A stretch of 64,000 nucleotides of DNA from Rhizobium sp. FKL33. Lineage in GTDB: Bacteria > Pseudomonadota > Alphaproteobacteria > Rhizobiales > Rhizobiaceae. The notes under the pieces were generated by a model that was not told the DNA's origin, did no database searches, and saw only the letters and a program-made list of their open reading frames with translations. Both the position numbers and the translations under genes were made by a program. Location: the NCBI RefSeq assembly GCF_005222915.1, contig NZ_STFX01000006.1, positions 62,001-126,000 on the forward strand, written 5' to 3'. Positions 1-64,000 of the stretch are shown here, piece by piece (position 1 is the stretch's first letter; each line of letters starts with the position of its first letter).

Positions 1-1299
1 GCCGCCAGTCGCCCATCCCCAGCCGTCATTGTGGATGGAGAACCGCACCGCCGCCATGTCGCGCCGGTAGTTTCCGGTCCTCAGATCCTCGATGCCGGAG
101 GTGCAGACTGGGCCGCGCATCACGCCGATGGGCTCGGGCATCAGCGCCCAGGTCAGGAGATAGCCGTGATCCATGAGATTGCGGCCCATCATGCCGTTCT
201 GGCCTGGAAGTCCCGAAGCCAGCATGAGCCGCGCATTCTCGACCGCATTGGCGGCGAGCACATAGGTCCGCGCCTTGAACAGGCGCGTTTCGAACCCCGG
301 CAGGTCGGGATCCTGATAGGTCTTCACCTCGATGCCGGAGACCGCGCCGGTCGCGGCGTCCACATGGACCTTGCTGGCTACCGACCAGGCCAGCAGGCTG
401 ACATTGCCGGTCGCGATCGCCTGCATCAGCGTTCGGCGAGCGTCATATTTGGCCTGCACCGGACAGATCGGCACGCAATTGGTGTTGCCCTGGCAACGTC
501 CGCCCATTTCCGCCTGATCGACGCTGACGGCGCCGGTCGGCTCAAATCCTGCGCCGCCGGCATAGGCCTTGTTCGGAATCCCGTTTCTGGCCTGGGGCGT
601 GGTCCTGACCTTGAGATTGAAGGTCTGGTCGGCGACCTCGACCGTCATGCCGTCGATGTCGCGCGCCAGCACCTGATCCAGATAGCTGGCGGGCATCTTG
701 TGCATCGGCAGAACATAGTCGCCGCCCCCGAAGGTCAGACCGCCATAGAGTTGATCCTCGACATCGCCGGACACCCCGAGTTCGGCCTCGGCCTGACGGT
801 AATAGGGTTCGAGATCGTCATAGCTGATCGGCCAGTCGCGTCCGCGCCCGAACAGGCTATGCATGCGGAAATCGTCGGGCAGCATCCGCAAGGCCTTGCC
901 TTCCCAGTGCCGCGTGGTGCCTCCGAGAACGCGGGTATAGGTGCTGTCGATCTCGAACGGGCCCTTCTGAACCAGATAGCCGCGATCGTTGATCTCACCG
1001 TCCCGCAGCCGCACGGTTTCATAGTCGCGGGGCATGGGCGCGTTTTTCGGGTTGTAATAGGCGGAGTTGTTGTCCTTGCCGACGGCGCCATAGAAGCGAA
1101 AGACGTTTTCCTCGTAATCGGCGACGGTAATGTCGTCGCCCGAGCCCGCTTCGATCACCAGGACCTTCAGCCCCTTGGACCCCAAACTTTTGGCGATCAG
1201 CGCTCCACTTACCCCGGAGCCGACGATCACGGCGTCAAACGCCGTCGAAGCCGCTTCGTCAGCGTCGATGCTGAAGCGATCTCTTGCCTTTCGTGTCAT
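1..1299 (-). CDS. GMC-family FAD oxidoreductase (3' end missing)
   Basis: A flavoprotein of the glucose-methanol-choline family that would oxidise a sugar or alcohol; the exact substrate cannot be read. From the ATG at 1299 the frame stays open to the window edge (433 codons). The FAD-binding motif GSGVSG is at residues 27-32, GGTTRHWEG lies near residue 130, and a Cys-rich motif CQGNTNCVPICPVQAKYD lies near residue 270. That last motif is typical of the sugar-dehydrogenase and pyranose-oxidase-like branch of GMC proteins. The C-terminal catalytic His/Asn region is outside the window. It starts 17 bases after the glucosidase gene on the same strand, so the two are probably co-transcribed and may act on related sugars (inference). 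Family call is secure, substrate is not. Confidence 0.88.
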   Translation of the reverse strand, partial: MTRKARDRFSIDADEAASTAFDAVIVGSGVSGALIAKSLGSKGLKVLVIEAGSGDDITVADYEENVFRFYGAVGKDNNSAYYNPKNAPMPRDYETVRLRDGEINDRGYLVQKGPFEIDSTYTRVLGGTTRHWEGKALRMLPDDFRMHSLFGRGRDWPISYDDLEPYYRQAEAELGVSGDVEDQLYGGLTFGGGDYVLPMHKMPASYLDQVLARDIDGMTVEVADQTFNLKVRTTPQARNGIPNKAYAGGAGFEPTGAVSVDQAEMGGRCQGNTNCVPICPVQAKYDARRTLMQAIATGNVSLLAWSVASKVHVDAATGAVSGIEVKTYQDPDLPGFETRLFKARTYVLAANAVENARLMLASGLPGQNGMMGRNLMDHGYLLTWALMPEPIGVMRGPVCTSGIEDLRTGNYRRDMAAVRFSIHNDGWGWATGG

Positions 1300-1316
1300 C
1301 CGTTCTCTCCTGACGA

Positions 1317-4064
1317 TCAGATTGCCTGAGATGATGGTTTGGACGAGGCGGCGCCCGAGCGCGGGCGCTTGCCCTTCAGCGCCGCCGGCGTCTCGCGGGC
1401 GCTTTCGCCGGCGCCGCTGCCGCCGATCGCCAATTCCTCGATGAGGACGCCGACCAGGCCCGTCCAGCCGGTCTGATGCGAGGCGCCGATGCCCGCGCCG
1501 ACATCGCCGTGGAAATATTCGTAAAAGAGAACATTCTCCTTCCACGCCGGATCGGACTGCATAGTCTCGTTCGCGCCGAAGACCGGGCGGCGTCCCTGCT
1601 CGTCGCGTTCGAAGATCGACACGAGCCGCCGGGACAATTCATCGGCCACTGCGCTGAGCGTCAGATATTGACCGGACCCGGTCGGGCATTCGACCGTGAA
1701 CGTGTCGCCGTAATGGGCGTGATAGCCGCGCAGCGCGTCGATCAGGAGATAATTGATCGGCATCCAGATCGGCCCGCGCCAGTTGGAATTGCCGCCGAAC
1801 ATGCCGGAATGGGATTCCGCCGGCTGATAGCCGGCCTCGAACAGGTGACCGCCGACCACGACGCGGAAAGGCTGGTCGAGATGCCGCCGCGACATGGAGC
1901 GAATGCCGTAATCCGACAACATTTCCTCGGGGTCCAGGAGCGGCTTGAGGATCTTGACCAGTTCGTCGGGGGAAAGGAACGACAGAAGCAGGTTCGCCTC
2001 TTCGGCGCCGTCTCGCTCGGTGATGCGGTGGAAGAGTTCGGTCTGCTTGCCCCTGAACCAGGCGATCCGGCGAGCGAAACTCGCATTGTCCTCCGCCTCC
2101 AGCTCCGCGAGGTTTAGGCTGGACACGGCGATCATCGGGATGAAGCTGACGAGCGATCGCGCCTTGAGAGGAATGAAGGTGTCGCCGATACGAAGCACGT
2201 CGTAATAGAGGCCATCCTCTTCATCCCAGAGATCGGCGCTGTTGGCGGAGGCGACATCGATATGATCGAGCGCGTCCGCGATCAGCGCGAAATGCTGGAA
2301 GAACTTTGCCGCCATCTCATGGTTGAGCGGTTCCTTCTCGCCGAGAATCTTGGCGGCCTGCATCATCTGCAGCGCGAAAAACGCGACCCATGCCGTGCCG
2401 TCGGACTGATAGAGACGGCCGCCGCCCGGCAGATAGCCGGAGGAGCGATCGAAGACGCTGATATTGTCGAGGCCGAGGAAGCCGCCCTGATAGAGATTGT
2501 TGCCTTCGGCGTCCTTCCGGTTCACCCACCAGGTGAAATAGAGAAGGCCGTGATCCAGCAGACGACGCAGGAAGGCGCGGTCGATATTGCCCGTCATCCG
2601 CCGCTCATATTCGACGATCTTGAGGCCGGCCCAGACCTGAACCGGCGGATTGACGTCGTCGAAAGCCCATTCATAGGCGGGAACCTGCCCATTCGGATGC
2701 ATGAACCATTCGCGCGACAGGAGCAGCACCTGCTCCTTGGCGAAAGTCAGGTCGGTGCGGGCCAGCACGACGGTGTGGAACCCGAGATCCCAGCTCGCAA
2801 ACCAGGGATATTCCCATTTGTCCGGCATCGAGATGATGTCGGCGGCGTAGAAATGGCGCCATTCCTTGTTGCGCCCCTGCTTGCGGCCGGCGGGCGGCGG
2901 AACCTGATCGCCATCGAGCCAATCCGACACGACATAATGGAAGAACTGCTTGGACCAAAGCATGCCGGCATGCGCCTGTCGGGCGATGGCGCGTCGGTCT
3001 CCCGTGACTTTGGCGGGGATGCGCCGGGCGTAGAACTCGTCCGCCTCGGCGATGCGATCGGCAAACAGCTTGTCGGGCGCTTCCCCCAGCCCCTCGCCAT
3101 AGGCCGACTGCGCCAGGCGCAGCGTGATGGTGATCGACTGTCCAGCGGACACGGTGCGTTGATGCATCGCGCTCGCCTTGGTGCCGGTCATCGCAGGGTT
3201 CACGCTCGCCGCGCCATGGATCAGGTGATCGTTGATTCCGTCCTTGGGGAAAGGCGCGCCTGTCTGGCCGAAAAGCCTGCCGGTATTGGTTTCGTTCTCG
3301 CAGAACAGCAGCCGATCCGCATTAGGACAGAAGAGGCGCATCTCCGGCGTCTTCGGATGCCGGAGAGAGATCGCCTGAGCGCCGTGCGCTTCGAGTTGCG
3401 GGCGTTCGGCCCCCGAACTCCAGCTCCAGGTGTTTCGACACCAGACGGTGGGCAACAGCCAGATAGGAGCGTCTTCCGGCCCATGATTGTGAACCGTAAT
3501 GCGGATCAGAATATCGTCGATCCACCGCTTGGCGTATTCGACGGTGACATCGAAATAGCGATTGCCCTCGAAGACGCCGGTGTCCATCAGCTCATATTCG
3601 AAACTGGCAGGATCACTAGCCTTGCGGCGGGCGTTCTCTTCCACCAACCGGCCGTAGGGAAAGGCCGCCTGAGGATATTTGTACAGCATTTTCATATAGC
3701 TGTGGGTCGGGGTGGAATCCTGGTAGAAATAGTATTCCTTCACGTCCTCGCCGTGATTGCCCTGATCGTTGGTGAGGCCGAACATCCGCTCCTTCAGGAT
3801 GGGATCCTGCCCATTCCACAGAGCGAGCGAGAAGCAGATATATTGCTCGCTGTCGGAAATGCCGGCGATGCCGTCTTCGCCCCAGCGATAGGCGCGCGAC
3901 CGCGCATGATCATGCGGCAGATAATCCCAGGCCGTGCCGCCTTCGCTATAGTCTTCGCGAACCGTGCCCCACTGGCGCTCGCTGAGATACGGCCCGAACA
4001 GCCGCCAGTCCTCGGCGCCGGCGTCCGCCTTTTGAAGTCTCAAATCCTCTGCCGTCAGTGTCAT
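1317..4064 (-). CDS. GH63/MGH1-like glucosidase, 915 aa
   Basis: Large cytoplasmic glycoside hydrolase with an (alpha/alpha)6 barrel, of the group annotated as glucosidase or mannosylglycerate-hydrolase-like (GH63 clan). There is no signal peptide. Visible landmarks are QWGTVREDYSEGGTAWDYLP at the N-terminus, the active-site segment ASWDLGFHT near residue 424 (its Asp is the expected general acid in GH63 relatives), RGPIWMPINYLL in the second half, and EYFHGDVGAGIGASHQTGWT close to the C-terminus. Length is normal for this family. It lies 38 bases or less downstream of the debranching-enzyme gene and 17 bases before the GMC gene, all on the minus strand, suggesting a three-gene operon for an alpha-glucoside. 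Actual substrate (glucosylglycerate, trehalose-like, maltooligosaccharide) is not determinable here. Confidence 0.88.
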   Translation of the reverse strand: MTLTAEDLRLQKADAGAEDWRLFGPYLSERQWGTVREDYSEGGTAWDYLPHDHARSRAYRWGEDGIAGISDSEQYICFSLALWNGQDPILKERMFGLTNDQGNHGEDVKEYYFYQDSTPTHSYMKMLYKYPQAAFPYGRLVEENARRKASDPASFEYELMDTGVFEGNRYFDVTVEYAKRWIDDILIRITVHNHGPEDAPIWLLPTVWCRNTWSWSSGAERPQLEAHGAQAISLRHPKTPEMRLFCPNADRLLFCENETNTGRLFGQTGAPFPKDGINDHLIHGAASVNPAMTGTKASAMHQRTVSAGQSITITLRLAQSAYGEGLGEAPDKLFADRIAEADEFYARRIPAKVTGDRRAIARQAHAGMLWSKQFFHYVVSDWLDGDQVPPPAGRKQGRNKEWRHFYAADIISMPDKWEYPWFASWDLGFHTVVLARTDLTFAKEQVLLLSREWFMHPNGQVPAYEWAFDDVNPPVQVWAGLKIVEYERRMTGNIDRAFLRRLLDHGLLYFTWWVNRKDAEGNNLYQGGFLGLDNISVFDRSSGYLPGGGRLYQSDGTAWVAFFALQMMQAAKILGEKEPLNHEMAAKFFQHFALIADALDHIDVASANSADLWDEEDGLYYDVLRIGDTFIPLKARSLVSFIPMIAVSSLNLAELEAEDNASFARRIAWFRGKQTELFHRITERDGAEEANLLLSFLSPDELVKILKPLLDPEEMLSDYGIRSMSRRHLDQPFRVVVGGHLFEAGYQPAESHSGMFGGNSNWRGPIWMPINYLLIDALRGYHAHYGDTFTVECPTGSGQYLTLSAVADELSRRLVSIFERDEQGRRPVFGANETMQSDPAWKENVLFYEYFHGDVGAGIGASHQTGWTGLVGVLIEELAIGGSGAGESARETPAALKGKRPRSGAASSKPSSQAI

Positions 4065-4102
4065 GGTGCATCCTGCGATTGGAGACGTTTGAAGGGGTTC
4101 GA

Positions 4103-6082
4103 TCAGTCTGGAGCCGCGGCAACCTTATGGTTGGCGATCAGCGCCCAGGCGCGCAGCGTCTCCGCCACGCTCCAGGCCTGCGCGATGCAGCCGCGCGGCG
4201 CGTATGGGGCCCTGGCCTCGAAAATCTCGCCGATGCTGCCCAGCCCCTCGATGCGGAGCTGATCGCCAAGTGGCGTCAGGATTTCTAGGGCGCGGCTTCG
4301 ATCGCCGAAATGATCGAGATGAGCCTCGACGAAAGCGCCGATCAGCCAGGCCCAGACCGTGCCCTGGTGATAGGCCCCATCACGGGCCTGCTGGTCGCCA
4401 CCATAGCGGGGAATGTAGTCGGGATCGGCCGGAGACAGGGAGCGCAGACCGCAGGGGGTCAGGAGCTCGCGCTCACAGGCCGCGATCACGCGACGACACT
4501 GTTCCCCGGTAAGCGCCCCTGTCGCCGCCCTGGCGGCGAAGATCTGATTGGGGCGCAATTTTCCTTCATGCCCGGCGGGCCCATCCAGCACGTCGTAACA
4601 AAAGCCCGTCTGTTCGTTCCAGAAGCGGGCAAAACCCGTCAGGGCCTTGGCGAGATGATCGCGAAAGGCGGCGACGTCCCGCCCGAGGCTCTCGCCGGCG
4701 GCAATGATGAAGCGGAGATTGCTGATCCAGAGCGCATTGACCTCAATCGGCTTGCCGATCCTCGGCGTGACGACCCGATCGCCGACGCGGGCGTCCATCC
4801 ATGTGAGCTGCACACCCTCTTCGCCGGCATGAATCAGTCCGTCGGTCGGATCGATCCGGATGCCGTAACGGGTTCCCTGCGCCAGATGATCGACGATCGA
4901 ACAGACAACCGGGTAGATTTGCGTCAGGAAAGCGGCGTCCGGCGCTGTGCGATGGACCGCCGCGATGGCCTCGACGAACCAGAAGGTCGCGTCAACGGTG
5001 TTGAATTCGGGCTCGGTTCCGGCGTCTGGAAAACGGTTCGGGATCATGCCGCCGTCGATCACATCGGCGAAGGCCGACAAGATCGATCGCGCGATCTCCG
5101 GCCGGCCCGTGACCAGGGTCAGCCCAGGCAGGCTGATCATGGTGTCGCGTCCCCAGTCCGCGAACCAGTGATAACCCGCGATCACGGTATGGGCGGGAGC
5201 GCCGTCATGCAGATAGCGCCGCACGACGAATTGATCGGCGGCGAGCGCCAGATGCCGGACCCAATCGGGCGCGTCGTCCATGTCGGCCAGTTTCAGCAAG
5301 TCCGTCTGACGCTGCCGCTCTTCGGCCAGCGCATCGGCCGAGATCGCCGCATCCTGCCCCACCGAAAGCGTCAGTTGCACGGGCTCTCCGACCGCCAGAT
5401 CGCGCGTCAGGACAGCCGCATGGATATGGTCCTCACGGTCTGTCAGCCCCCTCTCCCGCTCCTTGGCGAGATCGAAACCCCGCCACCACGAGCCATCGAC
5501 CGCGACATGAGCGCCGGGCATGCGCGCAAACAGGTCGACGTCGCCGGTGCGCACCTGAAGGAAGCCATCGCCTGTCGAGATGTCCGGCCGCCAGTCGGAC
5601 GAAAAGCTGCGCCCATGGTAATCGCGGGCGTCTGAAAGAACGCCAACGCTGAGGGTCGCCGGACCGGATGCGGAGAGGAGATGATACTGGACGCGCGTCA
5701 CATTCGCGCCATGGTCCATCCAGAGGCATTTTTCGAAAACGACGCCGGCGCAATCGTAGCGCCAGATCGGCAGCAACCCCTCGAGACGAAACGTGAGCAG
5801 CGACGGGCTGGGGTCCGGTGCGATCGAGCCGTCGCTCCAGCGCAGACCGGAAAGAGCGATCTCGCGTCCCTCGACATGCAGGACTTCGACCAGGGCCGGA
5901 ACGCAGACCCTGCGATCGACGGGAGGCTTCAGGGCGGCGACGAGAATACCGTGATAGCCGCGGGTCGGAATGCCGGAAATCGTGCCGGAGGCATAGCCCC
6001 CAATGCCGTTGGTAACGAGCCATTCCGACTCGCGGGCGCGGAGGTCTGCAATGATATCACGACCAAAACGCAAAGAAACCAC
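4103..6082 (-). CDS. Amylo-alpha-1,6-glucosidase (archaeal-type glycogen debranching enzyme)
   Basis: Predicted to hydrolyse alpha-1,6 or related alpha-glucosidic bonds. The N-terminal GDE_N beta domain starts with WLVTNGIGGYASGT near residue 20, and the C-terminal (alpha/alpha)6 catalytic domain contains YHWFADWGRDTMISLPGL near residue 310, GYHQGTVWAWLIG-like segment near 580 and CIAQAWSVAETLRAW near the end. About 659 residues is the usual length. The frame extends to a TTG at 6094, but GTG at 6082 is preferred. It follows a GGGGGG stretch, and family members begin a few residues before the conserved LRFGRDI. It is the first gene of a minus-strand operon with the glucosidase and the GMC oxidoreductase. 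In many bacteria this family works on stored glycogen or on short exogenous oligosaccharides; the context favours the second (inference). Confidence 0.88.
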   Translation of the reverse strand: MVSLRFGRDIIADLRARESEWLVTNGIGGYASGTISGIPTRGYHGILVAALKPPVDRRVCVPALVEVLHVEGREIALSGLRWSDGSIAPDPSPSLLTFRLEGLLPIWRYDCAGVVFEKCLWMDHGANVTRVQYHLLSASGPATLSVGVLSDARDYHGRSFSSDWRPDISTGDGFLQVRTGDVDLFARMPGAHVAVDGSWWRGFDLAKERERGLTDREDHIHAAVLTRDLAVGEPVQLTLSVGQDAAISADALAEERQRQTDLLKLADMDDAPDWVRHLALAADQFVVRRYLHDGAPAHTVIAGYHWFADWGRDTMISLPGLTLVTGRPEIARSILSAFADVIDGGMIPNRFPDAGTEPEFNTVDATFWFVEAIAAVHRTAPDAAFLTQIYPVVCSIVDHLAQGTRYGIRIDPTDGLIHAGEEGVQLTWMDARVGDRVVTPRIGKPIEVNALWISNLRFIIAAGESLGRDVAAFRDHLAKALTGFARFWNEQTGFCYDVLDGPAGHEGKLRPNQIFAARAATGALTGEQCRRVIAACERELLTPCGLRSLSPADPDYIPRYGGDQQARDGAYHQGTVWAWLIGAFVEAHLDHFGDRSRALEILTPLGDQLRIEGLGSIGEIFEARAPYAPRGCIAQAWSVAETLRAWALIANHKVAAAPD

Positions 6083-6094
6083 TGCGCCCCCCAA

Positions 6095-6515
6095 GCAAGT
6101 AGCGGCATCTATTCTAAAATTTTGTCATGGAACTCCACTTACAGACGCGACACAGAACCAAATCAAAAACTGATTTTCATCTTCTAACATGAGTTTCCAA
6201 CACATTTAATACAACGTGACAAGCTTGGCTTCGCGAACTCGTCGGACATTTCAGCTCCATTCATCTATTTATTCGAATATAATTCATCAATAGCGCAATC
6301 AATTCACGTGGTTATTACGTTCGGTCAAAGAAGCGCTGAAGCGCGATATTTTCACCGGGAAGACTGTTTCAAAACAGCGCGAAGCAATTTTCGCGGCGCT
6401 CAACCGCCGTTACGTCTGTTGCGGCGCGGCATGGCAGCGCGAATCAGACGCACTGCACCGATTTTCTCCGAGGCGACGTCCGAACCCGGCGTGAACGCCG
6501 TCGATCCGTCCGCTG
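6095..6515. other. Non-coding spacer, AT-rich in its first half
   Basis: About 420 bases between the debranching-enzyme operon and the DUF4239 gene, both on the minus strand. Bases 6100-6310 are much richer in A and T than the surrounding genes and should hold the operon promoter. A possible minus-strand pair is TTGATT and TGTAAG with 17 bases between, near 6170-6140. No convincing small gene, RNA or repeat was found. Confidence 0.4.
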
Positions 6516-7301
6516 TCAGCCAGAGAAGTTGGAAATGATGTCGGCGGTGTATTCGATTGCGTAACTCGAAACGCCCATCGCCCCCAGGAAGGGCCGGTCC
6601 ATCTCGATGATCATGAAGATGACCAGGGCCGTCGACACCGACAGGAAACTACAGAGAATCTGGTGGCGACGCTTTTCCAATCCGAACATGAGGCAGACAC
6701 CGATCAGCGTGAAGCTGCCGACAATCACCACCGTCCAGACGATGCCGTTGATGCCGTAGTCCGCCATCGCCATCCGTTCGCGCCGAACATCGAAAAGATC
6801 TGTCAGGGATGTCAGTAAATGCTCCTGGAGAACCACGTCCCTGGGCGATTTTGGATCGAGGCCGAGAACGAACGTCTGGATATTGCGGACGTCGGGCCAG
6901 GCTTCACTCGGCCTCTCGCCGTTCAGCATCGTCGGCCATTCCTTTTTTACGACCGTATCCGCATAGGCCAGCACCAGTCGCCGCGCCTCCGCAGCGTTCG
7001 GAGGCGGAAGTCCTTGTGCGAGCCGGGCAATGTCGCCCAGCGTGCCCGCCTCCCGCTCCACGATTGCAACCGATTTATCGTAACTTTCCCAGGCGGAGAT
7101 CGCCACGGACGCCAGAAGCACGGCATAGACGACGCCAACTACGGCAATGACGAAACCGACAATGTCGTTGTAGGTATGCCGCAAGTCGAGCGGCTCGATC
7201 CTGCCGACGATCTCCACGCCGATCACCGAGATTGCGGCGCTGATCAGAACGAAGGCGATGCCGAGGATGGCGGGCGGCGTATTGTAAATCAGTGTGATCA
7301 T
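6516..7301 (-). CDS. DUF4239 (bestrophin-like) membrane protein
   Basis: A 261-residue integral membrane protein of the DUF4239 family, whose members are annotated bestrophin-like; function is not established. Two hydrophobic helices lie at residues 9-30 and 47-70. A soluble central region follows (residues about 75-185, with YDKSVAIVEREAGTLGDIAR directly after helix 2, the conserved family segment). Two further helices lie near 188-210 and 220-240. The ATG at 7301 has only a weak ribosome-binding site. The gene stands alone between two operons and shows nothing about its partners. It could be an anion channel by analogy with bestrophins, but the resemblance is weak. Confidence 0.8.
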   Translation of the reverse strand: MITLIYNTPPAILGIAFVLISAAISVIGVEIVGRIEPLDLRHTYNDIVGFVIAVVGVVYAVLLASVAISAWESYDKSVAIVEREAGTLGDIARLAQGLPPPNAAEARRLVLAYADTVVKKEWPTMLNGERPSEAWPDVRNIQTFVLGLDPKSPRDVVLQEHLLTSLTDLFDVRRERMAMADYGINGIVWTVVIVGSFTLIGVCLMFGLEKRRHQILCSFLSVSTALVIFMIIEMDRPFLGAMGVSSYAIEYTADIISNFSG

Positions 7302-7811
7302 GATGCGTCGTAGTCCCGGCTAATGGAGGAACGAGGCTTTGGAATAAAGTCTGCTTTCGCAGCTCAACCGCCATACGCGTCTCGCCGAGCAGCGTCCGCC
7401 CAGACAGTTGGCCCGAAAATAGAGGGAGCATGCATGCAATCGCGGTTTGGCAATCGTGATCTCGTATTGAAATCGCATATTTTGCGCCCCAATGAGCATA
7501 TGTCCCTTCTTCACCTCATTAGACAACACTAATTCCGAAAATAATCCTTAAGAGACTTCACAACACTGTCACGATAGCGGCGCCGCTTTGCGTTGCCCCC
7601 ATGTCTATGGGCGAAGCGGACAGGCATCGGGCTTGTTTTGTCCGAGCGACTACCCGCAGAGCCTTCTCTGGACGATGTTCCAGGTAAACTCATCATCCTC
7701 TGTAACGGTGACAGATATACCAAGGATCCTTGCTACTGGTTTCAGCCATGGATGGGCGCCCGTGTTGAGTTGAAGCTAGCGCCGGACCGATAGAGGCCGT
7801 GGTGCCGGCAA
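7302..7811. other. Non-coding spacer, no recognised element
   Basis: About 510 bases between the cupin gene end and the DUF4239 start. Several short open frames exist on both strands, but none has a ribosome-binding site or a recognisable product. The DUF4239 promoter must lie in the left part. No tRNA, repeat or terminator hairpin with a U-tract was found. Confidence 0.4.
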
Positions 7812-8144
7812 TCAGAGAATCTGCACCGGCTTTGTCCACTGAATAAGAACCACGCAGCCCTCCTGCGAGGCGACTGAGTGAACAGTGCCCTCGGCATTGG
7901 CGACCAGCGATCCCGGGCCGTAATGGCCATGTTCATCGGTTTGCGAGCCTTCGAGCACCAGTATCGTTTCAAGGCCGGCATGCAGATGCTTCGGCACGCT
8001 CGCGCCGGGAGCGTAGCGCAGCAGCGCCAGTTCCGGCTCGCCGCGCACCAGACGGCAAATTTCCACCCCCTCGCGAAAATATTCAAAAGCGCAATGACGC
8101 CAGTCGCCCGACAGGAAGTTCGCGATATGCAGCGGTTCAGTCAT
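7812..8144 (-). CDS. Small cupin (ChrR-like) protein
   Basis: A single-domain cupin of about 110 residues, resembling the C-terminal cupin of ChrR anti-sigma factors. The metal-binding motif 1 is visible as [15 protein letters not shown] (two His and one Glu), and motif 2 as the GTVHSV segment with its His. The start chosen is the ATG at 8144 (MTEPLHIAN), overlapping the end of the upstream hydrolase gene by 8 bases; the frame also extends to 8165. This is the last gene of the BMP-transporter operon. Cupins in amide-catabolic operons may be small-molecule binding or isomerising proteins, but no specific reaction can be assigned. Confidence 0.82.
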
Positions 8145-8802
8145 CAAGGGCCTCGACAATCTCATCGACAGTGGCCGCCCATCCGACGATCGCGCCTTGC
8201 GCGGTGATCATGTCGATGGCGGCTATCTTGAATTCGGGGAAATAGCTTTCGGTGGCGTCGGTGGCGAGAATGCACTCATAGCCACGGTCATTGGCCTCGC
8301 GCATGGTGGTTTGCACACAGACTTCGGTGGTCACGCCGGCGAACACCAGTTGGGAGACGCCCTTCGCCGCCAGGATGTCGCCGAGCGGCGTCGCATAGAA
8401 AGCCCCCTTGCCCGGCTTGTCGATGACCGTTTCACCCTCGACCGGATAGAGCTCGTCCACGATATCGGCGCCCGCTTCGCCCGCGATCAAAATGCGGCCC
8501 ATGGGACCGGGATCACCGATGCGCAGGGACGGTTTGCCCCGCGTCCGTTTCGCCGGAGGGCAGTCGGAGAGGTCTGCCGCATGGCACTCCCGGGTGTGGA
8601 TGACCGGCAGTCCCGCCTTGCGAAAGCCGGCAATCAGCCTGGCGGTGGCGGGAATGATGGCCTGAAGCAGGGAGACGTCGTTGCCGAGCGTTGCGCCGAA
8701 ACCGCCCGGCTCGATGAAATCGCGCTGCATGTCGATGACGATGAGCGCCGTTTTCGCCGGAACCAGGGTGAAATCGAAGGGTCGCGCCTTGATCGTCGCC
8801 AT
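8137..8802 (-). CDS. Isochorismatase-fold cysteine hydrolase (possible triuret hydrolase)
   Basis: An amidohydrolase of the isochorismatase-like cysteine hydrolase superfamily, 221 residues. The catalytic triad is readable as Asp24 (VIDMQRDF), Lys129 (IDKPGKGAF) and Cys162 (GVTTEVCV); Gln202 occupies the place of the substrate-binding Gln of biuret hydrolase. It is clearly a paralogue of the BiuH-like protein two genes away, sharing [10 protein letters not shown] and the IDKPGKG loop. Because triuret is hydrolysed to biuret by a BiuH paralogue (TrtA) in known bacteria, this protein is a candidate for that step; a ureidoacrylate or other ureide hydrolase is the alternative. Its start overlaps the ATPase stop by one base (TGATG), indicating translational coupling. 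Confidence 0.87.
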
Positions 8803-10340
8803 CAGTGATGTCCCGCCATGTGTTTCCCGATCTCGCCGATATCAGCGCCCGCCGCCTGGGTTTCAAAGACGACGGATCCTTCCGACATAACCAGAATGCG
8901 ATCAGAAAGCTCAAGGATCTCGTCGAGATCCTCGCTGATCAGCAGCACCGCCGCGCCTGCGTTGCGGGCGGCCATGATGCGGGCGCGGATATCGGCGACC
9001 GCCGAGAAATCCAGCCCGAAACAGGGGTTGGCGATGAGAAGGAGATCGACCTCTCCGTTGAGTTCGCGCGCGAGCACGGCGCGCTGCACATTGCCGCCCG
9101 ACAAGGAGGATATCGGCGTATCGAGCGAGGCTGTCTTCACCTTGTATTCGCCGACCAGCCGGGCGGCCAGCGCCGCCATGCGGCGGCTTTCAAGCCAGAA
9201 CTTCGATGCGCCGGCGGCAAAGTCGAAATCACGGAAGAAGATGTTTTCGGCGACGCTCATCTTGGGCGCGCAGGCGTTGCGCAGCGGCTCTTCCGGCAGA
9301 AAGCGCACATTCAGCGCTCTCACCTCGCCGCGGGTGGCGCGAAATGACGCCTCTCCGACCCGGATCTGGCCCGCGGACAGCGGACGCTGGCCTGAAAGCA
9401 TTTCCATCAGCTCCATCTGGCCATTGCCGGAAATGCCGGCGATGCCGACGATCTCGCCGGATTTGACCTGGAGATCGGCGATGTCGATCGTCTTCAGGCC
9501 CGAGCGATCTGACGCCTTCGCGCCTGATATCTTAAGAACGGGTTTGCCGTCGATCGCCACACGGGCGGCTGGCCGCACGAGCTCCTTTTCACCGATCATC
9601 ATCGCGGCCATGTCCGCGGTTGAGAGATCGGAAACCTTGCCGCCGCCGACATGCTCGCCCCGCCTGAGAACGGAGACTTCGTCGGCGAAAGCCGTCACCT
9701 CGCGGAATTTGTGGGAAATCATCAGGCAGGTGAGGTCTCCGGCTGTGGTCAAACCGCGGACCATGCCCAGCAATTCATCCGCCTCGGCCGGTGTCAGCAC
9801 AGACGTCGGCTCGTCGAGAATGAGAAACCGGCGGCCGAGATAGAGCTGCTTGAGCAATTCCAGCTTCTGTTTTTCCCCGGCCGCCAGTCTGCCGACTGGT
9901 ACGTCCAGGGGAACGGCAAACGGCATGGTGGACATGAAGGCCGAAAGCGCCGCGCGCTCCCTCTGCCAATCGATGCGGGAGGGGGCGTCGTTACGGCTGA
10001 TCACCAGGTTTTCCGCCGCCGTCAGCGACGGCGCCAGCGTGAAGTGCTGATAGACCATGCCCAGGCCGAGATCATGCGCCGCGCGCGGATCCGGCACCTC
10101 CACTTCACGCCCCTCGACCGCCATTTGCCCCGACGTCGGGTGATAAAAGCCCATCATGCATTTGACGAGGGTGGATTTACCGGCGCCGTTTTCGCCGAGA
10201 AGAACGTGAAAAGACCCGGCCGCGACCCGGATCGACACATCCTTTAAGGCCGTGAAAGATCCGAAGCGCATGGTCATGCCGATCGTCTCGACGCCGATGG
10301 CGCGCGACGGCGTATCCTGCTGAAGCGGCGGAACTCTCAT
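8802..10340 (-). CDS. BMP-type ABC importer, double ATP-binding protein
   Basis: A 512-residue duplicated ATPase of the carbohydrate/nucleoside uptake type (as in NupA, YufO and RbsA). The first nucleotide-binding domain is complete, with Walker [10 protein letters not shown] near residue 54, and Walker [11 protein letters not shown] near residue 174. The second has a degenerate Walker A (GISGNGQME) and a good signature ([16 protein letters not shown]), the usual asymmetry for this family. It powers the two permeases encoded upstream. The ATG overlaps the biuH stop by 4 bases (ATGA). Placement of the ATPase between two ureide hydrolases ties the transported substrate to them. Confidence 0.93.
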
Positions 10341-11014
10341 GGCAGCGCCTCGACGAATTTAGCGCTGTCCGAGACCGAGCCGAACACGCCGCCCTGCATC
10401 TTCACCATCTTGATGGCGGCGGCGTGGTTGCCGGGGTCGGTGGCGGCGCAGCAATCCTCCAGCAGCAGGCATTCGAAGCCGCGGTCATTGGCTTCGCGCA
10501 TCGTGGTGTGCACGCAGACATCGGTGGTGATGCCCGAGAGTACGATATTCTCGATGCCGCGCGTGCGCAGGAGCAATTCGAGATCGGTGGCGCAGAAGGA
10601 GCCTTTGCCGGGCTTGTCGATGATCGGCTCGCCGTCCAGCGGCTTGAGTTCATCGATGATCTCCCAGCCGGGCTCTCCGCGCACCAGGATGCGGCCGCAA
10701 GGCCCGGCGTCGCCGATGCCGGCCCCGATCTGACGCGACCGCCAGCGCTTGTTCGGCGGCAGATCGGAAAGGTCTGGCCGATGGCCTTCGCGGGTATGGA
10801 TGATGTGATAGCCCTTGGCGCGCATGGCGGTGAGCACCGTCTTGATCGGCTCGATCGGCGCCCGGGTGAGCGAGATGTCGTAACCCATCTTGTCGACATA
10901 ACCGCCCGGACCGCAGAAATCCGTCTGCATGTCGATGATGATCAAAGCGGTGTTTTCCGGCCTGAGATCGCCGTTATAGGGCCAGAGATAGGGATCGGCC
11001 TGAATGGTGGTCAT
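10337..11014 (-). CDS. biuH: Biuret amidohydrolase (BiuH-like)
   Basis: Predicted to hydrolyse biuret to allophanate and ammonia in the cytoplasm. The protein matches the Rhizobium leguminosarum enzyme along its full length as far as I know that sequence ([49 protein letters not shown]). Counted from the upstream ATG at 11026, the catalytic residues fall at Asp32, Lys138 and Cys171, with Gln211. This is a constant offset of four from Asp36, Lys142, Cys175 and Gln215 of BiuH. The ATG at 11014 is preferred because GGAG lies just upstream of it. It sits inside an ABC-importer operon between permease and ATPase. Allophanate hydrolase is not in the window, so the product must be handled elsewhere. 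Confidence 0.9.
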
Positions 11015-11053
11015 CAAGGTCTCCATGCGCTTGCCGCCGGTTGCGGCGCGTGT

Positions 11054-11977
11054 CTATTTGGTGATGCTGAGTTCGCCCGGAGCCGACGGCATCGCCTGGG
11101 TCGGCGAGCTGGTGGCGACGAGCAGCCCAAGGGTGAGCACGTAAGGCGCGGCGTAAAACAGATAGTAGCCGCTGGTGACGCCGACCGATTGCAGCGCCGG
11201 ACCGAGCGCTCCCGCCCCTCCGAACAGCAAGGAGGCGTAGAGGCAATTGACCGGGTTCCAGCGGGCGAAAATGACGAGCGCCACCGCCATCAAACCCTGG
11301 CCGGAGGAAATGCCTTCGTTCCAGCTGCCGGGATAGTAGAGCGAGAGATAGGCTCCGCCGACGCCTGCGAGCGCGCCTCCGGCCGCCGTGGACCAGAGCC
11401 GTACGCGGTTCACATCGATGCCGATGGCGCGGGCGGCGTCAGCGCTGTCGCCGGTGACGCGGATGGTCAGGCCGATGCGGGTGTTCTTCAGCATCCAGGC
11501 CGCGGCGAATGCCAGGACGACGCCAACAAGGAACAGTACATTGACGTTGAGCGCCGCCTCGACCTGTGGAATGCCCGACCAGAAACCGAGCGGAATGGCC
11601 GGAAGATCCGGCGCGACGGGCTGCACATAGGGCTTTCCGAAGAAGAAGGCGAGCCCGGTTCCGAAGATCATGAGAGCGATGCCGATGGCGATGTCGTTGA
11701 CGCGCGGCAGCTTGCAGATCCAACCATGCAAGAGGCCAAACAGCAGGCCGGCAAAGGCTGCCGCGAGCGTTCCCAGCCAGGGAGAGCCCGTGTGATAGGC
11801 CACCGCATAACCGCTCATGGCGCCGAAGACCAGCGTGCCCTCGAGACCGAGATTGATGCGTCCCGAACGTTCCGTCAGGCACTCCCCGATCGAGACGAAG
11901 ATGAAGGGGGTGGAGACGCGGATCGCGCCGCCGAGAATGGCGAGGGGCACGCCCCAGAGGCCGATATCATCCGTCAT
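11054..11977 (-). CDS. BMP-type ABC importer permease 2
   Basis: Inner-membrane permease of the branched-chain/nucleoside type (BPD_transp_2), 307 residues with about eight hydrophobic segments. Typical family segments are GRINLGLEGTLVFGA near residue 42 and GLMAVALVIFARWNP near residue 245. The ATG at 11977 is chosen because it overlaps the stop of permease 1 by 4 bases (ATGA). The frame stays open for another 170 codons upstream, but that part is only the shadow of permease 1. It pairs with permease 1 to form the translocation pore. Confidence 0.92.
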   Translation of the reverse strand: MTDDIGLWGVPLAILGGAIRVSTPFIFVSIGECLTERSGRINLGLEGTLVFGAMSGYAVAYHTGSPWLGTLAAAFAGLLFGLLHGWICKLPRVNDIAIGIALMIFGTGLAFFFGKPYVQPVAPDLPAIPLGFWSGIPQVEAALNVNVLFLVGVVLAFAAAWMLKNTRIGLTIRVTGDSADAARAIGIDVNRVRLWSTAAGGALAGVGGAYLSLYYPGSWNEGISSGQGLMAVALVIFARWNPVNCLYASLLFGGAGALGPALQSVGVTSGYYLFYAAPYVLTLGLLVATSSPTQAMPSAPGELSITK

Positions 11978-13083
11978 GCCTGCCTCCGTTCGAAAGCCGC
12001 CAGAAAGCGCAACCGGCCCTGAAACGAGTCCGACAGGAGGATGGCGATAAAGACCATGCCCTCCAGCACCAGAACCGTCGCATCGGGCAGATCCATTCGC
12101 CGCTGCACGAGCCCGCTCGACGCCTCGAAACCGGCAAGAAGAATTGCGGCGGGAATGATGGCCAGGCCATTGTGTCGAGCGAGAAAGGCGATGAGGATGC
12201 CCGTGTAACCATAGCCTGCGGCCAGCGAGGCGTTGGCCGAACCATGAACGGCCGCGACTTCGAACATGCCCGCCAGGCCCGCGAAAGCGCCGCCGAGAGC
12301 CGTGAAGCCGATGGCCAACACCGCCGTCGGCAGGCCCTGGATCTGGGCGGCGCGGGCGTTGCCGCCGACGATGCGGGCCGCAAAGCCGAGGGTCGTCCGC
12401 TCGATCAGCACCCAGCTGACAAGGCAGGCGAGAATGCCGACCGCGAGGCCCCAATGCACGCCCATTCCCGGAATTTCGCCGATCCGCCACGCCTCAGGCA
12501 GTGGCGCTGTCGAGGGCTTGTTCAAGCTGGCGGGATCGCGGAAAGGACCTTCGATCAGGTGGTTCATCAGCGCGATGGCGATATAGGCCATCAACAGGCT
12601 TGAGATGGTCTCGTTGACGCCGCGCAACTGGCGAAGCGCGCCGACCCCGCCGATCCACAGACCGCCGACGGCCATGGCGGCTATCGCCATAAAGCCAATG
12701 CCGAGGGGCGCCGGCAAACCCGGCGCAAGCATGGCGACAACGCCCGCCGCGACGCCGCCCAGCACGATGGCCCCCTCCCCGCCGATGATCACGAGACCGA
12801 GCCGCGCCGGCAGCGCGACGCAGAGGGCGGCGAGCAGAAGCGGCGCCGCCCGCGCCAAAGTGTTGGTCCACGAAAAGGCGGTGCCGAAGCCGGCTTTGTA
12901 GACCAGAAGATAGAATTCGACGGGCGATTTGCCGAGCGCGGCCAGAAAGATGGCGAACGCCGCCAATCCAGCCAGCAAGGCCCCGAGCGGCAGAAGCGCC
13001 GCCTCAATGCGTCGCGCCGCGGCTTCGCTGAGGAAGCCCGTCCGTCCGGCGAACGCAGCCGCCTGTTCGACCTGCATGCTCAT
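11974..13083 (-). CDS. BMP-type ABC importer permease 1
   Basis: First permease of the importer, 369 residues, BPD_transp_2 type. A cytoplasmic N-terminus of about 35 residues is followed by many hydrophobic helices. Landmarks are GLVIIGGEGAIVLGGVAAG near residue 95, LRGVNETISSLLMAYIA near residue 152 and GGNARAAQIQGLP near residue 245, the conserved EAA-like loop of nucleoside permeases. The ATG at 13083 follows a GGAGGG site; the open frame upstream of it belongs to the shadow of the binding-protein gene. It starts 30 bases after the binding protein. Confidence 0.92.
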   Translation of the reverse strand: MSMQVEQAAAFAGRTGFLSEAAARRIEAALLPLGALLAGLAAFAIFLAALGKSPVEFYLLVYKAGFGTAFSWTNTLARAAPLLLAALCVALPARLGLVIIGGEGAIVLGGVAAGVVAMLAPGLPAPLGIGFMAIAAMAVGGLWIGGVGALRQLRGVNETISSLLMAYIAIALMNHLIEGPFRDPASLNKPSTAPLPEAWRIGEIPGMGVHWGLAVGILACLVSWVLIERTTLGFAARIVGGNARAAQIQGLPTAVLAIGFTALGGAFAGLAGMFEVAAVHGSANASLAAGYGYTGILIAFLARHNGLAIIPAAILLAGFEASSGLVQRRMDLPDATVLVLEGMVFIAILLSDSFQGRLRFLAAFERRQA

Positions 13084-13112
13084 GGTCTGCCCTCCGGTCT
13101 TCAACCGCTGTT

Positions 13113-14237
13113 TCAGGAGGTGGAGCCGACGACGCCTTCCACGAGGTAGTCCATGCTTTCGAGCGCGACATCCGTCTCGACGAAGGCCTGCCCCGCAGTC
13201 GCCACGACCTTGCCCTTGTTGTCCTTGAGCGGGCCCTTGATGGCGGCGAAACCACCCTTGAGGATCTCGGCTTTGACCGCTTCGAACTGAGTGCGGGCCG
13301 CTTCGGAGACGGCCGGGCCGAGCGGGCTCATCTTGATGAATCCGTCGGCGAGGCCGCCGCGCACGAAATTGTCGATCGTTCCGCCCGACAGCGTCGTCTT
13401 GACCATGTCGGTGTACACCTTGGCCCAGTTCCATTCGGCGCCGGTAAGATACTTTTCCGGCGCAAGCGCGCTCTGGTTGGCATGGTAACCGCAGAGATAC
13501 ATTCCGCGGCCCGCGCCGGTTTCCATCACCACCTTGGGACCGTCCACATGGCAGGTGACGACATCGACGCCCTGATCGGCGAGCGCATTGACGGCCTCGG
13601 CTTCCTTCACCGCCAGCGACCATTCGCCGGTGAAGATGACCTGGCAGGTGATGGTGGGATCGACAGCGCGCGCGCCGAGCAGGAAGGAATTGATGTTGAG
13701 CAGCACCTGGGGAATGGGCTTGGCGGCCACGAAACCAATCTTCTTGGACTTGGTCGCATGGCCGGCGGCGATGCCGTTGAGATACTGACCCATGCCGATA
13801 TGGCCGAAATAGGACCCGACATTCTTGGGCTTGTCGGGGGTCCACAGGCCGCCGCAATGCTCGAAACGAACGGCCGGGTTTTTCGGCGCCAAAGCCAGGA
13901 TATGCGGATCGAAATAGCCGAAGGATGTCGGGAAGAGCAGCGTCGCGCCGTCGAAGCCGATCATGCTTTCCATGGTCTTCTGAACGTCGACGGTTTCGGG
14001 AACCTGTTCCTCTTCGACCACGGTGACGCCTTCGATCGCCTTGACCGCGGCGGCGCCTTCGGCATGCGACTGGTTATAACCGAAATCGTCCTTGGGGCCC
14101 ACATAGATGAAGCCGACCGTCAGCCCGGCGGCGCGCGCCGGGGCTGCGGGCAAAAGTCCGGAAAGGGCGGCTGCGCCGGCGAGACCGGCAGTGGTGTGAA
14201 GAAACTGGCGGCGATTGGGCATCAGGATCTTGGACAT
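13113..14237 (-). CDS. BMP-family substrate-binding lipoprotein-like protein (Tat-exported)
   Basis: Periplasmic binding protein of the Bmp/Med family (relatives bind nucleosides, but others take up unrelated small polar compounds). The start at 14237 gives a twin-arginine signal peptide: NRRQFLHTTAGLAG followed by a hydrophobic stretch and cleavage after ARA near residue 37. The mature protein opens with LTVGFIYVGPKDDFGYNQSH, the hallmark Bmp start. There is no lipobox Cys. It is the first gene of an operon continuing through two permeases, biuH, the ATPase, a second hydrolase and a cupin. The hydrolases suggest that its ligand is a ureide such as biuret or triuret (inference). Confidence 0.93.
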   Translation of the reverse strand: MSKILMPNRRQFLHTTAGLAGAAALSGLLPAAPARAAGLTVGFIYVGPKDDFGYNQSHAEGAAAVKAIEGVTVVEEEQVPETVDVQKTMESMIGFDGATLLFPTSFGYFDPHILALAPKNPAVRFEHCGGLWTPDKPKNVGSYFGHIGMGQYLNGIAAGHATKSKKIGFVAAKPIPQVLLNINSFLLGARAVDPTITCQVIFTGEWSLAVKEAEAVNALADQGVDVVTCHVDGPKVVMETGAGRGMYLCGYHANQSALAPEKYLTGAEWNWAKVYTDMVKTTLSGGTIDNFVRGGLADGFIKMSPLGPAVSEAARTQFEAVKAEILKGGFAAIKGPLKDNKGKVVATAGQAFVETDVALESMDYLVEGVVGSTS

Positions 14238-14356
14238 GCGAAAGTTCCCCGTTTTTGTTAGACCCACGGCGCGCCTCTGGTTCCGGACGCGTCTTGAATT
14301 TCCCGGCCAGTAATCCAGATGGACGCGCTTCTGTCTTGTGCTATGTTTTGGCTAGG

Positions 14357-14377
14357 CTGCTGCAAATAGTGCAGCAG
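14357..14377. promoter_or_regulatory. LysR-type operator, perfect inverted repeat with T-N11-A
   Basis: Two 8-base arms, CTGCTGCA and TGCAGCAG, are perfect inverted repeats around a 5-base centre. Symmetric T at 14361 and A at 14373 give the T-N11-A core of LysR-type operators. It lies 16 bases before the GTG of the LysR gene and between it and the divergent importer operon, where an autoregulating activator would bind. Confidence 0.72.
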
Positions 14378-14393
14378 GCGGGAAAGGCTGATC

Positions 14394-15302
14394 GTGCGTT
14401 ATCTCTCGTCCATCCGCTATATCGACGCCGTGGTGAAGGCGGGCTCGATCAGAGCCGCCGCCGATACGCTCGCCATCACGTCGACAGCCCTCAATCGCCG
14501 AATTCTGGCGATGGAGGAGGAGCTCGGCGTGCCGATTTTCGAACGCCTGCCGCATGGGGTGCGTCTGTCAGCCGCCGGTGAGATCTACATCCATCATATC
14601 CGCAATCAGTTGTCCGACATGGAGCGGGTGCGATCACAGATCGCCGACCTCTCGGGCGTCAGACGCGGACACGTCTCGATCGCCTGCAGCCAGGCGCTTC
14701 TGCCCTATTTCCTGCCGAGCCAGATCGCGCTCTATCGGAAGGAACATCCGAATGTGACCTTCGGCGTCCACCTGCGCGACCGCGAAGCCGCCGAGCAGGC
14801 GCTCGTCGATCACAGCGCCGATCTCGCCGTGGTGTTCGAGCCCGTTCGCCTCACGGATTTCATGACGCTGATCAGGGTGCGCCAACCGGTGCATGTCGTG
14901 ATGTCGCCGGATCACCCGCTGGCGTCGAAAACGACGTTGCGCCTCTCTGAATGCGTAGACCATCCGGTCTCACTGCCAACCACCGCCTACGGCGTCCGGC
15001 ATCTCCTGGACATTGCAATGCGCATCACCGGAGTCCGTATCGATCCGGTCATCCAGTCCGACAATTTCGAATTCCTCCGCAACCACGCGGTGGCGGAGAA
15101 CATCATCACCTTCCAGATTCCGATCGGCCTCTCCGATGAGACCTCGACGGGTCGGCTGATTTCCCGCCCCTTGGACAGTCGCGACGTGCCGGCCGGCATT
15201 CTCTATCTCGGCCAGTTGAAGGGCCGCACCCTCCCCGTCGCCGCCGCCCGCTTCGCCTCGCAACTTACGAGCGCGCTTGCAAGCCAGTTCGAAGTGTCGT
15301 GA
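14394..15302 (+). CDS. LysR-family transcriptional regulator of the ureide operon
   Basis: A 302-residue LysR regulator. The winged helix-turn-helix covers residues 1-60 (AGSIRAAADTLAITSTALNR, then EEELGVPIFERLPHGVRLSAAG), and the effector-binding domain of two alpha/beta lobes follows from about residue 90. It starts at GTG 14394 with GGAAAGG a few bases upstream. It is transcribed divergently from the BMP-importer/biuH operon, and a perfect T-N11-A palindrome lies between them, so control of that operon in response to a ureide or to nitrogen state is likely (inference). Relatives in the GbpR/PcaQ-like group often activate catabolic operons. Confidence 0.9.
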   Translation: MRYLSSIRYIDAVVKAGSIRAAADTLAITSTALNRRILAMEEELGVPIFERLPHGVRLSAAGEIYIHHIRNQLSDMERVRSQIADLSGVRRGHVSIACSQALLPYFLPSQIALYRKEHPNVTFGVHLRDREAAEQALVDHSADLAVVFEPVRLTDFMTLIRVRQPVHVVMSPDHPLASKTTLRLSECVDHPVSLPTTAYGVRHLLDIAMRITGVRIDPVIQSDNFEFLRNHAVAENIITFQIPIGLSDETSTGRLISRPLDSRDVPAGILYLGQLKGRTLPVAAARFASQLTSALASQFEVS

Positions 15303-15319
15303 CGGGGCGAAAACACAGT

Positions 15320-16537
15320 CTATCCCGCCCTCGACGACGCCGGCTGACCATTCGCTTTCAGCAAGGCCATCAGCGCAGGTCCCAGCGAGAATTCGCCTTG
15401 CCGGGTCTTGGCGGTCAGACTGCGCAGATAGCCTCCGGCAGAGTTGATATGGCCAGACCGCTCCAGAATACAGGCTATGGCCGTGGCGGCATTTTCGGAT
15501 CCCATGACCTCACAAGCCTCCTGATAGGCCGAGGGGCTGACGCCCAGCATCGATCGAACCACGACGGCTGCCGCCATCAGGTCGCGCCAGTTCGCAATCA
15601 CGCCTCCCGGCCCATAATCGCCGATTTGCGGGCAAGCTCGCAGCACCAATCCGAGCGGAAAGGCTTTCAAGCCGGGGTGCAGAGTTTTCAGTTCTGGTGC
15701 AGCCCTTGCGCCCTGCTTTTTTTCTGGAGCGGGTTCAAGTTCATTGGTGGATTCGGTATTTGAATTCTGTATGTGACGCTCATTTTGATTGTCATTGCTG
15801 ATCATATTTTCAGATTTAAGCTGACTTTTCAGCGTCTTGGACACATCGTCCATTAAATGGCGCAGATGCCGCTCTAGATGTTCGACGGCTTCGGTGTCGG
15901 AATTGCGCGGGATACGCGCGACAATGGCGACATAGCGCTCTTCGAATTCCAGCCAATTGCCGTTCGCCTCCTCCTCGATCCCTGCTGAGATCAGCTTGCG
16001 CAGATCGCGACGCAATAGCGTCAGCCTTTCACGCGCTTTTCGGAGCTGTGCGGCTTCGACGGCGACCTTTTGGGCGAAGAGCGCCAGTTCATCGGCTCTG
16101 GCTAGCAAGGGTTCAAGGCTGAAACCGAAGGCCGTTTCAATGTCGCCGTCCTGTCCGCGTCGGGCATAGCGCTTGCCATTCGGGCTGTCGCGACGAATGA
16201 TCAATCCAGCCTCCACAAGCGCCGCCAGGGCGCGTCGAAGCGTCGCGCCGGAAATGCCGTTGGCGCGCAACGACAGCTGGGCATTTGACGGAAACACGAC
16301 AAGCCCCTGCCCGTCCGCCAGTTCCGGCTCGGGATAGAAGCTCAGCAATGCACTCAGTACGGCCAAAGGCCGGTCGTTGAGGGCTAACAGCGACTTGGCT
16401 TCGCAGACGTCGCGAAACACCTTCCACTTGTCGACCGCCCTGTCCCTGGGCGCTTCGCTCACATCGATCTGACGTTTGATCAGCGCAAGCTTCGCCGGCC
16501 GCCGCCCGAAGGGCGTCGTTATCTGTCCGATCCGCAT
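15320..16537 (-). CDS. repC: Plasmid replication initiator RepC
   Basis: Initiator of repABC replicons, 405 residues, acting on an origin inside its own gene. The N-terminal DNA-binding half contains KWKVFRDVCEAKSLLALNDR near residue 37 and winged-helix residues GATLRRALAALVEAGLIIR near 95. The C-terminal domain holds LRACPQIGDYGPGG near residue 305 and MGSENAATAIACILERSGHI near 345, both highly characteristic. It starts at ATG 16537, preceded by AAAGG. The 153-base gap to repB on the same strand holds the antisense RNA that limits its expression. The Asn/Ser/Glu-rich linker near residues 235-275 is encoded by the AT-rich putative origin. Confidence 0.97.
   Translation of the reverse strand: MRIGQITTPFGRRPAKLALIKRQIDVSEAPRDRAVDKWKVFRDVCEAKSLLALNDRPLAVLSALLSFYPEPELADGQGLVVFPSNAQLSLRANGISGATLRRALAALVEAGLIIRRDSPNGKRYARRGQDGDIETAFGFSLEPLLARADELALFAQKVAVEAAQLRKARERLTLLRRDLRKLISAGIEEEANGNWLEFEERYVAIVARIPRNSDTEAVEHLERHLRHLMDDVSKTLKSQLKSENMISNDNQNERHIQNSNTESTNELEPAPEKKQGARAAPELKTLHPGLKAFPLGLVLRACPQIGDYGPGGVIANWRDLMAAAVVVRSMLGVSPSAYQEACEVMGSENAATAIACILERSGHINSAGGYLRSLTAKTRQGEFSLGPALMALLKANGQPASSRAG
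15725..15850. other. Putative replication origin (oriV) inside repC
   Basis: This stretch of repC is clearly richer in A and T than the rest of the gene. It encodes a low-complexity linker and contains a short dyad around TTTTCAGATTTAAGCTGA. In characterised repABC plasmids the origin lies in an AT-rich region in the middle of repC, so this is the best candidate. The boundaries are approximate. Confidence 0.5.
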
Positions 16538-16596
16538 TCTCTTTCACCTTTCTAAAGGCAAAAGAAATCTATCCGCCAAACTGGCGCCGAATACGC

Positions 16597-16687
16597 TTGA
16601 CTAATTTTCGTGGGAATGCGATTCTCCAAGGGCTCAATCAAAGAGAGGCTTCCACGGCGGCGACGTTTTGGGGGCCTTTTTTCTTTT
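16597..16687 (+). ncRNA. Counter-transcribed RNA (ctRNA) of the repABC cassette
   Basis: Small antisense RNA encoded opposite the repB-repC spacer. A promoter-like TTGACT (16597-16602) is followed 17 bases later by GATTCT (16620-16625), so transcription would start near 16632. An intrinsic terminator follows: arms 16646-16653 and 16670-16677 pair over 8 positions (two G-U pairs), with a U-rich tail at 16677-16687. The expected RNA is about 55 bases, the size known for repABC ctRNAs. In that family it pairs with the repC leader and lowers RepC synthesis, setting copy number and incompatibility. Confidence 0.78.
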
Positions 16688-16690
16688 GCG

Positions 16691-17677
16691 TCAGTCTCCT
16701 CTGGTCTTCTTGTAGTCTTCGAAGAGTGCGTCCAGCCTCTTCGACAGAAAATCTCCGAAGGCAGCGGCCTCCGCCGATTTCAGGGAGAGAACGAATGTTT
16801 TCCTCCCAGCCTTCATGCTCGCGGCCATGTCGCCGCCCGATTTCGGCGCCCATTGCACGGCTGTCGCTTCCGGTTCTTCTCGCGCAGTCACCGTAGCCAG
16901 GGTCAGTTCGAAACGCTCATCCGACGCCAGCGCCCGCGCATCCGCTTTTCCAAGTCGGGTGATCGCAGCGGCCAGCGTCTTCGGCGTCAGCGCTTCCGAC
17001 AATGCCAGCCATTTCCGCCTGCCGATGCTGGGGGCCGATCCCACCAGCTTTATCAGCTCAGCAGGAACATTGGCGGCGACCGAGAGCATTTTGGACAGCT
17101 CGGTCTTGTCGGTCGACAGAGCCCTCATGATGATGTGTCGGGGGAAACCCTTTTGCTCCAGTGCAAGCGCAAAAGCGACGCGCTCGATATAGGACAGGTT
17201 CTTTCGTTCACCGTTTTCGATGCCCTGCGCAATCACCAACGACTGGTCGTCGAATTCTCGGATGACAGCCTTGACCTTGATGCCCAGCACCATGGCGGCC
17301 TTGAGCCGTCGATGCCCATAAGCGACCTGATAGCGCCCCTCCTCCGTGGGATGCGGACGCACGAGAATCGGCACTTCCTGTCCATTTTCCGCGATCGAGC
17401 GGACAAACGGATCGTCTTCACTGAACTCGATCTCTTCCAGACGGTCGCGCACGAAGGATGGATCGATCGAAGCGGGATCGAGATCCTGCACATGATGACC
17501 GGATTTCAGCGCCTCCTGCAGCGCCTTCGCCTCATCCTCCATCCGGCCCAAGGTCAGGGCCATGGACTTAACCGGACCTGCGGGGCCGCGCGGCTCTTCC
17601 CGATCATCGAAGTTGGCCGCGGCCAACCCCTCTACCGACTGCTGGAAGATTCCGCTGAGCGTCGTTCTCCTACTCAT
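16691..17677 (-). CDS. repB: Plasmid partition protein RepB (ParB family)
   Basis: Centromere-binding partition protein of the repABC cassette, 328 residues. The ParB/Srx nuclease-like fold holds QEVPILVRPHPTEEGRYQVA and YGHRRLKAA near residues 100-128. The helix-turn-helix region follows (LSYIERVAFALALEQKGFP and KTELSKMLSVAANVP, residues about 160-205), and the RepB C-terminal dimerisation region reaches residue 328. Its ATG overlaps the repA stop by 4 bases. One of the two parS copies lies inside its coding sequence, encoding the LAAAN of residues 18-22. RepB loads on parS and is moved by RepA. Confidence 0.97.
   Translation of the reverse strand: MSRRTTLSGIFQQSVEGLAAANFDDREEPRGPAGPVKSMALTLGRMEDEAKALQEALKSGHHVQDLDPASIDPSFVRDRLEEIEFSEDDPFVRSIAENGQEVPILVRPHPTEEGRYQVAYGHRRLKAAMVLGIKVKAVIREFDDQSLVIAQGIENGERKNLSYIERVAFALALEQKGFPRHIIMRALSTDKTELSKMLSVAANVPAELIKLVGSAPSIGRRKWLALSEALTPKTLAAAITRLGKADARALASDERFELTLATVTAREEPEATAVQWAPKSGGDMAASMKAGRKTFVLSLKSAEAAAFGDFLSKRLDALFEDYKKTRGD
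17612..17627. other. parS centromere site, copy 1 (inside repB)
   Basis: GTTGGCCGCGGCCAAC, a perfect 16-base palindrome fitting the GTT-N10-AAC pattern of repABC parS sites. It is identical to the copy upstream of repA. It lies near the 5' end of repB and is therefore constrained both as codons and as a RepB-binding site. Confidence 0.85.
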
Positions 17678-18873
17678 TTGCGCCCCCAGACCTTGAGGAT
17701 ATTGGCAAGCACTTCGGAATTGGCGGCGTTGACCGATTCCAGCGCGCGGTCATAGGTGGACTTCCGCACTTGGCCGCGCTCGATTTCGTAAAGCGTTTGC
17801 TTGGAAAGGCCAGCATCGGAAATCGCCGTCGACTTGAGGATCGTGGCCGTGAGCACATCGTCGGAGAACAGGCTGCGCAACAGCGCCACGATTTGCGACT
17901 GCGGGCCATCGAACGGCTCGTGGCGCGTCACGACATATTTGATAAAGTCGTGCGAAAGATCGCCGCCCGCCTTGCGGACCACCGCAAGCAGATCCGATGT
18001 CATCAGCAGAAACTGCGACATCGAGGCGACGTCGACCATCTGCGGATGAATGGTGATCAGCATGGCGGTCGAGGCGCACACAGCGCCCAGCGTTAGATAG
18101 CCGAGCTGCGGCGGGCAATCGATGACGACGATGTCGTAATCGGCCTCCACCTCGGCGATCGCCGCGCCGACGCGGCGGAAAAAAGGTTCGCTCTGCGTGT
18201 TCCGCCGATCGGCGAGCGCGCGCGGCGTCTCATGCTCGAACTCCATCAGTTCGAGATTGCCCGGCACCAAGTGGAGACCATCGAAATAGGTCTTGCGGAT
18301 GATGTCTTTAAGGCTGCGCCGTTCATTGTCGTAGCGGATCGCGCCATAAAGGGTGTCGCCGTCGCGCAGATCGAACTCAGGCTGTACGCCGAGCATAGAA
18401 GACAGCGACGCCTGCGGGTCGAGGTCAACCGCCAGCACACGATAGCCGCTCAGCGCCAGAAACTCCGCGAGATAAAGCGTCGTCGTGGTCTTTGCGGAGC
18501 CGCCCTTGAAATTGGTGACCGCAATCGTTTGCAGCTTCTCGCCCGGACGACGATGCGGCAGGAATGTCAGGGCATCCTTCGGCTTGACGGCAGCGAGATG
18601 CCGCCTCAGCTCGTTGATCTGCGCCAGCGTGTAGGAGCGTCGACCGCTGCTGGTGACATCCGGCGCCGGTCCTTTTCCGTCCAGCGACAGCTGGCGCAGA
18701 TACCCATCGGAGACGCCGATCAGCTGCGCGGCTTCGCCGGAAGAGAATGTGCGGAGGTTTTTCTGCGACTGCGGCGGAAACAGATGTTCCGACAGGAGTT
18801 TCAATTGGCGCGAAAGCTGTTTAGCCTGGCGCTCGATACGAACATCGGTCGTCGCAACGGTGTTTGCGGTCAA
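17674..18873 (-). CDS. repA: Plasmid partition ATPase RepA (ParA family)
   Basis: Walker-type partition ATPase and autorepressor of the repABC operon, 399 residues. An N-terminal MerR-like DNA-binding part (TFSSGEAAQLIGVSDGYLRQ, residues about 42-61) precedes the deviant Walker A motif NFKGGSAKTTTT near residue 120, the A' motif VLAVDLDPQASLS near 147 and VVIDCPPQLG near 250. The start is TTG at 18873, supported by AAGGAA eight bases upstream. Translation of repB is coupled to it by a 4-base overlap. A parS site lies 113 bases upstream of the start. Confidence 0.97.
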   Translation of the reverse strand: MTANTVATTDVRIERQAKQLSRQLKLLSEHLFPPQSQKNLRTFSSGEAAQLIGVSDGYLRQLSLDGKGPAPDVTSSGRRSYTLAQINELRRHLAAVKPKDALTFLPHRRPGEKLQTIAVTNFKGGSAKTTTTLYLAEFLALSGYRVLAVDLDPQASLSSMLGVQPEFDLRDGDTLYGAIRYDNERRSLKDIIRKTYFDGLHLVPGNLELMEFEHETPRALADRRNTQSEPFFRRVGAAIAEVEADYDIVVIDCPPQLGYLTLGAVCASTAMLITIHPQMVDVASMSQFLLMTSDLLAVVRKAGGDLSHDFIKYVVTRHEPFDGPQSQIVALLRSLFSDDVLTATILKSTAISDAGLSKQTLYEIERGQVRKSTYDRALESVNAANSEVLANILKVWGRK

Positions 18874-18986
18874 GTCGAATTTCCTTCGTAAAACGGTTTG
18901 CGTCCTGATACGGAAACTAGACGTTTATGGTAAAAAAACCGTACCGCGTTATGACACGATTCGGAATTGGCGCCAAACGCCAAAAA

Positions 18987-19002
18987 GTTGGCCGCGGCCA
19001 AC
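18987..19002. other. parS centromere site, copy 2 (upstream of repA)
   Basis: GTTGGCCGCGGCCAAC, the same perfect 16-base palindrome as in repB. It lies upstream of the repA promoter region. The region 18880-18960 between it and repA contains several short A/T runs with GGT...ACC symmetry that may serve as RepA operator, but I could not define a firm promoter there. Confidence 0.85.
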
Positions 19003-19124
19003 ATCGATTTCTCCCCAGAAACACCGTCCTACCCGCCCGCTTCCATCACCGAAATGAATCGATGCCGCCGACCGATTCAAACAACTGATTGGACCGTGAA
19101 TCCTGGCTATAAGATAGTGTCGGC

Positions 19125-19385
19125 ATGAGAAAGAACGACATTATCCTCTATGGCGAAAGGCGGGATCCGCGCCGAAACATGGCCCGCTTCTACGCTCTCG
19201 AAATTACCGGCGATCTTCTTGGCGGAATAAGGCTTGAACGACGCTGGGGGCGCATCGGCCAACGCGGTCGCCTGGCAGTGGAAATGTTTCCGACTTTTTC
19301 GGAGGCGCAAGCGGCGCTGGAAGCCTGGCGTGCCAAAAAATTCTCGACATCGAGAAACAGCTACAGGCCGCCGGCGAGCGCCTGA
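19125..19385 (+). CDS. Small WGR-domain protein
   Basis: An 86-residue protein consisting almost only of a WGR domain, named for its conserved Trp-Gly-Arg, seen here as LERRWGRIGQRGRL near residue 38. WGR domains occur in PARPs and some bacterial regulators and bind nucleic acid; stand-alone versions have no fixed function but are often found next to alphaproteobacterial plasmid replicators. Transcribed divergently from repA, with a TATAAG sequence about 14 bases before the ATG that may be its -10 box. A plasmid-maintenance or DNA-binding role is a guess. Confidence 0.8.
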   Translation: MRKNDIILYGERRDPRRNMARFYALEITGDLLGGIRLERRWGRIGQRGRLAVEMFPTFSEAQAALEAWRAKKFSTSRNSYRPPASA

Positions 19386-19393
19386 TAGCAGAA

Positions 19394-19416
19394 GCGCCGG
19401 GCAATCCGCCCGGCGC
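19394..19416. terminator. GC-rich hairpin between convergent genes
   Basis: Perfect 9-base arms GCGCCGGGC and GCCCGGCGC around AATCC. It separates the WGR gene from the convergent kynureninase-like gene. No U-tract follows on either strand, so termination would be weak or Rho-assisted. Confidence 0.5.
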
Positions 19417-19421
19417 GACAA

Positions 19422-20537
19422 TCAGAGGATAGAGTGGAGCGTCGAAATCAAAATCTCGACTTCCACCGTGGTGGTGGAAATCCCCGGCGACAGGCGCAAC
19501 ACCGCGCCGCGATGATCGAGATAGATCTGTTTCCGCTTTGCGGCCGAAACCATGTCGGCCGCATGATCTGGGCTTTGCGCCTTGATCATCACGCTGCCGC
19601 CACGTTGGTTCGGATCGTGTGGCGAAACCAGCGGTAAGCCGAGGTCCCTCGCCGCCTCGATCAACATGTCAGAAAGAGCGAGATTGTGCGCCCGCAATGC
19701 CGCCACGCCACTCTTCATCACAAAATCGAGGCCCGGCTGTGAGGCGACGGCAGCCAACACCGCCGGCGTGCCGTGATCGAAACGCCGCGCATCCGGCGCA
19801 TAGGCGAACGTATCCAGCGACCAGTTGAAGGGGTTGGGCTGACTGAACCAGCCGCGCAAGTCCGGCTTCACTGTGCGCAGAAGTTCAGGCCGGACATAAA
19901 GCGCGCCGGCCCCGGAATAGCCGCACAGCCATTTCAGCGACGAGCCGAACACGACGTCGCAATCGCCGACCTTGAAGTCGAGTATGCCGACGCCCTGGGT
20001 GATATCGACGGCGACGAGCGAACCCGCCTGGCGCGCCTTCGTCAGAATAGCGTCGAGATTGGCGCGCTTGGACGCCGTGGAGGTGACCCACGTCACCAGC
20101 GCCACCGCCACATCCGAGCCCAGTTCTGCCAGGAAATCCTCATCCTCGACGAAATCGGCGCCGGGACGCTTTCCCACAGTGTCCAACCGGAAGCCCCGGC
20201 TTTCAGCCAGGCCGGCCAACAAAAAGTGCAGGCTCGGAAAACAATCCTCGGCAATCAGAATGCGCTTGCCGCGCAGACGCTCCGGCGGTAACCCGCCAAT
20301 CACGCTTGCAAGGGCCACGGTGACATTCTCCGTGGTGGTCATGGACCCTCTAGCGGCGCCGATCAGATCTTCCCATGTGTTGACGAAACGGCTTCGCGCC
20401 GCGAGCGCCTTCGGCCACTGTTCGTCGTCCAGGCTCGACCAATCCCTGGCGAAGGCGGCCAACGCCGCCTGCGTCTCTTCCTCCTTGCCAGGGAAGTGGC
20501 CGATCGAGTGATACAGGAAGTAGCCGGCCATCAGCAT
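19422..20537 (-). CDS. kynU: Kynureninase-like PLP enzyme (aminotransferase class V fold)
   Basis: PLP-dependent enzyme of the kynureninase/class V group, 371 residues, expected to cleave kynurenine to anthranilate and alanine. PLP-binding features are visible: TTTENVTVAL near residue 67, VDITQGVG with Asp178, and FGSSLKWLCGYSGAGALYV with Lys202 as the Schiff-base lysine. Two ATGs (20537 and 20531) both overlap the end of the dioxygenase gene, so the two are translationally coupled. The pairing with a tryptophan dioxygenase supports the kynurenine pathway. The sequence is shorter than standard kynureninases (about 410 residues), so a related beta-lyase on another kynurenine-type substrate is possible. 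Confidence 0.75.
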   Translation of the reverse strand: MLMAGYFLYHSIGHFPGKEEETQAALAAFARDWSSLDDEQWPKALAARSRFVNTWEDLIGAARGSMTTTENVTVALASVIGGLPPERLRGKRILIAEDCFPSLHFLLAGLAESRGFRLDTVGKRPGADFVEDEDFLAELGSDVAVALVTWVTSTASKRANLDAILTKARQAGSLVAVDITQGVGILDFKVGDCDVVFGSSLKWLCGYSGAGALYVRPELLRTVKPDLRGWFSQPNPFNWSLDTFAYAPDARRFDHGTPAVLAAVASQPGLDFVMKSGVAALRAHNLALSDMLIEAARDLGLPLVSPHDPNQRGGSVMIKAQSPDHAADMVSAAKRKQIYLDHRGAVLRLSPGISTTTVEVEILISTLHSIL

Positions 20538-21286
20538 CCGGCCTCGGCTTTGTCGTGGATGGCCTCGCGCACCACGCCGTAAGAAGCGCCCCAGGCGTCC
20601 GTCATCTCGGCGCGGATATCCCAGAGTTCGGGGAAAAAGCGGTGGCGGGCGCCCGCCTGGAGAATATCGACCGGACGGCCCTTCAGCGATCTGGAGCCGA
20701 GACCGATGGAGCGCTGGATGAGATAGACATGGTTGGCGCGGAATTTCTGGAACAGTTCGTCGAATTCCACCAGCGCCTCGGCGGCCACATAGCTGTCGCC
20801 ATGGTCATATTTGCCGTCATAGACATCCTTGACCGTCAGGCCTTTGCCGTCGAGATAGCTTGCCTTGAACGCATCCCAGAGATCATAGGGCATACGCAGC
20901 AGAAGCTTGAAGCCGGGCGATTCCTGCCCGGAGCCGTTTCCGAGCTGCAGGCGGATTTCCTGATATTCCTTCGGCGACATGGTTTCGAGCACGTCGAGCT
21001 GCTCGGTCATCAGCCGCATCAGGCGGTGAACGCGGCCCATCAGCGTGACCACACGATGCGTGTTGGCCTCCTTGAGATAGCCAATGACATCGACGAGCGT
21101 GTAACAGATCAGCTTCATCCAGAGTTCTTCGACCTGATGAACGATCTGGAACTGCAATTCGTCTGCATTGCAGAGATCGTCCAATGGCTTCTGACAGGTC
21201 AGCAGGCGATCGCAATTGAGATAGACGCCGTAATCGAGCATCTGGGGCTGTTCGATCATGTCGTAATAGTCGCGCTTGGTCTTCAT
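20531..21286 (-). CDS. kynA: Tryptophan 2,3-dioxygenase family protein (divergent subgroup)
   Basis: Haem dioxygenase family opening the indole ring of tryptophan to N-formylkynurenine. The distal His is recognisable at residue 50 (FQIVHQVEELWMKL) and the proximal haem-ligand His at residue 186 (RANHVYLIQRSIG). LGNGSGQESPGFK near residue 115 matches the substrate-pocket strand. The usual glycine-rich loop GTGGSSG is replaced by GLGSRSLKGRP, so this belongs to a divergent subgroup and substrate preference may differ. The ATG at 21286 is preferred over 21313 because GGGAGA lies just before it. It heads a two-gene operon with the kynureninase-like gene, divergent from an Lrp/AsnC regulator. Confidence 0.82.
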   Translation of the reverse strand: MKTKRDYYDMIEQPQMLDYGVYLNCDRLLTCQKPLDDLCNADELQFQIVHQVEELWMKLICYTLVDVIGYLKEANTHRVVTLMGRVHRLMRLMTEQLDVLETMSPKEYQEIRLQLGNGSGQESPGFKLLLRMPYDLWDAFKASYLDGKGLTVKDVYDGKYDHGDSYVAAEALVEFDELFQKFRANHVYLIQRSIGLGSRSLKGRPVDILQAGARHRFFPELWDIRAEMTDAWGASYGVVREAIHDKAEAGC

Positions 21287-21423
21287 GTCGGCTTCTCCCG
21301 CTGAACATTTCAAGTATCAACCATATCCCGCGACAGGACGAACAATGTCTTGAATTCACCCTCCGGTCTGACAAAGTGCGGGTCAACGTTTCTCATTCCT
21401 CCGATTCATCAGGACATCGTTCC

Positions 21424-21882
21424 ATGGACCAGATCGACCGCAAAATACTCCATGCGCTCGAAAAAGACGCGCGGACCTCATTCGCCGATCTGGCCGATAT
21501 GGTCGGTCTGTCGAAAACGCCATGCTGGACGCGGGTCAAGACACTGGAAACGGCGGGCTACATCACCGGCTACCGCGCGCTTTTGGACCCGAAGCGCCTC
21601 GGCTTTTCGCTCGAAGCCTTCATCCATGTTTCGGTCGATCTGACGCTCGCCGACCAGTTCGAAGCAGCCGTCATGCGGCAACCGCTGATCTTACGTTGCC
21701 ACGCCACCACGGGGGACGCGGATTACACACTTCATATCGCGGCCGCCGACATGCCCGGGCTGGACCAGCTTCTGAGAGATGTGATCTGCCGTTTACCGGG
21801 CGTCCGTAAATTCGTGACCTCGATGATCACGCGCGACGTGAAGCCGGCGGCGCGTCTGATGCCGGCCGCCGACGGTCTCTGA
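21424..21882 (+). CDS. Lrp/AsnC-family transcriptional regulator
   Basis: A 152-residue Lrp/AsnC regulator. The N-terminal helix-turn-helix is clear (MDQIDRKILHALEKDARTSF and MVGLSKTPCWTRVKTLE), followed by the RAM ligand-binding domain from about residue 65 to the end. The ATG at 21424 begins the standard DQIDRKIL start; the frame extends to 21376 but without homology. It is divergent from the dioxygenase/kynureninase operon, the same arrangement as KynR in Pseudomonas, so control by tryptophan or kynurenine is likely (inference). Confidence 0.9.
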   Translation: MDQIDRKILHALEKDARTSFADLADMVGLSKTPCWTRVKTLETAGYITGYRALLDPKRLGFSLEAFIHVSVDLTLADQFEAAVMRQPLILRCHATTGDADYTLHIAAADMPGLDQLLRDVICRLPGVRKFVTSMITRDVKPAARLMPAADGL

Positions 21883-22012
21883 CGATTTCCGGGGAGGGGA
21901 GGGGCGCTGCAGCGAATTCAAGTCGGATAATCTTGACTCGTCATCCCCTAAACGCTCAACCGTTCCGACAAGCATCGCAACGCAGACATCTAGAGAAACG
22001 GGAAGACTGCAA

Positions 22013-23383
22013 ATGAGCATCGAGCAGAAGGGTAAGTCGATTGCGAGCCTTGCCGCCTCCATTCAGACAGGCGCTCTCGACCCGCGCGACCTCATCGAGG
22101 AGACGCTCGACGCCATCGGCAATTATCCGGATCAGGCGATTTTCACCTGTCTCACGCCCGAACGGGCGAGGACGGAAGCAGAGGCCTCCTCGAGCCGCAT
22201 CCGCGACGGTCGCTGCCTGGGACTTCTCGATGGCGTTCCCTTCGCCTGGAAGGATCTCTTCGATGTCGAGGGCGTAACGACGACCGCCGGATCCGTGGCG
22301 CTCGCCGATCAGCCGCCGGCGACAGAGGATGCCGATGTCGTCAGATCTTTGGCCGCCGCCGGCATGGTGAGCGTCGGCAAGACCAATATGAGCGAATTCG
22401 CCTTTTCAGGCCTCGGGCTCAATCCTCATTACGGGACGCCGCGCAATCCGGCGTCCGTCAATGACGATCGCATCACCGGCGGCTCCTCGTCCGGTTCGGC
22501 GGCGGCGGTAGCTGCTGGTCTGGTTCCTGCGGCGATGGGCACCGATACCGGCGGCTCCATTCGCATCCCCGCCGCCTTCAACGGCATTGTCGGTTATAAA
22601 GCCACGCGAGGCCGCTATTCGATGAAGGGCGTCTATCCGCTCGCGACGAGCCTGGATTCGCTCGGTCCGCTTTGCCGTACGGTGCAGGACGCCGTCTGGA
22701 TCGATGCGGCCATGCGCAATCTCACGGCGCCGCAGATTGCGAGACGGTCTCTCGTTCGCCAACGCTTCGTCATCGCCGACACTGTTTTTTTCGACAGCGC
22801 CGAGGAGGGCGTCGTAAAGGTCTTCGAGGCTGCAGTGGAGCGTCTGGCGCGCGCCGGCGCGGTCATCCGTCGTCAGGCTTTTCCGGTGATCTCCGACATC
22901 TTCGCGCTGATGGCCGAGCGGGGACCGCTGGTGACGGCCGAGGCTTTTGCTCTCCACAAGGAGAGGCTTTCGGGACCGGACGCAGCGCGCATGGACCCGC
23001 GCGTCGTCGCCCGCGCGCGTTTCGGCGAACGTATCACTCTTCCCGATTACCTCCACATTCTCGAGCGCCGTCAGGCGATGCAAGCCGCATTTGCGGCTGC
23101 GCTTGCCCCTGGCGAATGGGTGCTGACGCCGACGCTGCCGCATGTCGCACCGCTGATCGAACCGCTGCGCCAGGACGACGACCTGTTTTTCGCCATGAAT
23201 GGCAAGACGCTGCGCAACACGCTGATCGGCAATTTTCTGGATTGGTGCGGCGTCTCGCTGCCCTGCGGCTTCGGCGATGCCGGCATGCCCGTGGGCCTCT
23301 TGCTGTCGGGACTTCCCAATAGCGATGACGACCTGCTGGCGACAGCGCTTTCGGCGGAAGCGGTCGTGCGGGGTGAGCGCTAA
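22013..23383 (+). CDS. Amidase-signature family hydrolase
   Basis: A 456-residue amidase of the GatA/AtzF superfamily. The Ser-cisSer-Lys triad reads as Lys80 (GVPFAWKDLFD), Ser158 (ITGGSSSGSAAAV) and Ser182 (GTDTGGSIRIPAAFNG), with the normal spacing. No C-terminal allophanate-hydrolase domain is present, so AtzF is unlikely. It lies 130 bases after the Lrp gene on the same strand. A recognisable kynurenine formamidase is missing from this cluster, so a role in removing the formyl group of N-formylkynurenine is possible but unproven. Removal of an amide from another aromatic or ureide compound is equally open. Confidence 0.85.
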   Translation: MSIEQKGKSIASLAASIQTGALDPRDLIEETLDAIGNYPDQAIFTCLTPERARTEAEASSSRIRDGRCLGLLDGVPFAWKDLFDVEGVTTTAGSVALADQPPATEDADVVRSLAAAGMVSVGKTNMSEFAFSGLGLNPHYGTPRNPASVNDDRITGGSSSGSAAAVAAGLVPAAMGTDTGGSIRIPAAFNGIVGYKATRGRYSMKGVYPLATSLDSLGPLCRTVQDAVWIDAAMRNLTAPQIARRSLVRQRFVIADTVFFDSAEEGVVKVFEAAVERLARAGAVIRRQAFPVISDIFALMAERGPLVTAEAFALHKERLSGPDAARMDPRVVARARFGERITLPDYLHILERRQAMQAAFAAALAPGEWVLTPTLPHVAPLIEPLRQDDDLFFAMNGKTLRNTLIGNFLDWCGVSLPCGFGDAGMPVGLLLSGLPNSDDDLLATALSAEAVVRGER

Positions 23384-23388
23384 ATTTG

Positions 23389-23403
23389 TTTGATTAGATC
23401 AAA
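23389..23403. promoter_or_regulatory. Inverted repeat upstream of the ArsR-like gene
   Basis: TTTGAT-TAG-ATCAAA, perfect 6-base arms, 48 bases before the ArsR-like start and just after the amidase stop. It may be an autoregulatory operator of that protein. Its half-site shares GAT/ATC with the palindrome before the arabinofuranosidase gene. Confidence 0.4.
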
Positions 23404-23450
23404 TAGTCTGATACGAAAGGCGCTCAACTCGTTCGGGCGCGCCTTCATTC

Positions 23451-24377
23451 ATGAGCAGAAATTTCCTCGTCATCGAGCCGGAGGAGGGCGCCACCGTCCT
23501 CAAGGGTCTCGCTTCCCCCCTTCGCGTGCAAATGCTGAAACTGCTGCACGAGAAGGGACCGATGAATGTCAACGACATCGCGGCCGAACTGGACCTTCCG
23601 CAATCCACCGTTTCCACCAATATCCAGGTTCTGGAAGACGGCGGCTTGATCCGCACGGAAAACCAGAAGGCCCGCAAAGGCAGCCAGAAGATCTGCCATC
23701 CCACCTATGAGGAAGTGCTGGTCGTCTTCAAAAGCGCCTACAAGGCGGTGAAGACCGACGTCATTGAAGTCTCCATGCCGATCGGCCTCTATACCGGCTT
23801 CGAGGTGACAGCGCCCTGCGGCCTCTGTTCCACGGAAGGCATCATCGGCCTGCTCGATGTGCCCAACGCCTTTCTCGATCCGGACCGCATGAATGCCGGG
23901 CTTTTGTGGTTCACGCGCGGCCATGTCGAATACCAATTTCCCAACAATGCCAAGCTCACCGGCGCCCAAATTCGCGATCTCGAACTGGCGGTGGAGTTGA
24001 GTTCCGAAGTGCCCGGCACCAGCGCCGACTGGCCCTCCGACATCACGGTCGCCATCAATGGCAAGGAGATTGGAACCTGGACGTCGCCCGGCGATTTCGG
24101 CGACAAGCGTGGCGTCTATACGCCAGACTGGTGGAAGCTGAAGGGCTCGCAATATGGCAAGCTCAAGAACTGGCGGGTGTCCGCTGACGGCGCCTATGTC
24201 GACGGGGTGAAGATTTCGGACGTCACCATCGGCGACCTCGATCTGCTCCATCACCACTCGATTCGTGTGCGGATCGGCGTGCGCGACGATGCCCGGCATC
24301 CCGGCGGCATCAACATTTTTGGACGCGGTTTCGGCAATTACGACGAGGACATCGTGCTGCGCATCCGGACGCTTTAA
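23451..24377 (+). CDS. ArsR-like HTH regulator with an extra C-terminal sensor domain
   Basis: A 308-residue regulator. Residues 10-90 form an ArsR-type winged helix (TVLKGLASPLRVQMLKLL, then NVNDIAAELDLPQSTVSTNI). Residues from about 100 to the end form a separate domain not found in metal-sensing ArsR proteins; it contains APCGLCSTEGIIG near residue 125 and a beta-rich stretch with YTPDWWKLKGSQYGKLKNW near residue 225. The C-terminal part resembles a carbohydrate- or ligand-binding beta sandwich, but I do not recognise it. The gene sits directly before, and on the same strand as, an arabinofuranosidase and ABC-importer operon, with an AT palindrome between, so it is probably the sugar-responsive repressor of that operon. 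Confidence 0.8.
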   Translation: MSRNFLVIEPEEGATVLKGLASPLRVQMLKLLHEKGPMNVNDIAAELDLPQSTVSTNIQVLEDGGLIRTENQKARKGSQKICHPTYEEVLVVFKSAYKAVKTDVIEVSMPIGLYTGFEVTAPCGLCSTEGIIGLLDVPNAFLDPDRMNAGLLWFTRGHVEYQFPNNAKLTGAQIRDLELAVELSSEVPGTSADWPSDITVAINGKEIGTWTSPGDFGDKRGVYTPDWWKLKGSQYGKLKNWRVSADGAYVDGVKISDVTIGDLDLLHHHSIRVRIGVRDDARHPGGINIFGRGFGNYDEDIVLRIRTL

Positions 24378-24520
24378 AAATCACATTCTACGATATGGAC
24401 ACATATTCAACGATATCAAGGGACTAGACATCTAAAGCTGGCGCACCGGCCTTCAAAAGTCATATTTTTGAGCCGCATAGCCTTGACCTCCCCGCCTAAA
24501 TGATGATTGATATCACTCAA

Positions 24521-24536
24521 GATGATTTAAATCATC
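24521..24536. promoter_or_regulatory. Perfect 16-base palindrome before the arabinofuranosidase operon
   Basis: GATGATTTAAATCATC, fully symmetric, 26 bases before the abfA start. A TTGACC sequence at 24483-24488 and a TATGAT at 24540-24545 are possible promoter elements on either side. Probable operator, most likely for the ArsR-like regulator just upstream. Confidence 0.6.
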
Positions 24537-24562
24537 GGCTATGATATGTATGGGAGGATAGC

Positions 24563-26077
24563 ATGAAGGCGACCGTTACGGCGCATGCGCGTTATATTGT
24601 TTCTGAAATCGATCCGCGCCTGTATGGATCCTTCATCGAACATCTAGGCCGCGCCGTCTATACCGGCATCTACGAACCGGGCCACGCCACGGCCGATGAG
24701 AATGGCATGCGACGCGACGTGATCGATCTCGTGCGCGAGCTCAATGTGCCCATTGTGCGCTATCCCGGCGGCAACTTCGTCTCCGCCTATAACTGGGAAG
24801 ACGGCGTCGGCCCGAAGGAAAACCGTCCCGTCCGCCTCGACCTCGCTTGGCACACGTCCGAAAGCAACGAAGTCGGACTGCATGAATTCGCCGACTGGTG
24901 CTCCTCCGTCGGCACCGAGATGATGATGGCCGTCAATCTCGGCTCGCGCGGTCTCGACGAGGCCCGCAATCTGCTCGAATACACCAATCATCCCGGCGGA
25001 AGCTATTGGAGCGACATGCGCATCCAGAATGGTCGCACCGAGCCCTTCGACATCAAGCTCTGGTGCCTCGGCAATGAAATGGACGGTCCCTGGCAGATCG
25101 GCCACAAGACCGCCGATGAATATGGCCGGCTTGCCCATGAGACCGCCAAGGCCATGCGCGCCTTCGACAAATCGCTGGAGCTCGTCGTCTGCGGCTCCTC
25201 CAACGCCAAGATGCCGACCTATCCCTCCTGGGAAGCGACGGTTCTCGACCATACCTATAACGAAGTCGATTACATCTCGCTGCATATGTATTTCGACAAC
25301 AAGGCCGGCGACACCGCCAACTACCTGGCCCAGAGCAAGAAGCTCGATGACTATATCGTCTCCGTCGCCGGCGTGATCGATTTCATCAAGGCCAAGAAGC
25401 GCTCATCGAAGAATGTCTATATCTCCTTCGACGAATGGAATGTCTGGTATCACTCGGCCGAACCGGACAAGAAGATCCTCGGAGGCGCCGAAGGCTGGCC
25501 GTTTGCGCCGCCGCTTCTGGAAGACATCTATAATTTCGAGGATGTGCTGCAGGTCGGCCTGATCCTCAACACCTTCATCCGCCGCTCCAATGTGGTGCGC
25601 ATCGCCTGCCTGGCGCAGCTCGTCAATGTCATCGCGCCGATCATGACCGAGCCCAATGGCGCCGCCTGGCGGCAGACGACCTTCTATCCCTATCTGTTCG
25701 CCTCGCTCTATGGGCGCGGCCGGGCGCTGGATCTTTCGGTGGAAAGCCCGACCTATTCCGCGTCCGCCGTCGGGGAGGTGCCGAGCCTCGATGTCTCCGC
25801 CGTGCATGACGCCGAGACAGGCCATGTCGCCTTCTTCATCGTCAACCGCTCGGACGCGCCGGTCGCGGCCGAATTCAGCATCGAAGGCTTCGGCGACAAT
25901 GCGCCCGTCATCGTCGATCATCAGGTGATGACGCATTCGGATCTCCGCGCCGTCAACAGCGCCGCCAATCCCGACAATGTCGTTCCGAAGAAAGGGGAGG
26001 GGGCTCGCATCGACGGCGGTCGCCTCAGCGCCGACTTCGCCGGCTATTCCTACCAGATGATCCGGGTCAAGGTCTGA
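24563..26077 (+). CDS. abfA: Alpha-L-arabinofuranosidase, GH51
   Basis: Cytoplasmic GH51 enzyme of 504 residues releasing L-arabinofuranose from arabino-oligosaccharides. The general acid/base is Glu172 (CLGNEMDGPW) and the nucleophile Glu291 (YISFDEWNVWY), both in perfect family motifs; RYPGGNFVSAYNWEDG near residue 66 is also diagnostic. A beta-sandwich C-terminal domain follows from about residue 385. There is no signal peptide, so the substrate must be imported, which fits the ABC importer encoded downstream. GGGAGG lies before the ATG. The next gene begins 39 bases downstream. Confidence 0.96.
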   Translation: MKATVTAHARYIVSEIDPRLYGSFIEHLGRAVYTGIYEPGHATADENGMRRDVIDLVRELNVPIVRYPGGNFVSAYNWEDGVGPKENRPVRLDLAWHTSESNEVGLHEFADWCSSVGTEMMMAVNLGSRGLDEARNLLEYTNHPGGSYWSDMRIQNGRTEPFDIKLWCLGNEMDGPWQIGHKTADEYGRLAHETAKAMRAFDKSLELVVCGSSNAKMPTYPSWEATVLDHTYNEVDYISLHMYFDNKAGDTANYLAQSKKLDDYIVSVAGVIDFIKAKKRSSKNVYISFDEWNVWYHSAEPDKKILGGAEGWPFAPPLLEDIYNFEDVLQVGLILNTFIRRSNVVRIACLAQLVNVIAPIMTEPNGAAWRQTTFYPYLFASLYGRGRALDLSVESPTYSASAVGEVPSLDVSAVHDAETGHVAFFIVNRSDAPVAAEFSIEGFGDNAPVIVDHQVMTHSDLRAVNSAANPDNVVPKKGEGARIDGGRLSADFAGYSYQMIRVKV

Positions 26078-26115
26078 GAGGTGGAAACGTCAGGACTTCT
26101 CGGGAGGAGGTTGCG

Positions 26116-27219
26116 GTGACGGCTGAGATCGAAATCAAGGAAGTCAGCAAACGCTTCGGGGCGTTGACGGTGCTCGACAAATTGTCGCTCACCATTCCCT
26201 CGCACGAATTCGTGGTGTTCCTGGGGCCGTCGGGCTGCGGCAAGTCCACGCTGCTGCGCATGATTGCCGGGCTGGAAAGCGTCGATGACGGCGAGATCCG
26301 CATCAATGGCGAGCGCATCGACGCGCTGCCGCCCGGCCAGCGCGGCGTGGCCATGGTCTTCCAGTCCTATGCGCTCTATCCGCATATGACCGTGCGGCAG
26401 AACATGGCGTTCGGGCTCGAAAACATCTCGGTCGGCAAGGACGTGATCGCGGCCCGCATCCAGGAAGCCGCGCGCATGCTGGAAATCGGCCATCTGCTCG
26501 ATCGCAAGCCGGGTCAGCTCTCCGGCGGACAGCGTCAGCGCGTCGCCATCGGCCGCGCCGTGGTCAAGGAGCCCAAGGCCTTCCTGTTCGACGAGCCGCT
26601 CTCCAATCTCGACGCCGCGCTCCGCACCCGCACCCGCATCGAGCTTGCGCAACTGCATCAGAGGCTGAAATCGACGATGATTTTCGTCACCCATGACCAG
26701 ATCGAGGCGATGACGCTCGCCGATCGCATCGTGGTGATGAACAATCGCAAGATCGAGCAGATCGGCGCGCCGATGGAGATCTATGATCGCCCGGCCACCC
26801 GGTTCGTCGCCGGATTCGTCGGCGCGCCGGCGATGAATTTCATCGATCTCGACAGGCTGGAAGCAATCGATGGCGTCTTCGTTGCGCAAGCGGCGGACGG
26901 CCTTCGGGTCAGGACCGAGATCGACGCGGCCTCCACCCCCGCGGGCAAGACGGCGCTCGGCATCCGCGCCGAAAGCGTGGGCGTCGCGGGCCCCGGCCAG
27001 GGCGACGTCGATGGCGTTGTCGACGTGCTGGAGCGTCTCGGCGATCGCACGCTCGTTTACGCCAGACTGCCCGGGGGACAGGTCATGACCGCCACCGCCG
27101 AAGGGCAATCGCGGCTGAAGATCGGCGAGCGCATTTCGCTCCGCATCGACGGCGCAAAGGCGCATCTCTTCGATGAAACCGGCCGCGGCTGGCATGCGCG
27201 GGAGGCGGGCCATGGCTGA
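26116..27219 (+). CDS. Carbohydrate ABC importer ATPase (UgpC/MsmK type)
   Basis: ATP-binding subunit of a CUT1-type sugar importer, 367 residues. Walker A GPSGCGKST (near residue 39), Q-loop VFQSYALYPHMTV, signature [15 protein letters not shown] near 135, Walker B AFLFDEPLSNLDA near 155, and switch His in VTHDQIEAMT are all intact. A C-terminal TOBE-type regulatory region follows from about residue 240. It starts at GTG 26116 with a strong GGGAGGAGG site. The stop overlaps the first permease start by 8 bases. Substrate is probably arabino-oligosaccharide, judged from the adjacent arabinofuranosidase. Confidence 0.95.
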   Translation: MTAEIEIKEVSKRFGALTVLDKLSLTIPSHEFVVFLGPSGCGKSTLLRMIAGLESVDDGEIRINGERIDALPPGQRGVAMVFQSYALYPHMTVRQNMAFGLENISVGKDVIAARIQEAARMLEIGHLLDRKPGQLSGGQRQRVAIGRAVVKEPKAFLFDEPLSNLDAALRTRTRIELAQLHQRLKSTMIFVTHDQIEAMTLADRIVVMNNRKIEQIGAPMEIYDRPATRFVAGFVGAPAMNFIDLDRLEAIDGVFVAQAADGLRVRTEIDAASTPAGKTALGIRAESVGVAGPGQGDVDGVVDVLERLGDRTLVYARLPGGQVMTATAEGQSRLKIGERISLRIDGAKAHLFDETGRGWHAREAGHG

Positions 27220-28117
27220 GACCCGGCCTCTCCGTATTTCGAGCCGCGACATCAACGCGCCGGATTGGAAAAACGCACTCTTTGTCGCGCCTTTTCTCGC
27301 TGTGTTCACCGGCCTGCTGGTCGCGCCGCTGTTCTGGGGCATCTGGCTGAGCTTTCACAAGGCCGACACCTTCTCGACCGGTCGCTTTGTCGGCTTTGGC
27401 AATTATCTCAGGCTGTTCAAGGACAAGGTGTTCCTGCAATCGGTCTGGAACACGCTCTATTTCGTGCTGTTGACCGCGCCGACGCTTGCTGCGCTCGGTC
27501 TGTTCCTGGCGCTGGCGCTCAACCGGCGCACCCGGGGCGCCGCTGTCATGCGCACGCTGTTCTTTTCGTCCTCGGTTCTGTCGGTCACCATCGTCACCCT
27601 GATCTGGCGCATTGTCTTCATTCCGAAATATGGCATGCTCGCCACCATTTACGGCTGGTTCGACGCACCGGCGCCCGCCTTTCTCTCCGATCCCAATCTG
27701 GCCATGTTCGGCATCGCCATCGCCACAATCTGGTGGTGTATCGGCCTGCCGATGATGCTGTTTCTGTCGGCGCTGCAGCAGATCCCGCCCGATATCTACG
27801 AGGCGGCTGCGCTCGACAACGCCAGCCGCTGGCGGACGCTGACGGCGATCACGCTGCCCTCGATCAAGCGGACCTTCGTGCTCGTGCTGATCATCCAGAT
27901 CGTCTTGCAGTTCCAGCTGTTCGGTCAGGCCTGGCTGATGACCAAAGGCGGCCCGAACAACCTGACCAAGCCGATCGTGCTCTACATCTACGACACGGCG
28001 TTCCGCCGCTGGGATCTCGGCCTGGGCGCCGCCGCCTCTGAAATCCTGTTCATCATCATCCTGATCGCCGCGATGGCGCAATATCTGCTGACCGGACGAA
28101 AAGGAGACGCCAGATGA
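27212..28117 (+). CDS. Carbohydrate ABC importer permease (MalF-like)
   Basis: First permease of the CUT1 importer, 301 residues, six hydrophobic helices. The EAA loop contacting the ATPase is visible as YEAAALDNASRWRTLTAITL near residue 200. ATG 27212 overlaps the ATPase stop (8 bases) and the gene ends in an ATGA overlap with the second permease, so all three are translationally coupled. It works with the MalG-like partner to form the membrane channel for the sugar delivered by the binding protein. Confidence 0.94.
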   Translation: MAETRPLRISSRDINAPDWKNALFVAPFLAVFTGLLVAPLFWGIWLSFHKADTFSTGRFVGFGNYLRLFKDKVFLQSVWNTLYFVLLTAPTLAALGLFLALALNRRTRGAAVMRTLFFSSSVLSVTIVTLIWRIVFIPKYGMLATIYGWFDAPAPAFLSDPNLAMFGIAIATIWWCIGLPMMLFLSALQQIPPDIYEAAALDNASRWRTLTAITLPSIKRTFVLVLIIQIVLQFQLFGQAWLMTKGGPNNLTKPIVLYIYDTAFRRWDLGLGAAASEILFIIILIAAMAQYLLTGRKGDAR

Positions 28118-28965
28118 GCGGCCTGTCCAATTCGCCGGCCTATGGCCGCAGCCTGGGCGACCGGGTGATCCTCTGGCTCGCGATCCTGCTGTCGCTGCTG
28201 ATGGTTCTTCCGGCGATCTGGGTGATCGGCCTGTCGCTCAAGAACAATGCCGAGCTGATGGTCGATCCCAACTCGGTCTTTCACCCGCCCTATGTGATCG
28301 AGAACTATCTCAACATCATCAACACCTCGGCGGTGTTCCGTTGGGTGATGAACAGCCTGATCGTCTCGATCGCCATGACTCTGGGCACGCTTGTCCTGTC
28401 GTCGCTCGCAGGCTATGGCTTTGCGCGGCTGAACTTCAGGGGGCGCGACGCGCTGTTCGTCATCGTGCTGCTGGGTTTGGCAGTGCCGGAACAGGCGGTC
28501 CTGGTGGCGCGCCACCAGATCTTCAGCCTGCTCAAATGGCACAACACCTATCAGGGGCTGATCCTGCCGGGCCTGTCCAGCGCCTTCGGCGTGTTCCTGA
28601 TGACGCAGTATTTCCGCGCCATTCCACGCGAACTCGACGAAGCGGCCTTGCTAGACAATGCCAGCCGCTTCCGGATTTTCTGGAAAGTGCTCTTGCCGCT
28701 GACGCTGCCCGCGCAGGCCACGCTCGGCATCTTCACCTTTCTCGGCTCCTGGAACGACTATTTCTGGCCGCTGATCTCGGCGACCAAGAAGGACATGTAC
28801 ACGCTGACGGTGGGCATGGCCTCGACCCAGACCAATTTCGCGCAGTCGGAAGGTATCGGCTATCTCATGGCGCAGGCGGTGTTCGCCGGCGCGCCGATCC
28901 TCGTCGTCTATCTGTTCTTTCAGAAATACATCGTCACGGCGGTGTCCGGCGCCGCCGTGCGTTAG
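28114..28965 (+). CDS. Carbohydrate ABC importer permease (MalG-like)
   Basis: Second CUT1 permease, 283 residues, six helices. The EAA loop reads DEAALLDNASRFRIFWKVLL near residue 175, and FLGSWNDYFWPLI near 210 is typical of MalG-type subunits. It starts within the stop of the MalF-like gene (ATGA). Two RNA hairpins lie between it and the binding-protein gene. Confidence 0.94.
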   Translation: MSGLSNSPAYGRSLGDRVILWLAILLSLLMVLPAIWVIGLSLKNNAELMVDPNSVFHPPYVIENYLNIINTSAVFRWVMNSLIVSIAMTLGTLVLSSLAGYGFARLNFRGRDALFVIVLLGLAVPEQAVLVARHQIFSLLKWHNTYQGLILPGLSSAFGVFLMTQYFRAIPRELDEAALLDNASRFRIFWKVLLPLTLPAQATLGIFTFLGSWNDYFWPLISATKKDMYTLTVGMASTQTNFAQSEGIGYLMAQAVFAGAPILVVYLFFQKYIVTAVSGAAVR

Positions 28966-28980
28966 CAGAGTTTATGGAGG

Positions 28981-29034
28981 CCCCGCTCTTGAGCGGGGAG
29001 AGTTTCAACGACAGCCGGACCGGGAGGGTCCGGC
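28981..29034 (+). promoter_or_regulatory. Two consecutive RNA hairpins before the binding-protein gene
   Basis: The first hairpin is 28981-28998 (CCCCGCTC and GAGCGGGG arms). The second is 29014-29034 (GCCGGACC and GGTCCGGC around GGGAG). Neither is followed by a U-tract. Such stem-loops between permease and binding-protein genes commonly protect the downstream message and raise binding-protein expression. Confidence 0.6.
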
Positions 29035-29049
29035 GCAATGGAGGAGACT

Positions 29050-30381
29050 ATGATGCGATCGACATTCCTGCGCACTGCGCGCGCCGCAATCTCGGCATTG
29101 GCGCTGATGACGGCCTCTTCGGCGCTCGCCGATCCGGTCGAACTGACCGTGCAGCGCTTCTTCGGCGCCTGCGAAGCAGACTTCGGCGAAAACACCGACG
29201 TCGCCAAGGCGGTTGGCGAATGCGGCATCATCACCTCGCTGATCAACAAGTTCAATGCCGATAATCCCGATGTCCATGTCACCGTGACCACGGTGGAATG
29301 GCCGGGCTACGACCAGCTCAACGCCCAGTTTTCTTCCGGCGACGCGCCCGACATCGTGACGATCCACGAATCCGCTCTGTCGGACTATCAGTCGAAGGGG
29401 CTTTTGCAGCCGCTGGATGATATCCTCGCCTCGGTCGGCGTCTCCAAGGACGTCTTCACCGACGCCGCCGTCAAGGGCGTCACCAAGGACGGCAAGTTCT
29501 ACGGCCTGCCGATCGACACATGGACCATGCTCTACCACATCAATATGGACCTCTTTAAACAGGCCGGCCTCGTCAACGCCGATGGCACGCCGATCTTGCC
29601 GAAGAGCCCGGAAGAGTTGATCGCCCAGGCCGAGCAGTTCAAGGCGAAGACCGGCAAGCCTTATTTCGTCCAGAACCTCGCCAATGAAACCGCGCTCTAC
29701 ATGCGCAATTTCTACACCTACCTCTTCCAGCAGGATTCGGATTTCTTCGCCGATCCCAAGAACATCAAGCTCAACACGCCCGAGGCTAAAAAGGTCGTCG
29801 AGATGTATAAGGCGATCTTCGACAAGGACCTCACGACCAAGGATCTCGACTACGGCGCCTCCATCAACGCCTTCCTACAGGGTGAGGGCGGCGTCCACCT
29901 GAACGGCACCTGGGTGGTGGGCGATTATGATGCGTCGTCGAAGACGGCGGGAACCGCGCTGAACAAGGGCGGCTACGCGGTCTACCCCTATCCACAACTG
30001 TTCGGCGGCGCCAAGGCGCAGTTCGCCGACGGCCACAGCTGGGCAGTCTCCGCCAAGGAGCGCACGCCTGAACAGACTGCGGCCATCGCCAAGTTCCTGA
30101 AATTCTTCGTCGACAATGATTTCGAATGGTCGCGCACCGGCCATCTGCCGACCATCAAGTCGGTGATCACATCCGACGCGTTCAAGACTCTACCGCATCG
30201 CGACACGATTTCCGTGGTCGCCGAACTCGGCCGCCCGCTGCCGTCGGAAGTTCAGCGCCAGTTCGCCATTCAGGACATCCTCGGCGAGGAACTGGGCGCG
30301 GCGATTTCCGGCCAGAAAGAGGTCGATGCTGCGCTGACGGATGCGGAGACACGCATCAACGAATTGCTCGCCAATCTCTGA
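29050..30381 (+). CDS. Carbohydrate ABC importer substrate-binding protein
   Basis: Periplasmic extracellular solute-binding protein of family 1. A Sec signal peptide covers about residues 1-27 (hydrophobic AAISALALMTASSA, cleavage after ALA). The mature protein shows WPGYDQLNAQFSSGDAPDI near residue 85, and YGLPIDTWTMLYHINMDLF near 160. Two adjacent ATGs (29050 and 29053) follow GGAGGAG; the first has the better spacing to GGAGG. It is the last gene of the arabinofuranosidase/importer operon and is followed by a strong terminator. Two Cys residues (AC near residue 36 and EC near 56) might form a disulfide. Confidence 0.94.
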   Translation: MMRSTFLRTARAAISALALMTASSALADPVELTVQRFFGACEADFGENTDVAKAVGECGIITSLINKFNADNPDVHVTVTTVEWPGYDQLNAQFSSGDAPDIVTIHESALSDYQSKGLLQPLDDILASVGVSKDVFTDAAVKGVTKDGKFYGLPIDTWTMLYHINMDLFKQAGLVNADGTPILPKSPEELIAQAEQFKAKTGKPYFVQNLANETALYMRNFYTYLFQQDSDFFADPKNIKLNTPEAKKVVEMYKAIFDKDLTTKDLDYGASINAFLQGEGGVHLNGTWVVGDYDASSKTAGTALNKGGYAVYPYPQLFGGAKAQFADGHSWAVSAKERTPEQTAAIAKFLKFFVDNDFEWSRTGHLPTIKSVITSDAFKTLPHRDTISVVAELGRPLPSEVQRQFAIQDILGEELGAAISGQKEVDAALTDAETRINELLANL

Positions 30382-30391
30382 TCTCCCAGGC

Positions 30392-30457
30392 GAGGCGCGG
30401 AGCACGCGCCTCATCGCCAACTGGGCGCCTGCGTCGGGTTCCGCAGGCGCTCTTTTT
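30392..30457 (+). terminator. Hairpin plus intrinsic terminator after the arabinoside operon
   Basis: A first hairpin (30392-30412, GAGGCGCG and CGCGCCTC arms) is followed by a classic terminator. Its arms GCGCCTGCG (30425-30433) and CGCAGGCGC (30442-30450) are perfect and lead into TCTTTTT. Confidence 0.85.
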
Positions 30458-30470
30458 ATGTCCGGGCTCT

Positions 30471-32276
30471 TCAGCCGGCGTCGGACATCTTTTCCCGCGT
30501 CTCGACTGCCATCGCCGTGGCAGGGGAGGGGGCCATGCGCTCGATCATGCCGCGGGCGATTTCGTTTTCACCCATGATCACTTCGTCGGCGCCGAGTTGG
30601 GTGAGATGGGCAACCTCCTCATCGGAATGAGCCCGGCAGAGAATTCGGGCCGACGGGTTTGCGGCGCGGGCAGTCTCCACCACCTGGCCGGCTTCGAAGG
30701 CGTTGGGGATGGCGATCAACACCGTGCGCGCCGATGCGAGATTGGCAAGAGCCAGGACACTGGGCGAGGCGGCATTGCCCACAATCACCTCTATGCCGGC
30801 TTCACCGAGCGCGCGGATGCGGCTTTCCCCGTCTTCGATGACCAGGAATGGTTGGCCGCTTTCCCGCAAAGCTGCGCCAATGCGACTGCCCACACGGCCG
30901 TAGCCCACCAGAACCGTGTGATCGATGAGAGCGGTCGGCGCAACCTCCGCTGTCTCCGCCTCAGCCTCGACAGGCGCCGGCTCACTATGCGTGTCAGCCG
31001 CTTTGGCCGTCGCTGCGGCGGTCGTACCGGCGCGGAGCACCCGAGCCTCGACCGCCGGACGAATCCGGTCGCACAGGAAGAACACGAGCGGATTGAGAAT
31101 GATCGAAATGATCGCGCCGGCGAGAATGAGGTCGCGTCCTTCCGTGGGCAGGAGGTTGAGCCCAACACCGAGTTCGGCGAGAATGAAGGAGAACTCGCCG
31201 ATCTGCGCGAGACTGGCCGAGATGGTCAGCGCCGTGCCCGCTCCGCGCCCGAAGGCGACGACAATCGCAAAGGCGGCGAGGGATTTGCCGAGCACGATGA
31301 TCAGCACGGTCGCAATCAGCGGCAGCGGCTGCTCCAGCACGATGGCCGGATTGAACAACATCCCGACCGAGACGAAAAACAGCACGGCGAAAGCGTCGCG
31401 CAGCGGCAGGCTTTCCTGTGCGGCGCGATGGCTGAGCTCGCTTTCGGACAGGATCATGCCGGCGAAAAAAGCGCCCAGCGCCAGCGACACGCCGAACAGT
31501 TTCGCCGCGCCGAAAGCGACGCCGAGCGCGATGGCCAGCACGCCGAGGCGGAAAAGTTCACGCGAGCCGGTATGGGCGATGCGGTGCAGAATGGCGGGGA
31601 TGACGCGACGTCCGACAACGAGCATGAAGGCGACGAAGGCGGCAACCTTGATCAGCGTGATCACGATGACGGCGCCGATGCCGAGATCGAAATTGAGCGC
31701 TTCGCTCAACAGGATGGCGACGGAGTCATGCGATTGCTCGGCTTGGCCGCCGATCACGCCCGCCGCAGCCGGGATCAGCACCAGCGCGAGCACCATGGCG
31801 AGATCTTCGACGATCAGCCAGCCGACTGCGATGCGACCGCGATCACTGTCGACCAACCGCCGCTCCTGCAAGGCTTTCAGCAGCACGACGGTGGAGGCGA
31901 CCGAGAGCGCCAGGCCGAAAACCAGGCTGCCGCCCAGCGGCCAGCCCATCAGCGCGCCCAATCCCCAGCCAAGCAGGGTCGCAAAACCGATTTGCACCAT
32001 CGCGCCCGGAACTGCGATCATCCGAACCGACAGGAGATCTTTGAGCGAGAAATGCAGGCCGACCCCGAACATCAGCAGGATAACCCCGATTTCGGCGAGT
32101 TCGGCGCCGAGACTCTGATCGGCAACGAAGCCAGGCGTGTGCGGCCCTACCAAAATGCCGGCGATCAGGTAGCCGACCAGAGGCGGCAATTTCAGCCGGT
32201 TCGCCAGAGCGCCGAGAATGAAGGCGAACACGAACCCCGCCACCAAAGTCGAAATCAGCGGGGTCGCATGATGCAT
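30471..32276 (-). CDS. Kef/YbaL-type cation:proton antiporter with RCK domain
   Basis: CPA2-family monovalent cation/proton antiporter, 601 residues. Twelve or so membrane helices cover residues 5-390, with the conserved LPPLVGYLIAGILVGP near residue 30 and LALSVASTVVLLKAL near 125. After an Ala/Glu-rich linker (about 405-435), a TrkA-N/RCK domain begins with VLVGYGRVGSRIG near residue 445 and carries the Rossmann NAD-binding motif. Standard length for YbaL-like proteins. It stands alone and converges with the arabinoside operon. Such proteins export K+ or Na+ under stress; the ion is not readable here. Confidence 0.9.
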   Translation of the reverse strand: MHHATPLISTLVAGFVFAFILGALANRLKLPPLVGYLIAGILVGPHTPGFVADQSLGAELAEIGVILLMFGVGLHFSLKDLLSVRMIAVPGAMVQIGFATLLGWGLGALMGWPLGGSLVFGLALSVASTVVLLKALQERRLVDSDRGRIAVGWLIVEDLAMVLALVLIPAAAGVIGGQAEQSHDSVAILLSEALNFDLGIGAVIVITLIKVAAFVAFMLVVGRRVIPAILHRIAHTGSRELFRLGVLAIALGVAFGAAKLFGVSLALGAFFAGMILSESELSHRAAQESLPLRDAFAVLFFVSVGMLFNPAIVLEQPLPLIATVLIIVLGKSLAAFAIVVAFGRGAGTALTISASLAQIGEFSFILAELGVGLNLLPTEGRDLILAGAIISIILNPLVFFLCDRIRPAVEARVLRAGTTAAATAKAADTHSEPAPVEAEAETAEVAPTALIDHTVLVGYGRVGSRIGAALRESGQPFLVIEDGESRIRALGEAGIEVIVGNAASPSVLALANLASARTVLIAIPNAFEAGQVVETARAANPSARILCRAHSDEEVAHLTQLGADEVIMGENEIARGMIERMAPSPATAMAVETREKMSDAG

Positions 32277-32353
32277 CAGATGTCCTCCAACTGGAAAATC
32301 GCGAAAAAGGTGCTAAATAAGATTGATAGTGACCAATATGGTTGATTTTATCG

Positions 32354-32635
32354 ATGTATCAAGAGCCGAGAACAACTCTTTTAACGCCTGCGCTGTGCAG
32401 GGGCGCGCGCGGCATGCTCGACTGGACGCAAGCCGATCTTGCCGAGCGCGCGCAGGTGTCTCGCAGCACGATCCGAGATTTCGAGGGAGGCCGGCATGAG
32501 CTGCATCGCGCAACCGAGGCGCAATTGCGCCTGGCTTTCGAACAGCAGGGCATCAGCCTGACCTCGAATGATCGTGAAATCGGCATCGCGCTGACCAGAA
32601 CGAACGCGTCAGATCCCGCTGCTCCACCGACGTAA
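32354..32635 (+). CDS. Small XRE-type helix-turn-helix protein
   Basis: A 93-residue protein that is essentially one lambda-repressor-like HTH: RGARGMLDWTQADLAERAQV followed by SRSTIRDFEGGRHELHRATE. The ATG at 32354 is used; an in-frame TTG exists at 32342. It has only a weak ribosome-binding site. It lies between the divergent antiporter gene and the convergent sfnB gene. It could regulate the antiporter, which starts 77 bases away on the other strand (inference). Confidence 0.75.
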   Translation: MYQEPRTTLLTPALCRGARGMLDWTQADLAERAQVSRSTIRDFEGGRHELHRATEAQLRLAFEQQGISLTSNDREIGIALTRTNASDPAAPPT

Positions 32636-32665
32636 AAAATCCGCCGGCCTTTTGGACCGGCGGAT
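32634..32665. terminator. Bidirectional terminator hairpin (sfn operon and HTH gene)
   Basis: Perfect 9-base arms ATCCGCCGG and CCGGCGGAT around CCTTTTGGA. On the minus strand it is followed by TTTTTT, ending the sfn operon. On the plus strand CGTCTTTT follows, serving the HTH gene. Confidence 0.8.
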
Positions 32666-32689
32666 CGTCTTTTGCATGGATGGGAAGCA

Positions 32690-33925
32690 TCAGCTCCAGG
32701 CGTGAAGCGGCGGCTTCTCGCCGTTGAGGAAATACTTGCCGAGGATCGAATATTTCCAACGCACCGGATCATGCAACGTGTGCGTCCGGGCATTGCGCCA
32801 ATGGCGATCGAGGTTGTGCTCGGCGAGCGTCGAGCGCGTGCCGGCGAGTTCGAACAGCTTGTTGGTCGCCTCGATGGCGATTTCGGTGGAGAGGATCTTG
32901 GCTTCCGCCGTCACGATCTGCGCTTCGGCCACCGTTTCGGCATTCGGATTGGCCACGGCGCGATCAACCGCATAACCAGCCTTTTCGAGCAGAGCCTGGG
33001 CCGCATGCAGCCGAAGCGTCAGGCTGCCGACTGCCTGAATCGTATAGGGATCGTCGGACGCCCGCTCGAGGCCCGAATCCACCCAGGCACGTGACTTTGT
33101 GCGAACGAAGTCGACGGTCTCCTTGATGGCCGCCTGGGCGATGCCGGTGTCTACGGCCACCTGGATGATCTGGAAGATCGCGCCGTCGGCCGTCGGCGTT
33201 TCATAACCCTTGTAGCCGGGCACGAGCCAGGCCTTGTCGACCTTGACATTGTCGAGGATCACCGTGCCCGACAGCGTCGTGCGCTGGCCGAAGCTCGACC
33301 AGTCGTCGATGACGGTGAGGCCGGGAGCGTCGCGATCGGCGATGGCGTACCAGGCGCGGCCCTGATCATCGAGCGCTACGATCGGCACTTTGTGCGCGAG
33401 CAGCGCGCCGGAGGAATAGAACTTTTTGCCGGTGACGACGACATGGTCGCCGTGATCGGTGAAGCGGGTCTCGAAATCGACGGCCCGCTTGGAGCCGAAT
33501 TCGGAGAAGGCGTTGCCGAGACGCAGGCCCTTGAGCACTTCGCCGAAGATCAGCGCCTGCTGCGCCTTGTCGGACACGGTGCGGATGGCCGCGACCACGC
33601 CGAGATGGTTCTGCGACACCTGGCCGATCGAGGAATCCGCCTCGGAGATGATTTCAACGACCTTCGCCAGCGTCGCATAGGAGACGTCGGGGCCGCCGAA
33701 TTCGCGCGGCACGTTGATCGACCAGAGACCGCTCTGGGAAAAGGCGTCGAGTTCAGCCGCAGGCCAGACACGGTCGCGATCGCGTTCCGCGGCGCCTTTT
33801 GCGAAGTCCGCCGCCAGACGGTGGGCCACTTCGATCGCTTGAGCGTCGCTCTTGATGATATGGGCCGGTTCGGCCGGACGGGCCACGCCGGGCACGCCGA
33901 CAGGCGGTTTAGCGATGACGTTCAT
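32690..33925 (-). CDS. sfnB: SfnB-type sulfur acquisition oxidoreductase
   Basis: Acyl-CoA-dehydrogenase-fold flavoprotein of the SfnB/DszC group, 411 residues. Members are thought to be reduced-flavin-dependent oxygenases used when sulfate is scarce; the reaction of SfnB itself is not settled. Landmarks are SQSGLWSINVPREFGGPDVS near residue 63, SSIGQVSQNHLGVVAAI near 97, GKKFYSSGALLAHKVP near 166, and the C-terminal EHNLDRHWRNARTHTLHDP near 375. That last motif is diagnostic of this monooxygenase branch rather than true acyl-CoA dehydrogenases. It is the last gene of the sfn operon, following livF by 24 bases and ending at a terminator. Confidence 0.88.
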   Translation of the reverse strand: MNVIAKPPVGVPGVARPAEPAHIIKSDAQAIEVAHRLAADFAKGAAERDRDRVWPAAELDAFSQSGLWSINVPREFGGPDVSYATLAKVVEIISEADSSIGQVSQNHLGVVAAIRTVSDKAQQALIFGEVLKGLRLGNAFSEFGSKRAVDFETRFTDHGDHVVVTGKKFYSSGALLAHKVPIVALDDQGRAWYAIADRDAPGLTVIDDWSSFGQRTTLSGTVILDNVKVDKAWLVPGYKGYETPTADGAIFQIIQVAVDTGIAQAAIKETVDFVRTKSRAWVDSGLERASDDPYTIQAVGSLTLRLHAAQALLEKAGYAVDRAVANPNAETVAEAQIVTAEAKILSTEIAIEATNKLFELAGTRSTLAEHNLDRHWRNARTHTLHDPVRWKYSILGKYFLNGEKPPLHAWS

Positions 33926-33949
33926 ATGTATCCTCCTTGGGGTTGTGGG

Positions 33950-34723
33950 TCAGGCCGCGGGCCTGGCGAGAGACGCGCCTTCTCCGAGATAGAAAGCCTT
34001 GATGTCGTCACGGCCACGCAGGTCCGCAGCGGGACCGGTGAGAACAGAGACACCGTTCTCGATCACCACGGCGGTGTCGGCATAGGTGAGGGCGACAGTG
34101 GAATTCTGCTCGGCGACGAGAATGGTGAGCCCTTCGTCGCGATTGAGGTGTTTGAGAGACTGGAAAATATCGCGGATGATCATCGGCGCGAGGCCCATCG
34201 ACGGTTCGTCCAGCACCAGCAGGCGGGGCCTAGACATCAGCGCGCGGCCGATCGCGGTCATCTGCTGTTCTCCGCCCGAGGTAAGGCCGGCCGCAGTGCG
34301 GCGGCGCTCCTTGAGGCGCGGAAAAGCGAGATAGATCTTCTCCAGGTCATTGGCGATTTCGCTCCGGCTGCCGCCGCGCCCGAGACCGCCCGAGATCAGG
34401 TTCTCCTCGACCGTCAGGCTCTTGAAGCAATGGCGGCCCTCCAGCACCTGCACCAGCCCGTCCCGGACGAGGTTGGCGGGGCTGCGCGACAGGACAGAGC
34501 GTCCCTCGAACAGGATGGAGCCGGAGGTGATTTGTCCACGTTCGGTGGGCAGCAGGTTGGACACCGCCTTCAGCGTCGTCGTCTTGCCTGCGCCGTTAGA
34601 GCCGAGGATCGCCAGGATCTCGCCAGACCGGACCGAAAAAGACACGCCGTTCAAGGCCTGGATCGTTTGGCTGTAGACAGCCTGAACCGAATTGACCTCG
34701 AGAAGAATGGGCTGGTCGCTCAT
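33950..34723 (-). CDS. livF: Branched-chain-type ABC importer ATPase LivF
   Basis: One of the two ATPases of a HAAT/Liv-type importer, 257 residues. Walker A GSNGAGKTTTLKA near residue 40, signature LTSGGEQQMTAIGRAL near 145 and Walker B LLVLDEPSMGLAP near 165 are typical of LivF. ATG 34723 (MSDQPILLEV) is chosen after a GAGGAG site; the frame continues to 34834 without homology. Context inside an sfn operon suggests transport of an organosulfur compound such as dimethyl sulfone rather than an amino acid (inference). Confidence 0.92.
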   Translation of the reverse strand: MSDQPILLEVNSVQAVYSQTIQALNGVSFSVRSGEILAILGSNGAGKTTTLKAVSNLLPTERGQITSGSILFEGRSVLSRSPANLVRDGLVQVLEGRHCFKSLTVEENLISGGLGRGGSRSEIANDLEKIYLAFPRLKERRRTAAGLTSGGEQQMTAIGRALMSRPRLLVLDEPSMGLAPMIIRDIFQSLKHLNRDEGLTILVAEQNSTVALTYADTAVVIENGVSVLTGPAADLRGRDDIKAFYLGEGASLARPAA

Positions 34724-34886
34724 GGCTGACTGCTCCTCTATGACCCAGCGAACGGGCGCGATTGGTGAAAGCGGCATGCGGAGACCCGGTGTGTGGGTGA
34801 CGAGCCCCCGCATGCCCAGGCCCTTGAGGGCCATCGGACGCCCGACGCGCGAGACGCCGGACGTGGTGATCGACGTGGTCAGCCGG

Positions 34887-36236
34887 TCAGTTGGTGCCGG
34901 CGGTCACGGCGTCGGCATCGGCCGCGGTGCGCAGCTTGATGCCCTTTTCCTTGGCATAGGCTTCAGCCGACTTCTCGATGATCGGGCGCAGCAGTTTCCA
35001 GTCCGGCGCGATCCAGTCGGAGACCACGTTCCACTTCTTGCCGTCCCACTGCTGGAAGGTCACGTAGCCTTCGCCTTCATGATTGTCCCAGCTGACATTG
35101 ATCGAGTGGAAGAGGTCCTTGGCCCCGAGCGCGTCCACCTTGGCCTGATCGAGCTTAAGGTGCTCGAAGCCCCAGCGGACTTCATCGCCGGTCAGCGTGC
35201 GCTTGCCGAACTTCTCCTGCGCAATGCGAATGGCTTCCACATTCAGGATGCCGTTGACGATGCCCAGATTGTGATAGACCGAGCCGATGCGCTTCTTGTC
35301 TTCGAGATTGCCCTTGCCCTGGTCGTAGAGGGTCTTCACGATCTCCTTGACCACCGGATACTGGTTGCCGGACGCCTGTGTGGTGATGGCGGTGTAGCCG
35401 ATCGCGGCGTCGCCGGCGGGGATCACGTCTTCTTCCGAATTGGACCAGACATTGCCGACGATCTTGGTGGCCGGGAAGCCCACTTTTTGGGCGGTCTTCA
35501 GCGCCACCGGGTTCATCACGCCCCAGCCGCGCAGCACCACGAAGTCGGGCTTGGCGCGGCGGATGGTCAGCCACTGGCTCTGCTGCTCGTTGCCCGGATG
35601 CGGCACTTCGATCTGCTGCACGGTGAAGCCGTACTTCTCAGCGAGCAGTTCGTAGATCGGGATGGTTTCCTTGCCATAAGGCGAGCCGTGATAGAGCACG
35701 ACGATCTTCTTGCCCTTGAGATTCTCGAGACCGCCTTCCTTGCCGGCGATGTAGTTCACGATGCCCGAGGTCTCGGAATAGGGATTGAGGAGCAGCGGGA
35801 AGACGTAAGGAAACACTCGGCCATCGGTGGAGTCGGTCCGGCCGTGGTTGACCGTGATCAGCGGCGTCTTGTCGTCGGTGATGCGATCGATCATGGCGTA
35901 GGCGATGCCGACGGACAGCGGGTTCCAGGCTGCAGCGCCGGTCCGGCTCTTCTGACGCTCGTAGCATTCCACGCCGCGTTCGACTTCATACTGGGTTTCG
36001 CACTCGTCCCAAGTCAGCTTGACGCCGTTGACGCCGCCATCCCGGGTGTTGATGAGGTTCAGGTAGTCGATGAAGCCCCCGAAAAAGCCGGTGCCGCCCG
36101 CGGCATAGGGACCGACGCGATAGCTCTGCAGCGGGAAATACTGCTCGTCGGCATGAGCTGCCGGGGAGAGCCCGGCGGAGATTGTGAGCGCCAGCGCGGC
36201 AACCGCCGCCCTCAGGCCCGTCTTGATAGTGATCAT
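34887..36236 (-). CDS. Liv-type substrate-binding protein of the sfn operon
   Basis: Periplasmic type I binding protein, 449 residues, longer than ordinary LivK (about 370). The signal peptide covers residues 1-29 (TGLRAAVAALALTISAGL, cleavage after AHA). The first lobe has YAAGGTGFFGGFIDYLNLIN near residue 45 and the second KGKKIVVLYHGSPYGKETIP near 175. It lacks a lipobox. This subgroup is close to the binding proteins of uncharacterised Liv operons and does not carry the usual amino-acid-binding signature. Its placement between sfnG and sfnB suggests that it binds a sulfone or sulfonate. Confidence 0.9.
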   Translation of the reverse strand: MITIKTGLRAAVAALALTISAGLSPAAHADEQYFPLQSYRVGPYAAGGTGFFGGFIDYLNLINTRDGGVNGVKLTWDECETQYEVERGVECYERQKSRTGAAAWNPLSVGIAYAMIDRITDDKTPLITVNHGRTDSTDGRVFPYVFPLLLNPYSETSGIVNYIAGKEGGLENLKGKKIVVLYHGSPYGKETIPIYELLAEKYGFTVQQIEVPHPGNEQQSQWLTIRRAKPDFVVLRGWGVMNPVALKTAQKVGFPATKIVGNVWSNSEEDVIPAGDAAIGYTAITTQASGNQYPVVKEIVKTLYDQGKGNLEDKKRIGSVYHNLGIVNGILNVEAIRIAQEKFGKRTLTGDEVRWGFEHLKLDQAKVDALGAKDLFHSINVSWDNHEGEGYVTFQQWDGKKWNVVSDWIAPDWKLLRPIIEKSAEAYAKEKGIKLRTAADADAVTAGTN

Positions 36237-36319
36237 AAGTCAAACTCCCTCTCTTGACCGGCCCTCCCGGACCGTTCTGGTTGAAACGATGGATGGAATG
36301 CGCGGCTTGCCCTTGGGGA

Positions 36320-37360
36320 TCAGCCAGTCAGTCTTGATCTCAGCCGCTCCGTCAGGCGGCGGGCAAGCGCCGCCAGTCCGTCCGGCTCGAGGATCAGGAA
36401 GGCGATGATCAGCGCGCCGAGCACGATGCGCTGGCTCATATCGAGCACGCCGGAATCGAACAGATCCCCCAGGAAGAACGCGCCGATCCGGGACAGGGCC
36501 ACCGGGAACACCACGATCAGGGCCGCGCCGAGGAACGCGCCCCGGATGGTGGCGAAGCCGCCGATGATGATGATGAACAGGATCTGGAACGACCGGTCGA
36601 GATTGAAGCCCGCCGGCTCCACCGTGCGCAGATAGGCGAAGGCCCAGAGCACGCCGGCCACGCCGATAATGAAGGACGACAGGCCGAAGGCCAGCAGCTT
36701 GGTCTTGAGCACCGGCACGCCGATAAACTTCGCAGCGGTCTCATTGTCGCGGATCGCGATGAAATTGCGGCCGGTCTGCGAGGTGGCGACGCGCCAGGCG
36801 AAGAAGGTCAGGGCGGAGACGACGATCAAGGCGAAATAATAACGACCGATCGAGGAGGAGAAATCGATCCCGGCAACCGTGAGGTTCGGCGCATCGATGA
36901 CCCCGGATGGATTGTCGTTGGAAAACCAACCGAACTTCGTCAGAGCCCATTGCACGAAGAATTGCGCCGCGAGCGTGGAAACGGCCAGGTAGAAGCCGCG
37001 CAACCGGAGGCTCGGAAGACCGAAAACAATGCCGATCGCCGCCGCAGCCAGCCCGGCGCCGATGATGCTGAAGACCAGGGGCAGCCCTTCGATGCGGAGA
37101 TTGAAGTTGAAGGCGGCGAACGCCCCGACCGCCATGAAGGCGGCGCTGCCGAGCGACACCTGGCCGGCGTAGCCGGTCAGCAGGTTGAGCCCAACGCCTG
37201 CCAGGGACAACGCCAGGAACGGCATCAGGATCGCTTCGATCAGGTAGCTGGAGCCGAATAGCGGCGCCACGCCATAAGCGAGGATCAGCAGCGCCGGCAA
37301 GGCCAGGGTCTTGGTGAGGCTGCGGGCGGGGACCGCCGGCGAATAGGTCACGGCCGTCAT
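36320..37360 (-). CDS. livM: Branched-chain-type ABC importer permease LivM
   Basis: Membrane subunit of the Liv-type importer, 346 residues, eight or nine helices. LNLLTGYAGQVSLGSAAFMA near residue 58 is the signature of LivM proteins, and AIRDNETAAKFIGVPVLKTK near 205 is the conserved coupling loop. Stop at 36320 is 83 bases before the binding-protein start. It begins 2 bases after the livH stop. Confidence 0.94.
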   Translation of the reverse strand: MTAVTYSPAVPARSLTKTLALPALLILAYGVAPLFGSSYLIEAILMPFLALSLAGVGLNLLTGYAGQVSLGSAAFMAVGAFAAFNFNLRIEGLPLVFSIIGAGLAAAAIGIVFGLPSLRLRGFYLAVSTLAAQFFVQWALTKFGWFSNDNPSGVIDAPNLTVAGIDFSSSIGRYYFALIVVSALTFFAWRVATSQTGRNFIAIRDNETAAKFIGVPVLKTKLLAFGLSSFIIGVAGVLWAFAYLRTVEPAGFNLDRSFQILFIIIIGGFATIRGAFLGAALIVVFPVALSRIGAFFLGDLFDSGVLDMSQRIVLGALIIAFLILEPDGLAALARRLTERLRSRLTG

Positions 37361-37362
37361 CT

Positions 37363-38259
37363 TTACACCCTTTCCACGAGCTTCTGGCCGAACAGGCCGG
37401 AAGGACGGATGAGCAGGAAGGCGAGCGCCAGCACATAGGCGAACCAGCCCTCGATGCCGCCGCCGAAATATTCGCCGATATACACTTCGGCGAGTTTTTC
37501 AGACGCGCCGATGATCAGGCCGCCGATGATCGCGCCTGCGATCGAGTCGAAGCCGCCGAGCACGAGCACCGGAAGCGCCTTCAGCACCACGAGCGACAGC
37601 GAGAACTGCACGCCCGATCGCGCGCCCCAGAGCAGGCCGGCGACCAGCGCCACCAGACCCGATGTCGCCCAGACGGTGGCCCAGATGCGGGGCAGGCGCA
37701 GTCCCACGGCGAGTGCGGCGAACTGATCATCGGCCACGGCGCGGAAGGTGAGGCCGACGCGGGTATAGCGGAAGAAGAGGATGAGACCTGCAACCATCGT
37801 CGCCGCCACCCCGGAGGCAAACAGATCAAATTTGGAGATGTAGACGCCATAGAATTCGAAGGGGATGTCTTCGATGCCCAGATCCAGCCCATGCACCTGC
37901 GTGCCCCAGAGCAGCTGCGCCGCGCCCTCGATCACATAGGACAGCCCCAGCGTGGCCATGAACAGCGTGATCGGCGGCTTGTTGACGAGCGGCCGCAACA
38001 CGGTGCGCTCGATGGCTATGCCGATCAGCACCATGGCCAGGAAGGTGACCACAAGCGCCACAGGGAAGGGCAGGCCGCGCTCGACGAGCGAGACGAAAGT
38101 CAGCGCCGCAAACAGCAACAGCGACCCTTGCGCGAAATTGAGCACCCCGGATGTCTTGTAGATCAGCACGAAACCGATCGCGACGAGCGAATACATCACG
38201 CCGGACAAAAGTCCGCCGGTCAGCACTTCGATGAAAAAGAGATAATCGAAGTTTTCCAT
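37363..38259 (-). CDS. livH: Branched-chain-type ABC importer permease LivH
   Basis: Membrane subunit, 298 residues with about eight helices. Typical segments are SGVLNFAQGSLLLFAALTF near residue 35 and RAVADDQFAALAVGLRL near 178. Start overlaps the livG stop by one base (TGATG), so translation is coupled. Together with LivM it forms the channel of the importer embedded in the sfn operon. Confidence 0.94.
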   Translation of the reverse strand: MENFDYLFFIEVLTGGLLSGVMYSLVAIGFVLIYKTSGVLNFAQGSLLLFAALTFVSLVERGLPFPVALVVTFLAMVLIGIAIERTVLRPLVNKPPITLFMATLGLSYVIEGAAQLLWGTQVHGLDLGIEDIPFEFYGVYISKFDLFASGVAATMVAGLILFFRYTRVGLTFRAVADDQFAALAVGLRLPRIWATVWATSGLVALVAGLLWGARSGVQFSLSLVVLKALPVLVLGGFDSIAGAIIGGLIIGASEKLAEVYIGEYFGGGIEGWFAYVLALAFLLIRPSGLFGQKLVERV

Positions 38260-39167
38260 CAGATTCCCGCTCCCTCGTCATTGTCCCGGGCGACCCCGAG
38301 ATAGGCGTCGATCACCGCCTGGTCGTTGCGCACTTCGTCAGGCGTCCCGTCGGCGATCTTGCGGCCGTAGTCGAGAACGGCGATCCTGTCGGACAGGCCC
38401 ATGACCACACCAATGTCATGCTCGATCAGAATGATGGTGGTGCCGTAGAGCGAGCGCGCCGAGCGGATGAAATCCGCCATCTCCTGCTTTTCGGTCGCGG
38501 TCATGCCGGCCATCGGTTCGTCGAGCAGCAGGATGCGTGGATTGGGAGCGAGCGCGCGGGCGAGCTCCACACGCTTCTGCAGACCATAAGGCAACGAGGC
38601 GGCCGGGCGATCCGCCACCCGGTCGAGGTGAAGAAACCCGATGATGGCTTGAGCGCGTTCGCGCGCTTCCTTTTCCTCGGACCGAGCTTTCGGCAGACCA
38701 AATGCCTGGCTGAGAAAGCCGCCGCGGCGAGAGAAGGCGAGCCCGGTCATGATGTTTTCCGTGACCGTCAACCCTTTGAACAAAGCGAGGTTCTGGAAGG
38801 TTCGAGCGAGGCCGAGCTTGGCGGCGTCCTGAGCCGGCGCCTTGGCGAAACTCTTCCCGCCAATCCAGATCCGACCGGAATTGGGTTGATAGAGCCCGCT
38901 GATGACATTGACGAGCGAGCTCTTGCCGGCGCCGTTCGGTCCGATGATGGCGCGAATTTCTCCCGAGGCGACCGCGAGATCGACATCGGTCAACGCGCTG
39001 ACGCCGCCGAAAGACAGATTGATCTTTTCGAGCCCCAGCAGGGGGCGATCCGCCTGAGCGCGCGATGCTCCATCGACCGCCGCCGGCCGCGCGCCGGCAG
39101 TGTCATCGGCGACGCTTCGAAAAGCAGCCCCCTCGAGCGTCGACAAGGTATAATGCGCGTCCAACAT
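38259..39167 (-). CDS. livG: Branched-chain-type ABC importer ATPase LivG
   Basis: Second ATPase, 302 residues. Walker A GPNGAGKSSLVNV near residue 78, LARTFQNLALFKGLTV near 120, signature LPYGLQKRVELARAL near 195 and Walker B LLLDEPMAGM near 215 are all LivG-like. An unusual N-terminal extension of about 45 residues precedes the first beta strand (GLEKINLSFGG); an internal start is possible but no better one was seen. It follows sfnG after a 92-base spacer with a strong hairpin. Confidence 0.92.
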   Translation of the reverse strand: MLDAHYTLSTLEGAAFRSVADDTAGARPAAVDGASRAQADRPLLGLEKINLSFGGVSALTDVDLAVASGEIRAIIGPNGAGKSSLVNVISGLYQPNSGRIWIGGKSFAKAPAQDAAKLGLARTFQNLALFKGLTVTENIMTGLAFSRRGGFLSQAFGLPKARSEEKEARERAQAIIGFLHLDRVADRPAASLPYGLQKRVELARALAPNPRILLLDEPMAGMTATEKQEMADFIRSARSLYGTTIILIEHDIGVVMGLSDRIAVLDYGRKIADGTPDEVRNDQAVIDAYLGVARDNDEGAGI

Positions 39168-39210
39168 CCAACCCTCACATCACACGCCCGTAAGGGCGCG
39201 GTTGTCCGTT

Positions 39211-39236
39211 CGGCGTCCCGTGTCATCGGGACGCCG
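39211..39236 (-). promoter_or_regulatory. Strong intercistronic hairpin between sfnG and livG
   Basis: Perfect 10-base arms CGGCGTCCCG and CGGGACGCCG around a 6-base loop, with no U-tract. A small CGCCC/GGGCG hairpin lies beside it (39185-39198). It probably sets different message levels for the monooxygenase and transporter parts of the operon. Confidence 0.55.
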
Positions 39237-39259
39237 TTTATGTCTGCAATGTCCGCCTG

Positions 39260-40369
39260 TTACTCCGCGGCTTCGAGCGCGGCGTCTTCCTGCGCTTCCA
39301 GCTCCCGCACCAGCGGAATGACCTTCTTGCCGAAGAACTCGACTTCCTCCTGGAAGTGCAGGAAGCCCATTAAGATCAGGTCGGCGCCGGCGCGCTTGTG
39401 CTCGATGATCCGCTCGGCCACCTGCTCGGGCGTACCGATGAGGTTGGAGCGGAAGCCGTCATTGTACTGGACGAGATCCTGGAAGGTGGATTTCGCCCAG
39501 TTTCCTTCGCGTTCCGGCGAAGCGTTGCCGGCATTCTGGACTTCATGCTTGAAGCCGTTGACTGCGTCGGGAATCGCTTTGTCGATGATTTCCTTGAGCA
39601 CGGACTGCGCCTCGGCTTCAGTTTCGCGGACAATGCCGAAGGCGTTCATGCCGATCTTGGTGCGCCAGGTCTTGCCGAAGGTCTTTTCCTTGGTCCTGAT
39701 GTCGTCGACCTGAGCCTTCAAACCTTCGGGCGTGTTGCCGTTGGTGAAGTACCAGTCGGAGACGCGCGCCGCCATATCGCGCGCCGCGCGGGACGAACCG
39801 CCCTGGAACACCTGCGGGATGCCGCCTTCCGGCTTGGGCTTCATGGAGTAATCGGTGAAGCGGTAGAAATCGCCGCGCAAATTATAGCTGTCTTCGGTCC
39901 AGATGCCGCGGATTGCCTTGATGAATTCTTCCGAACGGCGATAACGCTCGTCATGATCGAGCCAGGGTTCGCCGATGGCGGCGAATTCGCCGCGGAACCA
40001 GCCCGAGACGATATTCACGTCGACGCGGCCATTGGTGAGATGGCTGATGGTGGAAATCTGCTTGGCGAGCAGCGCAGGGTGCCAGGGACCGGGCAGCACG
40101 GCGGCGATGACGCGCAGCCGCTCGGTGGCGGCCAGCAGCGCATGGCTGAAGGAGACGGATTCATGCTGGTTGTCGGCTCCGTAGCCGGCGGTGAAGCGGA
40201 TCTGGCTCAGCGCATAATCGAAGCCGTTCTGTTCGGCGATTTGGGCGAGCTTGCGGTTGTAGTCGATGCCCCAATGGGTGCGCTGTTCGATCGTGCTGAT
40301 TACGAGGCCGCCCGAGACGTTGGGCACCCAATAGGCGAATTTCAAAGATTCTGATTTGGCGTTCGACAT
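39260..40369 (-). CDS. sfnG: Dimethyl sulfone monooxygenase SfnG
   Basis: FMNH2-dependent luciferase-fold monooxygenase, 369 residues, predicted to split dimethyl sulfone to methanesulfinate and formaldehyde. The start KFAYWVPNVSGGLVIS, the segment EQRTHWGIDYNRKLAQIAEQ and TNGRVDVNIVSGWFRGEFA near residue 110 match SfnG closely and differ from SsuD in the same window. GGGAGAAC precedes the ATG. It follows the FMN reductase gene by 33 bases, which would supply its reduced flavin, and leads into a Liv-type importer and sfnB. Confidence 0.93.
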   Translation of the reverse strand: MSNAKSESLKFAYWVPNVSGGLVISTIEQRTHWGIDYNRKLAQIAEQNGFDYALSQIRFTAGYGADNQHESVSFSHALLAATERLRVIAAVLPGPWHPALLAKQISTISHLTNGRVDVNIVSGWFRGEFAAIGEPWLDHDERYRRSEEFIKAIRGIWTEDSYNLRGDFYRFTDYSMKPKPEGGIPQVFQGGSSRAARDMAARVSDWYFTNGNTPEGLKAQVDDIRTKEKTFGKTWRTKIGMNAFGIVRETEAEAQSVLKEIIDKAIPDAVNGFKHEVQNAGNASPEREGNWAKSTFQDLVQYNDGFRSNLIGTPEQVAERIIEHKRAGADLILMGFLHFQEEVEFFGKKVIPLVRELEAQEDAALEAAE

Positions 40370-40402
40370 GACGTTCTCCCTTTCAGTCGACGTTGGTTCT
40401 GT

Positions 40403-40987
40403 TCAGGCGATCCGCCTGGCGAAGGTCGGTTCGGTGAGTTTGCGGCGAAGGCTCGCGGCGGGCTGGGTGAGCGCCGCGCGCAGTTCGGCGCCCGCCTCGG
40501 CGATGCGCTCATTGAGCGCCTCGCTCTCCACGCCATAATCAGAAAAGTCGCTCTCGACGGCGTAGACCGAAGTCGGCAAAGGCAGCGCCTTGAAGAAAGC
40601 CATCAGAGGACGAAGCTGCTGATCCGGCATCAAGCCATGAGACGCCCGACCGCCTGTGGCGGCCAGGATGACGGGGACGCCTGTCAAGGCGCGGTAGTCC
40701 ACCAGATCGAACAGATGCTTGAGGGCGCCGGTGTAGGAGGCGCGGTAGACGGGCGAGGAGACGATCAAGGCGTCAGCGTTTTCGACCGTTTCGATGATCT
40801 CCAAGCCATTTTTATCGAGTTGATCGGCGCGCAGCGCGCGAAACAGGATCGGGGCTGCGTCAACGAGGCTGATATGGCGCACTTCCGCCGCGAGGCCGCG
40901 CGCTGCTTCGCTGAGGAGCGCAGACGTCAAAGCGGCGGTCCGCGACGGCGCCTTGACGTTTCCCGATAACCCCACAATCCTGATCAT
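40403..40987 (-). CDS. msuE: NAD(P)H-dependent FMN reductase (MsuE/SsuE type)
   Basis: Flavodoxin-fold FMN reductase, 194 residues, giving FMNH2 to SfnG and possibly SsuD. The phosphate-binding start IVGLSGNVKAPSRTAAL and the segment DALIVSSPVYRASYTGALKH near residue 75 are diagnostic of the family. ATAACAACAAGGAG lies before its ATG. First gene of the sfn operon, downstream of the 21-base conserved element at 41010-41030. Confidence 0.92.
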   Translation of the reverse strand: MIRIVGLSGNVKAPSRTAALTSALLSEAARGLAAEVRHISLVDAAPILFRALRADQLDKNGLEIIETVENADALIVSSPVYRASYTGALKHLFDLVDYRALTGVPVILAATGGRASHGLMPDQQLRPLMAFFKALPLPTSVYAVESDFSDYGVESEALNERIAEAGAELRAALTQPAASLRRKLTEPTFARRIA

Positions 40988-41009
40988 TGACGGCTCCTTG
41001 TTGTTATTA

Positions 41010-41030
41010 TCTATAGATTTACTAGATTAA
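41010..41030 (-). promoter_or_regulatory. Conserved 21-base element at the sfn promoter
   Basis: Read on the minus strand it is TTAATCTAGTAAATCTATAG plus a final A. It matches the element before the second FAD gene (50463-50483) at 19 of 21 positions. It starts 23 bases upstream of the FMN reductase start and probably overlaps the -10 region. Likely a binding site for a shared sulfur regulator. Confidence 0.6.
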
Positions 41031-41096
41031 TGCAGCAATAGACGGATCTTCCAATTTCATGTCGCCTTATAAAAATATTTTGCTGACTTGTGGTGT

Positions 41097-42530
41097 TTAA
41101 GCTGCGGTTTCGGCGCTTGTCCCGCGTAGTGCGTCAACAAAGGCCAGCACTTCAAGCGCCACATCTCTTGCGTGGAGAGAGACCTGCGGCAGCCCCATCA
41201 GCTCACCGAAGGCGCCGCGCGCCAATGGGCCCGCGACGAACAGATTGGCCTGCGGCTTTCCCTTGGCGTCGATCAGGCGGGAGTGTTGGTCACATTCGAG
41301 ACCGAGCCCGACGGGATCAAGCCGGACGGAGCCGGCGGCGGCGAGCCCTTCCAGAAACCTCTGGCTCGAGAGGACAGAGCCATGCGCGGGTCCTGTCGCC
41401 ACGACGACTGCATCGACGTCGCGCAGCACGGTTCCCTTTTGGCGCGACAGGCGAAGCGCCACCCTTATCTTGTCGCCGAAATAGGAGACGGCGCTTACCG
41501 AGGCGGCGAGACTTTCCATCGGCCCATCCCTCAATGCGGCCTCGATGGCGTTCTCCACCTGCGGCGCGATCCGGAACCGGTGAACGTCCCAGAACGGACG
41601 GAGATGGCGCACGATCCGCCGCCGCTCCGCTACGGGCAGATTGCGCCAGATATCCTGCCCCTGTCCCCGCGCAGCGTCGATAACGGCGTGCCAGCTCACA
41701 TCGAACAAGGCCGCCTGGTCGATGGCTTCGCGGATGCGCCGGGTCAGGACACGCGCCGATCGGATTGGACGGCTCAGGAAGTCGCCATGCGGCTCCTGCA
41801 CTCCGCGTGCGTGCCCGCGTGAGCGAAGGCCGCGCCGGGAAATCGCTGTGATGCGGCCTGTATGGCCGCGCGACAGCAGGGAGGCTGCGATATCCGCACC
41901 GGTTAATCCATTGCCGATAATCAGCACATCATTGTTAGGCCGGATCGCCGCAAGCGCATTGGGCGCAGTCGGATCGGCGACAAAGCGCGGATGTCGTTCG
42001 AGAAGCGCGGCGAGCGCCTTGGGAGCAGCCGGCGAGGGGTGACTGGTGGCGATCACCATCACATCGGCCCTGACGCTACTGCCGTCTGAGCGGCGGATAT
42101 GCCAGCCGCCTGCGTCCTTTTCCACCGAAACGACTTCGGATCGGACATGCTCCACCCGCCCATCCGCGAGCATTGGGGCGAGGCGGGCCGCGACATAGGC
42201 GCCAAAATCGGAGCGGCGCGGGAAGATCCGACCATCGGGCAACAGCGCATCGGCGTCTTCACTGTCGAGGCCCTGGTCGCGCAGCCAATCGATGAAATCA
42301 TTTGCTTCGGCGGCGTCAAGGCTCATCCGCTCGGCGGGCACATTGATACGGTGGGTCGGGTCCGTCGTGTCGTAAGCAAGGCCGGCGCCGAGCATCTGTC
42401 GCGGCTCGTGCACGAGGATCCTGAGCGGACTGCGTTGCGCGGCGCGAGCAAGGTTCCAGGCGACGGCAGCGCCCGAGAACCCGCCGCCGATGATCGCGAC
42501 GACGAAGCGAGAAGGATTTTTCGGCACCAT
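41097..42530 (-). CDS. YdhS-like FAD/NAD(P)-binding protein 1
   Basis: A 477-residue flavoprotein of the COG4529/YdhS group (FAD-NAD(P)-binding, PF13454 type). The FAD motif VVAIIGGGFSGAAVAWNLA is at residues about 8-26, the second motif THRINVPAERMSLDA near 65, and an NAD(P)-type Rossmann motif VLIIGNGLTGADIA near 195. The start at ATG 42530 follows AGGAGG; the frame runs on to 42875 without homology. Function of the family is unknown. Here it is divergent from a flavin reductase and surrounded by organosulfur genes, suggesting a reduced-pyridine-nucleotide-dependent oxidation of a sulfur compound (inference). Confidence 0.85.
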   Translation of the reverse strand: MVPKNPSRFVVAIIGGGFSGAAVAWNLARAAQRSPLRILVHEPRQMLGAGLAYDTTDPTHRINVPAERMSLDAAEANDFIDWLRDQGLDSEDADALLPDGRIFPRRSDFGAYVAARLAPMLADGRVEHVRSEVVSVEKDAGGWHIRRSDGSSVRADVMVIATSHPSPAAPKALAALLERHPRFVADPTAPNALAAIRPNNDVLIIGNGLTGADIAASLLSRGHTGRITAISRRGLRSRGHARGVQEPHGDFLSRPIRSARVLTRRIREAIDQAALFDVSWHAVIDAARGQGQDIWRNLPVAERRRIVRHLRPFWDVHRFRIAPQVENAIEAALRDGPMESLAASVSAVSYFGDKIRVALRLSRQKGTVLRDVDAVVVATGPAHGSVLSSQRFLEGLAAAGSVRLDPVGLGLECDQHSRLIDAKGKPQANLFVAGPLARGAFGELMGLPQVSLHARDVALEVLAFVDALRGTSAETAA

Positions 42531-42560
42531 GGCAGCCTCCTGTTTCATAAACACATATAT

Positions 42561-42590
42561 TCTATATATATTATTGACAATAGCTTTTGT
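42561..42590. promoter_or_regulatory. Divergent promoter region of the FAD protein and flavin reductase genes
   Basis: An AT-rich stretch with a TATTG-A-CAATA inverted repeat. It supplies TTGACA on the plus strand and TTGTCA on the minus strand, so -35 boxes of the two divergent genes overlap. A TATAGA sequence lies on the minus strand, as in the other sulfur promoters of this window. Confidence 0.5.
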
Positions 42591-42642
42591 TGATTTAGGG
42601 TGAGGTTCATTCGCCCTACAGCGCGCAAGAACGGAGTTTGTC

Positions 42643-43173
42643 ATGACGATCGCCCAGCTCACCACCCACCCCTTTGACAACCAAGACTTTCTCGGTCCGG
42701 AAGCGGCCAATGTGAAGCGCGCTCTGCGGCAATTGGCAGGCGGCGTCTGTGTGATCGCCGCGGGTCGCGGCGAAGACCGCACGGGTGCGACGGTCACGTC
42801 CGCGACGGGACTATCGATGGAGCCGCCGACCATGATCGTCAGTATAAACCGCAATTCCTCCACCTGGCCCGTCATCGCCCGCTACGGTCACTTCTCGGTC
42901 AATGTGCTCGGAGAAAATCAGCAATCGATCGCCGACCGTTTCGCCGGCGTTGGCGGCGCCAAGGGCGCCGCGCGCTATGAAGGTTCAGCGTGGACGACGC
43001 TGGTCAGCGGCGCGCCGGTCCTGACGAGCGCCCTGTCGGCCGTCGATTGCGAAGTGGAAGAAGTCATCGAACGCCACAGCCACGCCATCATCATTGGTCG
43101 CGCTGTGGCGGTGCTCGCAGGCGAGGGCCGCTCCCTGGTCTATCAGAACGGGGCCTATGCCCGCTTGGTCTAA
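42643..43173 (+). CDS. Flavin reductase (HpaC-like)
   Basis: A 176-residue flavin reductase of the split-barrel HpaC/DszD family that makes free reduced flavin from NAD(P)H. Typical segments are NVKRALRQLAGGVCVIAA near residue 23, GATVTSATGLSMEPPTMIVS near 47, and FSVNVLGENQQSIADRFAG near 83. Divergent from the FAD protein gene and probably serving one of the flavin-dependent monooxygenases nearby. It is followed by its own terminator. Confidence 0.92.
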   Translation: MTIAQLTTHPFDNQDFLGPEAANVKRALRQLAGGVCVIAAGRGEDRTGATVTSATGLSMEPPTMIVSINRNSSTWPVIARYGHFSVNVLGENQQSIADRFAGVGGAKGAARYEGSAWTTLVSGAPVLTSALSAVDCEVEEVIERHSHAIIIGRAVAVLAGEGRSLVYQNGAYARLV

Positions 43174-43196
43174 CGATTTTTGCAGACATTAAACGA

Positions 43197-43231
43197 AGGA
43201 CTGCGGGACACATGTTTCGCGGTCCTTTTTC
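43197..43231 (+). terminator. Intrinsic terminator of the flavin reductase gene
   Basis: Arms AGGACTGCG (43197-43205) and CGCGGTCCT (43218-43226) pair over 9 positions with one G-U, followed by a run of T. Confidence 0.8.
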
Positions 43232-43257
43232 TTGCGCCACTGCTTGGCAGGCCAAGG

Positions 43258-43287
43258 AAAAAAACCCGGAACCCTAAGGGAACCGGG
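43258..43287 (-). terminator. Intrinsic terminator of the ssu operon
   Basis: Read on the minus strand, CCCGG and CCGGG arms enclose an inner CCC-TTA-GGG stem, followed by seven T. It lies about 60 bases after the stop of the small protein gene, making that gene the last of the ssu operon. Confidence 0.75.
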
Positions 43288-43350
43288 GGCGCCAACGGGG
43301 CGGAAGTCGGGAGGCAGTTGGGAAACGAGGAGGTGCGAACCTCTGAAATC

Positions 43351-43533
43351 TCAGAAGCGCCGATGAATATGCAGGAAAGGAGAATATTCGATCTCCAGAT
43401 CCCGTGTTGTGGTTTCGGCCTCTCGCCGCGACGCTTCGGTCGGCGGTGGCGACTGAGGTTCGGCTGCAGCGTTTACGAACCGCGCCTGCTTGGGGAAGAA
43501 GAAGCCCAAAGTGAATCCATTCATCATGATCAT
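43351..43533 (-). CDS. Unknown 60-residue small protein at the end of the ssu operon
   Basis: Not recognised. The ATG at 43533 is preceded by an unusually strong AAGGAGGACTGGC ribosome-binding site and lies 12 bases after the ssuB stop. The frame ends about 60 bases before the operon terminator, so transcription and translation are likely. The protein starts with a short hydrophobic segment (MMNGFTLGFFFP), followed by a charged, Pro/Glu/Arg-rich tail with no Cys and no other domain. The N-terminus is too short for a confident membrane helix. It could be a transporter-associated small protein, a signal or a peptide with regulatory use. A chance frame is less likely given the strong start site. 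Confidence 0.6.
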   Translation of the reverse strand: MIMMNGFTLGFFFPKQARFVNAAAEPQSPPPTEASRREAETTTRDLEIEYSPFLHIHRRF

Positions 43534-43545
43534 GCCAGTCCTCCT

Positions 43546-44337
43546 TCAGTTGTGTCCGAGAATGGCGGCCAGAAGCTCGCTTTCGATTGCGGCCAGATCC
43601 CGCGAGCCATGCGCGCGTGGATGGGGAAATGGAACCTCAACGTCCTTTTTGATGCGTCCGTCTTCGAGAACGATGACGCGATCTGCGAGATAGACGGCTT
43701 CGGCGACGTCATGCGTGACCAGAACGGCGGTGAAGCCCTGTTCGCGCCAGACCCGAGCGAGCAGTTGCTGCATGGAAATGCGGGTCAGCGCATCGAGCGC
43801 GCCGAGCGGTTCGTCGAGCGTGAGGAAGCCGGGATGGCTGACCAGCGCGCGGGCGAGCGCGACGCGCTGGCGCTGGCCGCCGGACAGACGAGACGGCCAG
43901 TCGCCGGCCTTCTCCGACAATTGCACCGCCTTGAGCGCCTGAAGCGCCAGGACTTCGCTGCCGTCGAAGCCGCCTTTGGCGCCGAGGCCGACGACCACGT
44001 TTTCCAACACGGTGCGCCAAGGCAGAAGGCGGGGCTCCTGAAAGACGATGCGCGCGTTGGGCGAGACAGTTGCGCCGGAGCGGTCGACGAAATCGAGCCG
44101 GCCCGCGCTCGGTTCTTCCAAGCCCATCAGGATCCGTAGCAACGTGCTCTTGCCGCAGCCGCTCTTGCCGATGATCGCGACGAAAGAGCCGGGCTCGATG
44201 TCGAGATCGACGCCGCGCAGCACACGGTTGGACCCGAAGACCTTTTCGATGCCGCTCAACCGCAGGCCCGCCGTAGGAGAGGCTGGAAGCGACGTTGGTT
44301 GGTCCGGTATGCGACTATTGGAATGAAGAGCGACCAT
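43546..44337 (-). CDS. ssuB: Aliphatic sulfonate ABC importer ATPase SsuB
   Basis: ATP-binding subunit of the sulfonate importer, 263 residues. Walker [14 protein letters not shown] near residue 57, [20 protein letters not shown] near 92, signature [15 protein letters not shown] near 148 and Walker [17 protein letters not shown] near 170 are typical of SsuB/TauB. ATG 44337 (MVALHSN) follows AAGGAGG; the frame runs to 44406 without support. It lies 10 bases after the ssuC stop. Confidence 0.94.
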
Positions 44338-44347
44338 GTCCGCCTCC

Positions 44348-45181
44348 TTATCGTTGATAGGCCGGGTTCCACGACAAAACCGTCCGCTCGAGAAAGCGCA
44401 CCGCAATATCGGCGAGCTTGCCCAGCAGCGCGTAAATGACGAGCGCGAGCACGACGATGTCGGTCATCATGAACTCGCGCGCCTCATTGGCCATATGGCC
44501 GATGCCGGAGGACGCGGCGATGGTTTCGGACACGATCAGCGTCAGCCACATGATGCCGAGCGCATAGCGTAGGCCCACGAAGATCGACGGCAGAGCGCCG
44601 GGGAAGATGACGTTCCGGAACAGCGTGAAGCCGCTCATCCCATAAACGCGACCCATTTCGATCAGATCGCGATCGACATTGCGCACGCCGTGATAGGTGT
44701 TGAGATAGACGGGAAACAGCACGCCGAGCGAGGTGAGGAAAAGCTTCGATTCCTCGCCGATTCCGAACCACAGGATCACCAGCGGAATCATGGCGAGATG
44801 CGGGATGGTCCGGAGCATCTGCAATGTGGTGTCGGTCAGCTGCTCGGAAAGCCTGGACACGCCGTTCAGGATGCCGAGCAGAAAACCGATCGATCCGCCG
44901 ACGAGAAGGCCTGCGACGGCGCGAGCGGCGCTGACGGTGATGTCATGCGGCAGGTCGCCCGAGAGCGTGGTCGCCCAGAAAGCCTGCAGCACGTCGAACG
45001 GAGACGGCATGATCCGGGTTGAGATGACCCCGATCGAAGACAGGATCTGCCAGAGCGCCACTACAGAGACGGGCAAAAGATACGGCAGAAAAGCCGACAG
45101 GCCGGATAGATCGAACATGGGCTTTGGCGACGTCTCGGCCGCTGCGCCGCGCGGGGAGGTCAGGGTTTCTGTCAAGGCCAT
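44348..45181 (-). CDS. ssuC: Aliphatic sulfonate ABC importer permease SsuC
   Basis: Inner-membrane permease, 277 residues with six helices, preceded by a cytoplasmic N-terminus of about 30 residues. Family segments are [20 protein letters not shown] near residue 118 and [20 protein letters not shown] near 230. GAGCG and AGGAG lie before the ATG. Located between ssuD and ssuB in the usual operon order. Confidence 0.94.
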
Positions 45182-45244
45182 TCACGCTCTCCTTTTCGTC
45201 ACAGGGGAAGGGCGCAAGACCGCGTCTCGCGCCCGCCATCGGAT

Positions 45245-46420
45245 TTAGGAACCGGAAACGAGCCGGATATTGCCGCCATGGCCGCCGCCGCCGAACACCT
45301 GCGTCTGACCGAAAGAGGTCTTCAGGCGATGATGCGGCAAGCCAATGCCAAGCTCGGGGAACAGCAGTTCCGACACCCGATAGGCCTCCTCGAGATGCGG
45401 ATAGCCGGAGGCGATCACCGTATCGATGCCGAGATCCTGATACTCACGCAGGCGAGCGGCCACCGTTTGCGGGGAACCGACCAGCGCGGTGCCGGCTCCC
45501 GAGCGTACAAGGCCGATGCCGGCCCAGAGATTGGGCGAGACTTCCAGCTTGTCGCGGCGACCGCCATGCAATTCCCACATCCGTGCCTGGCCGACGGAAT
45601 CGGACTGTTTGGTGAAGCGTTCCCGCGCTTCGTTGATCGCGTCTTCCGGCAGGCGCGAAATCAGCCGATCGGCCGCCGCCCAGGCTTCTTCATCCGTTTC
45701 GCGGACGATGAAATGCAGGCGAATGCCGAAGCTGACCTTGCGGCCATGTCTGGCTGCTGCCTTGCGGACGCGCTCGATCTTCTCGCCCACCTGAGCCGGA
45801 GTCTCGCCCCAGGTCAGATATTTGTCGGTGTGTTCGGCCGAAAAGCCGATCGCAGCATCCGAAGAGCCGCCGAAATAGAGCGGTGGACGCGGATCCTGGA
45901 TCGGCGGGAAACCGAGCTGGGCGTCATGCGCCTTGATATATTTGCCGTCCAGCGTCGAGCGGCCGGTAGCAAGCAACTCGTTGAACACCTTGAAGAATTC
46001 CACCGCATGATCATAGCGTTCGTCATGCGGCAGGAAAATACCGTCGCCTGCGAGTTCCTGTGCGCTGCCGCCCACCACGATATTGAGCAGCAGGCGACCA
46101 TTGGAAACGCGATCGAGCGTGGAGGCAAGACGCGCGTAATAGGCGGGAGAGGCGACGCCTGGACGGATGGCGACGAGGAATTTCAACCGCTCGGTGAGCG
46201 GGGCGAGTGCGGCCGCCACAATGAAGGATTCTTCGCAGGCGACGCCGGTGGGGATCAGCACGCCGGAATAGCCAAGCCGGTCGGCGGCAACCGCCACCTC
46301 CTTGAGATAAGCGGGGTCGGCGGGGCGGGCGAGGTCATTTGAGCCGAGATAGGCGCCATCGCCTGAGGTCGGAATGAACCAGAGGAAATCGAGCGGTTTA
46401 CGGGAGGATTGGGAGGACAT
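45245..46420 (-). CDS. ssuD: Alkanesulfonate monooxygenase SsuD
   Basis: FMNH2-dependent luciferase-fold monooxygenase, 391 residues, releasing sulfite from C2 and longer alkanesulfonates as aldehyde plus sulfite. Motifs: [20 protein letters not shown] at the N-terminus, [20 protein letters not shown] near residue 112, [20 protein letters not shown] near 180, and the C-terminal [15 protein letters not shown]. Reduced flavin would come from the MsuE-type reductase or the HpaC-like reductase nearby, as no ssuE is in this operon. Confidence 0.95.
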
Positions 46421-46443
46421 GGTCTATCTCCTTGGAAATTGGG

Positions 46444-47400
46444 TCAACTGGCCTTGGGGCGCCAGACGATATCGCTGATATTGAGCTTGCGAGGCAGAAC
46501 GCCGATGTCATGGAATTCGTCGGCAAGAGCCTGTTGATAGGTCTCCGCCTCCTTGGGCAGCAGATAGACCTTGCCGAGATCGAAGCCCGGACGGGTGAGA
46601 ACCTTGCGGGTGACCGGCTCGGGCACGCCGGTAATGGCGGAAAGCGCGGGAACGGTTCTGTCGATATCCGCCTGCGCGGCGACGCCGACCTTTTTCAGTT
46701 CGTCGATGATCTCGAGCACAATGTCCGGATGGCTTTCGGTAAAGCCCCTGTTGCCGAGGAAGAAGCTCCAGCTCTCGGCGATGCCTTCAGCTGTCGCCAG
46801 TACGCGGGCCTGCGGATCTTGTTCGGCGACAGCGAAATAGGGATCCCAGATTGCCCAGGCGTCGACCGCGCCGGTCTTGAAGGCCGCCGCCGCATCCGGT
46901 GGCGGAAGATCGACCGGCGTCACGTCGTCGGGGGTCAGCCCGCCTTTGCGCAGGGCTTTGACGGCGAAGTTATGCGCCGAGGAGCCGCGCTTGAAAGCGA
47001 ATTTTCTGCCCCTGAGATCGGCCAAAGTCCCGATGGAGCTGTCCTTGTGAACAAGGATCGCCGAACCGGAGGCCGCGCTCTGATAGGCGCCGACATAGAG
47101 GAGATTGCCGCCGGCGGCCTGGGCGAAGAGCGGAGGCACATCGCCGGTCGGTCCGAAATCGAGCGCATCGGCGCCGAGCGCTTCAAGAAGCGGCGGACCG
47201 GACGAAAACTCGGACCAGGCAATGTCGACGCCTTTGCCAGCGAGGCGCGTTTCGAGAGCGCCTTGCGCCTTGGCCAGGGCCAGAACGCCATTTTTCTGCC
47301 AGCCCAAGCGGATTTTCAGCGCCGGGGCTGCCCTGAGGACGCCCGGCAACGGCAGAGTTGCAGCTGCTGCCAACGAGATGAATTGTCTGCGTCTGATCAT
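46444..47400 (-). CDS. ssuA: Sulfonate-binding protein SsuA, second copy
   Basis: Periplasmic sulfonate/taurine-type binding protein, 318 residues. The N-terminus MIRRRQFISLAAAATLPLPG is a possible Tat signal, cleaved near residue 25. Conserved family segments are IRLGWQKNGVLALAKAQGAL near residue 30, DFGPTGDVPPLFAQAAGGNL near 82 and AFKTGAVDAWAIWDPYFA near 172. It is clearly a duplicate of the protein encoded just upstream, sharing these segments nearly unchanged. Two copies may have different ligand ranges for one permease pair. Confidence 0.93.
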   Translation of the reverse strand: MIRRRQFISLAAAATLPLPGVLRAAPALKIRLGWQKNGVLALAKAQGALETRLAGKGVDIAWSEFSSGPPLLEALGADALDFGPTGDVPPLFAQAAGGNLLYVGAYQSAASGSAILVHKDSSIGTLADLRGRKFAFKRGSSAHNFAVKALRKGGLTPDDVTPVDLPPPDAAAAFKTGAVDAWAIWDPYFAVAEQDPQARVLATAEGIAESWSFFLGNRGFTESHPDIVLEIIDELKKVGVAAQADIDRTVPALSAITGVPEPVTRKVLTRPGFDLGKVYLLPKEAETYQQALADEFHDIGVLPRKLNISDIVWRPKAS

Positions 47401-47424
47401 GACATTCTCCTATAACGCGGGCAT

Positions 47425-48396
47425 TCAGGATTGCTTCGGCCGCCAGACGATGTCGCTCACCGTCAGTTGCCGCGGCAAAACCTTGTAGGAGTAGAAGTCG
47501 TCGGCGAGCGTCTGCTGATACGCGACAGCCGCATCCGAAACCGTCGTCACCGCTGACAGATCGGACCCGGCGCGGGTCAGCGTCACCTTGGTGATGGCTT
47601 CCTTGACGCCGGTAATGTCGGACAGCGCCTTGGCGGTGCCGTCGATATCCGCCTGAGCGACCTGGCCGAGTTTCGCCAGTTCCTCAAGGATCTCGACCAC
47701 AAGTTCGGGATGGGCGGCGACAAAATCGCCGTTGCCGAGAAAATAGCCCCAGGCGTCGACGATGCCTTCCGACGTGACCAGAAGACGGGTATCCGGATCG
47801 GACTGGGCGACAGCGAAGAACGGATCCCAGATGGCCCAGGCGTCGACAGAACCATTCTTGAAGGCGGCTGCGGCGTCAGGCGGCGGCAGATCGACGCTTT
47901 CGATATCAGCGGGCGTCAGACCGACCTTGGCCAGCGCTTTGAAGGCGAAGTTGTGGGCCGATGAGCCGCGCTTATAGGCAACCTTCCTACCCTTGAGATC
48001 CTCGATCTTCTGGACCGGCGAGTTCTTCTTGAAAATCAGGCCATGAAACGCCGCCGGCGGCTTGTATGTGCCGACATAGAGCAGATTGCCGCCCGCGGCT
48101 TGGGCGAAGAGCGGCGGTACGTCGCCGGTGGGGCCAAAATCGATCGCATTGGCGCCCAGCGCTTCAAGGAGTGGCGGACCGGAATTGAACTCTGACCATT
48201 CGATCGAAACATTCCTGTCCTTTAGCCGCGCCTCCAGCACGCCTCGGCTTTTCGCAAGCGCGAGAATGCCGAATTTCTGCCAGCCGATACGCAACTTGAT
48301 TTCTTCCGATGCGCTGACGGAGGCGCTTCGGGCCATGTAAAGCGTGGAAGCGCCGACGGCGGCGAGTTTAAGAGTTTGGCGGCGGTTGATCATCAT
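47425..48396 (-). CDS. ssuA: Sulfonate-binding protein SsuA, first copy
   Basis: Periplasmic sulfonate-binding protein, 323 residues. The N-terminus INRRQTLKLAAVGASTLY fits a twin-arginine signal with cleavage after about residue 29. The protein shows IRLKIGWQKF-like start (LRIGWQKFGILALAKSRGVL), SEFNSGPPLLEALGANAIDF near 65 and AFKNGSVDAWAIWDPFFA near 178. First gene of the ssu operon. The promoter region 48397-48480 is very AT-rich on the minus strand and contains TAGATAATATAGACATAATA, related to the shared sulfur element. Confidence 0.93.
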   Translation of the reverse strand: MMINRRQTLKLAAVGASTLYMARSASVSASEEIKLRIGWQKFGILALAKSRGVLEARLKDRNVSIEWSEFNSGPPLLEALGANAIDFGPTGDVPPLFAQAAGGNLLYVGTYKPPAAFHGLIFKKNSPVQKIEDLKGRKVAYKRGSSAHNFAFKALAKVGLTPADIESVDLPPPDAAAAFKNGSVDAWAIWDPFFAVAQSDPDTRLLVTSEGIVDAWGYFLGNGDFVAAHPELVVEILEELAKLGQVAQADIDGTAKALSDITGVKEAITKVTLTRAGSDLSAVTTVSDAAVAYQQTLADDFYSYKVLPRQLTVSDIVWRPKQS

Positions 48397-48570
48397 CAGT
48401 CAGCTCCTTGCGAATTCTTATTATGTCTATATTATCTATCTTTTTTATCGAGAATATTTTATTCCAAAATTCACCCATTCTCTGAACATTCGTTCCTAGC
48501 GTTTCATGCGGCTCCAGCCCTTGGCTGGAAAGGAAATCCCCGAACCGGCTCGATCCAATCCGAGAGTGAT

Positions 48571-49038
48571 CTAACGCCCGTTCGCCAAAAGCGGCTCCTG
48601 AGATCCGATCGAAGCATGCCAGCCCGCCTCCGACAGATCGGCAAGGGTCCGCGCATCCAGGATTTCAGAAACCGCATCCCTGACCTCGGTCATCGCCCTT
48701 CGAACCAGGCATGCGGCAATGTCCTGGCAATCGTCGCATGGCGAGTAGGCTGTGCGGCTGGCGCAGGCGATCGGCGCCAAGGGCCCATCCAGCACGCGCA
48801 TGCATGCGCCGATCGAGATTTCGGCGGCGGGGCGTGCAAGGGCATACCCTCCCGCCGGTCCTTTCCGTGATCGCACGAGGCCGCTGCGACGCAGTTCGAG
48901 CAGTATCGTGTCGAGAAATTTCTTCGGGATTCGCTCGGCCAGCGCGATCTCGGCGGAAAAGGCCATCGCGCCCTCGGGCAGAGACGCGAGCGCGAGCATC
49001 GCCTTCAAGCCGTATTTGCCTTTCTTGGTCAACATCAC
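48571..49038 (-). CDS. Rrf2-family regulator with a Cys cluster
   Basis: A 155-residue Rrf2 winged-helix regulator (KKGKYGLKAMLALASLPEG, then ERIPKKFLDTILLELRRSGL, VRSRKGPAGGYALARP). Four Cys at 92, 101, 104 and 110 lie in the segment that binds a [2Fe-2S] cluster in IscR, though spacing differs from IscR (Cys92-98-104). Relatives include CymR, the cysteine/sulfur master regulator. It lies 48 bases downstream of the second FAD gene on the same strand, next to the ssu operon. It is the best candidate in the window for the sulfur-starvation regulator. An ATG at 49035 could be used instead. Confidence 0.9.
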   Translation of the reverse strand: MMLTKKGKYGLKAMLALASLPEGAMAFSAEIALAERIPKKFLDTILLELRRSGLVRSRKGPAGGYALARPAAEISIGACMRVLDGPLAPIACASRTAYSPCDDCQDIAACLVRRAMTEVRDAVSEILDARTLADLSEAGWHASIGSQEPLLANGR

Positions 49039-49086
49039 TTTACTCCTCGGATCAGCAAAGCTTGACGGGGCCGCCGGGCGCCGGCG

Positions 49087-50445
49087 TCACATCAACGCGC
49101 GGGCGACAAGCCGCGCGACATTCGCCGCCTGCACCCGGATGTCTGGAACAGCGAAAATTTCGAAGAATCTGCCGATCGTCATCGGACCCAGAGCAAAGGC
49201 GGACGCGTTCGGCGAACCGTCCGAAGCCAGAAGCCGCGAATCCTGATCCACCGCCACGCCCAATCCCAGGCCGTCGCCATCAATCATTCCGCGCGCAGAC
49301 ATTTTCTTGAGCAACGGCGTCTTCGAGATCGAACATCGCTCCATGCCGGTGCAATTGACGAGCCAGTCGGCGCTCATCTGACGCAGCGTTCTGTTATGCC
49401 GATCGAGATAGGCGGCGCGTATTTTCCCACCGGCCTCATACACGTCTCGCAACCAGCCAGCGGTGACGGTGACTTGGCCCGAGGCGCGCATCTCCTCGAA
49501 GTTGTCCCACATGTCGGGCGCTACCCGATGGCGATGGATATTCCACCATGCATTCGCATGCCTGAGAAACCGGCTTTTTTCAGTCTTCGAAAGAGCTTGC
49601 CACAGCGCCTGGGTGATCGGCCTGACCCCATCCACCACGCTGCGCCAATCATCTGCTCGCGCAGCAGCGTCGCGCAAGGTGCGCATCATCGCGCTGAGCG
49701 GCTTGGCCCCTGGCTCAAGCACAGGTCCAACAGGGTTGGTGCGGGGAACCAGATGCGGCAACGGGATCAACCCATGCCGGGACAGAATATGAATACGGCC
49801 GCGGTGACCCCGCGCGCGCAACGACAGGACTTGGTCTATCATCGTAAGGCCGGAGCCCAACATCATGACATCGTCCCCAAGATCGCTGCGCTCGATCCAG
49901 CGATCCGCCCAGACATTGAGGCATAGATGTCCCCGCGCTTCCGGGGCGATCTTGTCCATGGGCAGAGGCAAGCCGGCCGGCGTTCCTCCAATGCACAAGA
50001 CGCTCTTTCTAGCACGAAGGCGGCGACCGTCGCTAAGGTAGAAAACCTGCTCTTCGTCGTCCAAACGTTCGCAATCCAGAACCTCGGCGTCAATCAATTC
50101 AATGCAAGCGCCGTTGTCGACGCGACGCATGCCCTCGGCCAATGTCTCTTGGAGATAAAGACCATATAACCGTCTCGGGATGAAGTCTTCCGCTCCAAAA
50201 CCCGTTCCTTCGCGCGTCAACCAATCGCACAGATGCTCGGGCCTGTCAGCCAAGGCGCTCATGCGTCCGGCGGGCACATTGAGGCGATGACTCGCCTCTG
50301 GACTGCTGAAGGCGACGCCCCGCCCAAGACCCTTCTTGGGCGCAACGATTGCGACTGTGTTTGACGGGCTCAAGCAGTCCATCAGATTCAGTGCAGTGGC
50401 GACTGCCGAAAAGCCCCCGCCGATAATCGCGACGTCAATCTGCAT
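49087..50445 (-). CDS. YdhS-like FAD/NAD(P)-binding protein 2
   Basis: A 452-residue flavoprotein of the same COG4529/YdhS group as the protein at 41097-42530. FAD motif VAIIGGGFSAVATALNLM at residues 5-22, HRLNVPAGRMSALADRPEHL near 54 and MMLGSGLTMIDQVLSL near 195 are visible. It starts at ATG 50445 and is preceded by a good promoter and the shared sulfur element. It heads a two-gene unit with the Rrf2 regulator. The reaction is unknown; sharing a control element with the sfn operon points to organosulfur oxidation. Confidence 0.86.
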   Translation of the reverse strand: MQIDVAIIGGGFSAVATALNLMDCLSPSNTVAIVAPKKGLGRGVAFSSPEASHRLNVPAGRMSALADRPEHLCDWLTREGTGFGAEDFIPRRLYGLYLQETLAEGMRRVDNGACIELIDAEVLDCERLDDEEQVFYLSDGRRLRARKSVLCIGGTPAGLPLPMDKIAPEARGHLCLNVWADRWIERSDLGDDVMMLGSGLTMIDQVLSLRARGHRGRIHILSRHGLIPLPHLVPRTNPVGPVLEPGAKPLSAMMRTLRDAAARADDWRSVVDGVRPITQALWQALSKTEKSRFLRHANAWWNIHRHRVAPDMWDNFEEMRASGQVTVTAGWLRDVYEAGGKIRAAYLDRHNRTLRQMSADWLVNCTGMERCSISKTPLLKKMSARGMIDGDGLGLGVAVDQDSRLLASDGSPNASAFALGPMTIGRFFEIFAVPDIRVQAANVARLVARALM

Positions 50446-50462
50446 ATGCGCAATCCTTTTAG

Positions 50463-50500
50463 TCTATGGATTTAGTAGATTAAAGGATTGATGCTGTCAA
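50463..50500 (-). promoter_or_regulatory. Promoter and sulfur element of the second FAD gene
   Basis: TTGACA (50500-50495) and TACTAA (50477-50472) are spaced by 17 bases on the minus strand, close to the sigma-70 consensus. The conserved element TTAATCTACTAAATCCATAG (50483-50464, plus a final A at 50463) overlaps the -10 box, so its binding protein would probably repress or reposition polymerase. Confidence 0.7.
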
Positions 50501-50756
50501 CGCGATAGCTTGACCCATCCCAAAGTCGATACCGAGACCGAAAAAATCAGGGTCATGTAAAAGTTGAAGGTCGGGGTGCGGACGCCATCGAACAGATCCT
50601 TTCCGGTAAACCCGTCACGGGTGAACTGGTCATCGCCGGCTGCGTGTTCGTCCGAAGCCTGCGTTCGGATGGGGATCTTGTGTCGTGAGACGAAAGGCCG
50701 ACCGTTTCCGCCGGAAAAGCCCCCATGTTCATGGCATGTGGCTGTCGCGGCTCTGA
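50497..50756 (-). pseudogene. Remnant of a gene 3' end (about 85 codons, no start)
   Basis: Reading the minus strand, an open frame of about 85 codons ends at TGA 50499-50497 but has no ATG, GTG or TTG start; a TAG closes it upstream. Its translation looks protein-like (KDLFDGVRTPTFNFYMTLIF near the end, and a final hydrophobic helix before LGWVKLSR), and codon third positions are GC-rich. I do not recognise the family. Its upstream part appears to have been replaced by the region of the EF-hand gene. The rest of 50500-50837 holds no other feature. Confidence 0.35.
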
Positions 50757-50837
50757 TCTATGTCTGGCGTCAGGACGATCGATCAAGATCCGTCTTCAGA
50801 AGAATCCATCCTGAAACGCCAGACGCAAGGAGCTCCC

Positions 50838-51119
50838 ATGTCCACGTTCAAAGCCATCGTCGCCAGCCTGTTCGCAATCGCCCTGACCGCCGGCCCGATC
50901 GCAGCGCATGCCCAGGAAGTGTTCGCCAAGGTCGACGTCAATGGCGACGGCGGTCTCGACCTCGCCGAATTCACCGGCTTCATCGACGCAGCAGCCGCTG
51001 CGGGGAAACCGAACGCCAAGAAAATCCAGGCCAACCAGTTCTACGCCAAGGCCTTCGCCCGCGTCGACAAGAACAAGGACGGCCTTGTCACCAAGAACGA
51101 AATCGCCGCAATGCGCTGA
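50838..51119 (+). CDS. Secreted EF-hand calcium-binding protein
   Basis: A 93-residue periplasmic or secreted protein. The signal peptide covers residues 1-29 (hydrophobic AIVASLFAIALTAGPIA, cleavage after AHA). Two EF-hand loops follow: DVNGDGGLDLAE near residue 36 and DKNKDGLVTKNE near 78, each with the Asp/Asn and final Glu calcium ligands. AAGGAG precedes the ATG at 50838. Two-EF-hand proteins of this kind buffer or sense extracytoplasmic Ca2+; no partner is defined. The next genes on the same strand are a two-component pair. Confidence 0.88.
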   Translation: MSTFKAIVASLFAIALTAGPIAAHAQEVFAKVDVNGDGGLDLAEFTGFIDAAAAAGKPNAKKIQANQFYAKAFARVDKNKDGLVTKNEIAAMR

Positions 51120-51238
51120 GGCATATCACGCCGCCACGCTGAATGCGCGCCGTCCTTTCCTCTCTCCTCGCGATGCTGCAGAATGGCGCGGAGAAAGGGA
51201 AGCGACGGCGCATCCGGCCGCCGCCGCAGGGGGATCGA

Positions 51239-51916
51239 ATGGACGGATCGAAACGGGATCGCGATCAGGACCTGATCCGGGTGCTCGTGGTCGAGGATGA
51301 CGCCGCGGTGCGCTGGCGTGTCTGCGACGCCCTGCGCACCGCCCCTGAATTCCTGGTGGAAGAGGCCGGCACGCTCGCCGAGGCCAGGTCCTGTCTGGCG
51401 GCAAACCCGGTCAGGGTCCTGCTCAGCGACCTCCGGCTGCCGGACGGGAGCGGCATCGACATCATCCGCTCTGTGCGCGCAAAATATCCCGACGCCGAAA
51501 TCATGGTGATCTCCATTCTCGGCGACGAGGAAAGCGTGATCGCCGCGATCACCTCCGGCGCCAACGGTTATCTCCTGAAAGATGCTTTCCCGGCGGATGT
51601 CGTGGCGACCGTGCGCGATCTGGTCAAAGGGCATTCCCCGATTTCCGCGTCCATCGCCCGCTTCATCGTCCGCCATTCACAGGGTTCGGGACGCAAGACG
51701 CCGCTGCCGCTCAACACGGCCAAACTGACGCCGCGCGAGATCGACATTCTCTGGGGCATAGCCAAGGGCTTCAGCTATTCCGATATCGCCGACCATCTCG
51801 GCATTTCTCGCCAGACCGTGCCCGGCCATATCAAGAACATCTATCGCAAGCTGGAGGTCAATACGCGTGGGGAGGCGGTGTTTGAAGCCGTTCAGCAGGG
51901 CCTGATCAAGCTATGA
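51239..51916 (+). CDS. NarL/FixJ-type response regulator
   Basis: A 225-residue response regulator. The receiver domain has acidic residues in VLVVEDDAAVRWRV near residue 17, the phosphoacceptor Asp64 (LLSDLRLPDGSG), and Lys in GYLLKDAFP near 115. The LuxR-type HTH is at about 160-215 (LTPREIDILWGIAKGFSYSD, then SRQTVPGHIKNIYRKL). ATG 51239 follows GGGGGA; the frame extends to 51143. Its stop overlaps the histidine kinase start (ATGA), so the two form one pair. Confidence 0.93.
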   Translation: MDGSKRDRDQDLIRVLVVEDDAAVRWRVCDALRTAPEFLVEEAGTLAEARSCLAANPVRVLLSDLRLPDGSGIDIIRSVRAKYPDAEIMVISILGDEESVIAAITSGANGYLLKDAFPADVVATVRDLVKGHSPISASIARFIVRHSQGSGRKTPLPLNTAKLTPREIDILWGIAKGFSYSDIADHLGISRQTVPGHIKNIYRKLEVNTRGEAVFEAVQQGLIKL

Positions 51917-53802
51917 GTTCCAGCGCAGGCGAGCAAAACCGCATCCATGGACGGAGCCGGCTCGCCAGCGCCGCACTCTATCTCGGACTGCAGATGCTGG
52001 TCGCACTGATCGCGATGGCCTGTTTCAGCCTTCCCCTTCCGGCGCCGCCTGAGAAATTTGCGCTGAACCCGGTGTCGCGCATAGCCGCAGGCGGTGCGGA
52101 GCAAACGGTCGACCTGCCCGATTTCTCCTCGCCGAAAGGCGACGAGGCGGAAATCCGCTATCGCACCCAGTTCACATATTCGCCCGGAGCCGGCCCATGG
52201 GCGGTTTTCCTGCCCAGATTTCTCGTCGATGCGGCAGTGCTGGTCAACGGCAACGAGATCGGCAATAGCGGCGTCGGCCTGAGCGCCGGAAAGGCGCAGC
52301 TCAATCTGCCGCTGATTGCAACCATCCCGTCCGCCGTGCTGAAAACAGGACAAAACCAGCTCGATATCCTGGTGCGCGCCGATCCGCCGATCTCCAAACA
52401 TCTCGAAGCCGTCTATGCCGGACCGGAAAGCGAATTGCGGCCAGCCTTCAACACGCGAACAAAACTGTTCGTCGTCCTGCCGCAGATCTTTTCCGCCTGG
52501 CGCGTGCTGCTCGGCCTGATCCTGGCGATGATCTGGGCCAGTCGGCCGCTCGAATACGACTATGGCTTCCTGACGCTGGCGCTGCTGGTCGGCGCCGGCC
52601 GCCTCGCCTTTCTCGACTACAATTCCGCAGCCGCTCTGCCCTATATCGGCATGCTCGTGGTGTTCGAAAGCGCGCTGTTCGTCTCGTTCGCCTACGCCTT
52701 TCTCGGGCGAAAGCAGCCCGGCTGGCAGCCTCTGCTCTTTTTGCCGGGAGTTCTCATTCCGCTTCTGTCGCTGGCCGGCGGAGACACCGCGACCAAGTTC
52801 GCTTTCCTGCTGCTCGGTCCGCCGACCGTGCTCTTCCAGGCCGGGATCATCGCGGTGATTCTCGCACGCGCCGCGATCGCCGGGGGAGGCAAGGAGACCT
52901 ATATTTTTGGTTCGGCGATGACGATTATTATCGTCACGGTTCTCCATGACGCCGCGACGCTTATGAACCTGTTGCCCGGCCCGAAATACTATTTTTCTGT
53001 CCAGGCCTATTCCGCCATGCTCATCGCCTGCGGTATCCTGCTCGCGGCGCGTTTCGTCCAGGCCCTGCGCAAGATCGACGGCTTCGCCCAGCAACTGATC
53101 GTCAAGATCGCCGAGGCCGAAGAGAAACTCAAACAGAGTTTCGCCCGCGAAGAAGCGCGCAAGCGCGCCGAGGCGCTATCCGCCGAACGTGAAAGACTGA
53201 TGCGCGACCTGCACGATGGTTTGGGCGGCCAACTCGTCCGGATCGTGGCGCTCAGCGAACAGGATCACGAGGGGGCAGTGCCGACGGGAGAGGCCGCCCG
53301 GGCGGCGCTGCGTGATCTGAGACTCGTGATCGATGCGATGGAGGATGTCGAAGGCGACCTTCTGCTGGCGCTCGCCTCATGGCGAGAGCGGACCGCCCAG
53401 CATCTGAGGGTGCATGGCATCGCGCTCGATTGGCAGGTGCGGGCGAAACCTTCGGATCTGACTTTCCCCGACCTCCGTCCCTGGCACATGATCCAGATCA
53501 TGCGCCTTCTCGATGAAGCGGTCACCAATGCGGTGCGCCATTCCGGCGCCGCGACGATCTCGATCATCCTTCGCACCGAACAAAAAGCCGGAGAGCGGGC
53601 TAGAATCCACATCACGGTGCGCGACGATGGGCGGGGGCTCGGCGAGGCACAGTCCAACCCGCCGGGTAAATTCGGCCTCGCGAACATGCGAAAGCGAGCC
53701 GCGCTCTGTGGCGCGACGCTGACGATCGAGAGCGACGTCTACGGCGTCTCGGTCGACCTCGCACTGCCCGAGAGTTTTCCCAATGAGCCGTCACCGGCCT
53801 GA
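51913..53802 (+). CDS. DegS/NarX-type histidine kinase with seven-helix sensor
   Basis: A 629-residue membrane kinase. After one helix near residues 20-40 comes an extracytoplasmic beta domain (about 50-185, with AAVLVNGNEIGNSG), then about seven membrane helices (about 193-395) as in 7TMR-DISM receptors. A coiled coil and the HisKA_3 dimerisation domain follow, with phospho-His434 in MRDLHDGLGGQLV. The ATPase domain shows LLDEAVTNAVRHSGA near 535, VRDDGRGLG near 575 and KFGLANMRKRA near 590. No receiver is fused. Signal unknown; the DISM-like sensor suggests a carbohydrate or small ligand. Translation coupled to the response regulator. Confidence 0.92.
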   Translation: MSSSAGEQNRIHGRSRLASAALYLGLQMLVALIAMACFSLPLPAPPEKFALNPVSRIAAGGAEQTVDLPDFSSPKGDEAEIRYRTQFTYSPGAGPWAVFLPRFLVDAAVLVNGNEIGNSGVGLSAGKAQLNLPLIATIPSAVLKTGQNQLDILVRADPPISKHLEAVYAGPESELRPAFNTRTKLFVVLPQIFSAWRVLLGLILAMIWASRPLEYDYGFLTLALLVGAGRLAFLDYNSAAALPYIGMLVVFESALFVSFAYAFLGRKQPGWQPLLFLPGVLIPLLSLAGGDTATKFAFLLLGPPTVLFQAGIIAVILARAAIAGGGKETYIFGSAMTIIIVTVLHDAATLMNLLPGPKYYFSVQAYSAMLIACGILLAARFVQALRKIDGFAQQLIVKIAEAEEKLKQSFAREEARKRAEALSAERERLMRDLHDGLGGQLVRIVALSEQDHEGAVPTGEAARAALRDLRLVIDAMEDVEGDLLLALASWRERTAQHLRVHGIALDWQVRAKPSDLTFPDLRPWHMIQIMRLLDEAVTNAVRHSGAATISIILRTEQKAGERARIHITVRDDGRGLGEAQSNPPGKFGLANMRKRAALCGATLTIESDVYGVSVDLALPESFPNEPSPA

Positions 53803-53924
53803 TCGAGCACGCGGGTTCTCAAGAAAGGGCAACTGCCGGCGTGGAGGTGGGGGACTCCATCGCAGCCAGAGGCGGAGCGCGTCCTTTCGGCGCCGGCAGC
53901 CCGGCAGGGACGGCCCGCCGGTAA

Positions 53925-53948
53925 CGGGATCTGGAACGGCAGATCCCG
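53925..53948. terminator. Hairpin between convergent genes
   Basis: Perfect 9-base arms CGGGATCTG and CAGATCCCG around GAACGG, just after the stop of the Cys-repeat protein gene and 120 bases after the kinase stop. No clear U-tract. Confidence 0.45.
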
Positions 53949-53961
53949 CATGATTGTCGCG

Positions 53962-54288
53962 TCACCGCACGCCGATGCGATTGACGGGGCCGCCGCGATT
54001 GACGGGCGACCGAACGCGCCCCGCCGCGCAACCCGCTGGGAACCCCGGCCGCGTGCAACGGACCGCCGCAGCGCCCGGACGCCCCACGCAGCCGACGGGA
54101 TAACCGGGCCGGGTGCAATAGATCGCGGCCGGGGCCGGCCTGACGACGCATCCCTTCGGGACGCCGACGGCCTTGCAATAGACGACCGCATGGGCTTCCT
54201 GCGGCAGAGAAAAATTCAACAGCCCGCCCGCCAGGGTGGACAAGGCGAAGAGGGCGGCAGTTCCCGCCATGGCGCCAATCCGTTTCAT
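53962..54288 (-). CDS. Secreted Cys-repeat protein of unknown function
   Basis: A 108-residue exported protein. The signal peptide runs to AHA near residue 34. The mature part contains three repeats of about 17 residues with the pattern Y/R-C-x(5)-P-x-G-C-x(2)-R-P: VYCKAVGVPKGC, IYCTRPGYPVGC and VRCTRPGFPAGC, then a short Arg/Gly/Pro/Asn tail. Each repeat has two Cys likely to form a disulfide. The second ATG (54288) is used because GGAGG is 7 bases before it, while the first ATG is only one base away from that site. Similar short repeat proteins occur in Rhizobiales as hypothetical proteins. Confidence 0.75.
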   Translation of the reverse strand: MKRIGAMAGTAALFALSTLAGGLLNFSLPQEAHAVVYCKAVGVPKGCVVRPAPAAIYCTRPGYPVGCVGRPGAAAVRCTRPGFPAGCAAGRVRSPVNRGGPVNRIGVR

Positions 54289-54413
54289 GTTCATGCCTCC
54301 GATAACGCCGAAGCGCGACAGCGCCCGGTCTGTTTCCTGAGACGACATTGCCTCCACCTTCACCCAGGGTGAATGCCATGAACATGGGGGATGCCAGCGC
54401 AACGACGAAAAGC

Positions 54414-55505
54414 TCAGGCCGATTGCCTCAGCATCAGCGCGCCATCCAGAAGGATTCTGTCACGCGACAGTCTGATGTCATCGCCATCAGCCTCCCCGAG
54501 CTTTTTCAAGAGAAGCGCAATCGCAAGAGAGCCGATCTGCGCATAGTCCTGCGCCACCGTCGTTAGCGGCGGACAAGTGTAACGGGACAGCGGATGGTCG
54601 TCATGACCGGCGATCCGGAGGTCGAAGGCCGGTCCATGGCCGATCTTGAGCCCATGCCGCCAGGCCGCCGAGACCACGCCAAAGGCGATGCGGTCATTGG
54701 CGCAGACCAGCGTGCGGCTGGGAAAGCCTCGCCGATTCAGGATTTCGGTCGCCTGTTCAAAGCCGAACTGTTCGAAATCCCAGGTGGACTGCGCGGGTAA
54801 ATCGACGAGAACAGGCGTCCTTCCCTGCGCCGTCATCGCCTCGATATAGGCGTCGCGGCGATCATCGGCGTTGAGATTGACGCGGGGCATACCGAAAAAC
54901 GCCGGCGCTTCGCCGCTGCGACAGAGATAATCGACGATGAGGGCGAAACTCTTGCTGTTGTCGGTGCCGACAAAGGCCGCGTCCAGGTCCGGCGGCGCAT
55001 CGACATGCACCACGGGAATAGCGCGGCGCAGCTTCTCCAGCGCCTTGCCGCTGCCTCCATGGCCGGTCGGCGCGACAATGGCGCCGGCGACATTCAGCGA
55101 CGAGAGCGTCGCAATCGCCTGTTCCTGCTTTTCGATGCGGCCATCCGACGACAGGATGAACGCCAGGAAACCAGCCTCGGCCGCAACCTGCTCGATCCGG
55201 CGCACGAGCGCCATGAAAAAAGGATCCAATGCATTGGGTATGATCACGCCGAGAATATTGCTGCGCCGACGGTTGAGATTGACGGCGAACAGATTGGGCT
55301 TATAGCCGGATCTGGCAAGCGCCTCCTCGATTTTTGCGCGCGTCGTCTTTCGGACCGAAGCGGGGTCGTGGAAATATTTCGACACGGTCGGCCGGGACAG
55401 GCCGACAAAGTGCGAAAACTCCTCCATGGTCTTGATGGACTCGGCCAAAATGTCTTCCTGATTTTCACCCCGCCGCGCAGAAACTAATGCGCTCACTTGG
55501 CGCAT
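54414..55505 (-). CDS. LacI-family transcriptional regulator
   Basis: A LacI repressor of 363 residues from ATG 55505. The HTH with hinge reads KTMEEFSHFVGLSRPTVSKY then YKPNLFAVNLNRRRSNILGV; the periplasmic-binding-like sensor follows (VIIPNALDPFFMALVRRIEQ onward, with FVGTDNSKSFALIVDYL and TLVCANDRIAFGV). A frame extends to 55571, but that start would lie against the operator with no ribosome-binding site, so 55505 is preferred. It is divergent from a sugar-kinase/GatZ operon, and a perfect palindrome lies between. An N-terminal stretch of about 25 residues before the HTH is unusual. Confidence 0.9.
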   Translation of the reverse strand: MRQVSALVSARRGENQEDILAESIKTMEEFSHFVGLSRPTVSKYFHDPASVRKTTRAKIEEALARSGYKPNLFAVNLNRRRSNILGVIIPNALDPFFMALVRRIEQVAAEAGFLAFILSSDGRIEKQEQAIATLSSLNVAGAIVAPTGHGGSGKALEKLRRAIPVVHVDAPPDLDAAFVGTDNSKSFALIVDYLCRSGEAPAFFGMPRVNLNADDRRDAYIEAMTAQGRTPVLVDLPAQSTWDFEQFGFEQATEILNRRGFPSRTLVCANDRIAFGVVSAAWRHGLKIGHGPAFDLRIAGHDDHPLSRYTCPPLTTVAQDYAQIGSLAIALLLKKLGEADGDDIRLSRDRILLDGALMLRQSA

Positions 55506-55581
55506 GTCCAGTTTATTCGGCGCCTCCGCTCCCCCAAGACCTCGAACCTTTCTGTCCGCGCCCAGGACCATACATCGAAAT

Positions 55582-55597
55582 ATTTACGCGCGTAAAT
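55582..55597. promoter_or_regulatory. LacI-type operator palindrome
   Basis: ATTTACGCGCGTAAAT, a perfect 16-base palindrome with the central CG expected of LacI-family operators. It lies between the divergent LacI gene and the kinase/GatZ operon, just upstream of the operon's -35 box. Confidence 0.8.
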
Positions 55598-55602
55598 TTT
55601 GA

Positions 55603-55631
55603 TTGACCTCAGGCGGCGCCCGGCTTTAGAT
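55603..55631 (+). promoter_or_regulatory. Promoter of the kinase/GatZ operon
   Basis: TTGACC (55603-55608) and TTAGAT (55626-55631) with a 17-base spacer, close to the sigma-70 consensus. Transcription would start near 55638, about 30 bases before the kinase start. Confidence 0.6.
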
Positions 55632-55669
55632 GCCCGGACATCTAGCTCATCCGGCATGGGAGGCAGGCC

Positions 55670-56656
55670 TTGAGCGCATCATCTGGAATTGCGGACGAGG
55701 CTCTCGGTCCGACCATCACCATAGGCGAAATCCTGGTGGAGATCATGGCGACGACGACAGGGGAGGGGTTTCGAGCGCCACAGACGTTGATCGGCCCATT
55801 CCCAAGCGGCGCGCCGGCGATCTTCATCGACCAGGTCGCCAAACTCGGTGGGGCCTGCGGCATCATCGCCGCTGTTGGCGACGATGATTTCGGCTGGCTG
55901 AATATCGAGCGGTTAAAGGCAGATGGTGCGGATGTATCAGCGATCGCTGTCCTTGCCGACCAGACCACCGGCTCCGCCTTCGTGCGCTATCGCGCCGATG
56001 GCTCGCGCGACTTCGTGTTCAACATCGCTCGCTCCGCCGCCGGCCATGTCGCCATGACGGAAGCGGCCAAATCTCTGATCTCCCGCGCCGGACATCTGCA
56101 TGTCATGGGGTCTGCCTTCGCCATTTCCGGCATCGGCCCGATCGTTCTCGAAGCTCTCCGCGTCGTGAAGGGCAGGGGCGGTTCCGTCTCCCTCGATCCC
56201 AATGTCCGCAAGGAATTGCTGGGCGGTGGGCAGGGGCGCGAGGCGCTGGACGCGGTGCTGGCCGAAGCCGATCTTCTTATGCCGTCTGGCGAGGAATTGT
56301 TCATGGCGGCTGGCGTCGCCCAGGAAGACAAAGCGATCGAAACGCTTCTGGCGCGGGGCGCGACCGAGATCGCAGTCAAGCGCGGCAAGGGGGGCGCGAG
56401 CGTCTTCTCTGCTCAAGGCCGCATTGATCGCATGGCCTTTGTCGTCGAGGAACTGGATCCGACCGGGGCCGGAGATTGCTTCGGCGCGACCTATCTCACC
56501 TGCCGCCGGAAGGGCCTGCCGGCGGAGCAATCGCTGCGCTACGCCAATGCCGCCGGCGCTTTGACAGTCACGCGGCGCGGGCCGATGGAAGGAACCTGCA
56601 GCTTCGCCGACCTCGATGCTTTCATCGCCAGCCAGGAAAGTCAGAAAAACCCATGA
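55670..56656 (+). CDS. PfkB-family sugar kinase (possible tagatose kinase)
   Basis: Ribokinase-fold sugar kinase, 328 residues. The substrate-side segment [20 protein letters not shown] near residue 41 and the ATP/catalytic motif [14 protein letters not shown] with catalytic Asp269 are clear. It starts at TTG 55670 after a GGGAGG site. Its stop overlaps the GatZ-type gene start by 4 bases. In Agrobacterium a neighbouring kinase/GatZ pair acts as D-tagatose kinase and D-tagatose-6-phosphate 4-epimerase in galactitol use. The same pairing here supports that role, but other ketohexoses are possible. Confidence 0.88.
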
Positions 56657-57924
56657 GCGCGCTTCTGCTGCAACTGGCCGAGGCCCGGCGTGATGGCCGC
56701 CCCTTCGGCATCGCCTCGATCTGCTCCGCACACCCCACCGTTCTGCGCGCCGCCATTCGCCGGGCGAAAAAGGGCGATAGACAGGTTCTGATCGAGGCCA
56801 CCTGCAATCAAGTCAATCATCTGGGCGGCTATACCGGCATGACGCCCGCCGACTTCCGCGCTTTCGTCGAGAGCATCTGCCGTGAGGAAGGACTGGCTTT
56901 CGAACAGGTCATTCTCGGCGGCGATCATCTGGGTCCCAATCCCTGGCGCGGCGAAGAGCCTTCCATCGCCATGGCCAAGGCGGAGGCCATGGTGGAGGCC
57001 TATGTGGCGGCCGGTTTCAGCAAGCTGCATCTGGATACGTCGATGGCCTGCGCGGGCGAACCGGCAGCGCTTGCCGAAAGCGTGATTGCCGAACGAGCTG
57101 CGCGCCTCTGCGCTGTGGCGGAAGCCGCGGCAACTCGGTTAGGACTGCCCAAGCCGCTTTATGTGCTTGGCACAGAAGTGCCTGTGCCGGGCGGCGCCGA
57201 CCATGTTCTCGACAGCGTGGAGCCGACCCGTCCGGGAGCCGCCGAGGCGACCATCGCCTATCATCGGGAATTGTTTGAGAAAGCTGGATTGACCGCCGCC
57301 TTTTCGTGCGTCATCGCATTCGTGGTGCAGCCGGGCGTCGAATTCGGCAGCGACAATGTCATCGCCTATGACCGGGACAAAGCCGCAAACCTCGCCGCCG
57401 TGCTGAACCACCACCCCAATCTGGTGTTCGAGGCCCATTCGACCGATTATCAATCCGGGCCAGCGTTGAGGGACCTCGTCCTGGACGGTTTCCCGATCCT
57501 GAAAGTCGGCCCCTGGCTGACCTTCGCCTATCGCGAGGCGCTTTATGCGCTGGATATGATCGCGGCAGAACTCGCTCCCGACTATGGCGGCCGGCGCCTG
57601 CGCGACCGGATGGAGGCGCTGCTGACAGCCGATCCCGGAGATTGGCGCGGACATTATCACGGCGACGACACTGCGATCGCTTTGCAGCGCCACTACAGCT
57701 ACAGCGACCGTATCCGCTATTACTGGAACCGGCCCGAGGCCCAAGCAGCAGTCGAAGACCTGCGTCAGGCCTTGTCAGGTCGGACGATACCCGAAACCCT
57801 GTTTCGTCAATATCTTCCGACGCTGCCATTGTCTCTTGCATCGCAAGCGATGGAAGACATTCTCATCGCCGCCGTCGATCAGGTGGTGAGCCTTTATGAA
57901 GAGGCGGCGGGCAATCCCGCGTGA
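56653..57924 (+). CDS. gatZ: GatZ/KbaZ-type protein (possible tagatose-6-phosphate 4-epimerase)
   Basis: A 423-residue member of the GatZ family. It was first described as the non-catalytic subunit of tagatose-bisphosphate aldolase, and members in Agrobacterium are known as D-tagatose-6-phosphate 4-epimerases. Family segments: [20 protein letters not shown] near residue 18, [17 protein letters not shown] near 45, [14 protein letters not shown] near 92, [12 protein letters not shown] near 122, and LEDSYNLR-like C-terminal [19 protein letters not shown] near 345. No GatY partner is adjacent, which favours the stand-alone epimerase role. Translation is coupled to the kinase (ATGA). Confidence 0.9.
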
Positions 57925-57932
57925 CGTTGTCA

Positions 57933-57953
57933 GCGCCGCCCAGAAGGCGGCGC
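57933..57953. terminator. GC-rich hairpin between convergent operons
   Basis: Perfect 8-base arms GCGCCGCC and GGCGGCGC around CAGAA, in the 34-base space between the GatZ-type gene and the convergent ROK-kinase gene. No U-tract. Confidence 0.5.
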
Positions 57954-57958
57954 GTCGA

Positions 57959-59374
57959 TCACATCTTCAGCGTTTCGGATAGCCACAGTAGTGTCTTCGC
58001 CTCATCAAGTGGCGCCGTGGTGTCGATCGCCAGCGACGGCGCCCGCCCTGTGGGCGCCGCGCGCCGCGCCAAGTCGATCAACTCAGGCACATAGCTTTCG
58101 CCGGGATGTCCGGGCAAACGATCAGACAATCGCGCGCGGTATCGCTCGCCGATGACCTCGGGCGGCGCCGAACACCAGAGTTCGGCCAGGCCATCCACGC
58201 CCGATGACGCCAGATAGTCATCGAGTTGCTCCAGAGGCTGGAACCCGAACCAGGCGTCGATGACGAAGCCGGCACCAGGCGGCGCGGCCGCAACGATATC
58301 CCAGATCGCCCGATAACTCGCCTTGCCGAGCCTGCGGTTGAACAATCGATCGACATCGTCGAGTTCGGCCAAGAACGGGTTCTTGACCATGTCGAGCGAC
58401 AGCATCTGCCAGCCCAGGCGATCTGCAACTTGCGAGGCAACCCGACTTTTGCCGGAGGCCGGCACGCCATTGACGAGCACGACCCTCTTGCCCATGCGGC
58501 GCGGTCCGGCAAGCTCAAGCGCGGCAAGCCCCGCGCCGATCATGCCGGCGTCATCGCCGAGCGCCGCGGCCCGGACCGGCGTCTGATACCATCGGCCGAT
58601 CGCCGGCGCGAAATGCAGCGCGCCGACCGCGCATCCCCCAAGCCCGCCGCCGAGCAGCAAAACATCAGGATCGAATGTTGCCGACAGCGTATTGATCGCC
58701 GCCCGCAAGGGCTTGGCCCAGCGTTCGAGCAAGACCCGATAAGGCTCATCGCCGGATGCCGCGTTTTCCAGGATCTCCTCGCAACGGAGACCGGACGGCA
58801 ACCCGGCTTCCACCGTCAGTCGTCCGAGCGCGGTGCCCGAGGAATAGAGTTCCACGCAACCGGCCTGTCCGCAGACGCAGACCGGGCCATCGGCCTGCAC
58901 CACGACATGGCCGAGTTGGCCGGCGGCCTGCTTGCCGTTGACGATGCGGCCGTCCAGCATCGCCGCGCCGCCGATGCCGGTGCCGATCGTCAGCATCACC
59001 ACATTGGCGAGCCCTTTGGCGGCGCCGACCCGCGCTTCGGTGATCAGCGCCATCGAGCAATCATTCTCGATGCGAACGTGGCGGCCGAAGTCCCGTTCGA
59101 TCCGGCCCTTTACATCGACGCTGGAAAGATCGAGAAAACCGCCGGAAAGCACCGCGCCGCTGCGTGCGTCGACCCGTCCCGGCACGCCAATGCCGATCGC
59201 GCGCACATTGGGTCCGTCGAACTCGCGTATGAGGTCGCAGAACATGTCGAGCGCGCGGCCCGGCTCGCGGCAACCCTCGACGATTTTCTTGTCGAGGATC
59301 ACGCCGTCCGCGCTGATCCGGGCGGCGCGCATGCGCGTGCCGCCGATGTCAAGGCCGATAGCCTCATCCGCCAT
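57959..59374 (-). CDS. ROK-family kinase fused to a P-loop kinase domain
   Basis: A 471-residue two-domain protein. Residues 1-290 are a complete ROK sugar kinase: IGLDIGGTRMRAARI at the start, catalytic Asp in IENDCSMALITEARVG near residue 103, GTGIGGAAML near 132, and the zinc-binding CVCGQAGCVELYSSG near 166. Residues from about 295 form a separate P-loop domain with Walker A VNGVPASGKSRVAS (302-309) and FVIDAWFGFQPLEQLDDYLA near 365, resembling AAA_33/zeta-type small-molecule kinases. Two different kinase folds in one chain is unusual. It follows the aldolase gene by 12 bases on the minus strand. ROK domain probably phosphorylates the imported sugar; the second activity is unknown. Confidence 0.88.
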   Translation of the reverse strand: MADEAIGLDIGGTRMRAARISADGVILDKKIVEGCREPGRALDMFCDLIREFDGPNVRAIGIGVPGRVDARSGAVLSGGFLDLSSVDVKGRIERDFGRHVRIENDCSMALITEARVGAAKGLANVVMLTIGTGIGGAAMLDGRIVNGKQAAGQLGHVVVQADGPVCVCGQAGCVELYSSGTALGRLTVEAGLPSGLRCEEILENAASGDEPYRVLLERWAKPLRAAINTLSATFDPDVLLLGGGLGGCAVGALHFAPAIGRWYQTPVRAAALGDDAGMIGAGLAALELAGPRRMGKRVVLVNGVPASGKSRVASQVADRLGWQMLSLDMVKNPFLAELDDVDRLFNRRLGKASYRAIWDIVAAAPPGAGFVIDAWFGFQPLEQLDDYLASSGVDGLAELWCSAPPEVIGERYRARLSDRLPGHPGESYVPELIDLARRAAPTGRAPSLAIDTTAPLDEAKTLLWLSETLKM

Positions 59375-59386
59375 GCCGGCCTCCCG

Positions 59387-60304
59387 TCACGCCGCCTGGC
59401 GGCGCTGGACTTTGGCGTAGCGGTCGATGATCGCCTGGATCTCGCGCAGGCGCGGAACGGCGATTTCCTGAAGGCGGGACTTGGTGACGGAACGATCGAG
59501 AGAAATGCAATCCTTCCACAGGGAACGGCCGGCGATCACGCCGGAAGCGCCATGTTTCATCGCGCTCTCCACCTGCACAAGGAAGGTGGAATGATCGACG
59601 CCAGCCGACAGCACCGCCCAGGGCGTGTCGCCGCAGAGCTTGGTGACAGCGGCGCAGGCGTCATCCGAACCCGGATAAGGGATCTTTAGCACCTTGGCGC
59701 CGAGGTCGAGGCTGAGTTTGCAGCCATCGAGAATGAGCTGCGGGAAGATCTCCTCATAGGCTTCCTTGCTTTCGCCCTCGAGCCGATAAGTCAGGAATTC
59801 TACAACGAGGAAAAGCTCTTCACGCGCGAAATCATCGATGCAATCCTTCAGGATTTCGAGATTGCGGGTGTTGGCCTCGGGCTTGTCGGAACGGAGATAG
59901 ACCATGATCTTGCCGCCGGTGCCGCCGAGTTCGCGCACCTTGCGGGCATTGACGCCTTCGCAAAGCTTGGAGATGCGGTAGCCCTCGGGCGACACGTCCC
60001 AGCCCGATGCGTCCAGGCCGATCAGCAGCGCTGTGTTGCGCGGCAGGACCCAATTGTCGACGAGATGCGGAACGGCGCAAACCGGATCGACCAGCACGCA
60101 GCCAGCCTCGGAGGCGAGATAGCGGGTGATGTCGGCTTTGGTGTCGCCGAGCACGTCATTGCCGATCTTGGCCTGCGCTTCGGGATCAGCCGCCAGCAAT
60201 TGCCGCATGCCGCCGCGCTGGTCGCAGGCGATCACCATCATCGCGCCATTGTCGCCGCAAATCTGTTGGTAGCCACGCAGTTCGGCTGTGGTCATCACGC
60301 TCAT
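59387..60304 (-). CDS. LacD-type class I aldolase
   Basis: A 305-residue class I aldolase of the LacD/tagatose-bisphosphate aldolase group. Active-site features: Asp28 in MMVIACDQRGGM, Glu169 in LFLVVEFLTYR, and Schiff-base Lys207 in AKVLKIPYPGSD. WAVLSAGVDHSTFLVQVESA near residue 228 is the phosphate-binding end. The same family includes the sulfofructose-phosphate aldolase YihT, so the substrate is not certain; tagatose- or another ketose-bisphosphate is the default. Co-transcribed with the ROK fusion and divergent from a SorC-type regulator and ABC importer. Confidence 0.88.
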   Translation of the reverse strand: MSVMTTAELRGYQQICGDNGAMMVIACDQRGGMRQLLAADPEAQAKIGNDVLGDTKADITRYLASEAGCVLVDPVCAVPHLVDNWVLPRNTALLIGLDASGWDVSPEGYRISKLCEGVNARKVRELGGTGGKIMVYLRSDKPEANTRNLEILKDCIDDFAREELFLVVEFLTYRLEGESKEAYEEIFPQLILDGCKLSLDLGAKVLKIPYPGSDDACAAVTKLCGDTPWAVLSAGVDHSTFLVQVESAMKHGASGVIAGRSLWKDCISLDRSVTKSRLQEIAVPRLREIQAIIDRYAKVQRRQAA

Positions 60305-60389
60305 CGTCTTTCTCCCATGGCGGGTCTATGCCCGCAGATGCATCATGTGTGGTCGATTCCGCCGAAACAGCAGGCAACAACAGTCCATT

Positions 60390-60413
60390 GCCGGAAATGC
60401 TCTGATTTCCGGC
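60390..60413. promoter_or_regulatory. Perfect 9-base inverted repeat upstream of the aldolase gene
   Basis: GCCGGAAAT and ATTTCCGGC around GCTCTG, 86 bases before the aldolase start in the divergent region. A smaller palindrome CGTGTAACACG lies at 60487-60497, nearer the regulator gene. Either could be the operator of the SorC-type protein. Confidence 0.55.
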
Positions 60414-60559
60414 CTGCATCGCTGAAAACAGCGACTCTCCTGGCGTTGCCAATCTGATGGTTTTCGGCGATAACTCCTCTGGCAATCGTGTAACACGTTT
60501 CTGAAAGGAATTGCAAGCTGCCTCCCCAACCTGCTCAGGAAACGCCGGCGACCCGCGCC

Positions 60560-61477
60560 ATGCTGCATATGGTGGCCAAACTGCACTATGTCTCCGACAT
60601 GGCGCAGATCGATATCGCGCGGAAGCTCGGCATCTCCACCGCAACGGTCTCACGCATGCTGCAAAAGGCCAGAGCGGTCGGCATTGTCCGCATCGACGTG
60701 ATCGATCTCGTGTCTCCGGAAGAGATCACCGCTGAACTGATGGCGGCGCTTGGCTTGAAAGCTGCCGCGGTGATCGACACGCCGCAAAGCGGGGTGCTCG
60801 GCGCGTTGGCGGAGCCGCTCGGCGGTTTGCTGAAAGCGGCGGGTCTCGGCGATGGCGCCGTAATCGGCTTTGGCTGGGGGCGGGCGGTGCGCGAAGTGGT
60901 GCTGGCCGGTCTGCCGCCGCTCGGCGACGCCAAGGTCGTGCCGCTGAATGGCGGCATGCAACAGGCGGCGCCGCATTTTCAGATCAACGAATTCGTCCGG
61001 CTCGCAGCCGAGCAAATCGGGGGCCAACCGCATTTCCTGCACGCGCCCTATCTTTCCTCGCTGGAACTTCGCGATGCATTCCTGTCGGACCCGTCGGTCA
61101 AGGAAACCATCGCGCTCTGGGACCGGCTCGATTGCGCGATCGTCGGCATCGGTCTGACGCATGCGCCCCAACCCAGCGAAGCCAGCGCCGCCACGGCAAG
61201 CGAAAAGGCCCTGATCGACGCCGCCGGCGATGTGATCCGCCATTACGTGGCGCTCGATGGTCGACTGCTGCCCTGGGACGGCGAGGAAAGGATGATCGCA
61301 GCGAGCCCGGAGCAGATGCGCCGCACCCCGATTTCGATCGGCGTCGTGGCGTCTCCCGAAAAGGCGGCGGGCGTGATCGGCGCCGTCCGATCCGGCATGA
61401 TCAACACACTTGTGACCGACACGACCACGGCGCAGGCGATCATCGACCTGATCAGCGGAAAAGGCGACCCCAATTAA
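60560..61477 (+). CDS. SorC/DeoR-type sugar-binding transcriptional regulator
   Basis: A SorC-family regulator (sugar-binding domain PF04198). The HTH is at the N-terminus (MAQIDIARKLGISTATVSRM near residue 14), followed by a phosphosugar-binding domain with GFGWGRAVREVVLAGLPPL near 115 and VPLNGGMQQAAPHFQINEF near 135. The ATG at 60560 gives 305 residues; the natural start could be a few codons earlier because the HTH is slightly close to the N-terminus. Divergent from the aldolase/ROK operon and followed on the same strand by the importer. SorC proteins typically sense phosphorylated sugars. Confidence 0.9.
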   Translation: MLHMVAKLHYVSDMAQIDIARKLGISTATVSRMLQKARAVGIVRIDVIDLVSPEEITAELMAALGLKAAAVIDTPQSGVLGALAEPLGGLLKAAGLGDGAVIGFGWGRAVREVVLAGLPPLGDAKVVPLNGGMQQAAPHFQINEFVRLAAEQIGGQPHFLHAPYLSSLELRDAFLSDPSVKETIALWDRLDCAIVGIGLTHAPQPSEASAATASEKALIDAAGDVIRHYVALDGRLLPWDGEERMIAASPEQMRRTPISIGVVASPEKAAGVIGAVRSGMINTLVTDTTTAQAIIDLISGKGDPN

Positions 61478-61492
61478 CGCAAAAAAACGCAC

Positions 61493-61548
61493 GAAATATC
61501 TTTCAGGAAAATATTTCACTTGACGTCGGCTCTGAACGAGCGTGAATA
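61493..61548 (+). promoter_or_regulatory. Candidate operator and promoter of the Rbs-type importer
   Basis: Inverted repeat GAAATAT (61493-61499) and ATATTTC (61511-61517), immediately followed by TTGACG (61520-61525) and a weak GAATAT box at 61544-61549. It lies between the SorC-type gene and the binding-protein gene. Confidence 0.5.
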
Positions 61549-61617
61549 TGGGCCATGCACGATCCCGAGGAGGAGTGGATCGGGCTATCCCAACACGCAC
61601 ATCTCGAGGAGGAGACT

Positions 61618-62607
61618 ATGGAGCGTCGTTCATTTTTTAAAGCGGCCGGTGCGCTCGCAATGGCGGGCGCAGTTGCGCTTTCGGCAGGAAGCGCTGGCGC
61701 GCAGGACAAGAAATTCACCATCGCCCTCATTCCGGGCCTGACCACGGACGCTTTCTACATCACCATGCGCAAAGGCGCGGAAGCCGCCGCCAAGGCCGTG
61801 GGCGCCGAACTCGTCTTCCAGGGCGCGCCGGATTTCAACCCGGTCACGCAGGTTCCGGTGCTCGACGCCGTGATCGCCAAGAAGCCTGACGCGATCCTGA
61901 TCGCCCCCACCGACAAAACCCAACTGGTTCAGCCGCTCAAGAAGGCCGCCGACGCCGGCATTCCGGTGATCACCGTCGACACCTTCATCGGCACCGGCCA
62001 GTATCAGACGGGCGCCGGCGACGCCGACTTCCCGATCTCCTATGTCGCCTCCGACAACGTGCTCGGCGGGGCGATCGCCGCCCGCGCTCTGGCCGCTGCG
62101 ATCGGCGACAAGGGCAAGGTCTATGTGTCCAACGTCAAGCCGGGCATCTCGACGACCGATCAGCGCGAAGAAGGCTTCAAGGCCGAAATGGCCAAGCATC
62201 CGGGCATCACCGTGCTTGAGACGCAGTATAACGACAACGACGCCAACAAGGCGGCCTCTCAGCTGCAGGCCGTTTACGCCCGTAACCCCGATCTCTCGGG
62301 CGTGTTCGGCGCGAACCTGTTCTCGGCTCTCGGCGCCGCCAACGGCGTCCAGCAGGCGGGCCAGACCGGCAAGGTCCGGGTCGTCGCCTTCGACGCGCCC
62401 GGCAGCATTGTCGACAACATCAACTCAGGCCTGGTCGATTTGGCGATCGCCCAGCATCCCGCCGAAATCGGCTATTTCGGCGTCATGGCGGCCTACGCCC
62501 ATCTGACCGGCAATTCCGTGCCGACCTCGATCGGCACCGGCTTTACCGTGATCGACAAGTCCAACCTGTCCGATCCGAACGTCGCCAAGTTCATCTACTC
62601 GGAATAA
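61618..62607 (+). CDS. Rbs-type sugar-binding protein (Tat-type signal)
   Basis: Periplasmic type I sugar-binding protein, 329 residues. The N-terminus MERRSFFKAAGALAMAGAVA has the twin-arginine motif and a hydrophobic core; cleavage after AGA near residue 25. Conserved segments: FTIALIPGLTTDAFYITMRK near residue 32 and PVITVDTFIGTGQY near 117, NDNDANKAASQLQAVYARNP near 205. GAGGAGGAG precedes ATG 61618, so the in-frame GTG-less extension upstream to 61555 is unlikely. A long hairpin separates it from the permease gene. Ligand probably the sugar or polyol handled by the adjoining kinase and aldolase genes. Confidence 0.93.
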   Translation: MERRSFFKAAGALAMAGAVALSAGSAGAQDKKFTIALIPGLTTDAFYITMRKGAEAAAKAVGAELVFQGAPDFNPVTQVPVLDAVIAKKPDAILIAPTDKTQLVQPLKKAADAGIPVITVDTFIGTGQYQTGAGDADFPISYVASDNVLGGAIAARALAAAIGDKGKVYVSNVKPGISTTDQREEGFKAEMAKHPGITVLETQYNDNDANKAASQLQAVYARNPDLSGVFGANLFSALGAANGVQQAGQTGKVRVVAFDAPGSIVDNINSGLVDLAIAQHPAEIGYFGVMAAYAHLTGNSVPTSIGTGFTVIDKSNLSDPNVAKFIYSE

Positions 62608-62626
62608 CCCATACTCCCTGAGCCTC

Positions 62627-62652
62627 GGCGCCCACGCTTCGCGATGGGCGCC
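62627..62652 (+). promoter_or_regulatory. Hairpin between binding-protein and permease genes
   Basis: Perfect 8-base arms GGCGCCCA and TGGGCGCC with a 10-base loop, 20 bases after the binding-protein stop. It probably stabilises the upstream message and reduces read-through into the permease gene. Confidence 0.6.
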
Positions 62653-62722
62653 GCTTTTCCTCGTTTGACGCGTCGGGGCGATGTTGTTCGCCCGGTCGCC
62701 GGGACTGAACCCGGGAAAACCA

Positions 62723-63787
62723 ATGACGGATATTGCAACCATGACGACCGAGGCCGAAAAACACGTCGCGCCGCAGGCCGACCACGCCGAAGCCGGCAAG
62801 ACGCTGCTGCAGCGGATCGCCCAACTCAGGGCCTGGCTGTTTCTGGCCGCCCTCATCATCATTTTTGAAATCTGGTCCCGCATTTCGTTCGGCGGCACCT
62901 TCGCTTTCTCGTCTTTCAACTGGCAATCGGTGGCGATCTTCGCCGTGGCGCCGCTGCTGATCGCGGTGGGCCAGACCTTTGTCATCATTTCCGGCGGCAT
63001 CGATCTCTCCACCGGCTTCATCATGGGCCTCGCAGCCGTCGTCGCCGCGCATCTGACCAATATCGCCGGTGTCTACATGCCGCTGCCGTTCGCCATGCTG
63101 TTCGGCATTCTGGCGGCCATCGCCGCCGCCGCCATTCCCGGCGTAGTCAACGGCCTCCTGATTTCCCGGCTCAAGATTCCGCCCTTCATCGGCACGCTCG
63201 GCATGTTCGGCGTCGCCCGCGGTGCGGCCTTTCTTCTCGCCGGCGGCACCACTGTGCCGGTCAACAATTCCTGGTTCGCGGCGCTCGGCAATGGCCGTCT
63301 GTTCGGCGTGCCCTATCTGGTCATCGTCACCGCCGTTTTCGTGCTGGCCATGCATTATGTGCTCAGCCAGACCCGGTTCGGCCAGCACAATTACGCCATC
63401 GGCGCCAATGCCCAGGCGGCGCGCCGGGCCGGCATCGACATCAAGGCGCATATCTTGAAGCTCTATGTCCTCTCGGCAATGTGCGCTGGCTTGGGCGGCG
63501 CGCTTTATGCGGCCCGCTTCACCGCCGGCGCAGCGCAAGCGGGCGAGCCTCTGCTGCTCGATTCCGTTGCAGCCGTGGTCATCGGCGGCGCGTCGCTCTT
63601 CGGCGGCTCGGGCTCGATCATCGGCACGGTTGCCGGCGCTCTCGTCATCGCCGTGATCCAATATGGCCTCGTCTTCATCGATGTCGAACCCTTCTGGCAG
63701 TTCATCGCCGTCGGCGTCGTCATCATCATTTCCGTGCTGATCGACCAGGCCCAGCGCCGGTTCAGCGGAGGCAAGCAGGATGAATAG
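62723..63787 (+). CDS. Rbs-type ABC importer permease
   Basis: RbsC-like permease, 354 residues, with a cytoplasmic N-terminus of about 40 residues and eight to ten helices. The hallmarks are VGQTFVIISGGIDLSTGFIM near residue 92 and GANAQAARRAGIDIKAHILK near 225. The ATG at 62723 follows GGGAAAA; ATG 62741 is an alternative. Its stop overlaps the ATPase start by 8 bases. Confidence 0.94.
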   Translation: MTDIATMTTEAEKHVAPQADHAEAGKTLLQRIAQLRAWLFLAALIIIFEIWSRISFGGTFAFSSFNWQSVAIFAVAPLLIAVGQTFVIISGGIDLSTGFIMGLAAVVAAHLTNIAGVYMPLPFAMLFGILAAIAAAAIPGVVNGLLISRLKIPPFIGTLGMFGVARGAAFLLAGGTTVPVNNSWFAALGNGRLFGVPYLVIVTAVFVLAMHYVLSQTRFGQHNYAIGANAQAARRAGIDIKAHILKLYVLSAMCAGLGGALYAARFTAGAAQAGEPLLLDSVAAVVIGGASLFGGSGSIIGTVAGALVIAVIQYGLVFIDVEPFWQFIAVGVVIIISVLIDQAQRRFSGGKQDE

Positions 63788-64000
63788 TCAAACGCCCCTT
63801 CTCGAAGTCCGCAATCTCTCCCGTCATTTCGGCGCGGTCCGGGCCCTCGAAGGCTGCTCCATGGCGGTCCGCCCCGGCGAAGTCGTGGCGCTGGCCGGCG
63901 ACAACGGCGCAGGCAAGACCACAATGATCAAGGCGCTTTCGGGCGTTTACCCGCCGACTTCAGGTGAAATCCTGATCGAAGGCGAGGAGGTGAAGTTCGG
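63780..64000 (+). CDS. Rbs-type ABC importer ATPase (5' part only)
   Basis: Beginning of an RbsA-like sugar importer ATPase, cut by the window end after 73 codons. Visible are LLEVRNLSRHFGAVRALEGC at the start and Walker A AGDNGAGKTTMIKALSG near residue 40, then YPPTSGEILIEGEEV. It begins inside the end of the permease gene. It may be a single-domain or a double-domain ATPase; that cannot be seen here. Confidence 0.9.
   Translation, partial: MNSQTPLLEVRNLSRHFGAVRALEGCSMAVRPGEVVALAGDNGAGKTTMIKALSGVYPPTSGEILIEGEEVKF

Follow-up and report, generated by a model that had tools for sequence, protein, structure and literature searches.

Biuret and triuret occur as impurities in fertiliser and may also arise from urate oxidation (PMC7948467, PMC12625717). 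Clusters of trtA, biuH, and atzF were published in 2020 for the Herbaspirillum TrtA-BiuH-AtzF pathway (accessible text of PMC7948467), and biuH and trtA beside "bmpA-nupABC" were reported in 2025 in nitrifiers, where atzF is also present and the importer is labelled a nucleoside transporter (accessible text of PMC12625717). Rhizobium leguminosarum (johnstonii) 3841 already has its BiuH gene on pRL10 in an operon ordered BMP binding protein, permeases, BiuH, ATPase, TrtA, and cupin. The AtzRSTUVW system of Pseudomonas sp. ADP combines a LysR regulator and a BMP importer near ureide catabolism, and its AtzT protein binds guanine and 2-hydroxyatrazine according to the accessible text of PMC6834077. 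The enzymes of biuret and triuret hydrolysis are known; no importer shown to carry either compound was found in the literature searched.

We analyzed a plasmid-borne, probable biuret/triuret gene set of Rhizobium sp. FKL33 (7812-15302, adjoining repABC) within the window, the whole 64,000-nt stretch of DNA studied. Its order is BMP binding protein-permease-permease-BiuH-ATPase-TrtA-cupin, with a divergent LysR gene. The same order is found in strain 3841, whose BiuH, TrtA, and BMP proteins are 81%, 73%, and 70% identical to those of the window, respectively. The 3841 operon additionally contains atzD and a nitrilase-family "formamidase" gene, both missing from the window, and its divergent gene is GntR, whereas that of the window is LysR. 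Both hydrolases, with the same specificity residues, are shared with the Herbaspirillum pathway, but the operon of the window lacks atzF, and the decarboxylase TrtB, known by name only in the accessible text, is not matched to the cupin of the window. The BMP importer adjoins biuH and trtA as in the nitrifier clusters, a likeness of description, not of sequence. AtzRSTUVW has a different gene order without hydrolases between its importer genes, and its LysR and BMP proteins are 43% and 36% identical to ours. The 3841 operon, the published trtA-biuH-atzF clusters, and the nitrifier clusters contradict the original prediction of a new nitrogen-scavenging system. The type of gene set is already known from other bacteria, and nitrogen scavenging of the known biuret/triuret type is most likely the role of the operon; the importer clade with its pocket and the TrtA-linked cupin go further.

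Organization and regulation of the operon

All eight genes were found in the order and at the positions originally predicted. On the minus strand lie the genes of the BMP-family periplasmic substrate-binding protein (13113-14267, ATG start probably at 14237; PF02608 with a TAT signal), permeases 1 (11974-13083) and 2 (11054-11977; both BPD_transp_2, PF02653), the Isochorismatase-domain hydrolases BiuH (10337-11026) and TrtA (8137-8802), an ABC ATPase with two nucleotide-binding domains (8802-10340; two ABC_tran stretches, PF00005), and a Cupin_7 protein (7812-8165; PF12973). The LysR-type regulator (14394-15302) is encoded on the plus strand. Four-base overlaps join permease 1 to permease 2 and BiuH to the ATPase, and the ATPase and TrtA genes overlap by 1 base; the TrtA/cupin overlap spans 29 bases and would shrink to 8 with a cupin start at the second Met. 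The predicted 4-base and 1-base overlaps are thus real, but "throughout" was too strong because gaps of 29 and 27 bases separate BMP from permease 1 and permease 2 from BiuH, respectively. Two Agrobacterium plasmids matched the whole stretch of the gene set at 80% DNA identity over 100%, and the identical gene order recurs in many genomes; on this basis, the gene pattern is beyond chance. A tRNA search of the 64,000-nt window found none.

The divergent promoter region contains a perfect inverted repeat, CTGCTGCA-N5-TGCAGCAG, with a T-N11-A core (14357-14377, no strand assigned), which is a putative LysR operator. A degenerate form of this motif was present in 15 of the 17 LysR-divergent relatives examined. 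From this repeat, the regulator, of the AtzR kind, would control the operon, and its effector is probably a pathway ureide. The AtzR kinship of the regulator, the name TrtA for the second hydrolase, the TrtA-bound cupin, and the absence of atzF from the operon were not part of the original prediction.

The TrtA-linked cupin

We compared 42 operons, comprising the window, four named plasmids, and even samples (43 rows, with L122 merged into L108, which it overlaps). Some loci recur across samples: L163 equals L009, and L146 and L187 apparently equal L022 and L098 (contigs of equal length, identical TrtA). Among the loci examined, the cupin subfamily was seen only together with TrtA, in 18 of the 31 operons with TrtA and in 0 of the 11 without it; the TrtA counted for L108 sits in a neighbouring opposite-strand unit with a second BMP. 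His60, His62, Glu66, and His96 were invariant in 36 cupin sequences, and the structure model had a pLDDT of 93.5.

The cupin takes the place held in some other lineages by an AtzH-like protein. The five AtzH-like stretches scanned in frame match PF11533, and one AtzH-like gene lies in an operon without TrtA (L116). The two proteins never occurred together in the 31 loci with TrtA, BiuH, and BMP (Fisher p = 1.6e-4, kinship ignored) or in 71 named loci (p = 1.5e-6, kinship ignored), which were drawn from the best 80 of 573 relatives, i.e. the nearest, after 9 of the 80 were excluded for short flanks. The pair was also absent from all 43 rows and from all 80 rows of the best 80 of 573. A sign test cannot reach significance, because the TrtA tree holds only two independent cupin/AtzH-like pairs on supported branches, and exclusivity after correction for phylogeny is weak.

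On the basis of genomic context, we propose that the cupin decarboxylates carboxybiuret, the TrtA product. The accessible text of PMC12625717 leaves the decarboxylation step open in the absence of trtB, and no TrtB sequence or family was found in the accessible portions of the triuret-pathway literature. None of the 50 listed hits of a fold search bears the name decarboxylase, and they lend no support to the cupin as a named decarboxylase; among them are ChrR, cyclases, dioxygenases, KdgF, and a DMSP lyase. It is also quite possible, if short of probable, that the cupin, rather than being an enzyme, acts in ligand sensing or regulation as the cupin half of ChrR does, since ChrR anti-sigma factors are its nearest known relatives. 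However, it scored 49.1 bits against a ChrR cut-off of 124.5 and 41.7 against 300, with the ChrR models aligning through their C-terminal half only. The protein stands alone without the sigma-binding part, and the operon of the window has no sigma gene. Its tie to TrtA and its sharing of a position with the AtzH-like protein likewise argue against a sensor and are consistent with the proposed decarboxylase.

Cargo of the BMP-type importer

The Bmp domain, two permeases, and double ATPase constitute an ABC importer of the BMP/PnrA type. Most BMP systems carry purine bases or nucleosides. The importer of the window most likely serves biuret and triuret; its linkage across genomes points to shared function rather than to a particular cargo. 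In 240 genomes, BiuH/TrtA lay within 10 kb of every one of the 15 testable BMP homologues with 52% identity or more (own included); of the 76 with at most 43% identity, none had a BiuH/TrtA match (E up to 1e-30) nearby. In a phylum sample of 398 genomes, all 22 non-own BMPs with 58% identity or more were located no more than 3.3 kb from a BiuH of at least 74%. Every named TrtA locus with sufficient flank, 71 among the best 80 of 573, had both BMP and BiuH. BiuH occurred without such a BMP nearby in G402 and G591 (69% and 70% identity) and in L047 (85%), and in the class sample seven TrtA-like proteins (56-61% identity) sit outside such operons. Because TrtA is missing from 11 of the 42 operons and AtzD is present in just 4, biuret is the common denominator.

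Cyanuric acid could be an alternative cargo where AtzD is present, as could the substrate of the nitrilase-family "formamidase". A gene for this "formamidase" is present in many BMP-BiuH operons. An importer primarily for cyanuric acid, in a copy that has lost AtzD, is unlikely. AtzD does lie inside the 3841 operon and in 16 of the 71 named loci (best 80 of 573), and the LysR protein resembles AtzR, for which the accessible text of PMC6834077 gives a cyanuric acid response. Against this reading stand the rarity of AtzD among the 42 operons, its absence from the FKL33 genome, and a pocket signature that is identical in loci with AtzD (18/18) and in most without it (87/94). A cyanuric acid operon with AtzD encoded elsewhere was rejected: AtzD was not found in the 98.2% complete assembly, and both positive-control plasmids were detected.

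Still less likely is an importer of purine bases or nucleosides beside hydrolases that act on internal breakdown products. The BMP fold itself is in keeping with such a cargo; AtzT structures head the PDB fold search, this nearest solved relative binds guanine, and the accessible text of PMC12625717 calls such genes a nucleoside transporter. However, the BiuH-linked BMPs form a clade separate from the AtzT-like proteins, AtzT included (SH-aLRT 100, the only support in these quickly built trees; five rows are omitted, four with distant BMPs and one with a BMP truncated at the edge of its contig). With pocket positions taken from alignment to AtzT, a 36% identical protein, position 139 of the BiuH-linked BMPs is Gln or His, and position 165 is Gln or, in rare cases, Ser, Thr, or Leu; AtzT-like BMPs mostly carry Arg and Glu at these two sites. 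The BMP of the window carries Gln in place of AtzT Glu165, the guanine contact. A separate, BiuH-tied clade and this Gln therefore make purine cargo unlikely and place the protein outside the AtzT-like purine binders. The lack of BiuH/TrtA near the 76 distant BMPs points the same way, and no purine genes were recognised in BMP-BiuH operons in a search limited to reference genes. The putative B6 ABC transporter models NF047927-NF047930 gave 60.3/400, 169.8/400, 139.2/465, and 392.7/670 bits, all below their cut-offs.

Hydrolases and the proposed pathway

The product of 10337-11026 is most likely a biuret hydrolase, BiuH, a prediction based on family score and residues. It scored 422.6 bits on NCBIfam NF050097 (cut-off 370), and the 3841 protein to which it is 81% identical is the crystallised biuret hydrolase, with a sequence identical to the 6azo chain. 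The predicted triad and Gln (D32, K138, C171, Q211) are present at a constant offset of 4 from D36, K142, C175, and Q215 of 3841 BiuH. The residues kept are D32, F37, Y43, Y49, K138, K141, S143, D169, C171, Q211, and V214, i.e. the triad, second Lys, Phe, and Gln together with the discriminating Tyr, Tyr, Ser, Asp, and Val.

The product of 8137-8802 is most likely a triuret hydrolase, TrtA, again as judged from sequence. Its best PDB match was Herbaspirillum TrtA, 6xix (E 6e-82; 277.9 bits, against 215.7 for 6xjm, the best BiuH entry), and it scored 259.1 bits on the BiuH model, below the cut-off of 370. The triad is D24, K129, and C162, exactly as predicted, and each of the seven TrtA residues taken for comparison from the accessible text of PMC7948467 (F35, N41, A134, E160, Y187, Q202, I205) is kept with the same number. 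Guanylurea hydrolase and RutB belong to the same isochorismatase-like family, but action of one or both hydrolases on another small amide (guanylurea, ureidoacrylate, or an N-carbamoyl compound) is very unlikely given the BiuH cut-off passed, the TrtA residues kept, the co-occurrence of the two proteins, and RutB-model scores of 125.7 and 107.1 bits, far under the cut-off of 377.95 (a comparison covering BiuH, TrtA, and RutB). Family cut-off, specificity residues, and linkage thus support the predicted biuret/triuret hydrolysis with a dedicated importer.

In the proposed pathway, periplasmic biuret, and probably triuret, would be bound by the BMP protein and taken up through the two permeases and double ATPase. 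TrtA would convert triuret to carboxybiuret and ammonia, and BiuH would convert biuret to allophanate and ammonia, two steps demonstrated by others in relatives and carried over to these proteins. Carboxybiuret would yield biuret and CO2 slowly alone or, as proposed, fast via the cupin; PMC7948467 puts its half-life without a catalyst at about 20 min. Allophanate would be finished by AtzF, whose gene lies elsewhere in the genome and would share an operon with one for a urea-carboxylase-type enzyme. Although atzF is present in 51 of the 71 named loci (best 80 of 573), the only match above the cut-off in the FKL33 genome (791.9 bits) is on another contig, C2, adjoining genes for the urea-carboxylase-type protein and two DUF1989 proteins; atzF directly downstream, as in Agrobacterium MA01, was thereby ruled out.

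The linkage and pocket results single out one binding protein and one cupin, and they could correct an annotation common to many plant-associated bacteria. Our joint reading is tentative, with somewhat less than an even chance: the TrtA-linked cupin would represent a new enzyme family of metal-dependent carboxybiuret decarboxylases and substitute, without orthology, for an AtzH-like protein (possibly TrtB), while the BMP clade linked to BiuH would be the first importer with biuret and triuret as natural cargo. If both parts are true, the operon holds two unrecognised specificities.

Layout of the operon and identity of its hydrolases

Seven co-directional genes at 7812-14267 on the minus strand encode a BMP binding protein, two permeases, a hydrolase, a double ATPase, a second hydrolase and a small cupin. 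Both hydrolases have the isochorismatase fold and are separated by the double ATPase gene. A LysR gene (14394-15302) is divergent from the operon and is adjoined on its far side by repC, repB and repA (15320-18873), with 17 bases between the LysR end and repC; because these replication genes lie alongside, the operon is carried by a plasmid or chromid. Genes overlap by 4, 4 and 1 bases, with a longer overlap between the second hydrolase and cupin genes, suggesting translational coupling except at the two junctions with gaps (27 and 29 bases). The original prediction had correctly described these genes in this arrangement at 7812-15302. The LysR protein shares 43% identity with AtzR. A perfect inverted repeat was found at 14357-14377, in the interval between the LysR and BMP genes, and a degenerate form of it occupies the same interval in 15 of 17 LysR-divergent relatives (no match in L025 and L142).

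The first hydrolase scored 422.6 bits on the biuret hydrolase (BiuH) model (cut-off 370) and retained every residue checked from the BiuH list in PMC7948467. It is 81% identical to BiuH of R. leguminosarum 3841, whose 233 residues are all identical to those of the crystallised chain 6azo. The second hydrolase scored 259.1 bits, below the cut-off, and its top solved-structure match was triuret hydrolase (TrtA) of Herbaspirillum. It has F35, N41, A134, E160, Y187, Q202 and I205 with the TrtA numbering unchanged; all except Q202, which BiuH shares, were selected as TrtA/BiuH differences in PMC7948467. In nine diverse TrtA from such operons, the checked residues were invariant except A134. By these scores, the best structure match and the retained residues, we assign the pair as BiuH and TrtA rather than two unexplained paralogues. 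A second BiuH-like protein (56% identity to BiuH) is encoded outside the operon on contig C43 of the same genome (L042, 9954-10784), with a branched-chain-type ABC permease gene close by.

Known relatives and the end of the pathway

The BiuH gene set of strain 3841 has the same gene order as the window operon, with atzD and a nitrilase-family "formamidase" in addition. The Agrobacterium plasmids of MA01 and RAC06 showed 80% DNA identity to the window operon with the whole stretch covered; in MA01, unlike the window operon, atzF lies next to it. The operon was found again on one Mesorhizobium and one Rhodobacteraceae plasmid. PMC7948467 places trtA, biuH and atzF operons in both Herbaspirillum and 3841; no atzF is annotated in the 20 kb of the 3841 plasmid pRL10 that were covered. 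According to PMC12625717, ammonia-oxidising bacteria have "bmpA-nupABC" together with biuH, trtA, trtB and atzF; comammox bacteria and ammonia-oxidising archaea have partial sets. AtzRSTUVW of Pseudomonas sp. ADP (PMC6834077), an earlier case from the same chemistry, combines a BMP importer with a LysR gene. The operon is thus an already known kind of system, and the claim that it was new does not hold in view of the 3841 operon and the clusters in PMC7948467 and PMC12625717.

No allophanate hydrolase (AtzF) is encoded in the window operon. The sole genome match above the cut-off, at C2:224356-226032 on another contig, combines Amidase and allophanate hydrolase C-terminal domains. Its locus (L043, 341-10048) contains NMT1-type ABC transporter genes, two DUF1989 genes, a urea-carboxylase-type protein and AtzF; the urea-carboxylase-type protein, beside AtzF, is a biotin carboxylase of 1200 residues that also has carboxyltransferase domains. 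We take this neighbourhood to be a guanidine or urea carboxylase operon. The locus probably serves guanidine or urea use and is likely the allophanate sink. AtzD was absent from the genome in a search that detected it on both control plasmids.

Linkage and binding pocket of the importer

At E up to 1e-15, BMP matches in 240 genomes of the class numbered 92 and fell into two sets, with at least 52% and at most 43% identity. In the former (n=16), 15 (own included) had a BiuH/TrtA match no more than 10 kb away and the remaining one was truncated by a contig end; in the latter, the count was 0 of 76. Across 398 genomes of the phylum, each of the 22 non-own BMPs of at least 58% had a BiuH of 74% identity or more no further than 3.3 kb away, and linkage was seen for two of three BMPs of 48-52% and neither of two of 37-39%. 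Named TrtA loci (best 80 of 573 relatives) had BMP and BiuH in 71 of 71 with enough flank. In a tree of 85 BMPs, the 43 linked ones formed one side of a branch (SH-aLRT 100). These genomic associations indicate that the BMP importer is dedicated to the BiuH/TrtA pathway. Together with family score and residues, they largely bear out the original biochemical reading of biuret/triuret hydrolysis with dedicated import.

The reverse linkage was incomplete: BiuH of 69%, 70% and 85% identity occurred without this importer, and seven TrtA-like proteins (56-61%) lay outside such operons. The 85% BiuH (L047) has AtzF and a 64% LysR close by, with no BMP importer of the linked clade in that stretch. Two BiuH-like proteins (L048, L049; 60-61%) stand beside a very different BMP importer (25-28% to references), which suggests that BiuH-BMP pairings originated more than once. 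At L035, L036 and L037, TrtA-like genes (56-63%) have genes of AtzE-like and AtzH-like proteins close by, and the stretch showed no BiuH; perhaps triuret is routed here via a carboxybiuret hydrolase, bypassing biuret. Two of the 76 distant BMPs (L056, L057; 41-42%), in units with their own permeases and ATPase, adjoin an isochorismatase-fold hydrolase (30-35% to BiuH/TrtA), possibly forming a related importer-hydrolase operon for another amide.

The binding pocket of the linked BMPs differs from that of AtzT-like ones. PMC6834077 lists Tyr45, Ser97, Phe98, Glu165, Trp194, Asn218 and Asn220 as guanine contacts of AtzT, with Asn169 and Thr139 behind them. Linked BMPs (n=20) carried Gln (17), Ser (2) or Thr (1) at position 165 and Gln (17) or His (3) at 139; AtzT-like BMPs (n=44, AtzT included) had Glu at 165 in 37 and Arg at 139 in 35. 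His218 and Asp220 do not discriminate because both sets share them. At 45, 139, 169, 218 and 220, AtzT departs from the majority of its own group; its Tyr45 and Asn169 also occur in the linked set. The signature Y-S-F-Q-Q-N-W-H-D was present in 105 of 112 BMPs of a larger set: 77 of 83 with TrtA, 18 of 18 with TrtA and AtzD, and 10 of 11 without TrtA. Finding a single pocket in each of these three contexts suggests that they share a ligand; the candidate would be biuret, the pathway compound usable in all of them. The best solved matches of the window BMP model (pLDDT 87) were AtzT structures. This importer clade, of a kind reported as a nucleoside transporter, very probably carries biuret. 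A literature search, with subscription journals mostly outside its coverage, found no described biuret or triuret importer.

A cupin associated with TrtA

The cupin has His60, His62, Glu66 and His96 invariant in 36 sequences, a confident predicted structure (pLDDT 93.5) and ChrR as its nearest named relative. By eye, among the matches listed in the class sample, all seven cupins of at least 52% (own included) adjoin TrtA and none of the others does. In 42 BMP-BiuH operons, counted with L122 merged into L108, the cupin occurred in 18 of 31 with TrtA versus 0 of 11 without, and an AtzH-like protein in 8 of 31 and 1 of 11, respectively; 5 of these 9 AtzH-like proteins, scanned in frame, matched PF11533. 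At L030, L107 and L113, the AtzH-like gene directly follows TrtA, in the slot of the cupin, and the two were never found together across the 42 operons and the named loci (best 80 of 573). The presumed substrate of AtzH is 1,3-dicarboxyurea (PMC6219798), which resembles carboxybiuret. Since TrtA makes carboxybiuret, the cupin, by analogy, would speed its decarboxylation and may be the missing decarboxylase of these operons. Against this, the cupin distribution tracks the tree, with only two supported independent contrasts; neither the cupin nor the AtzH-like protein is present in 5 of 31 operons with TrtA and 4 of 71 loci (best 80 of 573); and carboxybiuret decarboxylation also proceeds spontaneously, according to PMC7948467. 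The linked BMP importer clade and the TrtA-bound cupin are the points that stand out for testing.
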